A stretch of 64,000 bases of DNA, from NCBI GenBank assembly GCA_023078555.1, contig CM041202.1:2104022-2168021 (forward strand). The letters run 5' to 3'. Made by a program: the position numbers and the translations under genes. The DNA comes from Ulva prolifera (Eukaryota; Chlorophyta; Ulvophyceae; Ulvales; Ulvaceae). Each line of letters opens with the position of its first letter. The stretch's first letter is position 1. Below, piece by piece: positions 1 through 64,000 of this stretch. The notes beneath the pieces are model-generated. The model saw nothing but the letters and a program-made list of their open reading frames with translations. It was not told the origin of the DNA and did not search any database.

Positions 1-3000
1 TCCGCCTACAAGGGCCAAGGCAAAGGGAAGGGATCTTCACCGTTCCGGTGATCGCCGTGACCTGATGCACCATATCATAGCGTTACATTCGATGGTATCA
101 TATTGTCCGTCGATCGGTCTCCGTCAGGTCAGCCGCGGGTGCTGATGCGGCCACATGCAGACGCGCAAACTCAATCAGATGCAATGTCTCAGCTGCGTAC
201 AGTCACAATCTTCATCGTTCCTTGTTGGGGATTATTTTGTGCCTGTGACGGGCTGGCTAGCGTGTCACGGAGCTGTTGCACTCTGCAGAACAGAACACAA
301 GTGGATGAATTGCTTCGACGTCCCGAACACACATTCCAATTGTGCCAAAAGCTGTTGTCCGGCCATATTCTATGTTGCATCTTGTGTGGTAAGTCGAGCA
401 TCCGTTGCAGGAGGCCCACAGAGATGCCAGTGCACATGTTTGTTCATCATTAATTGCGAGGAGCGGCGACCTCGACCGAGCATGTCTGGCTGCAACGAAC
501 TTTTTTTTCACTCATCAGAAGGTGCACGCTGTACCTTGCTATCCCTACACACAGCTGCACTGAGTTCACCTGCACCGTGCCCACTCACCCAGAGATGCAT
601 CGCTGGTCGTGCTGCACAGGATAGCGCCATACACCAGAAACACCCCGTGATGTCGTACATACACATGCCACAAGCTTTGGAGTGGTTGCTGTAAACCATG
701 ACTTGCGGTTGCCGCGCGTGTTGAGATCGTGCAGCATCCAGGAAATGTGATCCCGACGCACAGAGAAATTCAGCATCAGCAATCTACATGGTGCAGCTTG
801 AATGCTCAAGCTAATTCCATGACTCGCTGAGCGTTGTAATGAGTTGAGCATGCCCCAGCTGTCAAGCCGTCCGCAAGGCAAAACAGCTCCCCAACAAGTC
901 GCGACTCCGAGATGCACTCATACGTAAGGAGATCGATGGCGATGAATTGCCTACAGGGCAAAAAAAGGCATGTACATCACACATGAATAAACGTGACACA
1001 TCAACCTAACTCGTACTTGACGATGGCCAGCTGCCCGGTTCAACACAAAGGACACATGCAGCCAACCAGCCACCTGCTCCGATGCATGCCATCAGCGACC
1101 ATTGTACGTGTTGCAATGATCACCATTGAGAGCATATGATGACGTCGTTGGCAGCATTCCGTCCACAGCTTCTGTAAATAGATGGCAGCATGAGGGGACA
1201 CATGCAGCCAAAGCTGCAGCCAACCAGTGTTGCAAGTGAGCTTGCTTGCAGATGCATTTGACCGTGCAGCAAGAGGACAATTTGCTGCTTTCACACACTG
1301 CAAAGGAGGCCCAGCGTCATACAGACGAGCTCCAGAGGATGACTAGTACCGTGTCCTTACAGTCACTTGATCGGCCCTTCAGTTTGTTTGCTGGGCAGTC
1401 AAACATTTATGCCTTCCGTGACATGTTCTCACGGACCCTTTCATGTCACGGACCCTTTTTTTTTTTTTACGGCAGCCATCCAGACAGAATCATCACAAAT
1501 CAGTTTCAAAGTGCTGCCTTTGCTGCCATTTGTTGCAGGCTAGCACCATGACGTGAGCATGCCCGATACATCGAACAGCTGTATTCACCCCCGCTGTGCA
1601 GTCTCAGTGGCAAGCTTCATGCTTAAAGCAACAGCAGGTGCTGCAGTGCATCTGGAGCTGCACACGGCCGAGCAGGACTTCAATGGTGTACGCTGTACTG
1701 AATGTGCACACCGCTACACAGAAACCTTCAGTTGCAGTGTGTTGTGTCATCTGGTGGCAGTGCTGAGTTCAGTCATCCAGAACAGAGGTGCAGGCAGCTG
1801 ACATTGTCCCTGTGGCCTAGCAAGCGACACCAGTCGCTCAACAAGAATTGTGTGGTTCGACTACTGTACCAGCGAAGGGAGGAGTTTGTGTCTTTTCAGT
1901 TGAGATCCTGCACTTGCATGTGGCATCATACTCATCATACATCACTGATGTGGCACTGATGCAGCAAGACACAGCATGATGATGCCAGGTACGAAGCACA
2001 GAAAAACAAACTCCGATGCTCTGCTTGCTGATGAGACGCACTTTACGCGACAGCTGCCAGATGTGCTTGGCGAGACGAACTGATGCTGCAAGCAGGACGA
2101 CTGGCATGAAGCAGGACGCATCTCCAGGTGTGCGACGCCCTCAATCTAGAACCAAGGGCCCAGTGAACACTCTTAGTAGCAGATGCAGCGTATTCACTAC
2201 GACCAGTTGTAGATCAGCTGGATCCGGTACCTGGCGATCGGCCATCATGACCAGATGCGGATTCGAATTCTCATCTGGCCACAGCTCTGACCGGGAATCC
2301 AGCGTAGCCCAGCATCACCACACACATGCACTTAACCACGTTTGACGGCGAAGTCATCGCGAAACGCCGCGCGATGAAACACGGAAACGTGCGGAAGGCG
2401 TGAATGTTGTCAGCGACTTGCGGACGCCAACACTGCAGCTGGCTGTCCGCGGATCCACGCACGACGGCATGCAACGACACAGTCCCGTTCAAAGAGTGGA
2501 CAATCATCAAATAGAAACGCTTGGAAATTCCAAGCTGTACATCAAGCGACCGCAGCGTGGTACTTCGGAATGCATTCCGAATTCGCGAGTATGAAATGGC
2601 GTAGGTAGCGTAGGTCAACCATCAGACTGCTGTTGCCGAAGACTCTCGCCAGCCGAGAACTTTCCGTCTCCGATGCCCCCCTCCAAATAGATTCTCCGCA
2701 CTGATAAAGCACACCAAAATATCTGGCATCACGACTCACCCCAAGGTGCATACGTACCTGCACCATGGCTTCCGCCTGATTCAATCTTGTTGCACTGCTA
2801 AAGACAATCCGGCACTCCAACACCATCTGTCCGCAACACACGCCATACACAACCTCTGGAAGTCGCAAGTTCAGCACTCAGTGGAGAGCACTGCAGTGAT
2901 ATCACAGTCTGCATGTGTGTGAACTTCAACGATGAAGATCTGCGCAGATTTGCTCATCTGGAATTGCGGAATGTTCCAGATTGATCATGCTGCGCAGCAT

Positions 3001-6000
3001 CAACATAACACACCATGGCATCAGGCATTCCTAGTGGAACTGGCCCGCACGATCACTAACAATCACATGCAATGCAAACTTATTTCGAACAGATCGCAGA
3101 AGCTACGCATCACTGATGCCATCAGGCTGGCAGCGCAAGGGTGTTAAGAGTGTCAGCTGCCATGGCCACGTGTGAAATTTCTTGTAGTTCTTGTAGGCAT
3201 GCATACGTCGATGGATCCGCCCTTAGCCACAGCCCTGCCCCAGCGGCTCAGCTGCTGCCCGTCACCCCTTCAGCGTCGGCGTCGCTGAGCTGTGGATGCG
3301 AGGACACGGTCCGATCGCAGGACGGCTGCCTGCCGTAGACAGAGCCGGCCCCGGATGCATGTTGAGGGATGTCCATCGGTCGCTGCCGGCGCTTGCCACG
3401 ATTGCTCAACATACAGCAAGAATGTTCCCGCTGTACATTTAGCAGTCGTCCTCTCCATAGCTGGTGCCTAGCACCGAGGGGCCCCGGGCGGCCTCTCATC
3501 CCTGCATGTGGTCTCCGAGTCGTGGCCATCACTTCGGCATCTCTGCAAGCCGGGCCCCTCTGCAAATGGGTGCCACCCCAGGCTGTGCGTGAGGGGCGTT
3601 ATAACCGGATAACCGGAGTGGCGATAGCCGGAGTATCTCGGCTGGAGATACGGACAATATTGTAGACAAGATCACCGCATGCATTTTACTGTCATGACTG
3701 GCAGTGCTCATTTAGCTTTAGTCATGACCGTCTGGCTGGCAATTGCATGCGATTTCGAGCTGATTTTCTATGCTTCTGTGTCGCACACTGCGAGGTGCCA
3801 AGCGTGTCGAGTCGGATCCAATAAAACCTGACACATCTATCACAGACATGATGTTCAACGTGTACAGTTCACCAATCGGCAAGCCAGTGCATCTGGCCTG
3901 TACCAAGTATGAATGGTTTCGCAGCATGATGTGTCACCGCACGGCAGCCTGTGAGTTTGGTATCTGGACCCAGCAGCTGTGCATGCCTAGGCATGGCTGC
4001 CACACCATAGCCACCGAGTGCACCTCTGGACACAGGTCTGGGTCACAAGGATATGGCGGGAGCTCCCGGTAGCCCCTGGCGGCTCAAAAACCTGCATGCG
4101 CAGTATCGCATAATTCGTGAGAATTAACGGCAGCTGCACTGGCCGTACTTTGGGCCACTGTTGATCGGGCCATGAATTAATGCACTCATGCATGCGGCGC
4201 CCCCGGGGGATCGACGCAATTGCTTAAGCACACATGTCACCATGCATGACTTCTCAAGCCCGCGGTTGACGGCGCCGGGCGCCCGAGTCAACGCTGACTG
4301 GTGGTCGGGCAAAATCATGCCACATAACATTGAGCATTGGCTCCTTGAGACATGTCTCACATGGCGCACATATGTCTGCACTGGCCGATGCTTGCACCAA
4401 TTCCACAGCAGTGATCACGACTGCTGTGGACTTGCCATGTCTGAGACGAGTTGAGACTCAGGCTCTGCTGCCGGGGCGGCGATCTGCTGAGTCCCTCCGA
4501 GGGGTCTGCGCGCTGGCGCTGTTTGACCGACTAGCTGCGCAGAGGGAGGCGATGCCGGAATTGAATGCCAGGCATTCACTGCCGTGTTTGATGTGCACCG
4601 CTTGTAACCATAGAACAGCCTGATCTAGTGCTCAAGACGTAGCGATCTGGAGGTTGCATCCTGATCATGAAATTGGCGCCGTGTAGTAAATTGCAAGGAC
4701 AGAGATTTTGCAGAGTCGGGGAGGCAATTGGCTGCACCAGCGTCACGCACGGGCACACAGACACCAACGCCACTGGGTTTGGCCCTGTCGTACGGCGGCG
4801 GGCGTTGTGGTGTGGGTGGTTGTGATGTTGTGTGTCGGCCGTGGGGTCTGTGCGTGCGTGTGTGGGTTCGGGTTTGTGGGTGTGTGGGTGTGTGGTTGTG
4901 TGCTTGGCGGTCTGCGGATCTGTATCTTTTGATGCGCCGGTGGTGGGTCTCCTGGGCGTGGTGGGTGTCGCGTGCGTGCGTGTCTGTGTGTTTGCTTCGT
5001 CTGTTTGCTTCTGTCGCGGTGCTGCCCGCCTTGCTGCGTTTGTCCTTGTGACACCAACGCCACCGCCGCCGCGGCAGTGGATGCTGGCAGGTGTAGCAGC
5101 TCAAACACGACTCTTTTGTGACTGTACGTTTACAGCACGCATGTACAGCACGCATGTACAGCAGGACCGCCAGGCGCCCCATGCACACCCACAGACGCTA
5201 GCGAGCTCACCCGATTCCGACACGCACTCAATACCAATACCCATGTGTAGACACGCATCGATGGATATCCATCCCCACACGCATGCAAGCCCGGATCACC
5301 CGTGACTGCACACGCAGAGAGCAGCACTGTCACCGCCAGCGCGGCCGAGGTTGGCAAGCCTGAACGCTCGTGGCCGCAGCTGCAACCCCCATACGCGCGC
5401 GCGTCGACCGAACAAAAAGCCAGTACATAAAAGCCAGTACATATCATCCGGCCCAAGGGCCAGTGGAAGCACCAGCTGGGTAATGGGGAGGGGTGAACTC
5501 AATACTCGACTGACACCACCCGCAGCGCAGGGAAGGGCATATGAGCTGCCGAAGATTCGCACCCACGCGCTGTGAAGTACGCATGCGCGACGTCAAGGAT
5601 CTGCGAGGTCCGCATACGTACGCGGACATGCATGGGCGCGCCCGGGGTCCCCATGCACCCTGCATGCCGGAAGTCGGAGCTTCGGCACGGTAAGGTGTTG
5701 CACACCATGGGTCCTGCGCAGGCGTGGATGGCGCCATCAAGCACGGAGTCGTGGATTTCCCCATGCAGTATGCTTGCTATATCTCGCGGTATATGTATGT
5801 GCACCTGTACAGCACACCGCAGAAATCGCTGCGTGAATAATGTTCCATGCACATATGTATATGTACCATAACTCACGTTGCGGTTGCTGTGGTGCCCAGA
5901 ACCCTCGCAAGTGCAACCGCATGGTGTGAGCACTTCCGAATACTCCGTGTATTAATGCATGGTCACGAAGTGTACATGCATGCAGCCGTGCAGCTTCTGC

Positions 6001-7486
6001 AGGCTCATGATCACGACTGCGCGCAGCGAAGCCGTGGCTGTCGGGCTGACGGGGCTGGCGTGCAGGTTTGCGTTCCGTAGTCACCCCGGGGCTCGATAAG
6101 CGGTTTCAGCACATATGTTTTCTGTTTTCAGGAGCGCGGGCACCGTCATTGCGGAAGGGCAGTGACTTTTCACATGGAGCGCCGGATGAGAAATCACATC
6201 TAGATGTCCTTGAGCCTGTCCACGCTGCTGTAGTACGTGTCGGTATCGTTGTTGTGTTGTGATCCTTTGAGCCCGTTCGCTCTTCTATGATCACATCTAG
6301 AGCTGGTCAGGATGTGCTGACGCCAAGCTTGATCAACTGGCATCATGCTGATGTCTTGTTCACATGTGGTGTATTGCACAATACACCAACGCAAATTGCA
6401 ATGGGTACTGCCTTAATTAATTGTGTAAACACCTGAACTCCATATGGCTTGGTGCCCAATGTAGTCACCACACGGCGTGCACGTGACCGTCGACGATGAT
6501 CATGACAACTCCGTCCTTGCATGGCCCTGTTCTTCAAGTGTTTTTACAAGTCGGCATCGCGATTCTCCGAGGCGTCCATGCATGGATGTGAATTGAGCAT
6601 TTTTCTCACACAACATCTTAGCTACCTCGGAGGTACGGGATCCAGGTTGCTGATCAGTCTGAAGTCTGAAGGAATGATGGTTTTCGTAGCGGCACGTGTT
6701 TTCGCCACTGTTCACGCAGCGGAGAGACGCGGATGCATGTCGCTGCTCGAAGCGTCTGAAGTTCTCATCGGCACTGCCAAGTTCGTACCACCCAGGTATG
6801 GACCCTGGAAATCTGATCAAATTCCGCATCCCTCACGCCCATGCATGGGCTCCAGGCGCGAGCCCGCATGTTGCGCCAGTTCAACACACTTCTGCGGCAC
6901 AGGCACACCATGCCCCGCCCATATACTGTCTCCATTCATCTCGTACATCAAATTCTTTTTCTGTGAGTATTCTTCAGTGGATTGCGGTAACGCATCAGCC
7001 AGAAAAGCTCTTCAATCCCCAGGCTGCTTACGTACTGTCCATAGTTTGGGACCGCCTCGACAGCACAGAACGCTATCCTGCAGCGAGGTTCGTCCAAAGA
7101 GACAAACTCAAGAGGTACAGTATTGCTCGTTATCTCTCGTCGCTGATCAATGCGTCATTCACTGGCCGATGCGCACAAAAGCGACGCCATGGCTCCGGCA
7201 ACAGCGCATTCGTGGCTCCATCAACTCACGCGATCAGCCCCAGCCATGTATCATGCACAAACGTTCGTTTGCCAACACGAACGTGATCCCTGACTCTTCG
7301 AATGTGAGTCGGCCTATACGCCGCGGCGCCTCATCGCTGGCGCCGGGGTACGGCAGCGTGTTCGTGATCCAGCAGCAAACTCTGGGCAGCCGTGGCGGTG
7401 CCAGGGAGATGCACTCAGCAGTGCGCAGTCGCACCCATGCAGCTGACGCCGGGATGACGCACGCAGGGTATTATCAATTTTCAGAC
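1..7486. other. gene-poor stretch, no recognised gene
   Basis: I find no exon of a known family on either strand. Open frames are short, overlap on both strands and resemble no protein I recognise. Simple features are: a 15-bp direct repeat near 1430-1460 around 'tcacggaccc'; a TG-rich tract at about 4800-5040, whose minus-strand reading is His/Thr/Pro repeats; an 11-bp inverted repeat at 4402-4430; and many GCATGC/TGCATG motifs. The last part, about 7000-7486, presumably holds the promoter and 5' UTR of the gene that starts at 7487. Confidence 0.5.
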
Positions 7487-10236
7487 ATGGGTGTCCAGTC
7501 GAAGCTGCTCGTAGCGCTGGCGGCATCAGCCGGCGCAGGACTTCCTGCTGCCTTTGGACAAGGTACATTCCCCTTCCGCTTGATCATCCGCTTGCGCAGA
7601 TTGCGCTGACTGGTGGCTTGGTCCGTCGTGTGTGTCAGCGCTCGCGGCTGTGGCGCACGCATGCATGATCCATGCATGACGCATGCACAACCCACGACGT
7701 GCTTCCTTCCGGCAAGGTACATCCTCACACTGTCTGCCATGTCCACATATTCCACGATTTGCTGGATTTATCTGATGACGATTGCCGTGCCGTAGTACGG
7801 ATGTGCGTGCAGTGCGCACCTCTCGCCGCCCGCTAGCGCGCCAGCGCGCTAACAGCTCTTAAAGTTTAGGCAGAACCTGTTAAACACAATTTCATCCTCA
7901 CTCAGCCTTCAGGCAGCCCACGCGACCGCACGTGCGTTCGTGAAGTGTCATGGGGCCTGTCGAGCAGCGGACGTGCTTGCATTGATCTGCCGACTCTCGC
8001 AGTGCCCTGAGCCTATTGCTGCAAGTTTGAACTTATCTTCAATTGGTTTCAGTGGGTTGCTTGCACTTCTGTAACACACTGGGCTGTTGCATTGTGGCTG
8101 CGTGTGTGAATGGTGAATCGGAAGAGAGTATTTTGCTGACTTGTTTGATTGCTTCGAAGTCAGCGGACTTGCCTGCTCCACGTACACAATAATACTTTTA
8201 TTATATACGACAAAGTAGTGACGCGTCGGAGCGTTGAAGCGACAGTACACCTGATCGTGGAGCACCGATTTCGACACGCATTTTGCAGACTTGTACTCGC
8301 GCGGGTATCCGGCCGGATCCTGCAGCAGCTGCAGCCAGACCCATGTTTCAATGCTGAATGTTCGAAACCGCATGCATGCGGGGGTCGTCACCGCGAACAG
8401 CCCAGAGGGGTCAAGTGCGTCACCGGGAAGTCGAGCCAGTCCAGTAGCGAGAAATCGGGCAGGCCTGGCCGAGATGTGGGAGTTGTGAAATCTTCGTTAA
8501 CGCTGCCTTCTGACTGCGTACTTCATGGCTGCATCTCTCTACGCTGTCTATCACCACCAAACGGTCACGCAATCACGACAGTATTCAGCCATGCAGCCCT
8601 GTATCTTCCGAGGTCCCCTGAGATTCGCAACGTGACCCCATATCTTGAGATAGACAATGCCTGGTAGTGATTGCTCCACCAAGCGATGACCCCCGCACAC
8701 TGCAAGACACTGGCTCTGCCCCTCTGGCTCTGTCCTTGTAATGCTGCAAGACACTGCCTAGCATCATGCTTGCATGCAGGAAAACACAGGTCTCCAGATC
8801 ATCCATAGATGCATGAAAGCATGCACAGTACTGTGCATGACCACCTCATTGGACCTCACTGATAATACCGTCTGAGCACAGCTTCCTTCCTGGTGTTCCT
8901 GTGGCTGGGCCAAGTTGAGAAGCCTGAAAAATCTGAACTCCCGGGCTGCATGGCACCCATCTGCCATGCAACACTGTAGTGACCATTCCTCAGACTGAAG
9001 TTGGTGTATTAACAAAAAAACAGTGGTCTTTGACATCAGGCTGGGCACAGCCAGATCATTTCTGATGGATGCATTAGTATGGCATGGCTGTGGAGCATGA
9101 GCATATGCAGCATACAGCAGGCCTGGAAGAATGCTTGTCGCAGGTGTCACTGGCAGAGGTGATCACACATTTTTTCCTCCTGTATATCAGTCATTCATCA
9201 CCCTGTCACTCCTGATGGCCAGCATTCTATGTGAAGTCTTAGCAAATGTGCAGCAAGCTGGATGACTCCTAATGAGGCCCACCTGAAGCATGCACATGCT
9301 GGCAGCAAATCTCCAGCCCCAGCCAGCTGTAGTGCCACTACCACCACATCATATGGTCAATATCGCAATGTATGATGTGCAATATCTAAAAGCTTGACCA
9401 GGCATCAGTTCTGTGCACATGACGTCATCCTATAGTATACTTGTGGCTGTGTGCTGCCATGGTGGATGTGCACACTGTTTTGTGAGGTGTGGCCCACCTT
9501 GCCCCGCTGTTGCTCATGATGTTCATACACCCACCCACCGCCCCACCTGATCTTGCCACCCCCCCCCCCCCCCCCCCTCCTTGCCTGCCTACAGGGCTGG
9601 GGTGCGCCAACATTTAAAGAAAACCTAACGCCCTGAGGTCCGTAGAGCTGAGCCAACTGCAGCGGCCGTGCATGCAGGTGACAGCATCGCCAAGTGCACC
9701 ATCAGCGCCTCCAGCACAGCCAAGCCCCGCATCCTGGAGACGGCAGAGGATGTTGGTGCGCGCCCACCCCTCGCTCTCTCACCAATCCCAAGCCGCTGGC
9801 GTCCAGGCTGCATCAGCCAGACCACAAGGGGTTTCAGGGTAACACTGCCACCACCACATTTTCGTTCAGCTCCCTCTTGTCTTTGTGAGCACACGCACCG
9901 CGGCTGCGTTGGTCTTGACGAAAATGCGCCGTTCGAACACGAGACTCGGCGCGTGAAGTTCCGTGTCCACGTCGGCCGACTGGGGTGTTCTGCAGCTCGC
10001 TCTACTCGCTACAGGAAAGCAAAAGCAGGTAGTAGTGACCGTGAGACGTGCCCGCGCACATTGCTGACGCCGTATCGCCTGCGTGTGCAGCTGCGACGAC
10101 GGCCAACTTTGTCTGCAACCAGAAGGACCTAGGCAGCCTCAGCGTGAGGAAGGCTGCGGAAGAGGATGCGGCTCTCATCGCGAGCGCCTCAGCCACGGCC
10201 ATCGCAGAGCTCAGCGTAGACTGCTTCGCCAGTGCG

Positions 10237-10273
<37 letters not shown>

Positions 10274-11725
10274 CCCTACTTCACAGCTAGCAGTCATATG
10301 CATGGTGCACTACAGTATAGACCTCGGTAGAATTGTACTGTAGCGCACTATCAGAGCGCTGCAAACTGCTGGCTCTGGAGCCTGCGCTGTAGCTGCACAT
10401 ATCATGCCATGCCCATACAATGGCCATTCAGTGGAACAACTCCGAACCTGCACCAACGCAGCGCTACTTCAGTGGGCTGCTGCTCCGTGACATGCGCTGC
10501 ACAAACCGCTGCGCAGTTCACGCCCATCCCGCGGCCGTGCTGCGCTGTGTGCTGTCCGCATCCACCAGCATCTACGCAGCATGAACCAGGACCCTGCTCT
10601 GATCCACACCCCGCGGATGATAGTGTCGGCGCACCTCCCCCCCACCCCCCTCCCCCGGGCGTTTGAATCGGAATGCCAGTTTGAGGACTCCGAGTAAACT
10701 AACCGCCATGCCCAACGCCATGCCGTGTGTGCTGCAGCCGGCCAGGCCAGCTTCAAGGTGAACGGCGTCAGCCTTGCGGAGGCGGAGGCGCTCGTGCTCG
10801 CGGCCGAGTACGGCAAGCTCATCGCCGACATCAAGGTGTGCCAGCGCTGCCAGGAGACGGCGCTGCTGCTCGGGGCGGAGTTCGAGAGTATCACCGTACG
10901 CGCCGCGGCTGCCGCGCAGGTCGTGCTCGAGGGCTCCGCGGAGCCCGGCAAGCCGGTCACAAAGTCGGTGGACGAGTACGTCGCCGCATACAGCGCCGCG
11001 TTCGTCTCGGACTTCTCGAAGGTGCGCCCATGCATGCGCACCAGCGCGCATCTGGAGCAGATGCAGTCACTTTGCTCAGCGAGCGGGGGCTATCCTGCCT
11101 GACCCCACGCTGAAGACAGTGTCGCACACCCCCGCACGATCATCGTGTCCTCCACTCCCGCAGCTCGCTGTGATGTGTCCGACTCGCCAACCCACCATGC
11201 ACACATCATGATCAGATGATACCACCCCTCCCCAATCCGGTCCGCTCAGGGTATGCATGCGGTAACAGCGTTGAGACCATCCTTGATGTGGTGTCACGCA
11301 TGCAGATCCTGATCGACACTCGCTCCTCCGCCGCTGACGAGGGCTGCAAGGTCCCCACGCCACCAAGCCCCCCGAAAGCGCGGCAACCCGCCCCCAAGCC
11401 CAGCCCCGCCCCGGCCCCCGCTCCGGCTCCGGTTCCCGCCCCTGCCCCCGCCCCGGCCCCCGCCCCCGTCCCAGCGGCAAAGGCGCCCGCCCCCAAGCCC
11501 ACCCCACCGCCGCCACCACCATCCGGCGTCACGAAGATCGCCTGCGATAAGAGCGAGCCTGTGAAGGACTTTGGCAAGTGCGGCGGCTCCGGCGTCGACC
11601 AGATCAAGTCGTGCCAGTCGGCCGGATTCCTGTGCGTCAGCAAGAACGCGAACTACGCGTCGTGCCGCGAGGGTGGGGAGCCCGGAGGGGATGACTGGGA
11701 CGGCATTGTGTACGAGTGCAAGTAA
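7487..11725 (+). CDS. secreted protein with C-terminal CBM1-like module (5 exons)
   Basis: Predicted exons are 7487-7562, 9678-9755, 10091-10231, 10738-11021 and 11306-11725, joining in phase to 332 residues. Residues 1-24 (MGVQSKLLVALAASAGAGLP...) form a signal peptide, so the product should enter the secretory pathway. Residues 25-193 are an Ala-rich, Cys-containing region that I do not recognise. Residues about 210-265 are a PAPAP linker. The last 65 residues contain GKCGG, SC, FLC and NYASC, spaced like a family 1 carbohydrate-binding module, with flanking cysteines at about 273 and 331. CBM1 modules bind crystalline cellulose; a cell-wall, scale or cellulose-associated role is inference. 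No catalytic domain is visible. Exons 2 and 5 both follow CATGCAG acceptors, and intron 3 opens with a 36-C run. The N-terminal region may be a lineage-specific family. The CBM1 call rests on cysteine spacing and the GKCGG start. Confidence 0.7.
9559..9577. repeat. poly-C run (19 C)
   Basis: Nineteen uninterrupted C residues lie in intron 1 of the CBM1-like gene, about 100 bases before the exon 2 acceptor. A pyrimidine-rich stretch ending in 'cctacag' follows it. Confidence 0.9.
10237..10272. repeat. poly-C run (36 C) at a 5' splice site
   Basis: Thirty-six uninterrupted C residues begin five bases into intron 3 of the CBM1-like gene, whose donor reads GTGCG followed directly by the run. On the coding strand this matches the poly-C at the fourth donor of both gene X copies. 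Confidence 0.9.
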
Positions 11726-14700
11726 ACGCTTGCCTGCGTACAAGTGGGGGGGCGGCATACGCATGTGATGTGTGGCTGTGGTCGCCTTTGCCTTTGCCTT
11801 TGCCGCCGCATCATCGACGTGAGGCATCGACGTTGGACGATGCTTGTGCAGCTAGTGCAGCGAAGGTAGTGTAGTGGCGGGCGGTGCTCGCTGCCTTGAA
11901 TGTCGGATGATCTGCTGTGTGGAATTCCGGCCGGTCGCGCACTCGATTCATAGCAGCGGGTGCTGTTCCGTGAACGTTTAGAGAGCGGTTTTTGTGTGTG
12001 CGTGTGCTGTGCTTGGTGGTGGGCTGGGGGCCGCCGTACCTGGTCCTCCTGTGCCGATTGCATGTGGCCAGTGGCGAACAGGTCAACGCATGCATGCATG
12101 CCTGGCTTATGTTCGTGGCACTGGACACGTGGTCACTGCTGTTTGCGCTTTTCAGCATTTCTATTGATGGAACCTGGAATTGTAACAAAGAGATTTGGAG
12201 AGCTGCAGTAAAAAAATCGCCCAGAAGAGCCCCCCCCGTCCCCCTCAGATCATTAATAGAAACCTTGAGTGTGCACGCCACGACGGCGTGCACAGCTGGC
12301 AGGAAGTGACGACGCCTTTCGTGCTGTGTGCCCCATAGCACACACCGGCGCGCCCTACTGCGTGCCTGGGTTTGTCTATAGACCTATAGGATCAGTATTT
12401 TCACTATGCAGTACACTCAAAACTTCGCACCGACGTCCGCAGTGCGCTGCCACCGCGCTGAGGCAGCTCCGCACATTTCAGACGCACGCCACGCACGCTC
12501 AGCCACCACCTCCTTGGGCTGGGAAGGTGCTTGTGCTATTGCGCTGCTTGCTGCTGCCGCGGAGCTGCCTGCCTCGCCGCCTCGATCCATGCAACACAGC
12601 CCCCGCCGGCCGCCACGCACAGCCGCCGCAAAACACGCGGTCGCAGGCGGCAGGTGGTGGTGGCTGCGGTGTGGCGTACACGTGTGGCGTGCTTGCAGCA
12701 GCGTTCGTGCGCTGTGATCCTGCGTGTGGTGCCTGACGTGCGACATGCCTCTCTGATGGTCTTACAGGGATAAATGCGGCGAGGCAGGCAGCACCGCGAG
12801 AGAAGCAGGCGGATCAAGTACAAACCACAGACACCCACGCAACACACACAGAACTCACCACGCGCCCAGAAAACGACGTTGCGCACATGCCTCTCCAATT
12901 GCGTCCCTGTAGCATATGATATTCGACACGCTACGTGCACTGGTCGCAGGCGGGAGCAGTTTCCCTGTGGCGCCAATCTCTCCAACGTGACCTGGGCCGC
13001 ATGTGAGGTGGTGTAACATGTGAGGTGGTGTAACATGTCTGCTGGTGCAGCCGCAGTTCAATAAGTCGTTGCCGATGGAACTGTAGACCCCGGTGGCCCA
13101 ATACGTGGAGGAGGTAGGTACGTGCAGGTACATTTGTATACATCTGTAGGAGGTGATTTGCACCGTCAAGCTGCGGCGGCCTTGACACGAACCTCAGGCC
13201 GTGGCTTCATCACGACGCGGGGGGGTGGGGGGGGGGAGGCCCAGCAGTGCCCCACATTCGCGGGAATCGCACTGAACTCGGAATGCTGCTCCTGCACCCC
13301 TGCGTAACTATTGTAATAAATACAACGGGGCATCCCTCCGAGTATTGCAGCCCCTCGGCACGGCAGCACTCGCTGGTACACTTGGTGCAAAATCGATGGT
13401 GGCGAGTTGTGACCGAAGTCAAACGGAAACATTCCCGCTGTTCCCGCTGATGTCCCACCGATAGGAACCCCCCCCCCCCCCCTCCCCCCTGGGGGACAAC
13501 ACTGGTCCGCAGTGTCCGTGGCGGCTGCTGAAGGGTGCATCGCATCTACAGCGTGAACTTGCAGTGCCTGCTGAACCGTGGATGGCCTTGCATCTGCCAA
13601 AGTGCATGGACGCCGCCACTGCGGCATATGCGCAGCTGCTACGGTCATCAACCTCTGCATAACAGCAGGCGCAGGCAGGGGCGGACACCGGGCGGAGCAG
13701 TTATGCCGCTGCTCGGAGGTCATCAGCTGCCAGGCGGGAACGGCAGGTGTCGGCCATCCCGCGTTGCCCAACGTTGACATCGGCCACACATTCAGATTAA
13801 CTTTTACTTTACACATGTGTGAGCAGTGCACCCGTGGTGCACCATGGTGTGGCTTGTCATTGGCGGTAGCCATGGGGTTCAGCAGCGCTAGCTGCGTGGA
13901 GAAGGCGGCGCCCTGGCAACCCCCGCCCCCCGAACGGCACCGCAGGTGACGACGCTGCAAACAGCGCCGCGCCATGGCACACCTGGAGGCTGCCTGCTCG
14001 GGGAGGATACTGCAGTATACAGAGGGAACGTGCCTCTGAGCCACGGAGCTGGCAAGCGGCTGGAGTGATGCCACCTGGAGCTAGGCCATTGGCAGACTTT
14101 GTAGCAGATTTCAGTGTTTCCAGATCAAGATCAGTAGAGCTGGCAGAGCTCGTGTTCCCGACGAGAGGAGCACACTCGTCACGTGTATGAGGCAAAGGAT
14201 ATTCGATGGCAATGGCCTGGGATGGACAGATACGCATTCAAAAGCCTGTTGATGTCCATGTCGCCGCGACGTTGGGACGTCATCGATGCCACTGCCTCAC
14301 ACAACATGGGCGTGCGACCAGAGGGAGATGTCACCCACCACACAGGCTGCCGTTGCGAGAGGAATGCCTGAAAGGTTTCAGGCCAATAGCAGTTCTTTTC
14401 ACTGGGCCTGTGAATATGAATCGAAGTTGGCGTGCGCCAATGTGTTGAAAGGTTGGACTACGAGTGTCGGTGGTGCTGATCGAGTCTAGCGGGTGATCAC
14501 CATACCCATTGCACAACAAATTTCAACGGCCATACGACCAAATCCGATATAAAGCGCTCCATATGCGCTGTGATCGCAACGAGCACGAGGTGTGCCGACG
14601 AGCCGATCGAGGAGGCAAAACACCTCGTACCACGAGAAGTGGGTCAGGATTCAAGACAAGCTAGTAGAGGACTCGGTACGCGCAGCATCGAGATATGATA

Positions 14701-16347
14701 AAACGCTGGTACAGTTGTGATGTCTGAGGAGCTCCGATCCAATTGCGGTCAACCAAACGGGGTTGCATGCGCAATGAACAACGCCGGTAGCTCCCACGGC
14801 AACGCTGACTGCACCAAGGCAAGTGTGCAGAGCGGAATCATTCAGTATACCATTACGCCCCCATTGAGGCCTCATTTAGTGCCACCGCACATTTTATCTG
14901 CAGCTGCATCTTGTGTCAGCCAGCCTCGTCAGCCCCGGTCACCACATGCAAAGCACGCTTCGCAGTTGCCCGTAGATGCAAGAATTTACATTGGATGACG
15001 CTCGCGCGTACAGAGCGATGAATACGTGACTCACAGGACCATTGCTGGTTGTTCAGGTTTATGGCCGTGCTCGTGAGCAGCTCCGAAAGCGTTAACATGA
15101 GGATTGTAATGAAAATATCCGCAAGTGCAATTGCAACCTGTCCAAGGGATCAGCAGTCTGACACACAGTTTGGCTCCGCCAAAACATCCGGTGTCATCTG
15201 TGCTTCATGTGTGTATACCTGTTTCACAATCACTCCGCCGCGCGGCCGCGGTGCTCAGACACAGTGTCCGTCATAAATGCGCCTCAGCTTTAAATTGCGC
15301 AGCTCTGTCGCACGCATGGCCGTGCCACCAACGTCGCATCGCTCGCGAAGCCTCGTCATTTCTTTCAATGGGACTCTGCGCGCTGTTCCTTGACTTGACC
15401 CGTGCACGAACGCGGTCCTGCTTTGCTGACGGGGCCGGCATATGCTCCGGAGCTCGAGCCGACGTTGACTATCGCTACGTATGCCTCGTCACTTATAACA
15501 ACAACAAATGAGTGTACATCAGTAACCCCCGGCCAGTGCAGAGATGCAGCGACGCATCACGTGCGAAGTCCCGCATCGACAGTCGAACAGGGAAGACTAC
15601 TCGCTGTGATGACAGGCATCGCGCGGAGATGCGCGGTTTCGATGCAGCGAGGGTCGCTTGCGCCGGCTCGACGGCGTTCGCAACAGCAGCTTCCGGTAGA
15701 GCCGAGCCGAAACAATGCTGTCATTCACACTTGCAGTTGAAGCCGCAGTGGCGCCCCTGACGCAGCTGTGCACATTCGCCAGCGGTTTGCGCGTGCGGGG
15801 CGCGAGGTCATTCCTGAGGGGATCTCACTGAGGGGTCGTGCGTATATCTCGTGTGCGATATAGTTATTAGTATACATGATATACGCAAGGGAATACATTT
15901 ACGTGTCTACGCGTTTGCGGGATCGTCTGCGTAGGGCTGTTGTTGAGCTAGCGCTTGATTGCACGTCCCGCGAGGGAGTGGCGTGCGTGGGTTGGCTGTG
16001 GCTTGGGTGTGCCTTGTTCCTGTTCCTGTGCTGTATGCGGTCACTGCGATGCTATCTACTTCCTTGTCGTCGTCCTTGTACCACGGTCACCAGCAGGGTG
16101 GTGAAATTCCAACCAACACTCTCCTATCAGTGGTAGGCTTCCATCCCACATGGTGCCCAATCCATATCTTTCTCGTTCCTCGAGTGCCGGGGCGGTTGGC
16201 CGAGTGGGTCAGACAGACACCCCAGTCCAGCATTATTGTATTGCATAGAAGGCATCATTGAGTATTACACCTGTGGCGCCAAAGCCGCGTTTCCCTGTAG
16301 CTGCATGCGAGTTTGAATGCACCTGAAGTTCCGCACACCACCCCCCG
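11726..16347. other. intergenic stretch between convergent genes, no recognised gene
   Basis: This lies between the 3' ends of the CBM1-like gene (+) and the MYCBPAP-like gene (-). The longest frame is a 302-codon minus-strand ORF at 13166-14074. It crosses poly-Gly and poly-Pro tracts, resembles no family I know and shows no clear splice structure, so I do not call it a gene. A 17-bp direct repeat (catgtgaggtggtgtaa) occurs twice at about 13005-13040. C-rich and G-rich runs lie near 13215 and 13470. Confidence 0.4.
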
Positions 16348-19300
16348 CTACTCCAAGCCAGGGGCATCGGCCGCGGGTGCGCCGGCAACCACGTGTCCAG
16401 TAATTGCCCCCATCGCCACCTCCTCGCTCGCTTCTGCACCCTGCGGCACAGCCACACGTGCAGCATGCCCGTCGCTGCCTTCAAGAAGGTCATCAGATCT
16501 GACCCCCGCCTCTCCTGGGTCTTCCACCAGACTGCCACGCAGCCGCGCGCCCACAGGCCCCTTCTCCAGCAACCCCGTCACGCGCTCGCTAAAGTCCAGC
16601 ACCGGCCGCCGCAGCGGCGCCGCTGTTTCAAGCACTGGCGGCGGTGCGCTGCGCACGCCCAGCGCTGCACGCTGCCGCAGCAGCGCAAACACAGCCCACG
16701 CTCGCCGCTGTGCGGCCGCCTCCTCGTCGCTCCCCGCCTCTGCTACCGCATGCTGGACATCCCCGTCATCACCTGCCGGCGTGGAGCCATCGGACGCTGG
16801 GCGCGCTGCGAGCTGTGCGTCGGCGATTCGCGCGTCCAGCACGCTGCCCACGTGTTCCAGCGTGGCTGCAAGGGTGTCCTCAAACCCGTTGAGTGCCTTG
16901 CGCACGCAGTCGCGCATCCCGCGCTGCAGCATCTCCTGGTATACTGTAGGGTCGTACTGTTCCTCCGGGGGCCCTGGAGGCGCGTCGCCTGCACCAGCAC
17001 GTTGATGATCTCCGCCACCATTGTGCTCCTTGCAGAGACAGAGCATCCCACATTGAGCTTGCTACATTTTTGGACGACCAGGATCACGGCATAAACCTGT
17101 GCTTCGCTAACCAGCCCATCACAGCAGCGTGTAGTGCGGCAAGTCACCAGTGCCTGCCAAGTCACACAGCACGCTCGCAGCACGCACCTTTGCCACCTTT
17201 TCCACCCTTACCCGCCCCCGCCCCCGGCGCCGCCGCAGCCGCGGCAGACGGCTGCTCCTCCAGGCCTGCGGCCTCCGCCTCTGCGGCGCGGCGCCGCGCG
17301 AGGCTGTCGGTCGCCGCCTGCAGCGCCGCGGCGGCAGCGGCATCCAAGGCGCCGGCGGCGGTGAGGACGACCTGCCGTACGGCATGTGCGTGGAGGACTG
17401 TGGCATCTTCCGGGGCCGCCGCGGCATCCCGGATCACACGCAGGTCCTCTGCCACTGCGCTGGCAGCGTCCGCGATCGACGTGTCGGGCGCGTGCTCCGC
17501 CACCTGCATGGGCGCCTCCCCCTCCATCCTGGTGCCTCCACTATGCTGCAGTCTATGCATCACACATCACCATGATCGCGCACGGAAGTGGATCTGCAGG
17601 TGGATGTTTATGGACAGCGTCGCCGGCAAAAACTGTGATGTCTTCAGGAGCATGCAACGCGTGTGCGTGGCCACGCCGGCAGGACCACCAGAATCTCGGG
17701 CGCCTAGGCCAGTGTCACAACGCTGCGGAATTCGATCCACAAGGCCTCGTGATATACCAAAAGTCGGCACAGCGCAACATGCATGCAGCTGAGGTGCGCC
17801 ACGGGATCCACGTAAGTCTACACAGCAACGCACCGCAGCTGCCACGCACGAGAGCGAGGCTAGGCCACCCTGATGCTCCGCCAGTGCCTGCGCCACCGCC
17901 TCTGGCAGCGGCGCCGCAGCTCCCCCCTTCTTCCCCTTCCCCCCTGCAGCCTCCCCCATCTGCGCAATGAGCTGCTGCACCCTCGACTCGGCAGCCTGCA
18001 GCCGCTGCCCCAGGCCCCCCCGGAAGAACAGCGGCGGCTCCTCGGCGGCTACGGCAGCAGCAAACGCCGCGTGCTCGGCCTCCATGTCTGCCGGAAGCTT
18101 CTGGATGCCGCGATCCGGCGCCGTGAGGTCGGTCAGCAAGCGCTCCAGCACGGCCGCGGCCTCCCGGCGGGACTGCGCTTGCAGCAGGTCGCGGCTGAGG
18201 CGTCTGCGGCGCAGGCTATTGCAGTCGTGCTCAAATGCGACACCGCGGACTGTCACTGGCGGCGGCTGCGCGGGATCGCCGGTGAGGGCAGGCTGGACAG
18301 TCATCGTCCATACCTCTGTGAACATTCCTGCATCAATCCAATCTTGCTCATGTGGGTGCCATCTGCGCCGGAACTGTTGACGCCACGCCGATTTGCAGCG
18401 CGCCGCCAGATGGAGCCGGTAGTAAAGCGAGCACTGCTACGCAACGAGCGTGGCACCTGCCGTTAGCTCGTTGCCACTGCTTTTGGCTGGCACCTCCGCT
18501 CTCGACAGAACATGAAGCGTCGACTCATGTGCGTATGCATGAGCACACGCTGGTCAGCCCCGCGTGGCCACAGGACTGCAGTATCGTGGCATGTGCATGC
18601 CGGCATCCACGGCACCTGCGCTGGATTCAACAGGAAGCACGCCACACCTGTGCGCTGCGGCCGAAACAAAAATTCGAACTCAATGTCCTGCCCCGGAAGA
18701 ATCGCCCCCTGCCGCCGGCACATCAGGAACGGCGACCCCCGCACTCCGCCACCCTCCCCAGCGCTGCTGCCCGCATCGCCCACACCAAGCGGCGGCGTGG
18801 CCGCTGCACCGTCCCGCAGCGGCGGGCAGGTGCTCGCTGTCCAGTGGAAGCGCACCGCGGCGGAGCCGCTGCTGCGGACGCGCAGTGTGGCGTGGGCGGA
18901 CTTGCCGACCTCACACCACACCACCAGCCGCTCTGCCGAGAGGCGCAGCACGACTCCAGCTGGACATGCTGTGGCGCGCCGTGCACATATGGCCTCCTCG
19001 GCTTCCTACACAGCCGACAAGTTCCAATCAGGTGCCGTACGCAGGGCTGAGGGGGCCTTGCGCATGCAGGACTCGTAGGACTCCAGCCCACAGCACATAA
19101 GCTCTGTCAGCATACTCAATCCTGAATTGTGGCTGAAGTGCCCGATCGGCGAATCGTGCCTAACCACATCAAACAATGCTTAACTTATAGGCTCCCTTGT
19201 TGTAGCACAGCCCTGACACGATGCATCGTCCCGACATTGCCTGACCTTCCACCTGCTTTGTGCCAGCACGATGGCTCATGTGGATCACCAAGCCCGGCCC

Positions 19301-21706
19301 GCACACCCCCGTCCGGCCAAGGGCCCACGCCATCGGAACTGAACTGCACGTTCCCACATTCCCGACGCCGTCATGCCGAAACATGCCGGCCTCGGCCGAG
19401 CCCTGTGGGCTGAGCTCGGCGTGTTTCCGCATGACGCAGGGACTGGAGACGCCCAGTCCGCACCGGTTCGGCAGAGCCCCCAGGGGCGTACCTTCAACGC
19501 AGCTGCCGCTTCCTCAGCCTCTTTCTGCTTGCGGGCAGCGGCAGCCGACGCGTACGCCTGCGCGGCGGCCGGGTGCGTCTCCGCAAGGCGCGCGAGCACC
19601 TCCTGCAGCGCGACGGGCCGCGCGGCCTGCTGCGCGAGGGTGTCTGTGCCGGAGGTGCCGATCACCGCAAGGTGGTCGGTGTCGGGGACGTGCGGCATCA
19701 TCTTCGCCATCGGGCGGCGGTACTTGCGCTCCACGCTCTGCACACTCACCGAAGGGGCTCTCAGCTGTTGGAGACGGCAAGTACTTGCCGAATTTGGGAC
19801 CTATGCTGCATTTGGGTGGAATCTAAGTGGCTTGACTGTGTCTCGACAAGGTGCAGCGACATAGACCCAGCAGTGTAGATAACATCCTCGCTGCTCCAGC
19901 TGAAGCTGTGCGTTGCTTGCACAGGGTCGCGTGAGGTGAATCCATCATACAATTGGGCAACCATGCTCGCGAGTGGCAAGCGGACGGGCAACCTCCGCGA
20001 ACTCACCAGTCCATAACAGTCTGACCTCTTAGAATCTGCCAGAGGGGGCTGAATTACATGCGTCTGGCTGTAAATGTGCCCGACTCCTTACAACATGTGC
20101 ACGGGAAATGCCCGTCCGCAGCTCACATCTCAGTGGTGGGCCTTTCCCATTGATTGGTGGTGCTGTCACCTCACGATCAGAGTCAGATCATGACAAACAC
20201 TCCATGTGGACAGGCCGACAAGCAGACGCTGGCGTCCTGTCAGGCACTGGGCAGTACGCTCACGATACCAGCCCGTTTTGACGCTGGCATACCCTCACAG
20301 GGACGCAGCTGAGTGAGCGGCCCGGCACGGCACACCTGCAGGTAGCTGCCCTGCAGCCAGGAACGGCCCTTCTCCTCCTGCGACCGCAGCAGGCGGCGGC
20401 GGCGCAGGCCGAGCTGCTCCACGAGGGCCTCCGCAACGGAGCCCCGCGTCGGGTCGAACGCCGTGGGCTTGCCAAAGATCTCCAGGGGAACCCGCATCTG
20501 GTGCGGGGGCTTCTCCTCTGCGTCGACGTATAGCCCGGAGAATTCATGCCCGACCCGGAGGTACCTGCGCACCAGGGGACGTGCATCAGATCGTGCGTTT
20601 ACTCTGCACCACCGCACCTTCTCGAACGCCGGGACGCATCAGTTGAGGCGTGTTTCGAATCCGTGCCCGCTGGTATCTGACTCCACCGTTTATATTGTCA
20701 TTTTCTCTCTCTCTCTCTCTGTATGGACACCTGGGTACCCATGCTGAGGACACGACAGTGAGAGTCATGCACATCGGCGTGCGTGGAAGAGGTGGGCGTG
20801 CATGGTGTTGAATCGGGCTGGGGTAGGGGCATTCACACCTGGAGTAGGCCTCACGTAGGCTGATTTGCCAGAATACATCGTTGCCGATGCGCTCATGTAC
20901 GGGCTTGGACTTGTGAATGTGGTCTAGCTTCTCTCGTCGCTTCCGGAAAGGGAATGCACGAGCCAGTGTAGTATCCCCAGGCTGCTTCCCATACTTTGCC
21001 GCCAGGGTCACGGCCTGGACAGCCCATTTCTCCTCCAGCGTACGATGTTTGGCCAAAGTTCTGCAGGGCGAGAAGAGTCACATGCCAGCATCAGTGGAAG
21101 ACAGCTTGCTGCTTACAGATGATGTCCATGGTGCCCTACAGCAGTGTTGCCCTTGACGCTGGGGCCCGTGCTGATGCGGCTTTGATGCCGTTCTGATGGT
21201 GCTTTTGATCCCTACTCAGATGCATCCTTTGCAACTGGGGCAGCCAGTGGTGTAGCCACCTGACAGTGGTGTAGCCACCTGACACAATGAGCGGTCAGCA
21301 AGTGGGCGAGGTCTGGATGCAGTGATGTAGGATCATGCCCAGGTAGTGTGGCTGTTGTGTTGCCTACCTGCTGTCCCGTGTGGCTTCCAACATGGCTATG
21401 CCCTGTGTTGGTGGCACAGGCATAGTGGGATCCTGGTTTTGGGCCTCAACTCGGGCATGCTCATCGGCAAGCGCCTTGCGCTCGGCCAAAAGACCTTTGA
21501 ACACATCAAGAATTGGCTGGTACACCGCAGTGTCAATGTTCATCGCTGCCAGGATATCTTGTGGGACACATGAGATGTCAAATGTTTCAACCGGTGGTGT
21601 TGGTTCCCGTGGCTGCTCTAGAGCCTGAAGAGTAGCTTCGTACTCCGCAACGTCCCCCAGAACATTGTAGGCCCTGAGCGTTTTCCTTCGACGCCGTTCC
21701 GGGCCA
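16348..21706 (-). CDS. MYCBPAP-like ciliary protein (5' end unresolved)
   Basis: Eight exons read in phase on the minus strand: 21706-21368, 21060-20839, 20564-20336, 19737-19492, 19005-18648, 18327-17834, 17545-17188 and 16988-16348, giving about 960 residues. Human MYCBPAP is of similar length. Recognisable parts are the stretch around RVGHEFSGLY and PLEIFGKP (exon 3), the ASH/MSP-like beta-sandwich around LRVRSSGSAAVRFHW with GAILPGQDIEFEFLF (exon 5), and MFTEVWTMTV...PVTVRGVAFEHD at the start of exon 6. The animal protein has the same order: a region with an 'ILPG' loop, then 'FTE.W' and 'VTLRGVA'. MYCBPAP-family proteins belong to motile cilia and have been linked to the central apparatus, so the organism should be flagellated. 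The C-terminal exons are Ala/Glu-rich and probably helical; the last exon has no family match I can recall. The acceptor of exon 7 and all exons upstream of 21706 are uncertain. Another ASH-domain ciliary protein is the main alternative. Confidence 0.75.
20704..20720. repeat. (TC)n microsatellite
   Basis: About eight CT dinucleotides lie in an intron of the MYCBPAP-like gene; on the coding strand the tract reads (GA)n. Confidence 0.85.
21247..21287. repeat. 20-bp direct repeat, two copies
   Basis: The sequence 'agtggtgtagccacctgac' is repeated head to tail within the intron after the first visible MYCBPAP-like exon. Each copy contains the small palindrome GTGG-tgtag-CCAC. Confidence 0.8.
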
Positions 21707-22362
21707 CTGCAGTCGCGTTTGTTGTCGCATTGTACAGAACTGGCGTGTGAGGCCTCGTGTAGTGATGGCGACCGACACCCAGCAAGCAGAGCTTGAAATC
21801 CCACCGGTGCTCGACAATCGAATTCGTCATGCCTGCTGACGATGCCGACTACTTGCCTGTAGCGTCCTGCCAGCTTGGAAGCAGTACGCGTTTGCAATCT
21901 CACCTAGGCATACGACGGCGTCCAAGGCCTTACTTGTAGCGATACTTTGCAGTGAACAAGCATAATGAAAATGACGATGTGCGCGAATCTGCTAGCTTGC
22001 GGCATACGCCATTCGGGGATCAGATTCCTAGGTCCGCACACAATTCATCCACGATCGTCTATTTGACATGATCTTCCTTAGACTAAAGCTGGTTCTTTAC
22101 AAGTGCGCTGCTGTCGGAAACCTGCCGTGATGTGCTGTATTCACATTTGAGTACAATAATCAAGACGCTTGGCGGGCAACACGGTCAATTGTGCCACCTA
22201 TGCCACGGTGATGTAACGAGAAGCAACGCGCGCATAAGCGTTTCACGACGCCAGAACAGCGTGCGCAGAACCACTTGATTCAGTTTGGTGCGGATGTGGC
22301 TCATTTTTCGTGACGGCCTTCTTGTTGTAGTGTGTCCACATCGATGACCAACAGCTCGCAGC
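21707..22362. promoter_or_regulatory. probable bidirectional promoter region
   Basis: The MYCBPAP-like gene runs left from 21706 or a little further right, and the DHHC gene runs right from 22363. Their 5' ends are therefore head to head with at most about 650 bp between them. The interval is more AT-rich than the exons on either side. I see no convincing TATA box or known motif, and part of it probably contains the missing first exon of the MYCBPAP-like gene. Confidence 0.4.
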
Positions 22363-24691
22363 ATGTTGATCGCATATTTTAGTATTGCTTATGCCATATT
22401 CGCAGGAGGATTCTTGTTTCTCGTAATCTTTGGGCAGAATACATATTTCGCTGGGACTGTGATCGAAACAGCGGCCGATTTTGCGACCGGAGGCTGCTTT
22501 GATGTTTTGCTGTGCGTCTACATTCGTTGGCTCTCTTTGTTCTGGCAGTCACAGACATTGCCAAACTTTCACAGCTGCCCTCAACGCACAGGCATGGGAT
22601 CGAAGCTGTGTGTGGAAAAGCCGCAGCACAGACAAGCGAGTCATACCTGGAGTATCTCTGCTTCACAAGGAATCCGTTGCTCGGGGGGGTTTATCTGGTG
22701 ATGGTGGCAGCGATATACTACCTCTACAACCTGAGAGTTTTTGGGATGCTACCCACGTCTGTGACACCATCTTGGCACATGTGCGATCCCTTTGGATTGT
22801 GCCTTGAAGAGATTGTGCCATGCTGAATCTGGCACATCGCTTGTAAACAAGCATGGAATGCAGGTACTTAGGAACATTGAGTACAGCCTGTTGTATCACT
22901 TTCTGGCTAATTGTCTGCTGCAGTGACCCTGGAACTATCACGGCCTCAAATCTGGATGAGTGGACGAAGAGGGATCCGCCTGGAGACAGGTTGTATCCTG
23001 TCACAGACTGCAGGACCTGCAAGTTCACAAAGCCAGCCAGATCCAAGCACTGTCCTGTGTGCAATGTGTGCGTTGCGCGCCATGATCATCACTGTACGCT
23101 TCAACTCTGTGGCCCAATGCTGGCTTGGCCTCTCGGCACTTTCAGAACAACACGCACATGTGCCAATGAACACTGTGAAGCGTCACATCATCGCTTCTTG
23201 GTCTTGCCTCATCAGTCCAAGGGCAGTGGCTGCTTCTGTCCGTAGTGTGCAGCAGGATGCATGATGTGATCAAGCAGTTTCTTCTGTCTAGGCAGAGCCC
23301 TTGTATGTCCCCAAATGCTCCAACTATGCCTCCATGGCTGGGTCGAGTGTCTGCAAATTGCATCTACATGAAAGAATCGCATCTGCTTGCATCTGGGAAT
23401 GTCAGAAGCTAGCCAGCGCCACTGTTCAACTATGCCATCAGCCCAGGTGTCTGACGCTGCGTTGACATGCAGGTGGTTGGGTGAACAATTGTATTGGTGC
23501 AGTGAACCTGCGATGGTTCATTGCTTTTCTCCTGGCCAATGTGGTGATGATGTGGCATGGCGCAGCGCTGGCAGCAGCAGCAGTCTGGGGGAAGCTTGCA
23601 GACATAGGCTACCTTGACAAGAGATACGTCCTACCATCAACAGGTACGTCCAGCTTGAGAGTTGCAATATCTGGCTCTCACATATGATCTGGCTCTGAAG
23701 AATGTGCAGCTCCAGGGCTCGCCCCATCGGTGCTGTCAGAACGTGCCAAAGCTGACCAGAGGGAACACAGAGCAGTCAACCGACCCTGCCTAGAACCTGC
23801 TGTTCACTGTAGCCTCCGATATTTAGCTGTATAATCTCACTAAAAATGAGAACCAAATCAGCAGGGTGGCTGCGTGCACAGCCCGCAGGGCACCTGTGGT
23901 GCCACATTGGCGACTCGAACACTGCTGAATCGGAGCACATGATGACCGTGGGCACTTGCCCACTTGAATGGACACAATCATACACATCACGGCAGCAGAG
24001 CATTGGGACCGATATTCTTTTGCCATGCAGGAGAGGTCGTTGTGTTGCGGTATCGCCCATGGTACACCTTCAAGCTGGGCTTGCGACTGTTTCCCACTCC
24101 TGTGGCACTATCAATCTTTCTGCTAGTTGCTGGGATGGTGTTGCTCGGTTTCTTTGTCTACCATGCCTGGAGTGCCAGCGCTGGCATAACCAAGCATGAT
24201 ATGTTGAAGCAAAGCCGCTTCAAACGTGCCCTGCATGATTCGGTGCGATCCTGCTGCACTCTGCCACTGTTTTGCATGACACTCAGGAACTGTGTTGTGA
24301 GCTCTCTGAACAGACAATTGTGTGTATCTGCTTTTGCTTGTGTGGGTTGTCACACCACTTGGAACGCTTCCCTGGTATTCATCACACAGGATTGGTGTAG
24401 CAGATTACACACAGAACATATTTGTGTCCTTGCTGATACGCCACACTGGACATCTCTAGAAGCAGCTGCTCTGTCCAATTCGACATACGTTGTTAAGGGT
24501 TTGGTTCACTGCAGCAGAAGGCTCGAGAAGGTCAGGCAAGTGCTGACAGTATGGCACCGTTACGAGTGTCTTACTCAAGGGGATTCTGGCGCAATTGGCT
24601 TGAAGTTCTGCTTCCTGGCAGCATCGCGGCAGGAATCCCTCCCGCCTCTCCTGTGCGGGAACACGAGCCCGTCCAGACTAAGGAAGACTGA
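22363..24691 (+). CDS. DHHC-type protein S-palmitoyltransferase
   Basis: Six predicted exons (22363-22511, 22592-22780, 22864-23093, 23473-23643, 24031-24242, 24515-24691) join to 375 residues. The cysteine-rich domain is complete: [20 protein letters not shown] followed by CVARHDHHC, with DHHC at residues 187-190. The codon for the catalytic cysteine is split by intron 3, and the next exon continues [11 protein letters not shown]. An upstream SDPGT supplies the conserved DPG motif. Two membrane segments precede the cysteine-rich domain and two follow it, the usual four-pass layout. The enzyme acylates cytosolic cysteines of membrane-associated proteins through an acyl-enzyme intermediate. 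The order of segments and the ending [13 protein letters not shown] resemble animal ZDHHC4 and plant PAT15/16. The TTxE motif usually found after the fourth membrane segment is not visible; the spot reads GITKHD. The first exon and its donor are the least certain part. Confidence 0.92.
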
Positions 24692-25708
24692 AGCATGAGC
24701 TCAGCAAATTGGTTGGGTGGAGATCTCTGATGGACGTGCCGCACTGCTGTACCCACTACATTTTCTTCCAGTTCGGTCATCCGCATCCCGTTGGCCTTGG
24801 GAGGTGGGTATCTGAGGTCATAGGCAGGTAAGGTTGAGTTCGGTCCTGAGCGGCTACACAGGCTGCATTACACATCAGCGTGCCCGCGTGTACATCAATA
24901 GGAGTGCAGCTGTGCACAGCATGAGGTTGGTCAGGTGCTGTGGCATTGACCACCGGCACCGGCCCAAGGGGGCATGGTCTTCAACTGATGCAGAGCCTGG
25001 CGAACAAATTAGGTGTGATCTTGGTGAGTACATTGGATGGCAGTGCCGATTGATTGAAGTTCGGAAGGATGTTTGTAGCAAAGTGCCTGCTTCTGAAGAG
25101 TTGGGTTGTGAGTACGTTAAGCTGCAAGCATGGAGTCTAGCAGAAGTTGCTGCGAGTTGTGCCTGCATCTGATGCATTGGTCCCGATGGGCAAGCTACGT
25201 CAGATGATGTGCAAAGTAGCTACATGCACTCAGTTGTCATGCAGGTGTCTTTCGGTGGGGACTGATGTGGAAGAATTGCCCGCTTGTGGCGATGGCATTC
25301 ACTTCTGATGATTTGGAGAAACGGCTGCACGCTTATGTTGCTCCCCTAAATGATCAGAAGTAGGTGCCTGTATCGTGTGTGATCGAGAAGGTTCCGGAAT
25401 TGCGTGATATCAAGTCGTGATTCCAGGCAGGCTTGGCTGAGACGGTGGATTGATATCACACTGGTGATAGTGAGCCTAGGTGTAGCACAAACCTGTATCA
25501 ATTTCCCGACTTTGGTTCACACCGTTATCATTGCAGTTGACTGACTGCCGAGCTGCACATTTGCCATGAGGTAATCAGGCCATGGTGAGGCTGTGGGTTG
25601 ATGCACACACAGCATGCATGCTGAAGTGCCAGCAACGATTCTGTCACATTGACTGAGATCATCTAACCAAATGTTGTCTGCTACCTCAAGGTTTCTGTCG
25701 AGCTGGAC
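24692..25708. other. intergenic stretch between convergent genes
   Basis: This lies between the stop codons of the DHHC gene (+) and EEFSEC (-). It holds only short frames without family resemblance and presumably contains both 3' UTRs. I looked for an obvious selenocysteine insertion element stem-loop by eye and saw none. Confidence 0.5.
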
Positions 25709-28700
25709 TCAGAGCTTGCAAGGGACAGGCTTCTTCACCCGCATTGTCACCACCTGCCCTTTCTCAACATGCCCTCGGAATGAAACTCTGACCTTGCCAG
25801 AGGAGCCAAAGCTGCCGAGTATCTCACCCAGGGCGCCATTGGCGGCGACAACCTGGTTGCCCTTGAACAGCTGGAGGTCTGAGTCCTTCTTGAACATGTC
25901 CTTCACGATTGCATCGCCATCATTCGTGACTCTGTCGATGACTCCCTTCCTGAACTTCAACTGCACCACAGCCCGGACTTCTAGAGGTCAGCTTTGTTGC
26001 ACGACACCATAGAAGACAAGTGCGCTAGGCATCTTGACCACACTATGATGAGACACAGCGACTGATGGGCTGCCAGTGGCGCTGGAGTTGGATATGTCTC
26101 CAGTCATTCTTGCATGCGTTGATACGATGATCAGTGCACGGCCAAGTTCGGCCAGGCAGTCTGTGGCAGTAATGTGGTATACTGGCAAAATCGCTGGATG
26201 TCCACGCAACCACCACTAGTATTGCAGCATATGCAACTGTACAGTCCAATCCATCTGGGCTCATAGAGAACACCAGGGCATCATATGTGTTATACTCATC
26301 GATGCAAAAACAAAATTCAACTACCATCAGACTCACGGAGTGTGAAGAACTCATCCAAACAGGAGACTGTTTTGCCAAAAGTGCACAGAATTGCAGCACC
26401 GTCTGCAGTCACCGCACGATGTGCAAGTATACACCATAGTCGAGCTGCCTGCAGCTGGGTGGAGGCGTACCCGGAAGAGCTTCAGCTTCTGCTGCTCTGA
26501 GGCATCCTCCAGGATGTGAGCGACGTTGCCATAGAAGGCAATCCTGCAAGCTGCTCCTGCTTGCTCCAGGTCCAGGTCAAACTTCGTCGAGATCATGACG
26601 CTGCCAGGCAGGCACAGCAGCGGGCGGTCAAACGCCAGCACCGCCCACTCCATGCCGTAGTGCATCTTGGGCACCTGTTGTTCACTGGCACCTGTGTCTG
26701 GTTGCTCTGGTAGCTCAGTCGCTTGATTCAATGGGTCCTCCATGTTGAAGGGTCGGCCTGAACTCAGCTTAGTGTCACTCACTCGCACCATGCAGCTCAC
26801 ACAACACAGGGAAAGCACCCATGTTTTCACGTGACACAGCATGCACAGTGTCAGAGGGAGGTCGGAGATATCATCGAATCCAGTGCTCTGGAGGAGCACT
26901 CGAGCCTGAGATGCCAGCTCGACATGTGCTGGCTCTGACTCCTGTTCAGTTGCACCGACAGAAGCAGCAGAGCGGGGCAATGCTGTGCTGCACGATAGGG
27001 ACAACACCGGACCATAGGCAGAAGGCCTTCAATGCATGGCAGTACTCCTCAACCATATATCAATCTCCGTTTCCGTATGCCCTGTGCTGCAGGTCGCCAG
27101 CGGGACTCCCCAAGAAGCAACCGCGCCATCCGCAAGGGTCATGCCCAGCACTCCTCGAGGTCATGTGCACATGATGTGCCAGCGCAGCAGCTTCGAGGAC
27201 CCTGAGGCGCACCGGCGACCCCATACAGCTCGTCTTGGAAGAGGTACTCCCGCTTCAGGTCAAACTCAGCCGCAGCCTCCGCATTCTTCCCGACATGCAT
27301 GAACATCGCCTTGGCCAGCCGCGCCTGCACGCACAGTGCTCCTGTGAGGCACCCGCCTCCTGCCACACACCGACGCCACCCCGCATGCATGTACATATGC
27401 ATGCACACGCCAGTGGCTTGCACCGCCGTCCGATGTGACCTGCCCACGCAGCCCATGCTGCAGCACGCATAGTTGCATTACTCGCGGCTCACGGTTTCAA
27501 AAATAAAAAATAAAAAACCTGCGCGTCGGGGAGGCAGGCTGGCAATCAGGCAAGCAAGCAGGTAGGAGGTCCGGTAGGACAATCAGGTGCTGGCGGCAAG
27601 GTGGCACACCTGTGACCGGCCCTCGCCGTCAGGCAGCCCGAGGAACAGCACGGACGCCATGCATGTCTGGTAGCCCGCCGTGATGAACACCTTCTGCCGG
27701 CTTCTAATCGGCCCTGCAGCACCAGAGTGCGGGTTGGCGGCCTTGCCAACGGCGTCGCTCCCATGCCGTCGCGCACCCGCAATGTATATCTCCAGCGCGC
27801 GAGCATGCTGGGATGGATGTCGGCGTCATGTGGACATGCGATCGTAGCAACTCTCGTTTACTACACAGGCAAGCGACGGCGCTGCGCGCTGCGCAAAGCA
27901 TACACGTGACGTGTGCACGGGCCCCCCTCCCGCTGCCACATGCGCAACATGAGAGTCCGGAGACCCTGTGCACACCGCAAGGCACACCCGCTACGTCTGT
28001 CACTTCACCCTGTGCAGAAGCAGGCGGTGTGAGAGGCAGCGTTGGCGCTCGACGTGAGTGGCCGGGGGAGGGCACAGTCGGCGCACCGGTGTAGAAGCGG
28101 CAGCGCTGCACGAGGCACACGGCCGCCGCGGCGCTGCGCAGTAGGCCGGGCGCACTCACAAACGTGCGCTCGATGCCGGCGGGCGCGACGGCGGTGAGGC
28201 ACACCCCCGCGCGGTCGCCGGCGCTGACGCGCGTGCACGGCTCGCGGAACCGCTGCAGGCTCTTCACCTTGCGCCGCAGCCGGCCCGCCGCGACCTCGAC
28301 GGTGTCCCCTCGAGCCATGCTGCCCTGCAGCACGGTGCCTGCACAGCACAGCGCGGTGCTGCGGCACAGCTGCACTAGCAGTCACCAGAATATGCTTCGC
28401 TGCATGCAATTGATTTATCGGTAGAGGGAATTATGTCGCAGATGTAGTGGCTATTACCTAGCAAGGGACGCACGTTGCTTCCGGATATATGCATGTGCTT
28501 CTGGTGTATCTGTGAGACAGGGGACAGGGGACGTAGACAGGGGTTTGCTGATGATAGTCGAGCGTTTCACAACGTCACGGGCCACTGCATGGCACAACCC
28601 CCCCGCACACGCTGCAGAGCACCAGAAAAGACGATCTTTGGCCAAATTGATCGTGAAACACATGAGCTGCAGGTGGCCCCACATACGCTTCAGGGCGTGT

Positions 28701-30834
28701 TGGTGCAGGAACGCGGACATGGTGAGTACCGTCATAGTATCCCACCCTGCCTCAGCCCAGGGTCCCGCTTGGGCATGTGCTTCTGGATCAAAGCTTTGCA
28801 AGATCATGCACACCTGCACACCATGTCAACACGGACACAGCCAGTAGGAGGCCTGGATCAAGTGGCAGATCGCAGTCACCGCAGCACAGATCGCAGTCAC
28901 CGCATCGCATCGCAGTCACCGCAGCACAGATCGCAGTCACCGCAGCACACCCATGGAGCCGCACCCGACAGCACCGTGCCATGCCCCTTCACCGCGAAGC
29001 AGTGGTCCGCCATAAACAACAGCGGCCTGTCTGTCTCCCGCCGCAGCGCCGGCACAGCACGCAGCAGCGCCGCCTTCAGCGCGTCCATCCCCCGCGCCCC
29101 CGCCACCCCCTCGCCCCCGCCCGCCACCTTCGCCGCCACCGGCACAATCTCCGCGTCCGCAAATCGCGTGAGCTTGAGCGCCGCGGCAACGGCGCGGCCG
29201 GAGCGGCGCGCGCCCTTCGCGGCGCTGTCGGCGGGGAAGAGGTCGGTCTTGTTGAGCGCGACGACCGCGGACTGGCTCAGCAGCTCCCCGACGATGATGC
29301 ATTCCGCCGTCTGCGCCTGCACGCCCCGCGTGGCGTCGACGACGAGCAGCATGACGTCGATGATCTGCGCGCCGACGAGGACCGTCTTGAGGAGGCTCGC
29401 GTGGCCGGGGCAGTCGACGAGCGTGAACTGCAGCCGCGGCGCCGCGAAGCGCGGGCGCAGGTCGTCCGGGCACGGGATCTGCATGCGCGCGGCGCGTCGG
29501 TGGAGGCCGGCGAGCGTGCTGCCTCTATTTCAAGTGGATTGGATGTACACGGCGTGGCAGCTGACGGGGGAGGGGGAGGGGGTGGTGCTGATGTGGGCGG
29601 ATGGCTGGAGGTGTGAGGACCGGAGCGTTGTCTCGAGGGCTGCTGGAGATGACCACTGCTATTCACGGCTGCGTATGGCAGGATGTCTGGGGTTGCACGA
29701 TATAATTGATGCGGTGGGCAGCGCCAGAGTGGTGGCGTGTGTTGTGACTGCGGCAGGGCTGCACACATGGTACAGGGTACAGGGTACAGGGTGTCTGCAC
29801 ACAGGGTGTCGTGCGGATGGATGTGTCAGTGCAGGCCGTGTGCCGTGGTCGTGGTAGGTGCTCATGGTGGCGGGGAGACGATCCTGCCTGCGCGTCTACC
29901 ACGCAGGCCTTGGTAGAGCCATTTGAAGTGAACATTTTGCGGCTCTTCTTTTTCGGCTTCTAGGTCACAGGACTGGAGCGTGCTTTCTATTTTCCTCGTG
30001 AGCAGTGCACCTCGAAGCGCATGACTACGGCGTGCGCAGTGTCGCATGGAATGCGGCTGCTTTGTGAGGGGTTGAGGTTTTCGTGACTGAAAGCAGCGGC
30101 GGCATTGCAGGGGCTTAGCCGGGACGTTGGCAGCACCATGTTCGGCTGCAGCAGGCTGGGCTGCATGATGTAAACAGTTGTCAAGCCCATGAGGCGCAGC
30201 CGAATCGTGTGACTGGGCATGCTTCACAGTTGTGCACATTGCGGCAGTGTTCCGTGATGTAGACAAACTTAGAGCGCATACTGTAATGGCAGCAAAAGGC
30301 CACAGCGTCCATGCCAGCACAGATGCATGCAGGTGGCAGGTCTCACATGTTAAACAGCTTGCACTGACTGGCAGCAAAGGTTTTTTGTGGGCCCGCACAA
30401 TATAGACTATTGATACCGGGCAAATTTGATGATTTAAACGGCTATGTGATGGGCACAGGTGCCAGCCTGTAGCATTGAATGCAGTGTGCCCATCCCATGG
30501 GCTGCAGCTGTGTGTCTCAACCAAACCTGTGACGAATTCGCAAGCACCAAAACGCGCCGCGGGGAACGATCAGATCCAGTGCTGTTGAACAGGGCTGTGT
30601 GTTGAAGTGTTGATCACTGACGGGCATGAAGGCTCAGGGCACGCAGCATGGAGGGGAGCAGCATACAGTGAAAGCTGAGAGACCGATGTCCAATGTAATC
30701 CCGCGTTCCTGGCTCTGAGGATGCTTATCCAGTGCAGCTACGGACAGAATGTCCGACAGGGCCGCGACGAGGGACGTCTTCCCGCTGTCAACATGGCCAA
30801 GGACACCCACGTTGATGTTGAACAGGTCCGTCAT
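25709..30834 (-). CDS. selenocysteine-specific elongation factor eEFSec
   Basis: Seven exons join perfectly in phase: 30834-30667, 29478-28965, 28338-28087, 27713-27610, 27324-27213, 26757-26471 and 25960-25709, giving 562 residues (human eEFSec has 596). The GTPase domain carries GHVDSGKT (13-20), RGIT (44-47), DCPGH (78-82) and NKTD (132-135). Domain II begins at GHGTVLSGTVLQGSMARGDT, spanning the exon 2/3 junction. Exon 4 continues as GPIRSRQKVFITAGYQT, like the human segment GPLQTKAKFHITVGHET. The final exon has the eEFSec-specific domain IV: KGVIDRVTNDGDAIVKDMFK and GSFGSSGKVRVSF. The factor delivers Sec-tRNA to UGA codons on mRNAs with a SECIS element, so this organism should make selenoproteins. 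Translation is taken from the ATG at 30834; the GTG four codons upstream is unlikely to be used. Intron 2 contains a minisatellite beside its donor. Ordinary eEF1A is excluded by domain IV and the eEFSec-specific segments. Confidence 0.95.
28864..28953. repeat. intronic minisatellite in EEFSEC
   Basis: About four copies of a roughly 21-bp unit built on 'atcgcagtcaccgcagcaca', some shortened, lie in intron 2 of EEFSEC. They start a few bases inside the 5' splice site at 28964. Confidence 0.85.
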
Positions 30835-32630
30835 TGATAGCTTCACGATCCGAAGGGTGATCGCACGATCACATGTGACATGACCTCTCGCTTACGCAAC
30901 CGTGGACCTGGCCATCCGCGTGTCAATTCCTTCGCCACGCTGGACACCCAGCTATGATCATTGCGCAACATGGCCACAAAGACGCTGGGATGCCGCTTGA
31001 TACCATTTAGACTTATCTGAAACGTTTTATGGATATAAATCACTAGTGATAATGCCTCTTTCCTGGAAAATCGCATAAACTGTGCGGTGTTTGCAGCATC
31101 TGATGTCGAATCAGGGCGGCACAGAGCAGTGGAATCACATTAAACCGGGCCAAGCGCAGAGGTTCGGGGAGATGTCTGTAGCTGCAGTGAGGCCGCAGCC
31201 AAGTATCTGGGGTCGTGTGGCAGCGCTGGAGCCAGGTGCTTGGGATGAAAGAGAAATTGCATGCATGCTCAGGCTGAATGCTCATCCGCATGAGGGTGCC
31301 TATGCAAGCCGTCTGTCAAAAATCAGAAAGCTTACCAAATGCATGTGCTACATGGATGTACTAGATACACCTCGCGAATGCTCGGTGAGGCATGGACAAC
31401 AGCAGCGACCACCTGTGCACAACACACGGTATTTCAGCGCCCCAAGGTGGGTCACTCAGTTTGGGCACGCTGCAAGAGCAGATGCAGGCAAGAAGCTGCA
31501 TCATGCTTCGGTCATTGTGTAGCTGCACACAGTGCTGGTCTCAATCACATTCTTTCACAGAGACGATTCCTTTCCGCCAGTGACCAAGCCGCCCAGTAAC
31601 CCATGTATTTGAGTGGTCTGTTGTTCGGCTCCGCAGACCACATACACCGACCTCGCCATCCTGGTGACGATAAAGTCACAACGGCGTACTCCTTCTGATA
31701 GACCCGGTGGACTCTGCTGAAGTATCTGTGAGAAATGGGCTACCCGGCATAGCGGCGGTAGAAGTTGCCACATCCAGGTCTTGTGGAAGTTTCCGAAAGC
31801 GAAACACCCCTTCAGGCTTCATCTGAAGCTAGTTTTCTTCCGTAATGTGTGCGTCCAGGTTCTGCAGCTATGTTGAGCTATATGCCTATGCATTCCTTTG
31901 GGAGTCCCGATGTTGCACTGTGGAATCCTCCCATCCTTGCATTTACACATTGCACAGATACATGAAACTGCGTACATCCTCTTCTCATAAATCAGCTGTA
32001 GGTCTGATGGTGTTAATCACACGGGCACATCCACGGGAGAGGAACGCTGCGATCTGAAGCTCGACAGGCACAAGCCGCACTACGCCATCAGGCGCCGCAG
32101 ACACGTACTGCACTGCAGGGGCTTGATATATGCATAGTGATTCACGTCAAGAGCTTCGAAGCCTGAGAGCCGCAGGCAAGGGCCCTTCAGACAGTCCGTT
32201 GAAGAAGGCAATCGGATACAGCAAAGGTTATGTGGCAAGGAAAGCTGCAGAAAGACCTTTAGAATGCAAGAGATACATCACAGCGTTTCAGACATATCGC
32301 AGGGCCGGAATTGTGCGAGCCTTGCCGCGAAGCGAGGCAGCGAGCCCCAGGTGCTGCAGGGCGCGATTTCGCCGCGACGTAGAGATAGCCTGTAGTCGAC
32401 ATCGAAATTGCATGTACATCGTCGCCGCAAGTGTGTAGCCACAAGGCATGGCTGTCGATGAGGCCAGCGACCACGTTGCGATGCCTCGCGCTGCTCGGCA
32501 GGGCCTTCCCATCCTTAATCGATCGCATCTTCAGCTGCATCAGCTTCACGCAATGCTCGACGAAGATTGAAGCATTTGTAAACCGTCTCTGACAGAGCTG
32601 CTTCGCGTCAGCTGCGCAAGAGCGTGCAGG
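30835..32630. other. intergenic stretch, no recognised gene
   Basis: The left part must hold the EEFSEC promoter and 5' UTR. A plus-strand frame at 31082-31522 (146 codons) and a minus-strand frame at 32259-32654 (131 codons) are the longest; neither resembles a known family nor shows convincing splice context. Confidence 0.45.
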
Positions 32631-32660
32631 TGCTGATGTGGCAACCGGAGACAACGGGGA
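32631..32660. promoter_or_regulatory. 30-bp block shared upstream of both ATG8 copies (copy 1)
   Basis: The block runs from TGCTGATGTGGCAA to GAGACAACGGGGA and matches 35697-35726 at 29 of 30 positions. It lies about 160 bp before the ATG8 start here and about 185 bp before it in the second copy. The surrounding upstream sequence is much less alike, which suggests a conserved promoter or 5' UTR element. A remnant of recent duplication is the alternative. Confidence 0.4.
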
Positions 32661-32817
32661 CTAAGTCACAGAGACGAAAGGTGATCAGGTCACTTTTGAT
32701 CCATTGACAGCACCCTGCAGAGCGCCTTCTAGTGTTATTTTATCTTGTTTGGATTTCCTGCTTCATCGTCAACCGTGTGAGCGCGGATACCTGAGCGTTC
32801 CAGATCCCGTGTGCAAG

Positions 32818-33647
32818 ATGTCGCAACCTTCTGGGAAGTCTTTCAAGGAAGAGCACACGCTCGGTACGCATCTGTTGGCTTTCTGTATGCGCAGAGCAGC
32901 ACTGGTTTTCGCCAAACGATGTGTCCACGCATGCAGCAAAGCGAAGAAGTGAAGCCCAGCGTATCAGAGAGAAGTTTGCAGATCGAATTCCGGTGAATAA
33001 TCCCACGTTACATCCTTTGAATCCTGAGATTCTTCCAAACGAGCTCCAGCTATTGATATTGTCTGCAGGTAATTGTCGAGAAAGCCCCACGCAGTGATAT
33101 CCCTGACATTGACAAGAAAAAGTGCGATTCTTTCGCCTGTATGACGTGTTTTTAACGTCTGTGAATCTACGCTGATACTCAGGCTGCGTGCTGTACAGGT
33201 ACCTTGTACCAGCAGACCTCAGCGTTGGACAGTTCGTATACGTCATTCGACGGAGGATAAGACTTCCATCCGAGAAAGCGATATTTATTTTCGTGAAGAA
33301 CACCTTGCCACCGATTGGTACGTGCTGAGCTGCTCCTTACTGCGGTCTGCAGCTCTCTGTGACACATGATGCGACCTTGCATGTGTCTGCCTGGGAAGGC
33401 CGTGAGACCCATGGCAGTGTGCCATGTACATGCAAATGCACCCATCACAAACGCGTGCTTGTAGCAGTTTGCCTGTACTGGTGCGTATAAGAGTGCTGCT
33501 GGCGACCTGGGTTTTTGTGCAGCTGCGATGATGGCAACGGTGTATGATGACCACAAAGACGAAGATGGCTTCCTGTACATCACATACAGCGGCGAGAACA
33601 CGTTCGGCTCAGATTTGCTTGAAGAATGTAGTGAAGGCCTGCAATGA
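32818..33647 (+). CDS. ATG8 ubiquitin-like autophagy protein, tailed form
   Basis: Exons 32818-32863, 32937-32992, 33069-33121, 33199-33317 and 33523-33647 join in phase to 132 residues. The order is the helical start [21 protein letters not shown], then [34 protein letters not shown] and [15 protein letters not shown], the full ATG8/GABARAP/LC3 fold. ATG8 is conjugated to phosphatidylethanolamine on autophagosome membranes through a C-terminal glycine. Here Gly120 is followed by 12 residues ([12 protein letters not shown]), so ATG4-type protease cleavage is needed before conjugation. The start context GTGTGCAAGATG also precedes the second copy. The four introns sit at the same codons and phases as in the neighbour 3 kb downstream, so the pair arose by tandem duplication. 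Confidence 0.97.
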
Positions 33648-35696
33648 TGCCGTTTGGGCAGTTGTGAGCTGCATGTTTGTGTATGCCAAGCCTGTTGACA
33701 ATGAGTGCCGAGCGTCAAGCACCAGGCAGCTTTGCACAGTTTGCAACGCTTGATTTGAAATGATGTGGCGTGTACAGATTCTGGTGTCTAGTATCTCTGT
33801 TGTCGTGCGTTTGTAACACACAGGTGTGTGCAGCAGAATGGAGTATACACCAGCAATCAGGATGCAAACTCCCGGACCCTTAAATATGAAAGCATCTTGT
33901 GTTCAAGCTGTCTGACTGATGTTGGAGTACGCGGTACAATTTCAGCCTGTCCTGGTGGCAAAATTCCCGGCCATCAGGACTATGGGGTGGCAGATTGTAG
34001 TACCTGTATGGTACACACACTTGTGTGTCAGCTAATCAGTCCAGAATTGTGCCCCTCGACGCCACACCCATACATAGGAATATTGGGTGCTGCATACACT
34101 TGCGCCTCGTGCTGACTCACGCAACCGCTTCACCACAAGATGCTGAATATCCACTATCATGCTAGTATCAGTGGGCAAGGACAATGTTGCAATGTCTGCA
34201 AGGCAGCGGGTTCAAACGACGGTAATCCACTGCACCAAGAACTGTAGGCCCACTATGTACTACGTATGCACAGTACGTGTGCGTGGGCATAGCGCCATGT
34301 TCCAAGGACATGAAGAACTCCGAAACTACACATCAGCACACGTGGCACTGCGAGGCGCCTGGTCTCCGAATCTGGACTGCAAGCCAGCTGCATCTGCTGA
34401 CACGCCGCCGCCAAAGCTCCTGTTCACCCTGTTGACACACTGTGTCACATGCACAAGTCCATACTGGCTTGATCAAGCACGCAACGATACCGCTGACCAG
34501 CTATGTGAACCGCAGTGGCACGTTGGCAACCATCGCACACCAGACGACACCCGCTAGACTGCAGCTGGCCAGTCTTCCAATCAAGCCCGAGGGTCCTTCC
34601 ATGAACACGCGCAGTAGCACTTGCTGCACACACATGCTGCTCTTTGAGAGCCAGGTGTAAAACCGTAGCCAGATGCAGGCTGAGCCAAGCTACCAAGCGG
34701 ACGTTGCCAGGCTGCAGCAAAGGAGCCAGTCTGTCGTTCATGCAGTGTGACTCTACATCGTGCTTGGGTTGCAGGGCCTCTTCCGTAGTCGTGTCCGGTC
34801 CATGGCCACACAATGCAGCAGCGCCGCCACTTCAGCAGGAAAACAGTACGTCAGCGAGGCTGCTCAGGCCGACCGCCACTGCACGGAGGCCTGAGTATGT
34901 TCTCCTTGCCTGATGGCTTTGCTGTTTTCTCCAGAAGTTCGATTTGCACATCAAAAGGGCATACAGTTGGGTTCCCCGTTCACATGGACTACCTTGAAGA
35001 ATGCATACGCCTATGAATGCATCTGTGTGTACTCATGGCATGATTACAACAGGAGTTGTGGCATGCTCGCCATCTGACATTAGCCAAACATGCTGCACAT
35101 GATCCATAAGTGTCCGCAGAGCTATGACACCGACATAAAGCGTACGTAGGGGTCCAAGTCCGTTTGGAGGTCCAGGGATGCAATAGTGCAGGGCTTATTT
35201 GTCAATTTCGAGGCATGGAGACGGCAAACAAGACAGCACGGACAGATGACGAGCAGATCAGCAGATTCTAACGCCCTATAAGAACAATTCTACGCTTCGC
35301 ACATTTTCAAGGGTGATGAAGTGCCAGCATGTCGCCAGGCGCCACTGCTGTCGCTGTCGCGGCTCCCAAGGTGGCGATCACATTTACCCCAGACAAAAGG
35401 ATCGTGTATTTTACGACCAAAGCCATGCAACCTGACGTGACATTTTTCTTCTTCAGTTTTGCCAATTCCAGCTTGAACAAGCCGCTCCGCGCTCCTCAGA
35501 GTCTTCTCGGTCAGACGTCGCGTCACCGGCAGCAGGCACGTGCACGCGCTGCGTCAATTGCGTATTATCGAGATCGAGATAGATGAGCTGCGAGAGAAAC
35601 CCATGCTTGCTTCAAAAGGAATGAAAGCTGCAGGAGTATGTTCGTTGGCTCAGAACTGAGTCGCGTCCGAGCTGCGCACAGCGCATGCAATTTGAA
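33648..35696. other. spacer between the two ATG8 genes
   Basis: The first 150 bases correspond to sequence after the second ATG8 gene and are probably the duplicated 3' UTR. Apart from a degenerate ZZ-finger-like frame at 34445-34600 on the minus strand, I recognise nothing. Short frames such as the Cys-containing one at 33828-34115 (+) are not assignable. Confidence 0.4.
34445..34600 (-). pseudogene. ZZ zinc-finger-like fragment
   Basis: Within a 122-codon minus-strand frame, the sequence VCDGCQ, then GQRYRC, then MDLCM, then stop, matches three landmarks of ZZ zinc fingers (CDxC, GxRYxC, DLC). The second half of the RYxCxxC pair is missing and the frame stops right after DLC, so as it stands the finger is incomplete. 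It could be a decayed exon, an exon with an unseen splice, or chance. Confidence 0.25.
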
Positions 35697-35726
35697 TGCT
35701 GATGTGGCAAGCGGAGACAACGGGGA
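35697..35726. promoter_or_regulatory. 30-bp block shared upstream of both ATG8 copies (copy 2)
   Basis: This is the partner of 32631-32660, with one mismatch (C to G at the fifteenth base). It lies about 185 bp before the second ATG8 start codon. Confidence 0.4.
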
Positions 35727-35911
35727 TCGTCTCACCGAAAGAAGGGCGAGCTGAGCATGTGTTTGCAAGTGCTGATGCTGCTATTGCTGCTGCAATCGTC
35801 CTCTTCCATTACTCGCCGCATTGCGTAGTGCGAGTGCGGATAATACCTGCAGCTAGGCTTTCCACAGCTCGTTCCAATTGCATCGCCTCTTGTTGAGTTG
35901 CTGTGTGCAAG

Positions 35912-36714
35912 ATGCCACCGCTTTTAGACAGACCGTTCAAGGAAGAGTTTACTTTCTGTACGACACCGCTGTCATGTTGTCTTGGGGAGGAAGACGTGGA
36001 TTGTGCCTAATTATAATGTAGCGGCCAAACGTTGTGATCATGCATGCAGCAGAGCGCAGAAGCGAAGCGCAACGCATCGGACGCAAGTTTGGCGATAGAA
36101 TACCGGTGAACAGCCTGACGGTGCATCTTCGTATGTTGTCGTTTTATGCATGAGCTCAAGTTGATGATCATGGCTGCAGATTATTGTTGAGAAAGCGCTG
36201 CGCAGCGCTGTCCCTGATTTGGACCGGAAGAAGTGCGCTCTGATCGCGTATCTGCCGTGCAAAACACAATTTTCTATATCAATTCTGACATTCAGGATGT
36301 GCGCACAGGTTCCTGGTGCCAGCGGACCTCAGCATTGGGCAGTTCGTGTACGTCATTCGAAAGAGGATCAGGCTTCCATCCGAAACAGGAATGTTCATTT
36401 TCGTGAACAACATATTGCCACCAAATGGTACGTCCTGAGGTTGTCATGGCTGCACATTGTAGCTGTATCTGACACTTGATGCGGCCTTGCAATGGCCCCA
36501 GCGGAGCGTGGAATGTTCGCCAAACTCACGCAAACAAATTCCCCGTTCAAGCGCATAATTGTGGCCGAGTGTGCTTGTGCTGGTGCACATCAGGGTGCTA
36601 CTACCGACCTGAATTCATTGTGCAGGTGCAATGATGGCAACAGTGTATAATGACCACAAAGATGAAGATGGGTTCTTGTACATTACGTACAGCGGTGAAA
36701 ATACTTTTGGCTGA
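35912..36714 (+). CDS. ATG8 paralogue ending at the lipidation glycine
   Basis: Exons 35912-35957, 36050-36105, 36180-36232, 36309-36427 and 36626-36714 join in phase to 120 residues; exon lengths 2-4 are identical to those of the other copy. The stop codon follows directly after TYSGENTFG, so Gly120 is already exposed and no ATG4 cleavage would be needed for conjugation, although ATG4 could still delipidate it. The core is more diverged than in the neighbour: REKFADR becomes [19 protein letters not shown] becomes [12 protein letters not shown], and KNTLPPI becomes NNILPPN. All exons are open and the ubiquitin-like fold landmarks are kept, so it looks functional. Independent regulation or a specialised role is inference. 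Confidence 0.95.
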
Positions 36715-39700
36715 TCTTGACTTGTATGCACGGTGTAGTAGCAGCCTGCAGCGGTGCTGCACAGGCAGTGGCAAGCTGACTATCTGTTCACATGAGCTGT
36801 TTGAAGCATGGTTCTGAGATTCAAGCACAAGACACTTTTGCACAACTTGCAAGGCAGAACCTGATACGGGGCATATGCAATTTCCGATTTGTGGCATTTT
36901 TTCTTCCTTTGTGAAGCCGTTGAGGATGGATAGTTATGTTTACACGAGATAACGATTGGAATACTGAGTCGAAATCCGTAGGTAAACCGTGGCGTCTTGC
37001 CTTATGTACCTATTGTGTTCAGAACAGTGTCAGCTGTGCCACTGGATGGCAGCAGCCCGCAGCGCTGCAGTACTCGAGATAACGAGGTACAGTGCAGCTG
37101 CAGCGAAATGGCATCATTTTGCCTGTAAAACAGACGCCTGCAGAAGAGCAGCGTATGCACGCATTCACAATTTGTGGCGTCACGGATGTTCAGCTGACAG
37201 CTGTCAACACACATATGCTCGTGCAGTGATTCGTGCATGTTTACAGTCTGTTCCCCAGGAGGGAGGGCCTGTATGCAGTTACCTGTGTGTGCACCAGGAG
37301 CAGTAGCATGATGTTCCTCTCACCTTCCCTCACACATTCCCGATGTGCTCGAAGTCATGGTCACGTTCTCTACTTACGGTGAGGTTCACAGGATACAGCT
37401 GAGCACAGCACAGGCACGTGCATCTCATGCGATCACTCTCAAAGAACCGCACAACGGCACAAGTCAGGACATGCCAACACAGCTTGCCACACTCAGAATG
37501 TTCGCGAGAGCTGCAATTGTGTGGTGGTGACGACGCAGTCACCAGCACATCACTTTTACATCTTCCCTCCCTCCTCATTTGGGCTGTCGCTATAGCCATC
37601 TGCCACTCGACACCAACCGTCGATTCAACAGTGTACTCGGCACTGGCTACCGCCATCCTGAAGATAACTGTAACTAGCGGCTAATGTTGTCATCGACACC
37701 AGTCTTAATCATGTATGCATAGGCGCTGTAATTCCATGCTGTGCAACTTGGGAGCACCCTCAAGAAGCGAAGCAGCGACTCAGTTGAGTGAGCCAGCAAC
37801 AGGTACGCAATGTCTCGCGTGCCGCAGCGTGCGGCTGCGGCTGCGGCTGCCCACCTCTTGATACCACGCCACCACCCAGCCACCCTGCATGCCACCTCCA
37901 CGTTCCACCACCGGCCCTGCACACTGTTGATCAACAGCTACATGCAGAACAGTTGCAAAACATCACGGCCAAGACAGCACATGCACATGCTAAAATAGTA
38001 ATAAAAAATTGGTTTATTTCAGGAATGGATACTGCTGGATGTTTACCTGTTGAACAAACGTGTCCCCCCTTTCGAGAGTCCAGTCTCGCCCAGCCTCAAT
38101 TGATGTCGCGGCGCTCATTGCCAGGAGGCTGGCAGCTGCCTCTCTTCCTGCACCCAGTCACAGGTGTCGCATGCACTGTTGCAACTGGTCACACTGGCCA
38201 GTGACAGAAGACTGCGTGTTTTGGAGCACACAGGACGGCAACTATGTTTGCCGCGAGTGAAGGGTTGTGTCACTGCAGTTGATGCGGTCATGGCAGTGCA
38301 TGCCCCAGGAAATGCTTGGGCTTTCCCTCGACACAGACCAAGGTCAACTCTGGCTGATTTGTGGTGTCAAAATTTTGGCCACGGCTACGGCGGTACAACA
38401 TGTGCATGAGTGGTGCAGTTGCAACAGCAGAGCACAAGCTAAATTTAACTAGTACACGTTTCAGCATTGGGCAATGGAGGAAGCCTTGCCTGTTGCTGTG
38501 GATCTGGAACGACTGTGGGGCCTATCTTTCTTGGGTCTTTGCTGTTTGATGTAGGGTCCTAGGTCGCTAGCTGGATCACATATAATAATAGGAACTGGCC
38601 TTGACCAGGCTCTTGGAAGCCATCAATATTGCTGCTGACAGGCCGAGGGCGCTGCAATGTGAATGCCTTCATATCTCACCCAACCTACCTTCTCACCTCT
38701 TCTACTGCATCCAGATGAACTGTGATTGAAAGCCTTACCAAGTGCCGACGGTATTCTGCTGGCTATCTCATCATCAATCATCATTCAGAGAGATGCTGTC
38801 CGGGGCTCAGAAGCGCTCATCATCTGGAAGACGCAATGAAACAGCTATGTAATCAGGCTCAGGACTCCCAAGATGCGGTGATGAAGTGCCGCGGCGACCT
38901 GCAAGCTATGCCTCTGTCAACAGCAACTACTGCCACAGCCTGTCAAAACACACAGGCGACCATGTTGGCATGCAGCCCTTCCACTTTTCACAATAACCCA
39001 TGCATAAAACACACCCCGCAGAGCCGTGTTGATGCAGCTGAAGAGTACAGGCACATCTAGACAATGGTGACAGGCAACATGCAACCTACTGTCAAGCACT
39101 TGTGTTCACAGCACAAGGTCATGCGGCCCATGCACACAGTGTTCTATCCTCCTATCAATCGCAATGCTCACACCCTCAGCCTCAGCCAGTACACGGGTGG
39201 CAGGTAACCTGAACACAGTTGGTGTTAGCGGGCAAGGGCAGCACAAGCTGTCCCCGTGTCGGTGTCAAGTACCTGTACTGTGGCCTTCATTCTTGATAAT
39301 AGTCCCAAAAAAACGTCATTTCGGTGTCGTCTCTGCAAGGGTGGTGCTACTGGCAAGTGGTCATCTGCAGCCGCTCAGCTGACTCTCAGATTCGAATGTA
39401 TACCATTGCATCCTCTCCAATGTGCCCATAAGATCGCCTCTGCACAGGCGCTCGATCTGTCATTGCAGCGTACTCCTCACCAGCAGCAGAGTAAGGAAGC
39501 GTTTCGTTTGTGAAGTGCAGCACTTGAATGCAGCCTGCAGACTGCACACCAGCACGAAGAAACAGATTTTAATCCATCCGATCAATCAATTCGTGCAAGC
39601 CTCGACATCCTGTCGAGAGTAGCTGCTTCGCACATGCTTTGGGCTCAAGCAAGATCATGCTAGGGCGCGTCTGTGTAACAGTTGTCCCTAGCTAGACATG

Positions 39701-40977
39701 AAAACAGCTGGGCTCATTTTAAGCCACCTCTGCAATAGTGCAGCATTGCATCCAGCCGTGCATGCAGCAACGGTGCGGCCAACAGCACACGGGCAGGGCT
39801 GCACAAGACAATTAGATACAGCTTTGGATGGTGAATGCAGCGCACTTTGCGTCCGTTCTGCCATGGCGGCCAGCGCATGCCATCCCTCCCAGCCTCTTCA
39901 GCCAGTGATACCATCATTCACTGAAGTACATGCAGACCCTTCCCGCTGACGATCATCTCCCCTGAACGCCATGCTGCTTACTGAGCCGAAGCCCTTGTCG
40001 CTGTGTCAAGACGAGTAGCTGTCGGTAGGAGCAGGGAACTTCGAAGCATGAGGGAACGGAGAACTCTATAGATGAGGAGGAAAAATCATCTTGCTGTAGG
40101 TGAAGCAGCCGGTGTAGATGTCGTGGACAGCTCCGAAGGAGTCGTATCGTCCTCCTGCATTTGGGGGTGTGTGAGGAAACCAAGCTGCGGGTCAGGTAGA
40201 GATACCAAGGCGAGCAGCTGAGTGAAGCAGGCAGCGGGTGTGGAGGCGGGCTTCTTGATGCAGCCTTGCGGAGTCCTCTCTTGAGCTCTTGGTCTTGGCT
40301 TGCGGCCGTGTCAGGCTCGAGTATGTTACAGTTACACGCACAGGGACAGACAGCACGGGCAATCACGCTACAGCAGCTGTTGTATACTAGTCCTACCGCT
40401 ACCTAGCATGCTAAGCCTCTACACGCATTGTCAATCACAGCAGGGTGGTCTCTCTGAAGCATATACTGCCTTAGCTGACAACATGTCGCACAAAACTCCT
40501 ACAACACTCCCAAATCAGGGACATGCACTAGTGCTATGCATACAGTTGACATTGTTCTCTCATGCACCACATCTATCCACCTACTACCCAATACAAACAA
40601 CAAACACAAAACATGACAGAGGTCTCGCCCTTACCCAACAGCTACATAGATACATAGATGCACTCTGGCACACTACATATAGTCTCTGCGCTACGAAACA
40701 CCAGGTCAGATGTGAATGAGTGACGTATCTGAGCGACCATCTGGCATCCGACTTGGGCAGCCGTTGGCAAACGCTCTCTCTGGGGCTCGTGGTGACAGGC
40801 GGCATTGTGAAGCAGTGGGGCATGTGCTGCTGGTGGCGTGGCGTGGGGTGCGGCAGGATCATTCGGTGGTGGAAAAGCAATCGCCAACAGGCTCCGGCGG
40901 AGACGTGTGCTGCTACGGATGAAACGGATTCTCGGTGCTTCGGAGGCGCATACGCATGGGGGAGGAGGTTCAAGGTG

Positions 40978-41300
40978 GCAGCCGCGGGTGGCTGGGCCGC
41001 GTGTGGCTTCAGGGGGAATCATGACATGGAGGGGCCATGGAGTGGAGTGCGTGTGAACGAGCGGCGCCGCAGCCGCGGGTGGCTGAGCCGCGCGTGGCTT
41101 CAAGGGGTACGGGTGGGGGTTGATGGGGGTCGAGTGCTTGTGGACTAACGATGTCACAGCCGCAGGTGGCTTAAGCTGGAATTGATGGATGCCGACAGGT
41201 CGATTGTTGTGAGCTTGCAGTTGATGATTGGACGCGCGCCTGCTCAAGTCGCATGCATTGCCGCGGCCGTGCGTGGCGGAGCCGCGGGTGGCCGAGGCGG
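40978..41300. repeat. diverged GC-rich repeat cluster
   Basis: At least four imperfect copies of a motif like 'gccgcgggtggctgagccgcg' occur about 85-100 bp apart, with shared flanking words such as 'gtggcttcaaggggtacggg'. They give Ala/Pro-rich readings on the minus strand, but I see no coding signal. Confidence 0.55.
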
Positions 41301-41572
41301 GATGTGCCGGTTCGCCGAATCGTCGATACCATACAGTGTTGCTTGTCAGAATCGCCGGGGCGAGAACAGGGGGCTCGATGCCGGCGACGGGCCGGGGTGT
41401 TGGCTGGAGTGTCGGAGTAGGGTGCTTGTGGCTGGGGTGTCGTCGACCTCTCGATGTAGACTATACCTGATGCGCAGATGCGGCTTGCTCGGATGGTAGT
41501 AGCTGATGTGGTGCGGCCGCGGGACTCTCACAATCAACGGTTACAGCTGTTGCAGGTCGAGGCGGGCAAAAG

Positions 41573-41589
41573 GGGGGGGGGGGGGGGGG
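41573..41589. repeat. poly-G run (17 G)
   Basis: Seventeen uninterrupted G residues lie in the gene-poor stretch. No adjacent exon is recognised. Confidence 0.9.
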
Positions 41590-43106
41590 AGGTGCATCTG
41601 TGTGGAGGATGTGGGGAATTAGTCGGTGCAAGCTGGCGCGGCGAGGAATCCTTGGGTCGCAGGTCGGATAGCGCATCACGGTGGCAAGCAGGACGTTTTG
41701 GCTAGGACGGGCGGCGGGCCGGTCAGGTGCGGGAGGGGCTGATGTTTCACTGGATAAGAATTAGCATCGCCGGTGCGGGTTGCTCAGGCAGGAGGTCGGC
41801 ACATCGGGCGAAGAAGGCTCGGGTCTGTCGGGGTCTGGAGCGCAGTCGTTGCAGCAATCGTTGCAGGGTGCGGAAAGTGGGCTTGCTCTAGCAGTCGCCG
41901 ACGCCTGGTGGTTGATGGGCAGATATCTGGAGTGTAGCACTATCGCTCCTGGGACACCATCGAGTCGATCGATCCGAAAGTCTACAGCGCTGAGCCTCCA
42001 AACATCCATCCTTCAACCGTTGTAAAAGCAACCCAGGCTCCAGGCGTGCAGCTAGTTCAACATGGACAGATGCAGCACTCGAAAAAACCTTGCAAGAACT
42101 CGGGTGGACACTGCTACCATCGCTGAAGACCTTCAGACTATGACCTAGGCTCTTGTGGCAGACTGTTGTACACGCTTGGATGGAACACCTAGGTTGCAGC
42201 GGATGAAAAAGCAGACCTCTTGTCACCTAGCTGGCTGTCCAACATCAAGCAGCTGCCGCGGCGTAGCACAAGCTGTAGCATGGAGGACAGATCGCATTGC
42301 AGCGGGGTGGCAAATGGAGGCATCATCGCATGTCAAGCCCATTGAAAAACCTGATGCATCAGATAGTCGCCAACGCAGATAGTCACCAAATCTGATAGTC
42401 ATCAACACAGCTAGGGAACGCGTTGTCATAGATGGTGCACAGCCAAGGGTTGTCACTCAAGATAGGTTGCTTGTGTCGGAAGCAGCGTCATCAATCAATT
42501 GCAATGTCTCGTTTTGCCCAGTTTGAGAACATGCCGGCCGGTGTGGTTGCGTGGGCCGGGTCTTCTGTTGGATCTCTGTAACTAGCTAATAGCTAATGGT
42601 GCTGAAACATCTGATTCAAAAGGCATCCTCGACCATCAGCATCGTCTCACTACTTCGTCCAACACGCCAAGCGAACAGTAACCAGTAGACATCACCAGAC
42701 TCTGTGACGGCGGCGCCTCTCCGAGGCCGCCGCGACGACAACCACTCGTTCAAGCATGCACAAGTCTCTACATCTCGCTCCTGTCTACTCTGACTTACAG
42801 TGACTTCGTGAAACATTGCCTTCAAGTTGGACCGATGGAAGTGGTAGCACTAAGGGTAATCTGCAGCAGGTTGCAGGGGTGTCATGTGGCACATGGTCAG
42901 GCGGCGGGTGGGGGTACCTGCCGGGGTGCTGCTGCCGAATGATGCCGATTGATGCCCAAAATGCCGATGCCGGGTTTTGCGTCCTGATCACGGGGTCGAC
43001 GTTGCGGGCCTTCGAGGCGCCACAGCTCGAGTGTGTCCACATGTGTGCACTGGTGTCCATCAAATCGATGCGGCCGCGGAAAGACGCGGATGCGGGGCTT
43101 GGCCGT

Positions 43107-43170
43107 TCGATGTCCGATGTCCGATGTTCGATGTCCGATGTCCGATGTCCGATGTCCGATGTCCGATGTG
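43107..43170. repeat. 7-bp tandem repeat (tgtccga)n
   Basis: About nine copies of a heptamer, with a few substitutions (ttcgatg for tccgatg). A partial copy follows near 43180. Confidence 0.9.
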
Positions 43171-46020
43171 CTTGGACGTCCGATGTGCGGAGGAGTCGGC
43201 GCATGTGTGCTGGGTAGGTTGCGGTAGACACGTCCACGTGGTGTTTTGCGGCGTACGTTGTTGAAGGTGTTGTAGCCATCACCTCTTCAAGCCATGCCAT
43301 TCCTTGTCGGCGCGAGGCGCTGCATGCAGTGATGGCGTGATGATGCCGGGGGTGGGGGTGTCGTTTGTGCGGCCGAATACTCTTGTCCTTATAATACATT
43401 ATAAGAATAATAAAATATACACGGTGTGATAGTATAATATGTTGGCATGGTCTAGCTGCATACACTGTGTATGCAGGCGGTTGGACAAGCACCACCCAGC
43501 ACGGACACAGATGCAAAGCATGGGCAGAGCATGGTGCATGCCGATTCAGGATAAGTGGCTCATGCATACAGTTCGGCCTAGTCAGCAATCACGCCAAAAC
43601 TGGATGAAAAATGTGGTCAGCTGACCAGCAAGAAGATGCACCGGCAAGATGCTTGCCCAGTCAGTCATCTGTCTATCTCGAGACTGTCACTACGGTATCG
43701 CGTCACATTGCTTTGCGCCGCGCCATGGCACATGTACAGGTTTCCCCCGTTCCATTACGGCACAAGCGCACACGCGTGTGCGCGTGTGCCTCAGGAACTC
43801 TGCGAGCCGCGAGCATGGCGCGATCGCGAGTGCACCACACCTCGGCCGTGAAGAGATTCAAACTTACTACTGAATTCAACTGTACCATCGAGACCTCAAT
43901 GACATGTCGTGTTCGGCCATGCGGAGTCTGAATGCACATTACGTAGCAGGTACATTATCCGGATACGCGTGCGCGGCCGCACCGGTACCGCCGCCTGACG
44001 AAGACAGACGTGGCCCTACGGAGAGAAATTACTCTCCGGATGTGACTAACCTGGCCGATATCACACTCGAGCCGGACGCAAATCTATGGCGCATGCACAA
44101 ACTAATTCTTCGCAGCACCCAGCAAAGATCATATGCCAGCTACTAGTTGCCCGAGGATTTTTCGGCATCACGATGATCGTGCACGTGTGTCTGGCATGAT
44201 ATATACAAGATGAAGGTGTCATATCGGTATGATGATTGAGGTTTGCGCCTCTAATACATGTAGCATGTGCGTAAAGAGAACACGTGGCACAACCCAAAAC
44301 AACCGGATTTACACATCAAGTCAGGCTTCGAATCTCGCGAGATTGATGGATAGACGTCGAAATCCTTGTCAGCTGACAGGGCAATCGCCGCGATCGGGCC
44401 CGAGCTCGAGACGCACCCGCTGCATCGCCTGTAGCGCTATCATCCCTCTCCGAGCCGGATAAATCCTCCCGTCGAAGAGTCCGCGTCCGAGTCCATCCGT
44501 CGTGTCCAGTCCCTCCGCGTCGGAGTCCACGTCAGTCGAATTTCGGGTGCTGACTTGATCATTTGGGGGTAGTCGCGAGCAACTGCATCTCTGTTTTGGA
44601 ACACACGAACACACCAGTAGAAGCTTCGAACGTGCACCAGCTACATTGAGACTACGTTCCGCTGCGCATCAGGCGTCATTCCACTTGCTCGTACACATGT
44701 GCGGGGTGTGGACTGCAAGCACGCACTTGCCGGCACGGGCCGGTCAGGTGAAATGGCAGCGACCTGATGCCGGTGCCGCTATTTGTGGCCCACGCGATCG
44801 GTCTGTGTTCGTCCGATCGGTCCGACGATGCCAATGCATGCAGCCTGTGGCGGGGGGTCATGCATGGCGGCACGCATGCAGCGCCAAAACCATGCACGTT
44901 GGGCCAAAACTCGCCTCAAAGATGGCACAGCTTTTCCTGGCACACTGCATCGCTGCCCATGCGTTCTGACCGTGTGCCCAAAGACAGCCATGGTGCACAA
45001 TACAGACCTGCATCGCCTTGTGAACTTTATATGGGTCCACATCGATGCGTGGCGTGAACTATAGTTCCGCAGGCATCAGCCCTCACACGGCGCATCACAC
45101 ATGCAAACACACTCAAACAAAGTACAGCGCCGGCCCCTCTGCACCGGCAAGTCATGGCCCCCACGCTGCCGCGCGTGGACCCGTTCAGGACCGGCGAGCA
45201 GAAACTCATTCGCCCACCTCATGCACCTTACACATCGCACGACGTTCTGTGCTCATCAACGTATGCGTGCAGCAGCCCACCCTATCACCACCTACCGCCA
45301 TATTATTATCCTTGACTGACAGGCACCTCCTGTTGCGGATGTAACACTCCCCCTTCCTCCCCTCCATGCACAGCATGCACAGCATGCATGTCCGGGAGCG
45401 GTGCGTCGTGCGCGGGACGGCCTTGGCGCGTGGCAGGGCGGGCCGAGGGCGGTGTGCACAGGGGAACGGATGGGGTGGGGGCTTCACGCGTGTGGGTCGT
45501 GCGGGGGAGTGGATTTACGGGCTGGGCCCCGGAGCAGCGTGGCGGCATCCGGAGGGTGTTTGGGGGGTGTTGCGCTATGGTGCACCGGTGGCAGTCGCGC
45601 GGTTCAGGTGCGGCCGTGTGGCGCTGCTGGGAGCTGGAGTTGGCGTGTGTGGGGGTGCTTGCATGGGGGGCGCCCAGTGGCATGCTTGGGCGGATGGTTG
45701 TCAGTCTGCGCTGAAGTGGCTGGGGTGACGTGGGATTGTTCCGCGTGCGGGGGCAGTGCTGAGGTGATCGGGCCATGACTGCGTGATGCCTGCCGTGCCA
45801 CCCGCCTGTCCCACCCTGTCCCTGTGACAAACAATTTATTTTGAGGAAAACAATAATCATATACAAATCAAGTATACTCTACAGGCTGCTGTAGATGACA
45901 GAATGCCGTTTCGCTGCCAGAATTCTTGAGGAAACGACAGGAGCACGCGCACTGCAAGTGCGCTCACATGAAGGCTTCATCTGACGTGCGCCTTTGCACC
46001 TCACCACCCCCGTCTACCCA

Positions 46021-46559
46021 CTACACCGCAGCAGCCCACACTGCGAGTGCGACGGCGCCGCTTCCCACCCACAGCCACCCCCCCCGCGCCGCGCCATGCC
46101 CCGCCCCCCTCTGCAGAGGCTCCACAGCTGCCCCTGGCCCCTCTTCCATCCCCGCCGCGGCGTCGTCGTTCACCCCCGGACCCACCTCGCCGAGCGGCTC
46201 CACGCCTACATCGGAGCCGCCGTCGCCAGATGGCACGGCGCGGCGCGTACCTGCCGGGCTGGGGCCGGGCGCAGCCGGGCCCGGTGCGACGCTCGGCCGC
46301 GCCGCGTCGGGCCCCGGTGCAGCTGACGGGAAGCTGCCGCCACCGAGGTCTTCCGGGGTCGGGATGCTGCACTCCCCCCCCACCACAATCGCCTGCACTT
46401 CTGACACCCGCTGTCTTTCAGACATCCCCGACACATTAGGGGCATCGAGAGGGCAGGTACTTCAGCTGAATTGTAATGCGCACAGCATGACCACACCAGT
46501 GTGCGCTCAGCCTAACGCCCTCACAACACAGGGCTGCGGACTGGTTTCTGCACATGCAT

Positions 46560-46602
<43 letters not shown>

Positions 46603-48350
46603 CGATTTGATGATAGCGGAGATGGCTTCCAGGGCGCCTGCGTCCAGCCGCACTCGGTCCAGGAACAAGGCCTCGTCGAAGTCCCCTGGCCCGCTGAAGT
46701 GGTAGTCATCTGCATGCCACCAGTGGCCATTCATGCGTGACCATACAAGGTTACCTCTACTTGATTTGACAGAAAACGATATTGGCGTTTCTAGCCCGGC
46801 ACGACAGTCCAGGGGGGGCAAGACATGCGCGCAAGGCTGCACCGAGGCCCGGCAAGGCCAGTGCTCGCCACATTTGACTGCACACGTGGCAAGCGCAGCA
46901 GGGAAAACCTGCGCCGTTGACGTGTGCGTATGGCCGAACAAACCACCGGCGGCCGCCGCACAAGTCCCACACGCATGCTGTATATGCAAGCAGTACACAA
47001 CAAGGCAGCGTGAAGGCCGTTGCAGTTGGGGCAGTCGGCGGGGCGCACCGCCGCATTGTTCGGTGAATGCCGCGTACACGAGCATCTCCAGCACCACGAT
47101 CAGCGTCTCAGCGATGCGGCTTGCCTTGGGGGTGGCGGTCTGGGTTGCGCCGGATGGCCAAGGTGCAAACCCGTCGCCGCCGCTGCCTCCGGAGTCACAC
47201 AGCGCCTTCTCACAGCCCGCCTCGGCGAGAGCGAAATCTTCTGCGAAATGGTTCGCCAGCACCTGCACACCGCCGCCTCGAACCTCAGCACTGGCTCACC
47301 TCCGTGCCTGCCATGTGTGTGATGGTGAACAGGACGCACAAAGGACACCTTCATTGCAACACAAAGGACGTACGGGTACAAATTGACGTAAGCCGGCTGA
47401 GTGTATCGGCCGCGAGTGGAAAGTATGGAGCTGCGACACTCGGTGCAAGCGTTTCCACCCTCTAGTTCACATCTGTGGCATCGACGCTGCCGAGGATGCG
47501 CGCCTGCGCGGCAGCGGGAACAGTCGCAAGGCGCAACAACAGCGCCCCCGTGCGGACATCTGCTGCGGCATGTCACGCCGCGTCATCAGAGCTTACGGAT
47601 ATCTGTGACTTGTCCCCTATACCCTGAGCCAGCAGCGCGGCTGGCGGGCGAGGGGCCCTAGCATGTGGTGCACTGGACAGGGCTACGGGTTCCTCCACAT
47701 CTCAGCATAGCCGTAAACGGACAGACGAGCGCGCAGCCACTACAAAAAAACCATGGCTGCGCCAGTCACGTGGCTCACTCCGCGGTGCACAGCATAGCAC
47801 AGCACAGCACAGTCATGCATGTGCACAAGAGCCCAGAGGCCGCACCACGGCGGTGCCGTTCATGTGGTACGGCCCGACGCCGCACGCGCTGCCGTTGCGA
47901 AACTCGTCCGCGCACGTCGTGATCGTCTCCTCCAGCAGGTCGATGTAGGCCGCCATCACCGCCTGCATGCGTGCGCGCTCGTGCTGCGCTGGGATACCTG
48001 CTGGTATGCCTTGCTCGGAGCGTCAACGCGACTGACTGCGGAGCTGCATGCGGCGGGCGGCTCGCCAGCGCTGCCGGTCACAACGACCAGCCCTTTGGGT
48101 CGAATCAAAGCAAGGAGCAGGTGCACACGTCAGAGTTGCCAGGGCATGCACTGTGGCGGCAGAGGAGGCGGGGTGGGGGCGGTACAGTTGTTGCATCGTC
48201 CACCGTGGCTGTGGGGGCGCCGTTGCATGTCGACGCCGCGACCGCGAGTCGTGCGGCCGGCGCCGTGATGATGTCCCAGTCCGGGCCGGTGCCTTGGAAG
48301 GGGAAGGTGTCTATGCAGCCCAGGAGGCCGCCTACACCACACACTAGCAT
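46021..48350 (-). pseudogene. gene X, copy A (unknown family; premature TGA)
   Basis: Five exons match copy B: 48350-48186, 48043-47846, 47262-47049, 46709-46603 and 46392-46021. The protein is unrecognised. Landmarks are FPFQGTGPDWDIITAPA, CADEFRNGSACGVGPYHMNG, LAEAGCEKALCDSG, EQCGDDYHFSGPGDF and VVGGECSIPTPEDLGGG, then a Pro/Gly-rich stretch and a C-terminal hydrophobic segment WLWVGSGAVALAVWAAAV directly before the stop. Scattered cysteines and a tail with no cytoplasmic part suggest a lumenal or cell-surface protein held by a terminal membrane segment or GPI signal; this is inference. Codon 7 of exon 2 is TGA (48023-48025) where copy B has CGA, so the copy is probably inactivated unless a different acceptor is used or the TGA is recoded. 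The C-terminal frame is intact here but not in copy B. An upstream exon with a signal peptide is expected but not found. Confidence 0.6.
46563..46599. repeat. poly-G run (37 G), poly-C on gene X strand
   Basis: Thirty-seven G residues on the plus strand form a poly-C tract starting four bases into the intron after gene X exon 4 (donor GTGC then C). Copy B has 19 at the same place. Confidence 0.9.
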
Positions 48351-50950
48351 GCATGCGGGTCATGCATCGCGGCACTGCGCATGTCGGGCATCCGTGTCTG
48401 GGGTTTTCCCGATCATTTCCCGAGTCCAGAGGCAGGAACTGAGAGCTATGCAGGGCTCTGCTGCCGCCCGAGGATCCAGGCTCCCAGCATTGCTGAGCAC
48501 AGCCGCATCTGGAAGCTCTGCAGCATGCATGCGATGCGGGGTGCAGAGGTCTGGCAGCGCGGAGAGCAAGTAGCACTCCTGCGCGATCACGGAAAAGCAC
48601 AGGAAGGGCAGGCCGGGTGTCCGTAGCGGTACTGTGTGTGATGACGACTGCAAGGCATATTGTGGCCTGATGCGGTCGCAAGCAGGTGGAAACACACGCA
48701 GAACGGGTGAGCACAGGCGGCCCAGCTGCAGGTGCCAGACGCCATGCGCGCAAGGGCCGAATGCTTGATCAGTCAGCACTGCCCGGGGGAGAATATTTGA
48801 GTATGGGATGTTGGCCCGCCCGGCGGCGACGTCTGTGCATGTTGGATGGCACCACATCAAGCAGAGCCCCGCATGCTTGCTGCAGGCCCCGATTCTTCTA
48901 GCGGTAGCATAGAGTGATTTAGAAACGAAGAGTCCCTGTGGAAGTCCAGTGATAAGACCGCTCTACCACTGGACTTCCACAGTCCCGCATGATGAAGGCT
49001 TCGGGTCCGGCAGAGGATTCGATACCGGCAAGAAGGACGGGTATGGGGAGGCTCTGAGGAGATGCGAGTGGGGTATTGGCAAGCCCCCGGCGGAGCTCGA
49101 CGCCAATGCTGCCTCACAGGGCCTCCGACGTTTGGTTTCCCACCGGATGTTTTCTGTCCGGAGGCATATGCACACGCACGCTCCCGTTGCTGATCGCTGT
49201 GGCGGGGCACACCTGACGCGTGAGCCAGCACAGTTGAGGCTGCGAAGCAGCTCGCCCTGAGCATGCCTTTTACATGCATGCCTCCGAATCCCTGCCGACT
49301 CCAGCCGCAATGCACACGAGGGGTGAGGTTGTTGCTGACGGTGGCCGTTTGAGAGCTGCCAGCGGGCTGGGCACTAGGAGTGGTGCTGACTGATGTTGGC
49401 AGGGCGGTGCTGCCAGAAGAGGTCAGCTTGACAGGGGCTCTGCAGACAGGCAAGCCAGGTTGGGCTTGCAGGACACAGTTGGAACGTAAGGAGGGGCAGG
49501 TCTGGTGCTACTGAGCTCAGCTGAGGCGTGCTGATTCTGACGGGCGCGGTGCACCTGCGAGCTAAGGGAGGATAACAGCTGTCCGCACACGAGGAGCACT
49601 GTCTCGAGATACACACGGAACATGAGGTCGTATTCAGAGCGAGATGCGCGTGTGTTTCGCTGGCTGCCAAGACACCACGCGATGCTAAAAAATTCTGCCG
49701 AACAGTTGTAGCCTTGCAGTCAAACCATTGTCCAATTCGTGTTCTGGCAACGGCTTTGGCGTAGCAGCCTGACGTGCCGGACCCCCTCCATCGCCAAGCC
49801 AAGGGTCAGCCGTCGGCACTCAGATACTCACAGAGAAGTAGAAGTATGTCTTACTGATGGTTGTTTATCAGACGAGCTTGCTGCATGCGATGTGCAGTAA
49901 ACAGCGCGGCATCCATGTCACATCGTGTAGACACACCAGCACTGCACCGTCGAGGTGGTCGAGACGTGCATCTCACAGACGGAGAGTCTCGATGTAGTTC
50001 TCGCTGGTATTGCGCAGTGTCTGTCGAGGCAGATCAAGGCGCGTTCCGACGGATCTCCACCTTCTCAGCTGTAGCTTGACATTTCGTACAACCTCTGGTC
50101 ACTGCTCACCTAGGCCAGGGTCAAAGTAAAAGCGAGAAGCAGCCAGAGTTTCTAAAATAAACCTTCTTCATACAGCGTGTAATCTCAAGCAGAGTAGGTG
50201 GCGTGGCGTGAGAGAGATACCTACTGGCACGCTGTTCTTCTGACCAGGTTGTCACGCCGTTCGATGCGAGTGATAAGAAGCAACTATCCACATGGAGATG
50301 AGATTTTGACATCTGTGCCGTGAGCTGGCGTCATCTCTATGAGAAATCTCAGCCGCACGGCAGAGGGCTCAGCTACTAACATTAGGCGGTGTCTAATCAG
50401 CAGTACCACATTCAACGTCTTCGCATTGCAGTGTGGTCGCCACGACGCGGCATCCCATCACAACGATTTCACGTGCTGGTTTCTGTGCATGCACAACAAG
50501 GCGTCTGCCGTGTGCGCAGCTGCTGCGGCCGACTGGGGAACAGGTCTATCTAGATCTGGGCAGACCGGCTGAGGTAATGCACCCAGTATCGGTCTACAAA
50601 TACTCTCCCACACTACCCATACAACCAGCTGATCACGGCAGCCCACCTACAGCGAGAGGGTGCGGTCTACGTACATACGAAGGCCCAACTGGAGCCAATG
50701 TGCATGTGCATTGGCCACTTCATGGCAGAGCATTCACTGCATCGTGACCCGACCCAACACAGCCGGATCCTAACTACCCCAGCGGCAGCCCTGGAACAGC
50801 CCTGAAACGGAATTTGAAACAAACACTATTATAAACTGTCATAAGTCATAAGGCTGTCATAAACTGGGGCTGACAACGAGGGCCCAGAGCTACATCTACT
50901 CCTGCAGCAACTTGAACCAGCTGCTGCTGTTTTTCATGTGTGCTCCCGGC
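48351..50950. other. non-coding part of unit A
   Basis: This aligns with 54886-57179 of unit B but shows no conserved reading frame between the two units, so I take it as non-coding. Unit A has about 310 bp near 48380-48690 that are absent from B, and it carries the 45-bp palindromic element. Confidence 0.5.
48937..48981. mobile_element. 45-bp palindromic mini-element, solo copy
   Basis: The element begins TGTGGAAGTCCAGTG and ends CACTGGACTTCCACA; it is an imperfect palindrome that can fold into one long hairpin. It is flanked by the perfect direct repeat GTCCC (48932-48936 and 48982-48986). The matching place in duplication unit B (about 55180-55215) lacks it. Read on the minus strand, its centre contains TGGTAGAGCGG, which fits the tRNA A-box consensus. 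Target repeat, terminal inverted repeats and empty site together indicate insertion by a transposase or integrase supplied elsewhere. No protein is encoded. Confidence 0.75.
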
Positions 50951-51690
50951 CTATGCATCGAAATCATCTATTGCCATACCCAAACACCTCAAAGTCCCGC
51001 GTGTACAACAGATACGCCAGGTCTAGATCTGCCGTCTCCTGGTTGAAGAACCGCGTCCTCTTGGAGTCGGTGTCATGGCCATCCCGCTTCCGTCCCGCAG
51101 CCGCGTCAGCCGGCTGCCCTGGCGTGCCACCCTCCCCCCTCCCACGCCGCCACCGTGGGAGGGGGGAGGAAACTCGCATAGTACTCCCCAGAGCCCATCC
51201 ATCCAGCACGGGAACCAAGTTGCCATGTCCTCGAGCCGCAGGTAGAAGTCGAACCGCAGGTCCCGCCCGCCACCGCACATCTCCGTGAGTGGCTGGAAGT
51301 GGCCGTCGACCGCCGTGACGCCCTTCTCAAACAGCGCGCGCACAAACTCCTGGAACCCGGCGGGAGTGTCAGGCCAGCGGCGCGAACGATCCTCCTGTAA
51401 GTGCATGTTCACGTTGCCGACGGTGCTCTGGTCCAGGCGCTGCAGATTGGCGACCATCTTGTCGCGGAACCCGGACAGCAGGCGCATGTAGGGGTTGCGG
51501 CTGAACGTGAACGACGGCACGTGCGGCGGCAGCCGCTCCGGCGGCGGGAGGCCCCCCCAGACCCCCTCTCCCTCGCTGCGGTCCTCTGCATACGCATCGC
51601 CGCAATCGATGTCCGCGGATGTTGTTGCTGCGTGTGGCTGCATTGCATCCGGCGAAGCCGGAGGGAGATCGATATCATCATGTACAGCTG
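50951..51690 (-). pseudogene. sulfotransferase fragment, truncated copy
   Basis: This is homologous to the 3' part of the intact gene at 57180-58826. It keeps the 3'-phosphate-binding segment (SRNPYMRLLSGFRDK), the DGHFQPLTEMCG stretch and the stop-codon region. It lacks the N-terminal signal peptide and the 5'-phosphosulfate loop because it ends at the duplication junction near 51690. After WMDGL about 240 bases present in the intact copy are missing and the frame shifts. It therefore cannot encode an active enzyme. Confidence 0.85.
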
Positions 51691-52125
51691 GAGGGTGATA
51701 CGCTGTGGTGCATCGATAGCAGCCGCGCGGTTCAGGTGCGGCCGTGTGGCGCTGCTGGGAGCTGGAGTTGGTGTGTGTGGGGGTGCTTTCATGGGGGGCG
51801 CCCAGTGGCATGCTTGGGCGGATCGGCGTGAGTCCGCGATGAAGTGGCTGGGGTGGCTTGGAGTCGTTCTGCGTTCGGGGGCAGTGCTGAGGTGATCGGA
51901 CCGCCACTGTGCGATGCTTGCTCCCTGCCTCTAACACCGTGTCCCTTGTAAACGATATTTACTGCTTGCGGAAGAGGTAATGAACATCAAATCAAACGCT
52001 TTGAAAACCCCTGCTGTGAAATGCGGAATACTGTTGTTTCGCCGGAGCCCTTGTGGAAATACCAAGAGCACGCGCACTGCAAGTGCGTCCACATCAAGCC
52101 TTCAACTGACGTGCACCTACTCGCC

Positions 52126-54885
52126 TCACCATCTCCCTGTACCCACTACACCGCAGCAGCCCACACTGCGAGTGCGACGGCGCCGCTCCCCACCCACAGC
52201 CACCCCCCCCCGCGCCGCACCGTGCCCATACCCCGCTTCCACAGCTTCCACGGCCTCACCTCCCTCCTCCAGTTCTGCCGCAGCTCCGGTGTCCCCGCCC
52301 GGCCCCACGCCTTCATCGGAGCCGCCGTCGCCAGATGGCACGGCGCCCGGCGCAGCCGGCCCCGGTGCGACGCTCGGCGGGGGCGCGTCCGGCCCCGGTG
52401 CAGCTGACGGGAAGCTGCCGCCGCCGAGGTCCTGCGCGTTGGGGATGTCGCACTCCCCCCCGACCACAATCGCCTGCACGTCGTTCCAAACATCCCCCCA
52501 ACACATCAGGAGCCTCGTGGGGGCAGCTGTTTCAGCTGGATTATTATATTACCCCTCGCACAGCATGCACAGCATGGCCACATGAATAAACCAGTGTGCG
52601 CTCCGCCAAGCGCCTACACGACAACACAGGGCTGCGGCCTTGTTGCTGCTGATGCATATTGGGGGGGGGGGGGGGGGGGCACCGATTCGATGATGTCGGA
52701 GATGGCCTGCAGGGCGCCTGCGTCCAGCCGCACCCGGTCCAGGAACACAGCATCATCGAGGTCCTCTGGTCCGCTGTAGTAATAGTCATCTGCATGCCAC
52801 CGGTGGCCGTTCACGCGTGACCACACAATGTCCCGTCGCCTTGACAACGCGATATCAAGGTCTCTGGCTGGGCTTCAGGTTTGAGCAAGGGCAAGAAACG
52901 CGCTCCAGGCCGCGGCACACACATCTTGCGCCAAGTCGAGAATCGTGAAATGTGCTCGACTGAACTGCGACAGGGTGCAGAGATCGTTCGCTGTGTGGGA
53001 CGATGCTGAGCAGTGGTCAGTACCGGCATGCGCAGATACCAGCACACATCTTGCGTCAAGTTGAGCATCGTGAAATGTGCTCGACTGAACTGCAACAGGG
53101 TGCAGGGATCGCTGTGTGGGACGACGCTGAGCAGTGTTCAGTATCGGCATGCGCAGTATCGGCAGCCGCACCGGTGACGACCGGTGCGACACCTATCACC
53201 GGTGGGGCTGCAGTATCGAGCTGCCTGTAACGTGTGATCATGCATGCATGAATACCATACTACGGTACAGCGGAACTGCCGCAGTGACGTAGCACCCCGT
53301 CTGGCAAGTAGTTTGCACTCCTGCATGCATGACCCTGCCAGACGATCTTCAACACCCGCTGTGGAAGCGCTTGTCGGCGTTCCGATTTGTGGAGCACTGG
53401 CGGTGCTCGCCACATGTGACTGCGCACGTGGCAAACACAGCACGCATAAACTACGCCGATGCCGTGTGCGTGGTTGCGGACACACCACCGGCACCCCCCC
53501 CGCAGAAGCCACACATGCATGCAGCACATGCAAGTGGTACACAACAAGCAGCTTGAAGGCAATTGCAACGGGGGCAGTCGGCGGGGCGCACCTCCGCACT
53601 GATCGGTGAATGCCTCGTACACAATAGCCTCAAGCACCACGGACAGTGCCTCGCTGATGCGGCTTGCCTTGAGGGTGCTGAACCGGCCGCCGGACGGCGC
53701 CGGCGCGATCCCGGCGCCGCCGCCGCTGCCGGAGTCACACAGCGCCTTCTCACAGCCCGCCTCGGCCAGCGAAAACTCATCCGCGAAATGGTTCGCCAGC
53801 ACCTGCACACCGCCGCCTCGAACCTCAGCACTGGCTGGCTGCCGTGTGTGCGGGGGCTGCCGTGTGTGCGGGGGCTGCCGCGTGGCGGCTGCCGTGTGTG
53901 CGGGGGCACAATGGCTGGGGGGGAGTGCAGGTTTCCGGCCACGAATGACGGTGTGGAGCTGCGCCGTTCGGTGCAACCGCTTCCGCCCTCTAGTTCACAT
54001 CTGTGGCATCGACGCTGCTGAGGATGCGCGCCTACGCGGCAGCGGGAACAGTCACAAGGTGCAACAACAGCGCCCCGGTGCAAACACCTGCTGCGGCATG
54101 TCACGCCGCGTCATCAGAACTTACGGAAATGTGTGACTTGTCGCCTGTACCCTGAGCCAGCAGCGCGGCCGGCGGGCGAGGGGCCCTAGCATGTGGTGCA
54201 GTGGACGGGTGAGACGGGCTCCTCCACATCTCAGCATAGCCGAAAACGGACGGACGAGCCCGGAGCCCGCACAACGGCGGCGCCAGTCACGTGGCTCACT
54301 CCGCGGTGCACAGCACAGCACAGCACAGTCATGCATGTGCACAGGAGCCCAGAGGCCATACCACGGCGGTGCCGTTCATATGGTACGGCCCGACGCCGCA
54401 CGTGCTGCCGTTGCGAAACTCGTCCGCGCACGTCGTGATCGTCTCCTCCAGCAGGTCGATGTAGGCCGCCATCACCGCCTGCATGCGTGTGCGCTCGTGC
54501 TGCGCATGCTGCGCTGGGATACCTGCTGGTATGCCTCGCTCGGAGCGTCGACGAGACTGACTGCGGAGCTGCATGCGGCGGGCGGCTCGCCAGCGCTGCC
54601 GGTCACGACAAACACCCCTTGCGTCCTCAAAGCAAGGAGCAGGTGTGCACGCCAGATGTGCCAGGACATGCACTGTGGCGATGTGGAGGCAGGGCAGGGG
54701 AGGCGGGGTGGGTGCGGCACGTTGGTTGCATCGTCCACCGTGGCTGTGGGGGTGCCGTTGCATGTCGACGCCGCGACCGCGAGGCCTGCCGCCGGCGCCG
54801 TGATGATGTCCCAGTCCGGGCCGGTGCCTTGGAAGGGGAAGGTGTCTATGCAGCCCAGGAGGCCGCCTACACCACACACTAGCAT
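52126..54885 (-). CDS. gene X, copy B (unknown family; shifted C-terminus)
   Basis: Five exons join in phase: 54885-54721, 54568-54362, 53802-53592, 52789-52683 and 52473-52126. They carry the same landmarks as copy A (GPDWDIITAPA, CADEFRNGSTCGVGPYHMNG, LAEAGCEKALCDSG, DQCGDDYYYSGPEDL, VVGGECDIPNAQDLGGG), about 345 residues from the first visible Met. Exon 2 is open (CGA where copy A has TGA). In the last exon a C run on the plus strand has nine bases (52203-52211) against eight in copy A. The frame shifts just before the hydrophobic tail and ends in a basic sequence (VAVGGERRRRT...). The copy may have lost its membrane anchor and be secreted, or the run length may be a sequencing error. I do not recognise the family. 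The true start may be an upstream exon. Confidence 0.6.
52661..52679. repeat. poly-G run (19 G), poly-C on gene X strand
   Basis: This is the counterpart of the 37-G run in copy A, again beginning right after the GTGC donor of exon 4. Confidence 0.9.
52917..53162. repeat. about 125-bp tandem repeat, two copies
   Basis: Two head-to-tail copies start with 'cacacatcttgcg' and end with 'ggcatgcgcag' in the intron between gene X exons 3 and 4 of copy B. The unit A intron lacks this material. Confidence 0.85.
53838..53905. repeat. 18-bp tandem repeat
   Basis: Three to four copies of 'ctgccgtgtgtgcggggg' lie in the intron between gene X exons 2 and 3 of copy B; they are not present in copy A. Confidence 0.85.
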
Positions 54886-57179
54886 GCATGCGGGTCATGC
54901 ATCGTGGCTCTTTGCGTGCTTGCAGGCATGTGTACATCGCATGAAAGCAGGAAGGGTGAGCACAGGCCGCCCAGCTGCAGGTGTCAGATGCCATGCGAAC
55001 AAGGGCCCGATGGGTGCTTGGGAGATGCTTGATCAGCCCGGGCTGCCCGGGTGCGGATGCGGCCCCGCCCAGGGGCGATGTTTGTGGACGTTGGATCACA
55101 CCCCATGCGACGGCAAGCAGAGCTCAGCATGACTGCAGACTCATGCGGCAGGTCCAGATTTTTCTGGCGGTAGCGAATGACAGCGATTTAAATCAACACA
55201 AAAAAGGAGGGCATGATGAAATTTCATTTCGGGAAGTCTTTTGAAAATTATCGTGAGCAGTACATGTATGGCGAGGCTCTGGAGGGGGAGCAAGTGCCCC
55301 GGGCGACCTCAACCCCAATGCTGCCTCACAAGGCCTCCGACATTCGTGTTCCCACCGATATGTTTCCTCCCCAGAGGCATAAACACACGCACGCTCGCGT
55401 TGCTGATCGCTGTGGCGGGGCACAGACCTGACGCGTGGGCCAGCACAGCTGACGCTGCGAAGCACCCCGCCCTGAGCATGCCTTTCACATGCATGGCTCA
55501 AGATCCCTTGCGGCTCCAGCCGCAAGACACACGAGGGGTGAGCTTGACGTTGACGGTGGCCGAGTCGTCTGAGAGCAGAGCTGTTGGCAGCGGGCCGGGC
55601 ACTGGGGATGGAGCTGATCAAGGTTGTGAGGGCGGTGCTGCCAGGAGATGTCAGCTTGGGAGGGGCTCTGCAGACAGGTAAGGCAGATTGGGCTTGCAGG
55701 ACACGTTTGTATTGGAGGTAAGGAGGGCAGTTCTGGTGCTACTGAGTCGTGCGAATGCTGACGGGCGTGGTGCACCTGCGAGCTGAGGCAGGATAACAGC
55801 TGTCTGCACGTACGGAGCACTACACACGGAACAGGAGGTCGTAATCAGCGCGAGTTGCCCGTGTGTGTCGCTGGCTGCCAGGACTCCACGCGATGCTGAG
55901 TAATGCTGACAAACAGTTACCGCCTTGCAGTCAACCATCGCCTAGTTCGTGTTCTGGCAACGGCTGTGGCGCAGCATGCTGCCTGACGTGCCGGACCCAC
56001 TCCGTCGCCAAGCCAAGGGTCAGCCGTCGGCACTCAGATACACAGAGAGGTAGAAGCGGGTCTTACTGATGGTAAACTAGACGAGCTTGCTGCATGCGAG
56101 GAGCAGAAAACAGCGCAGTATCCATGTTACAGCATTCGCATCGTGTAGACACACCAGTGCTGCACCGTCGAGGTGGCCGAGACGTGCATTTCGGAATCAG
56201 ACGGAGAGTCCCGATGAGGTTTTTAGATTTACTGCACAGGTTCTGTCGAGGCAGATCCAGGCGCGTTCAGGCGAATCTCTACCTTCCCAGCTGTAGCTTG
56301 CAATTTCGTACAACCTCTGATTATGTGCGCCTAGGCCAGAGTCAAAGTAAAATGGAGGAGCAGCCAGATTTTCTAGACTCAACCTTCTCCATGCAGCGTG
56401 TAATGTCAAGCAGAGAATAGGTGGCGTGGCGTGAGTATGACTCCTACTGGCACGCTGTTCTTCATGGTTGGTTTGGTTCCAGGTTGTCACGGCGTCCGCT
56501 GCGAAGGATAACGAATGGGTAGCCAAACAGAGCTGAGGCTTCGACATCTGTGGTGGAAGCGTCATCTCTAGGAGACACCTCGGCCGCGCGGCAGAGTGCT
56601 CAGCCACCAACGCGTTGTCCAATCAGCAGTACCACGTTCAATGCCTGCTCTTCGCATTGCAGTGTGATCGCCACGACGCGGCATCTCATCACGAACTGGT
56701 TTGCTGTGCATGCACCAACGGCGCTTGCTGTGTGCACAGCTGCTGCAGCTGACTGCAACAGGTCTACCTCCGAGACATCTGGGCAGACCGGCTGAGGCAA
56801 TGCACCCAATACAAATGTCCCATCTTAAATGTCGGTCTACAAATGCCCTCCTTCACTACCCATACAACCAGCTGATCACGGCAGCCCACCTACAGCGAGA
56901 GGGTGGAGGGTGGGGTCTACGTAGATATAAAGGCCTAGCTTGAGCCGAGCGAATGATGCATACCTACGTACATGTGCAATGGCCACTACATGGCAGAGCA
57001 TTCCCCACATCGTGACCCAACACAGCCGCATCCAAACTACCAAAAGCTGCAGCCCTGCAAATTCATTTGAAAGAAACATAGGCTGTCATAAACTGGGGCT
57101 GACGACGAGGCCCCAGAGATACATCTACTCCTGCAGCAACTTGAACCAGCTGCTATTGTTTTTCCTGTGCGCTCCCGGC
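54886..57179. other. non-coding part of unit B
   Basis: This corresponds to 48351-50950 of unit A. Frames are not conserved between the two units and no family is recognised. Near 55180-55215 it holds the site that lacks the 45-bp palindromic element. Confidence 0.5.
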
Positions 57180-58826
57180 CTACGCATCGAACGCATCTAT
57201 CACCGCACGCTCATACCCAAACACCTCAAAGTCCCGTGCGTACAACAAATATGCCAGGTCTGCCGTCTCCTGGCCGAAGAATCGCGTCCACGTCCTCTGC
57301 GCGTCGGTGTCATGGCCATCCCGCTTCCGCCCCGCAGCTGCGTCAGCCGGCTGCCCCGACGCGCCACCCTCTCGCGCCGCCCCCGGCACAACGCTCCCGT
57401 CCGCCGCCGTGAAACTCGCATAGTACTCCTCACACGTCATCCCCGGCGGCGCCCACCAGCACCTGTCCCCACTCAGCAGGTCCCAGTCCACCCCCCGCTC
57501 CCCCCACGTCGCACGCCCGCTGCTCTCATTCCACGCCGGCGGCCGCCGCTTCGCGCCGTACGATTTCAGCGTCACAAACTTATCCACCACCCCCCTCCCG
57601 AGGTACATCACCCCCTGAGAGCTCGCACTCCACCCTGTCTCTGTCCACCCCCGCAGCCCGAGCCCATCCATCCAGCACGGGAACCAAGTCGCCATGTCCT
57701 CGAGCCGCAGGTAGAAGTCGAACCGCAGGTCCCGGCCCCCGCCGCACATCTCCGTGAGTGGCTGGAAGTGGCCGTCGACCGCCGTGACGCCCTTCTCAAA
57801 CAGCGCGCGCACAAACTCCTGGAACCCGGCGGGGGTGTCAGGCCAGCGGCGCGACCGATCCTGCTGTAAGTGCATGTTCACGTTGCCGACGGTGTTCTGG
57901 TCCAGGCGCAGCGGGTTGGCGACCATCTTGTCGCGGAAGCCGGAGAGCAGTCGCATGTAGGGGTTGCGGCCGAACGTGAACGACGGCACGTGCGCCGGCA
58001 GCCGCTCCGGCGGCGGCAGGGCCCCCCCGTCCCCCTCGCCCATGCCGCCGTCCTCCGAATCGTCGTAATTGATGTCCGCGGACGTCATCGCTGCGTGTAG
58101 CTGCGTTGCATCCGGCGCAGCCGGGGGGAGATCGATGTCATCATCTACAGTTGGGGGAGTGTCAGGCACGGATGCCAGGTCCATGCCGCGGGCGGCCGGC
58201 GGCTGGTCCTCAGGGCGCCACAGGACCCCGTCCGATGCCAGCCGCCGCCGCGCGGGCCGCCGCCGCGGCGCCGCCGCCGCCGCGCCGCCCGCGCCCGCGG
58301 TCAGGTCGTACAGCACCACCGCCGGGTAGCTCACGACGTGCACGGTCTGGAACTGCGCGAGCGCGTCGGTCTGCGGCGGCGCCGGGTGCGAGAGCATGGT
58401 GTGCAGCAGCTTCCGGATGTTTGTGCAGCCGGCCTTCGGCACCGTGCACAGCATGAACGGCGCCGTGTCGTTCGACGCCACGAGGAGCGGCTGGCTGGCC
58501 CCGGCGAGCTTCGCAGGCTCGCACCCCACCGTGCTCTGGTGGGAGATGAGGTTCGAGACCCCCGCCTCCGACCAGCGGCTGCGGTACGACTCGATCACCC
58601 TCGCGCAGTGTGGTGACAGGCGGTCGTAGAAGCTGAGTCCGCTGTCGGGGACGGTGCCGCAGAGGCCGCGCGCGGGGCACTGCGGGTCGAGGTCGGTAAG
58701 CTGGCCGGTGTGCCGGACCCTCCACATGCATTCGCGGGACGACACGGCGGCGGTATCGGCGAGATGTATGGCCACCAGCACCGCGAGGAACCCTGCACGG
58801 GCTGCACAATCCGTCGGCCGAAGCAT
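57180..58826 (-). CDS. carbohydrate sulfotransferase (Sulfotransfer_2 type), intact
   Basis: A single 548-residue frame starts at the ATG at 58826. Residues 9-28 are hydrophobic (a signal peptide or Golgi type II anchor). The 5'-phosphosulfate loop is TVPKAGCTN (128-136) within FMLCTVPKAGCTNIRKLLH. The 3'-phosphate-binding segment is RNPYMRLLSGF (287-297), followed by FQEFVRALF and DGHFQPLTEMCG (351-362). These are the signatures of the Golgi PAPS-dependent sulfotransferases of the chondroitin-4-sulfotransferase/HNK-1 type, which transfer sulfate to sugars of glycoproteins or polysaccharides in the Golgi lumen. About 150 residues separate the two PAPS motifs, because an Ala/Arg/Pro-rich and acidic insert (about 178-275) extends the usual spacing. 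The acceptor sugar cannot be told from the sequence. The 5' quarter lies outside the duplicated unit, which is why only this copy is complete. No intron is needed, unlike all neighbouring genes. Confidence 0.87.
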   Translation of the reverse strand: MLRPTDCAARAGFLAVLVAIHLADTAAVSSRECMWRVRHTGQLTDLDPQCPARGLCGTVPDSGLSFYDRLSPHCARVIESYRSRWSEAGVSNLISHQSTVGCEPAKLAGASQPLLVASNDTAPFMLCTVPKAGCTNIRKLLHTMLSHPAPPQTDALAQFQTVHVVSYPAVVLYDLTAGAGGAAAAAPRRRPARRRLASDGVLWRPEDQPPAARGMDLASVPDTPPTVDDDIDLPPAAPDATQLHAAMTSADINYDDSEDGGMGEGDGGALPPPERLPAHVPSFTFGRNPYMRLLSGFRDKMVANPLRLDQNTVGNVNMHLQQDRSRRWPDTPAGFQEFVRALFEKGVTAVDGHFQPLTEMCGGGRDLRFDFYLRLEDMATWFPCWMDGLGLRGWTETGWSASSQGVMYLGRGVVDKFVTLKSYGAKRRPPAWNESSGRATWGERGVDWDLLSGDRCWWAPPGMTCEEYYASFTAADGSVVPGAAREGGASGQPADAAAGRKRDGHDTDAQRTWTRFFGQETADLAYLLYARDFEVFGYERAVIDAFDA

Positions 58827-61800
58827 GAAACGATCTTAAGACTCGCATGTACGTGCATGCATGACGGGAGGTAAGCGCGTGGCTGGAGGTGCTTGCGGGA
58901 GGGGACGGGCAGGTTTGTGTCGAGCAGTGATGTCGGCTATTATGCAATAAGGGACCCAGCAGACCGACTGCGGCCCGCACTTTTCAAACTGCATATTGAT
59001 TACTTCGCAGTTCCGGGGGGTGGGATCTCTCAGCAGCGCACACTGGCGAGCCTGACCGGTCCCGAGACCCCCACGATCTGAGCCTTGCACGCCATTGGTA
59101 CAGCTTCGCAGATGAAGCAGGCATTGGCTGAAGGACAGGAAACACGAGGTAGCAGTCGCTTGAAAAGCGTGGTCCTCCAGCAGCGGCAGCGGCTGCAAAC
59201 TCCGAGGCGGAGGACGCAGGCTCCTACGTATGACACATGTACCCTATGCCCTGCCTCACACATGTGCTGCGCGCTGCAGCCGACACGAATCGCCCACTCC
59301 CACGCTGCCCGCTGTGGCTGCGGAAAGCAGTCAGAGCCATGCAACACGGTCTGGGATTCAGGCTGGCAAACCTTCAGCCCTGTACCGTCACCAGAAATCC
59401 GTAAACGCACATCGTTCAATGCATGGCCGGGCAGCGTCCCACAGGTACAGCTGAGTCATCAGCGGCGCCAAAAAAGCATACCCCGTCCACACACAAGGAT
59501 TGTGTTGCATACTGCGGCGGCCGCGGCACAGCACACAGCAGAGCGTTTCGCGCACGGCAGCCTTATGGCGGCACACCCGATCTGTCAGTCCAGACCACCC
59601 TCGCCTCTGTGTCTTCAGGTTCCTCTGGCACCGTGGTGTGGTGTTCGGCGGTGTCTGGCGGGGGATGGTGTATGGTACGGGTGTTCCATATGCAATGATG
59701 TTGGACCCCAACATCCCTGACTAGACCATCCCTGACTACGCAGCTGCCACACTGTAGCACTGCTCACAACTGTAACTGCTGCAAGTACAGGGTGGCAACC
59801 GCGCAGGTGTCATGGGGGCCTTGGCCAGTGTGCTACATACTAAGGGCTACATCTGAAAGTAGATCGTGACACACTCACTGCAGCTGCATGCATGCATTGG
59901 GGCGTTGGCATGCTTTGTTGTTGCCCTGGCAGTGCTACTGGCCACCTGACTCATTGCAGCCGCTGGAGCAGCAGCAGCAGCAGGTGAATTCATCGATGCA
60001 CGACTGCCAGTTAAAGTGTGTACTGCCTAGATAAATGTCCCAGATGTATGTGGTATGTACATGCCACGAAACACACTGCATGTGCACATACTCGATCACG
60101 TGCTGACTATTTGGCTGTGAGCAGACCCGTGACTATTCAACACTGATTGCATACATGTGCCGTGGTGTCGTCACTGCATGTGTACATGCCCTGAAATCGT
60201 GCAGACGCACTGTTTCGTGATGACACCTTGATATTTAGCACTTTTTCAGATGGCAGCCTACTGGCTGAAGCAGCACGGCTCGCCTTCCTCTGTCCATGAG
60301 GCAAAGGCAAGGGACCGACACATCACATAGCTCCGGATCGCAGAACAGGCAAAATATCCATCCGACCAGGTGGAAAGGCCTCAGAGAGATGATTCATATG
60401 CAGCCGATCAGACTGCAGGGCCACAGACAATGCTCATCGCAGGTTGAATCACATCAAGGAAGGCTTATGCGATTGCAACGCAGGTGGCAAGATCGCCAGA
60501 GAGCAAGCAAACTGGCCTGAGACTTACCACAATGAGGTAGAGCTGATCCAAGGGTGCCGAAAGTGGCCGCATATCGCTTTTAGAACAAGCTGGTGACTGG
60601 ATTGTCCGACAGCGCGCTGCGTTACAGTGGAGCTCACAGAAATGAAGATGACGTGCGTGACAACTGATTCCAGACATCAATTCTACTAGAGTGGTGATTC
60701 GTTTGCAATACTGTGGCAGTGGACTTCAGACTGGCAGCGAGCCAGGGACGTTGTAGCTCTGGATCCCGAATCATCGCCATACAAAGCCTGCCTGATACTG
60801 CTATGCGCTACCACATGTTCTCACAGCCGGCGATTATGTCAAGTACAATCCACATGGCTCCTGCTGTCGACTTTGTGCATGGCGCTTGGCGAGAGCGCAT
60901 GTCACGCACGGCGGTCCAGTGCACAGGCACAGTTAGCGTCAAAGTCTTTCCCTGGCTGGCAGCAGCATTGTTGGGCGCCAATTTAGAAACATCGTGACGA
61001 GTTATGGAGGCTCTGGATCATCTTGGTCGATCACACACTGCTAACATTTCGTCGTCGCCCGTTCGACACACAGTGCCACAGCTGGACGCGGAAGTACACA
61101 TGTGCGCTCCGTTCGATATGCTGCCCCGCAATTGCGCGCAAGTGCTTATCCGACTGCAACTATCGTGCACACGAGCATTGACAGACCTTCAGGCCACTGA
61201 CCTTTGCGACGGTATCGTTTTGCACGTCGTGGGCATGCGTTTGCAACATTGCAATTGGGCGTTGTGACAGAACAGGCGGGCAGCTGTCAGGACAGCGTAC
61301 CGCCTGGTCGCGTCACGCAATTTGATCACGAGACGACTGTCGATGGAAACATAGTTTATCCGTAGAGGACTGCTTACCTGAGCGTGCCATTGTTGCCCGT
61401 GTTCGCCGTCCCTACAGAGAGCCCGCTGTAGCAGCGATGCTGGTGCGACGACGGTGTCGACGGTTGTTTATGGTGTGCCTGGTTAGCGCTGTACACGCAA
61501 GAGTCCACAGGCAGTATCCTTACAGTCAAGGCCAACTGTAAGAACATGAAGAGCTGTATCTGACGCCTACTCATCTATCGTGTTCAGATCGCTGGCAGGT
61601 GTCCATTCTGGGCAATCGCTGAGATGATGATTGTTCTCGCGGCTGACAATGGCATTCATCGATATCACGGGAGTAGGTAGCTATAGATCAGCTGCAGATA
61701 TACGTAATGGCCTCCAAGTGGAGTTGCAAGCGCGCTACATGTACAGGTTCGAGCTGCATGACGTCCGCCATGGTCAACGGCATGTGACAGCAACGTCTCT

Positions 61801-63406
61801 GTGCGACAATGCCATCGAACGCCAACGCGATTGCGCATGCAAGAGTCCTGTCGGGACTATCGTGGCATCTCAGGAACGGTCGTCCTTGTCAGTGCTGGTG
61901 CTGGCTGCATGCCTTGCTTGCCTTACTAGGACACCTCTAGAGGCCGGTAGCACTGCAGGCGTCGCACAGTAAACAGCGCCACCTGATCACATCAGCACTG
62001 CCACCTGATGTAAACAAGTGTATTTTCCTTGTGCACATATTATTCAACATGTCACCCATGGCCAGCTGGCATGCATGTAGCCACGGCGCAGACGGGAGTG
62101 ATCATGCTGGGACATGTCTGCTGGAACCAGTGCTGAGAGAGTGCAGACTAGAACGTGGTTGTGCCCTGGGCCGACTGCTGGCGTTCTGCTCAGTTGTCGG
62201 GCTGCTCGTTTGAGGCGTGTCGCACGATGTGGCTACAATTGAAATCCGCTAGAGAGAAGAAGCAGATCAGCTTCTCGGTGGGAACCAGGTACGTGAGCAC
62301 AGGCGGAATACCAAGGCAGCCTGCATGCCATTGCAACCCACAACCCCCGATCTAAACACCTACTTCCCCGTCTGCATTCTGCAAATGACCTCGTCCTCAC
62401 TGACGAGCAGACCACCTCCGCCCTGCAGATCATGATCTGGCGCGCATGTACGCACCGAGGCTGCCAGAGAGGCCATTTCGCGGCGCTCGCCACAGTCTTG
62501 GCATCTAGCCAGTGCCACAGATGGCCTGCGCCTGTCAAGTGGTACAATCGCACCACTTGTTGATGGTCAAGTCGGAGAGGCAGGTGGTGCCCGAGGCACA
62601 GATAGGAGTTGCACCCCGCAACACAGCGCGCTGCAGCGCAATGCAATTGTGATTAGTCAGGTGAGTACTGCCCTGGAGCGCAGCACCATTGCTGCATCGC
62701 GTGCACCCCGGCCACTCTGGTGCAGCACTGCGTCTTCAGCGCCCCCAGCTTCAGTGGCAGTCCACGGTCCTGCATGCATGCATGCTCACTAATGAAAGTC
62801 GCTCATGTGTTGCTGGACCACACCCAGTTGTTCGGAGTTGTCAAGGCGGTCCTTTGTATTTCTCAAAGAAGTCTCCCTGTTAAGGAACACTTCCCTCGGC
62901 CGTGTTTGGAAGATGACCTGCTGCAGCGAATCTAAACGCAGTCCCATCCATCAGCATGCGAGGACGTGTGCTCTGCTCGAGGGCGGGCGCCTCCCGGGGG
63001 CCATGTGCCCGGCTCGATGGCGGGCAGATGGCCGCGCTAGCCACCCCTCCGCAAAGGCATGCATACGTGTTTCAGGGCTGGCATGGCGATCAGGCTTTGC
63101 AGTAGGGCTGGGAGGCGCCAGTGGACAAGATGGCGCCCTGGCAAGGCCGCACATGTGGAGGATTTACAAACCTGACAAAAAAATTTCCTGTTGAGGATGC
63201 GGCACAGTCAATCCAGATTCGACCTACTTCACAAAGCTGCTGTTGACTTGTGGATGGATGCCGCAGGCGTTTGGGGGTAGTGAAGCTGACAAGGGGCCGG
63301 GGTTGCTGCAGCGTTGCCTGGATCACACCAATTCGTGGTCGCCTTCTGCACCCCGGAAGCATGCGCCGCAACGATCAGGACAAGGACAGGCGCCCGCGGT
63401 TGAGAG

Positions 63407-63440
<34 letters not shown>

Positions 63441-63618
63441 TGAGGCTTGAGGGACATCTGGAATGCTGAGGACTGTCGGAGTGCTGCATAGCACATCACA
63501 CACAACACCTTGCAGCCACATCACATCAGCATGGCCCAGTCGCAGGAGAATTCCATGTCACCATGGCCACTGCGGCACAGTCAGCCTAACAACATCCAAA
63601 GCGACCAACACCACACCT
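58827..63618. other. gene-poor right flank
   Basis: I recognise no gene family. Frames of 87-211 codons (for example 59085-59720 and 61004-61267 on the plus strand) lack motifs and splice support. The first few hundred bases presumably contain the promoter of the minus-strand sulfotransferase. Confidence 0.45.
63408..63437. repeat. poly-G run (30 G)
   Basis: Thirty uninterrupted G residues. On the minus strand the run is entered as 'caagtccccc', so a GT sits directly before the poly-C, as at the other splice-site-linked runs, but no exon is recognised here. Confidence 0.85.
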
Positions 63619-63754
63619 TGTGGCAATCCAGTGATATGGCCGCTATACCACTGGATTGCCACAAAAGCAGGGTCCTCTGAGATCTGAGGCTGGCCAGTCC
63701 CCCAGCTTTTGTGGCAATCCAGTGGTATAGCGGCCATATCACTGGATTGCCACA
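63619..63754. mobile_element. 136-bp composite palindromic element (MITE-like)
   Basis: Two 45-bp palindromic units (63619-63663 and 63710-63754) are exact reverse complements of each other. They enclose 46 bp whose ends are also inverted (aaagc and gcttt). Outer ends are TGTGGCAATCC and GGATTGCCACA. The whole is flanked by the perfect 5-bp direct repeat CACCT (63614-63618 and 63755-63759). It is non-coding. TGT...ACA ends with a short target duplication are seen in integrase-type DNA transposons such as Ginger and also in retroelement LTRs; which group mobilises this one is unknown. Confidence 0.75.
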
Positions 63755-63759
63755 CACCT

Positions 63760-64000
63760 GCACCAAGCGCACTGGCGAACAACTACTGCTCCAGATCTCA
63801 GAAGTGGTGCATGTAAGAGGGGTGGTAGCCACATGATGCCAAGCTGTCCATGTTGATCCTGGTGGTATGTACCAACAATATATTCACACTCATCTGTTTG
63901 CTTGCTGCTGTCATCCCTCTCATGCTTCAGAGAGACAAGATGAGGAAGGCAGTCATTGAGTGTGCAAGTTACAGGGATGCAATCAGGGTGTCGGTTCCAC
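63760..64000. other. right end, nothing recognised
   Basis: I see no gene, RNA or repeat in the last 240 bases. Confidence 0.5.

Follow-up and report, generated by a model that had tools for sequence, protein, structure and literature searches.

A TRIMp3-like family of palindromic mini-elements in Ulva prolifera, probably inserted by a Copia integrase

Introduction

MITEs and fold-back elements end in long inverted repeats, show no evident coding capacity, reach high copy numbers and give rise to derivatives by internal deletion, and copia of Drosophila is a Copia LTR retrotransposon that uses a half-tRNA primer. Judged from the main texts cited here, the nearest published kind to the elements described below is TRIMp3 (Helenus, Ajax and Cassandra), short non-autonomous LTR-type elements whose LTRs carry the promoter sequence of a small RNA, tRNA or 5S (PMC10886601, PMC7215508). 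Helenus of fungi and plants has 5-bp duplications, as does Ajax; dependence on Copia has been proposed for fungal Helenus, and the LTRs of Helenus enclose a primer-binding site and a polypurine tract (PMC10886601); for Cassandra, short tandem arrays have been reported (PMC7215508). TRIMs are also reported in Chlamydomonas and Volvox, by authors who keep TRIMs, with direct repeats, apart from MITEs, with inverted repeats (PMC4717578). The word stem "palindrom" is absent from the main text of PMC10886601 and from that of PMC4717578, and among the open-access papers listed by our searches we recognised no palindromic LTR-like element of the present kind.

The elements that we describe consist of a core between two end units, U, and compare with these systems in several ways. 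Like TRIMp3, U-core-U is short, carries tRNA-like boxes, is flanked by 5-bp duplications, has a link to Copia and occurs in a tandem array (PMC10886601, PMC7215508). Unlike Helenus it has no recognised primer-binding site or polypurine tract, and unlike TRIMp3 as described in the main text its end unit is itself a palindrome, and its A and B boxes are split between U and the core, respectively (PMC10886601); because of these differences we call the family TRIMp3-like and not a member of TRIMp3. It resembles TRIMs and SMARTs in its sub-kilobase size and direct terminal repeats, but it has direct and inverted repeats at once, unlike the division between TRIMs and MITEs drawn in PMC4717578.

With MITEs and fold-back elements the family shares long terminal inverted repeats, lack of evident coding, high copy number and deletion derivatives. 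Unlike them, its ends match a Copia LTR and its chimeras with that Copia family, here named copia-A, have one common duplication; the MITE description fits the shape of the family, not the chimeras. Through its GGTTATGGGCCCAT, copia-A, the presumed mobiliser, is like Copia elements with half-tRNA primers, whereas U-core-U is too short for Copia proteins and shows no such site.

Results and Discussion

An abundant family of palindromic units

The window, the whole stretch of DNA analysed, comprises 64,000 nucleotides of Ulva prolifera (C7:2104022-2168021). The genome searched spans 88.9 Mb in 44 contigs, and all counts from this search are lower bounds. The features of the window element and of a solo unit are as follows, in positions of the window.

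48932-48936, no strand: left 5-bp duplication GTCCC of the solo unit
48937-48981, no strand: solo U45 of a variant subfamily, with a GGAAGTCC arm and the matching change in the other arm
48958-48968, minus strand: putative A box in the solo U45, from a 14-mer match to tRNA-Cys
48982-48986, no strand: right 5-bp duplication GTCCC of the solo unit
63614-63618, no strand: left 5-bp target-site duplication CACCT
63619-63663, no strand: left U45, a palindromic end unit (TGTGG..CCACA) of the U45/U100 unit family
63640-63650, minus strand: putative tRNA-like A box TGGTATAGCGG in the left U45
63664-63709, minus strand: core remnant of 46 bp in reverse orientation, from alignment to the right end of the 194-bp core
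63710-63754, no strand: right U45, exact reverse complement of the left U45
63723-63733, plus strand: putative tRNA-like A box TGGTATAGCGG in the right U45
63755-63759, no strand: right 5-bp target-site duplication CACCT

The initial annotation had described two 45-bp palindromes around a 46-bp core between CACCT repeats, and a solo relative at 48937-48981 between GTCCC repeats. The coordinates are correct, the two 45-mers are exact reverse complements of each other, and both flanks of the solo unit are confirmed. The inverted arms of the window element reach 54 nt at 98%, and the 45-mer palindrome is slightly imperfect, with 2 of 22 pairs mismatched at positions 16 and 20 (scored in the right unit of locus L037, which has the same sequence). 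Read on the minus strand, the solo U45 is CCAGTGGTAGAGCGGTC, and it has the 14-mer CAGTGGTAGAGCGG in common with the genome's tRNA-Cys. Folded as single-stranded DNA, the 146-nt window stretch has z = -16.5 and the 55-nt solo stretch z = -7.9. An 18-base end motif has, at up to two mismatches, at least 970 forward and at least 974 reverse sites in the genome (1,944 in total), against 71 and 64 matches (135 in total) of its reversed control in the same search; given these fold scores and this excess, the palindromic units exceed chance, and the window and solo units belong to one abundant family.

The intact form of the family is U100-core194-U100, 394 bp in total, in which U100 is a near-perfect 100-bp palindrome. 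U starts TGTGGCAAT and ends ATTGCCACA, the starting sequence being the complement of the ending one, and U45, found in either orientation, is U100 minus the 55 bp between two CACTGGAT repeats. At up to three mismatches, the 24-base centre of U100 has at least 101 sites and the 24-base junction of U45 at least 711 (351 and 360 on the two strands), with 0 for the control of each. The core has at least 42 matches. Compared with the left unit of L033, the U100 repeats of L033, L034, L035 and L036 are 97-100% identical in direct register. The family thus has direct terminal repeats with TG..CA ends (TGTGG..CCACA), as TRIMs do, together with terminal inverted repeats and a target duplication of fixed length, as MITEs do. 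Among the composite arrangements, L035 is a 688-bp tandem array, U-C-U-C-U, and L044 has a pair of inverted cores enclosed by U45s.

In the window element, 42 of 44 aligned core bases are identical to the right end of core194 read in reverse complement, which makes this element a U45-core-U45 with an internal deletion. The 45-bp unit put forward in the initial annotation is therefore probably not the basic form, and its 46-bp core is the remnant of a reversed core of 194 bp. A snap-back origin of the window core was considered and dropped, since simple internal deletion suffices for the same 42 of 44 bases. Rfam miRNA matches on U100 lie below the gathering scores and reflect any long hairpin, and a 22-base U pattern has no exact match among viral contigs. 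At L041 (1748-1934) the two parts of a U100 stand about 190 bp apart, separated by other sequence through an insertion or rearrangement within the palindrome.

Target-site duplications of a single length

Flanks were compared for 33 distinct solo U-like units (30 of 63 units, those touching a core, were dropped beforehand), which include overlapping units in L077 and the near-duplicates L028 and L029. An exact 5-bp flank repeat is present in 13 of the 33 and a repeat with one mismatch in 9 more, against a mean of 0.48 exact 5-mers when the pairing of flanks is shuffled. Every one of these units has 0, 1, 2 or 5 bases as its longest exact repeat, one or two bases being the length expected by chance, and none of the 33 has a longest repeat of 3, 4 or at least 6; 20 of the 33 are without an exact 5-bp repeat, and 16 of the 33 are without an exact repeat of any length.

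Composites, found at first with a filter that required exact repeats, were recounted without it. The core sequence lies in 33 loci and the window, and these yield 11 independent composites with the end motif on both sides, 9 of which have exact 5-bp repeats (the window, L025, L033-L037, L044 and L060), among them TTAAT at L033 and AATGC on both sides of L034, taken at the 394-bp end. The flanks of the L048 composite differ at three of five bases; the L043 composite has no flank bases in common at its outermost motif, and from a nearer left end, altered by a small insertion, it has GCAGT on both sides. The exact duplications of solos and composites alike are thus 5 bp long, within the 4-6 bp of TRIMs, and the mobility, duplication length, and solo and paired forms proposed from the window hold in the copies examined elsewhere (exact repeats in 13 of 33 solos and 9 of 11 composites).

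copia-A, the proposed partner

Several core loci sit in or beside copia-A. Its LTR of about 420 bp begins TGTGGGAAG and closes CATATTGCCACA (..ATTGCCACA, as in U), intact copies on contigs C3 and C1 are flanked by the 5-bp duplications GTGGA and GGCTT, and its open reading frame of 1,390 aa holds gag, pre-integrase, rve, SH3 and RVT_2 domains in Copia order. U and the copia-A LTR have only 9 terminal bp in common on one side and 5 on the other. Among five other LTR-element loci, the LTRs of two families could be delimited (L097 and L100), and both end ..CACAACA. copia-A looks young, given that at least nine copies match the 2,746-base query from end to end and that, of 40 LTR matches scored, 35 are 97-100% identical to their query. 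At the end of the 5' LTR stands GGTTATGGGCCCAT, which we take to be complementary to the initiator-Met anticodon arm, and the tract before the 3' LTR reads, by eye, ..GAGGGGGTG.

The second LTR family at L100 (690-910 and beyond), with a 221-bp repeat and the LTR end CACAACA, carries the same GGTTATGGGCCCAT stretch past its LTR as copia-A. Copies of the copia-A LTR lie at near-equal positions in two small contigs (C26:6661-7080 and C27:6668-7087), which are perhaps redundant.

Chimeric insertions that join U to copia-A

Two clean chimeras have U at one end, a copia-A LTR at the other and a single shared 5-bp duplication, which is what an integrase acting on both ends leaves. The first (L038, on contig C7; 1,655 bp) runs from U45 and core194 through copia-A pol as far as the 3' LTR and is flanked on either side by GGTGC; it sits inside an integrase (rve) frame, and the empty site joined with one GGTGC reads open. 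The second (L047; 680 bp) consists of U100, core bases 1-144 and the copia-A 3' end with its LTR, with AGAAG on both sides. This second chimera and its duplication recur at L049, which was counted once with L047: a stretch of 3.1 kb is 99.8% identical between contig C1 near 11,533,900 (L047) and contig C9 near 94,000 (L049), a recent duplication of the locus.

A third chimera, on contig C3, holds a copia-A fragment that reaches LTR position 357, an A-rich tract absent from the genomic copia-A LTR, core194 and U100, with AAATG on both sides and a full copia-A inserted into it later. It is a weaker case because its duplication is ambiguous (AAATG or AAATGTG) and no more than about six bases of U or LTR survive at its left end. 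Taken for a poly(A) tail, the A-rich tract at this truncated LTR suggests that a copia-A transcript served as template in at least this one case. A fourth and older chimera (L059) joins U45 and core bases 1-92 to the copia-A 3' end and LTR; the copia-A portion has diverged by about 10%, and the chimera has no 5-bp repeat (CTGCC/CACCA). At C3:2914331 copia-A stops 6 bp from a U100 centre, and at C4:8057237 it stops 4 bp from the inferred start of a U45, both junctions being placed by coordinates only. Two further loci were left out of the count: L041, where the adjacent copia-A has its own duplication GGCTT about 310 bp off and is a neighbour, and L064, where a 78-bp copia-A fragment adjoins U45 without a common repeat.

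These junctions bear on whether the family could be a classical MITE or fold-back DNA transposon, moved by some unrecognised transposase with 5-bp duplications and fused to copia-A by accident, which we consider unlikely. Such an origin agrees with the inverted-repeat architecture, with the U sites (101 U100 centres and 711 U45 junctions, lower bounds) far exceeding the 42 core matches, and with the difference between left and right U that is retained across the two insertions L033 and L034, and the transposase side was covered by an rve search only; but it does not lead one to expect two clean U/copia-A chimeras, each with a single common 5-bp duplication, nor U ends that match copia-A LTR ends, nor an A-rich junction at a truncated LTR. 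Between the two affinities first suggested for the ends, Ginger-like transposons and LTRs, the Copia partner and the chimeric insertions favour the LTR. One rve-domain search, with 150 of 626 candidates scored, showed no Ginger-like DNA transposon, and a U end at up to two mismatches occurs in 0 of 12 fetched rve loci, within a 3.3-kb stretch (rve-domain genes being the only ones searched).

tRNA-like boxes, priming sites and unequal ends

Two blocks match tRNA-Cys-GCA of this genome, in the correct order, across the right half of U100 and the initial 60 bases of the core (CAGTGGTATAGCGGC against CAGTGGTAGAGCGGC, and AGGTCGGTAGTTCGAC against AGGTCGGCAGTTCAAC). In a split test with 40 of the 61 listed tRNA matches, no methionine tRNA being among the 40, tRNA-Cys-GCA came out best with a combined score of 47; 1000 shuffles peaked at 40 and 1000 genomic 110-mers from L061-L080 at 37, so that 0 of 1000 reached it in either set. 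In tests of single blocks the counts were 0 and 1 of 200 shuffles. Neither Rfam nor ARAGORN calls a tRNA in the element. U holds the A box and the core the B box, where TRIMp3 (Helenus) has both inside the LTR, and a TTTT at the core-U junction would stop polymerase III.

Sites for standard priming were sought at the core ends. By eye there is no copia-A-like primer-binding site there, and a comparison with the 40 tRNAs (no methionine tRNA included), which also missed copia-A's own site, yielded no exact complementary word of at least 8 bases. The core start, tried as a match to a tRNA 3' end, gave nothing convincing, and no polypurine tract was seen by eye before the 3' repeat, the core ending ..CAGAGGACCCAGCTTT.

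The elements at L033 and L034 are identical over 394 bp and have different duplications, and in both the left U is symmetric and the right U is altered at position 38; L036 has two Us that are symmetric but differ from each other. Since canonical LTR replication equalises both repeats, the unequal ends of L033 and L034 point to a route that is not the standard one, and another, such as fold-back copying within each U, seems worth testing, on the strength of a few copies.

The same observations weigh on a reading of the family as an ordinary TRIM or TRIMp3 of the Helenus type, replicated by the standard LTR pathway from a tRNA primer and a polypurine tract. Its size, TG..CA ends, 5-bp duplications and tRNA-like boxes would all be expected, as would the tandem U-C-U-C-U of L035 and the Copia partner; however, no primer-binding site (within the 40 tRNAs compared) or polypurine tract was recognised, the repeats are palindromic, the B box is outside the repeat, and L033 and L034 retain unequal ends, so that we regard this origin as distinctly improbable. 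A tRNA-derived SINE copied by a LINE would account for the tRNA-Cys-like A and B boxes, but SINEs are expected to show duplications of variable length and a 3' tail, whereas here the exact duplications have a single length (5 bp), the inverted ends are defined, no 3' tail is present and sequence beyond the expected transcript is retained, which makes this origin scarcely credible.

A non-coding element that would use a Copia integrase

The family is, in our judgement, probably a non-coding, palindromic and TRIMp3-like mini-retroelement, U-core-U, inserted by a Copia integrase. U would act as a palindromic LTR-like end of 100 bp, or of 45 bp after internal deletion, and the copia-A integrase would take U ends like its own LTR ends and insert U-bearing molecules with a 5-bp duplication. 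The use of an integrase has strong support; that this integrase in particular performs the insertion is what we infer from the ends and the chimeras. The split tRNA-Cys-like promoter, with its A box in U and its B box in the core, probably gives rise to an RNA polymerase III transcript; the U-core part would then itself pass through RNA, its transcript being copied alongside copia-A RNA, and template switching between the two would yield the chimeras.

How such a transcript would be primed is more conjectural. Palindromic LTRs may supplant the primer-binding site and polypurine tract, with U-core RNA priming itself by fold-back of U inside Copia particles and each U being regenerated from one half by snap-back copying; we offer this as a tentative proposal with perhaps rather poor odds. 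Beside it we set the observation that nucleotide 1 of the tRNA, extrapolated without gaps, lands 3 bases from the U100 centre. If true, self-priming by palindromic LTRs would be a distinct mode of replication among LTR-type retroelements.

The chimeras provide a direct test of the dependence of TRIM-like elements on an autonomous partner, and the family suggests that a Copia integrase needs little beyond a short end sequence to insert other DNA. Some repeats that look like MITEs, and that shape alone would file as MITEs, may be parasites of LTR retrotransposons, and insertion of the family by copia-A enzymes would blur the usual line between inverted-repeat, MITE-like mobile DNA and that which is retrovirus-like.

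Other features of the window

A run of 30 G lies at 63408-63437, about 180 bp upstream of the window element. Two open frames of at least 250 aa each, both on the minus strand (51023-51958 and 57180-58835), look like paralogues because long stretches of them are near-identical, for example YMRLLSGFRDKMVAN; we presume them to be sulfotransferase-like.
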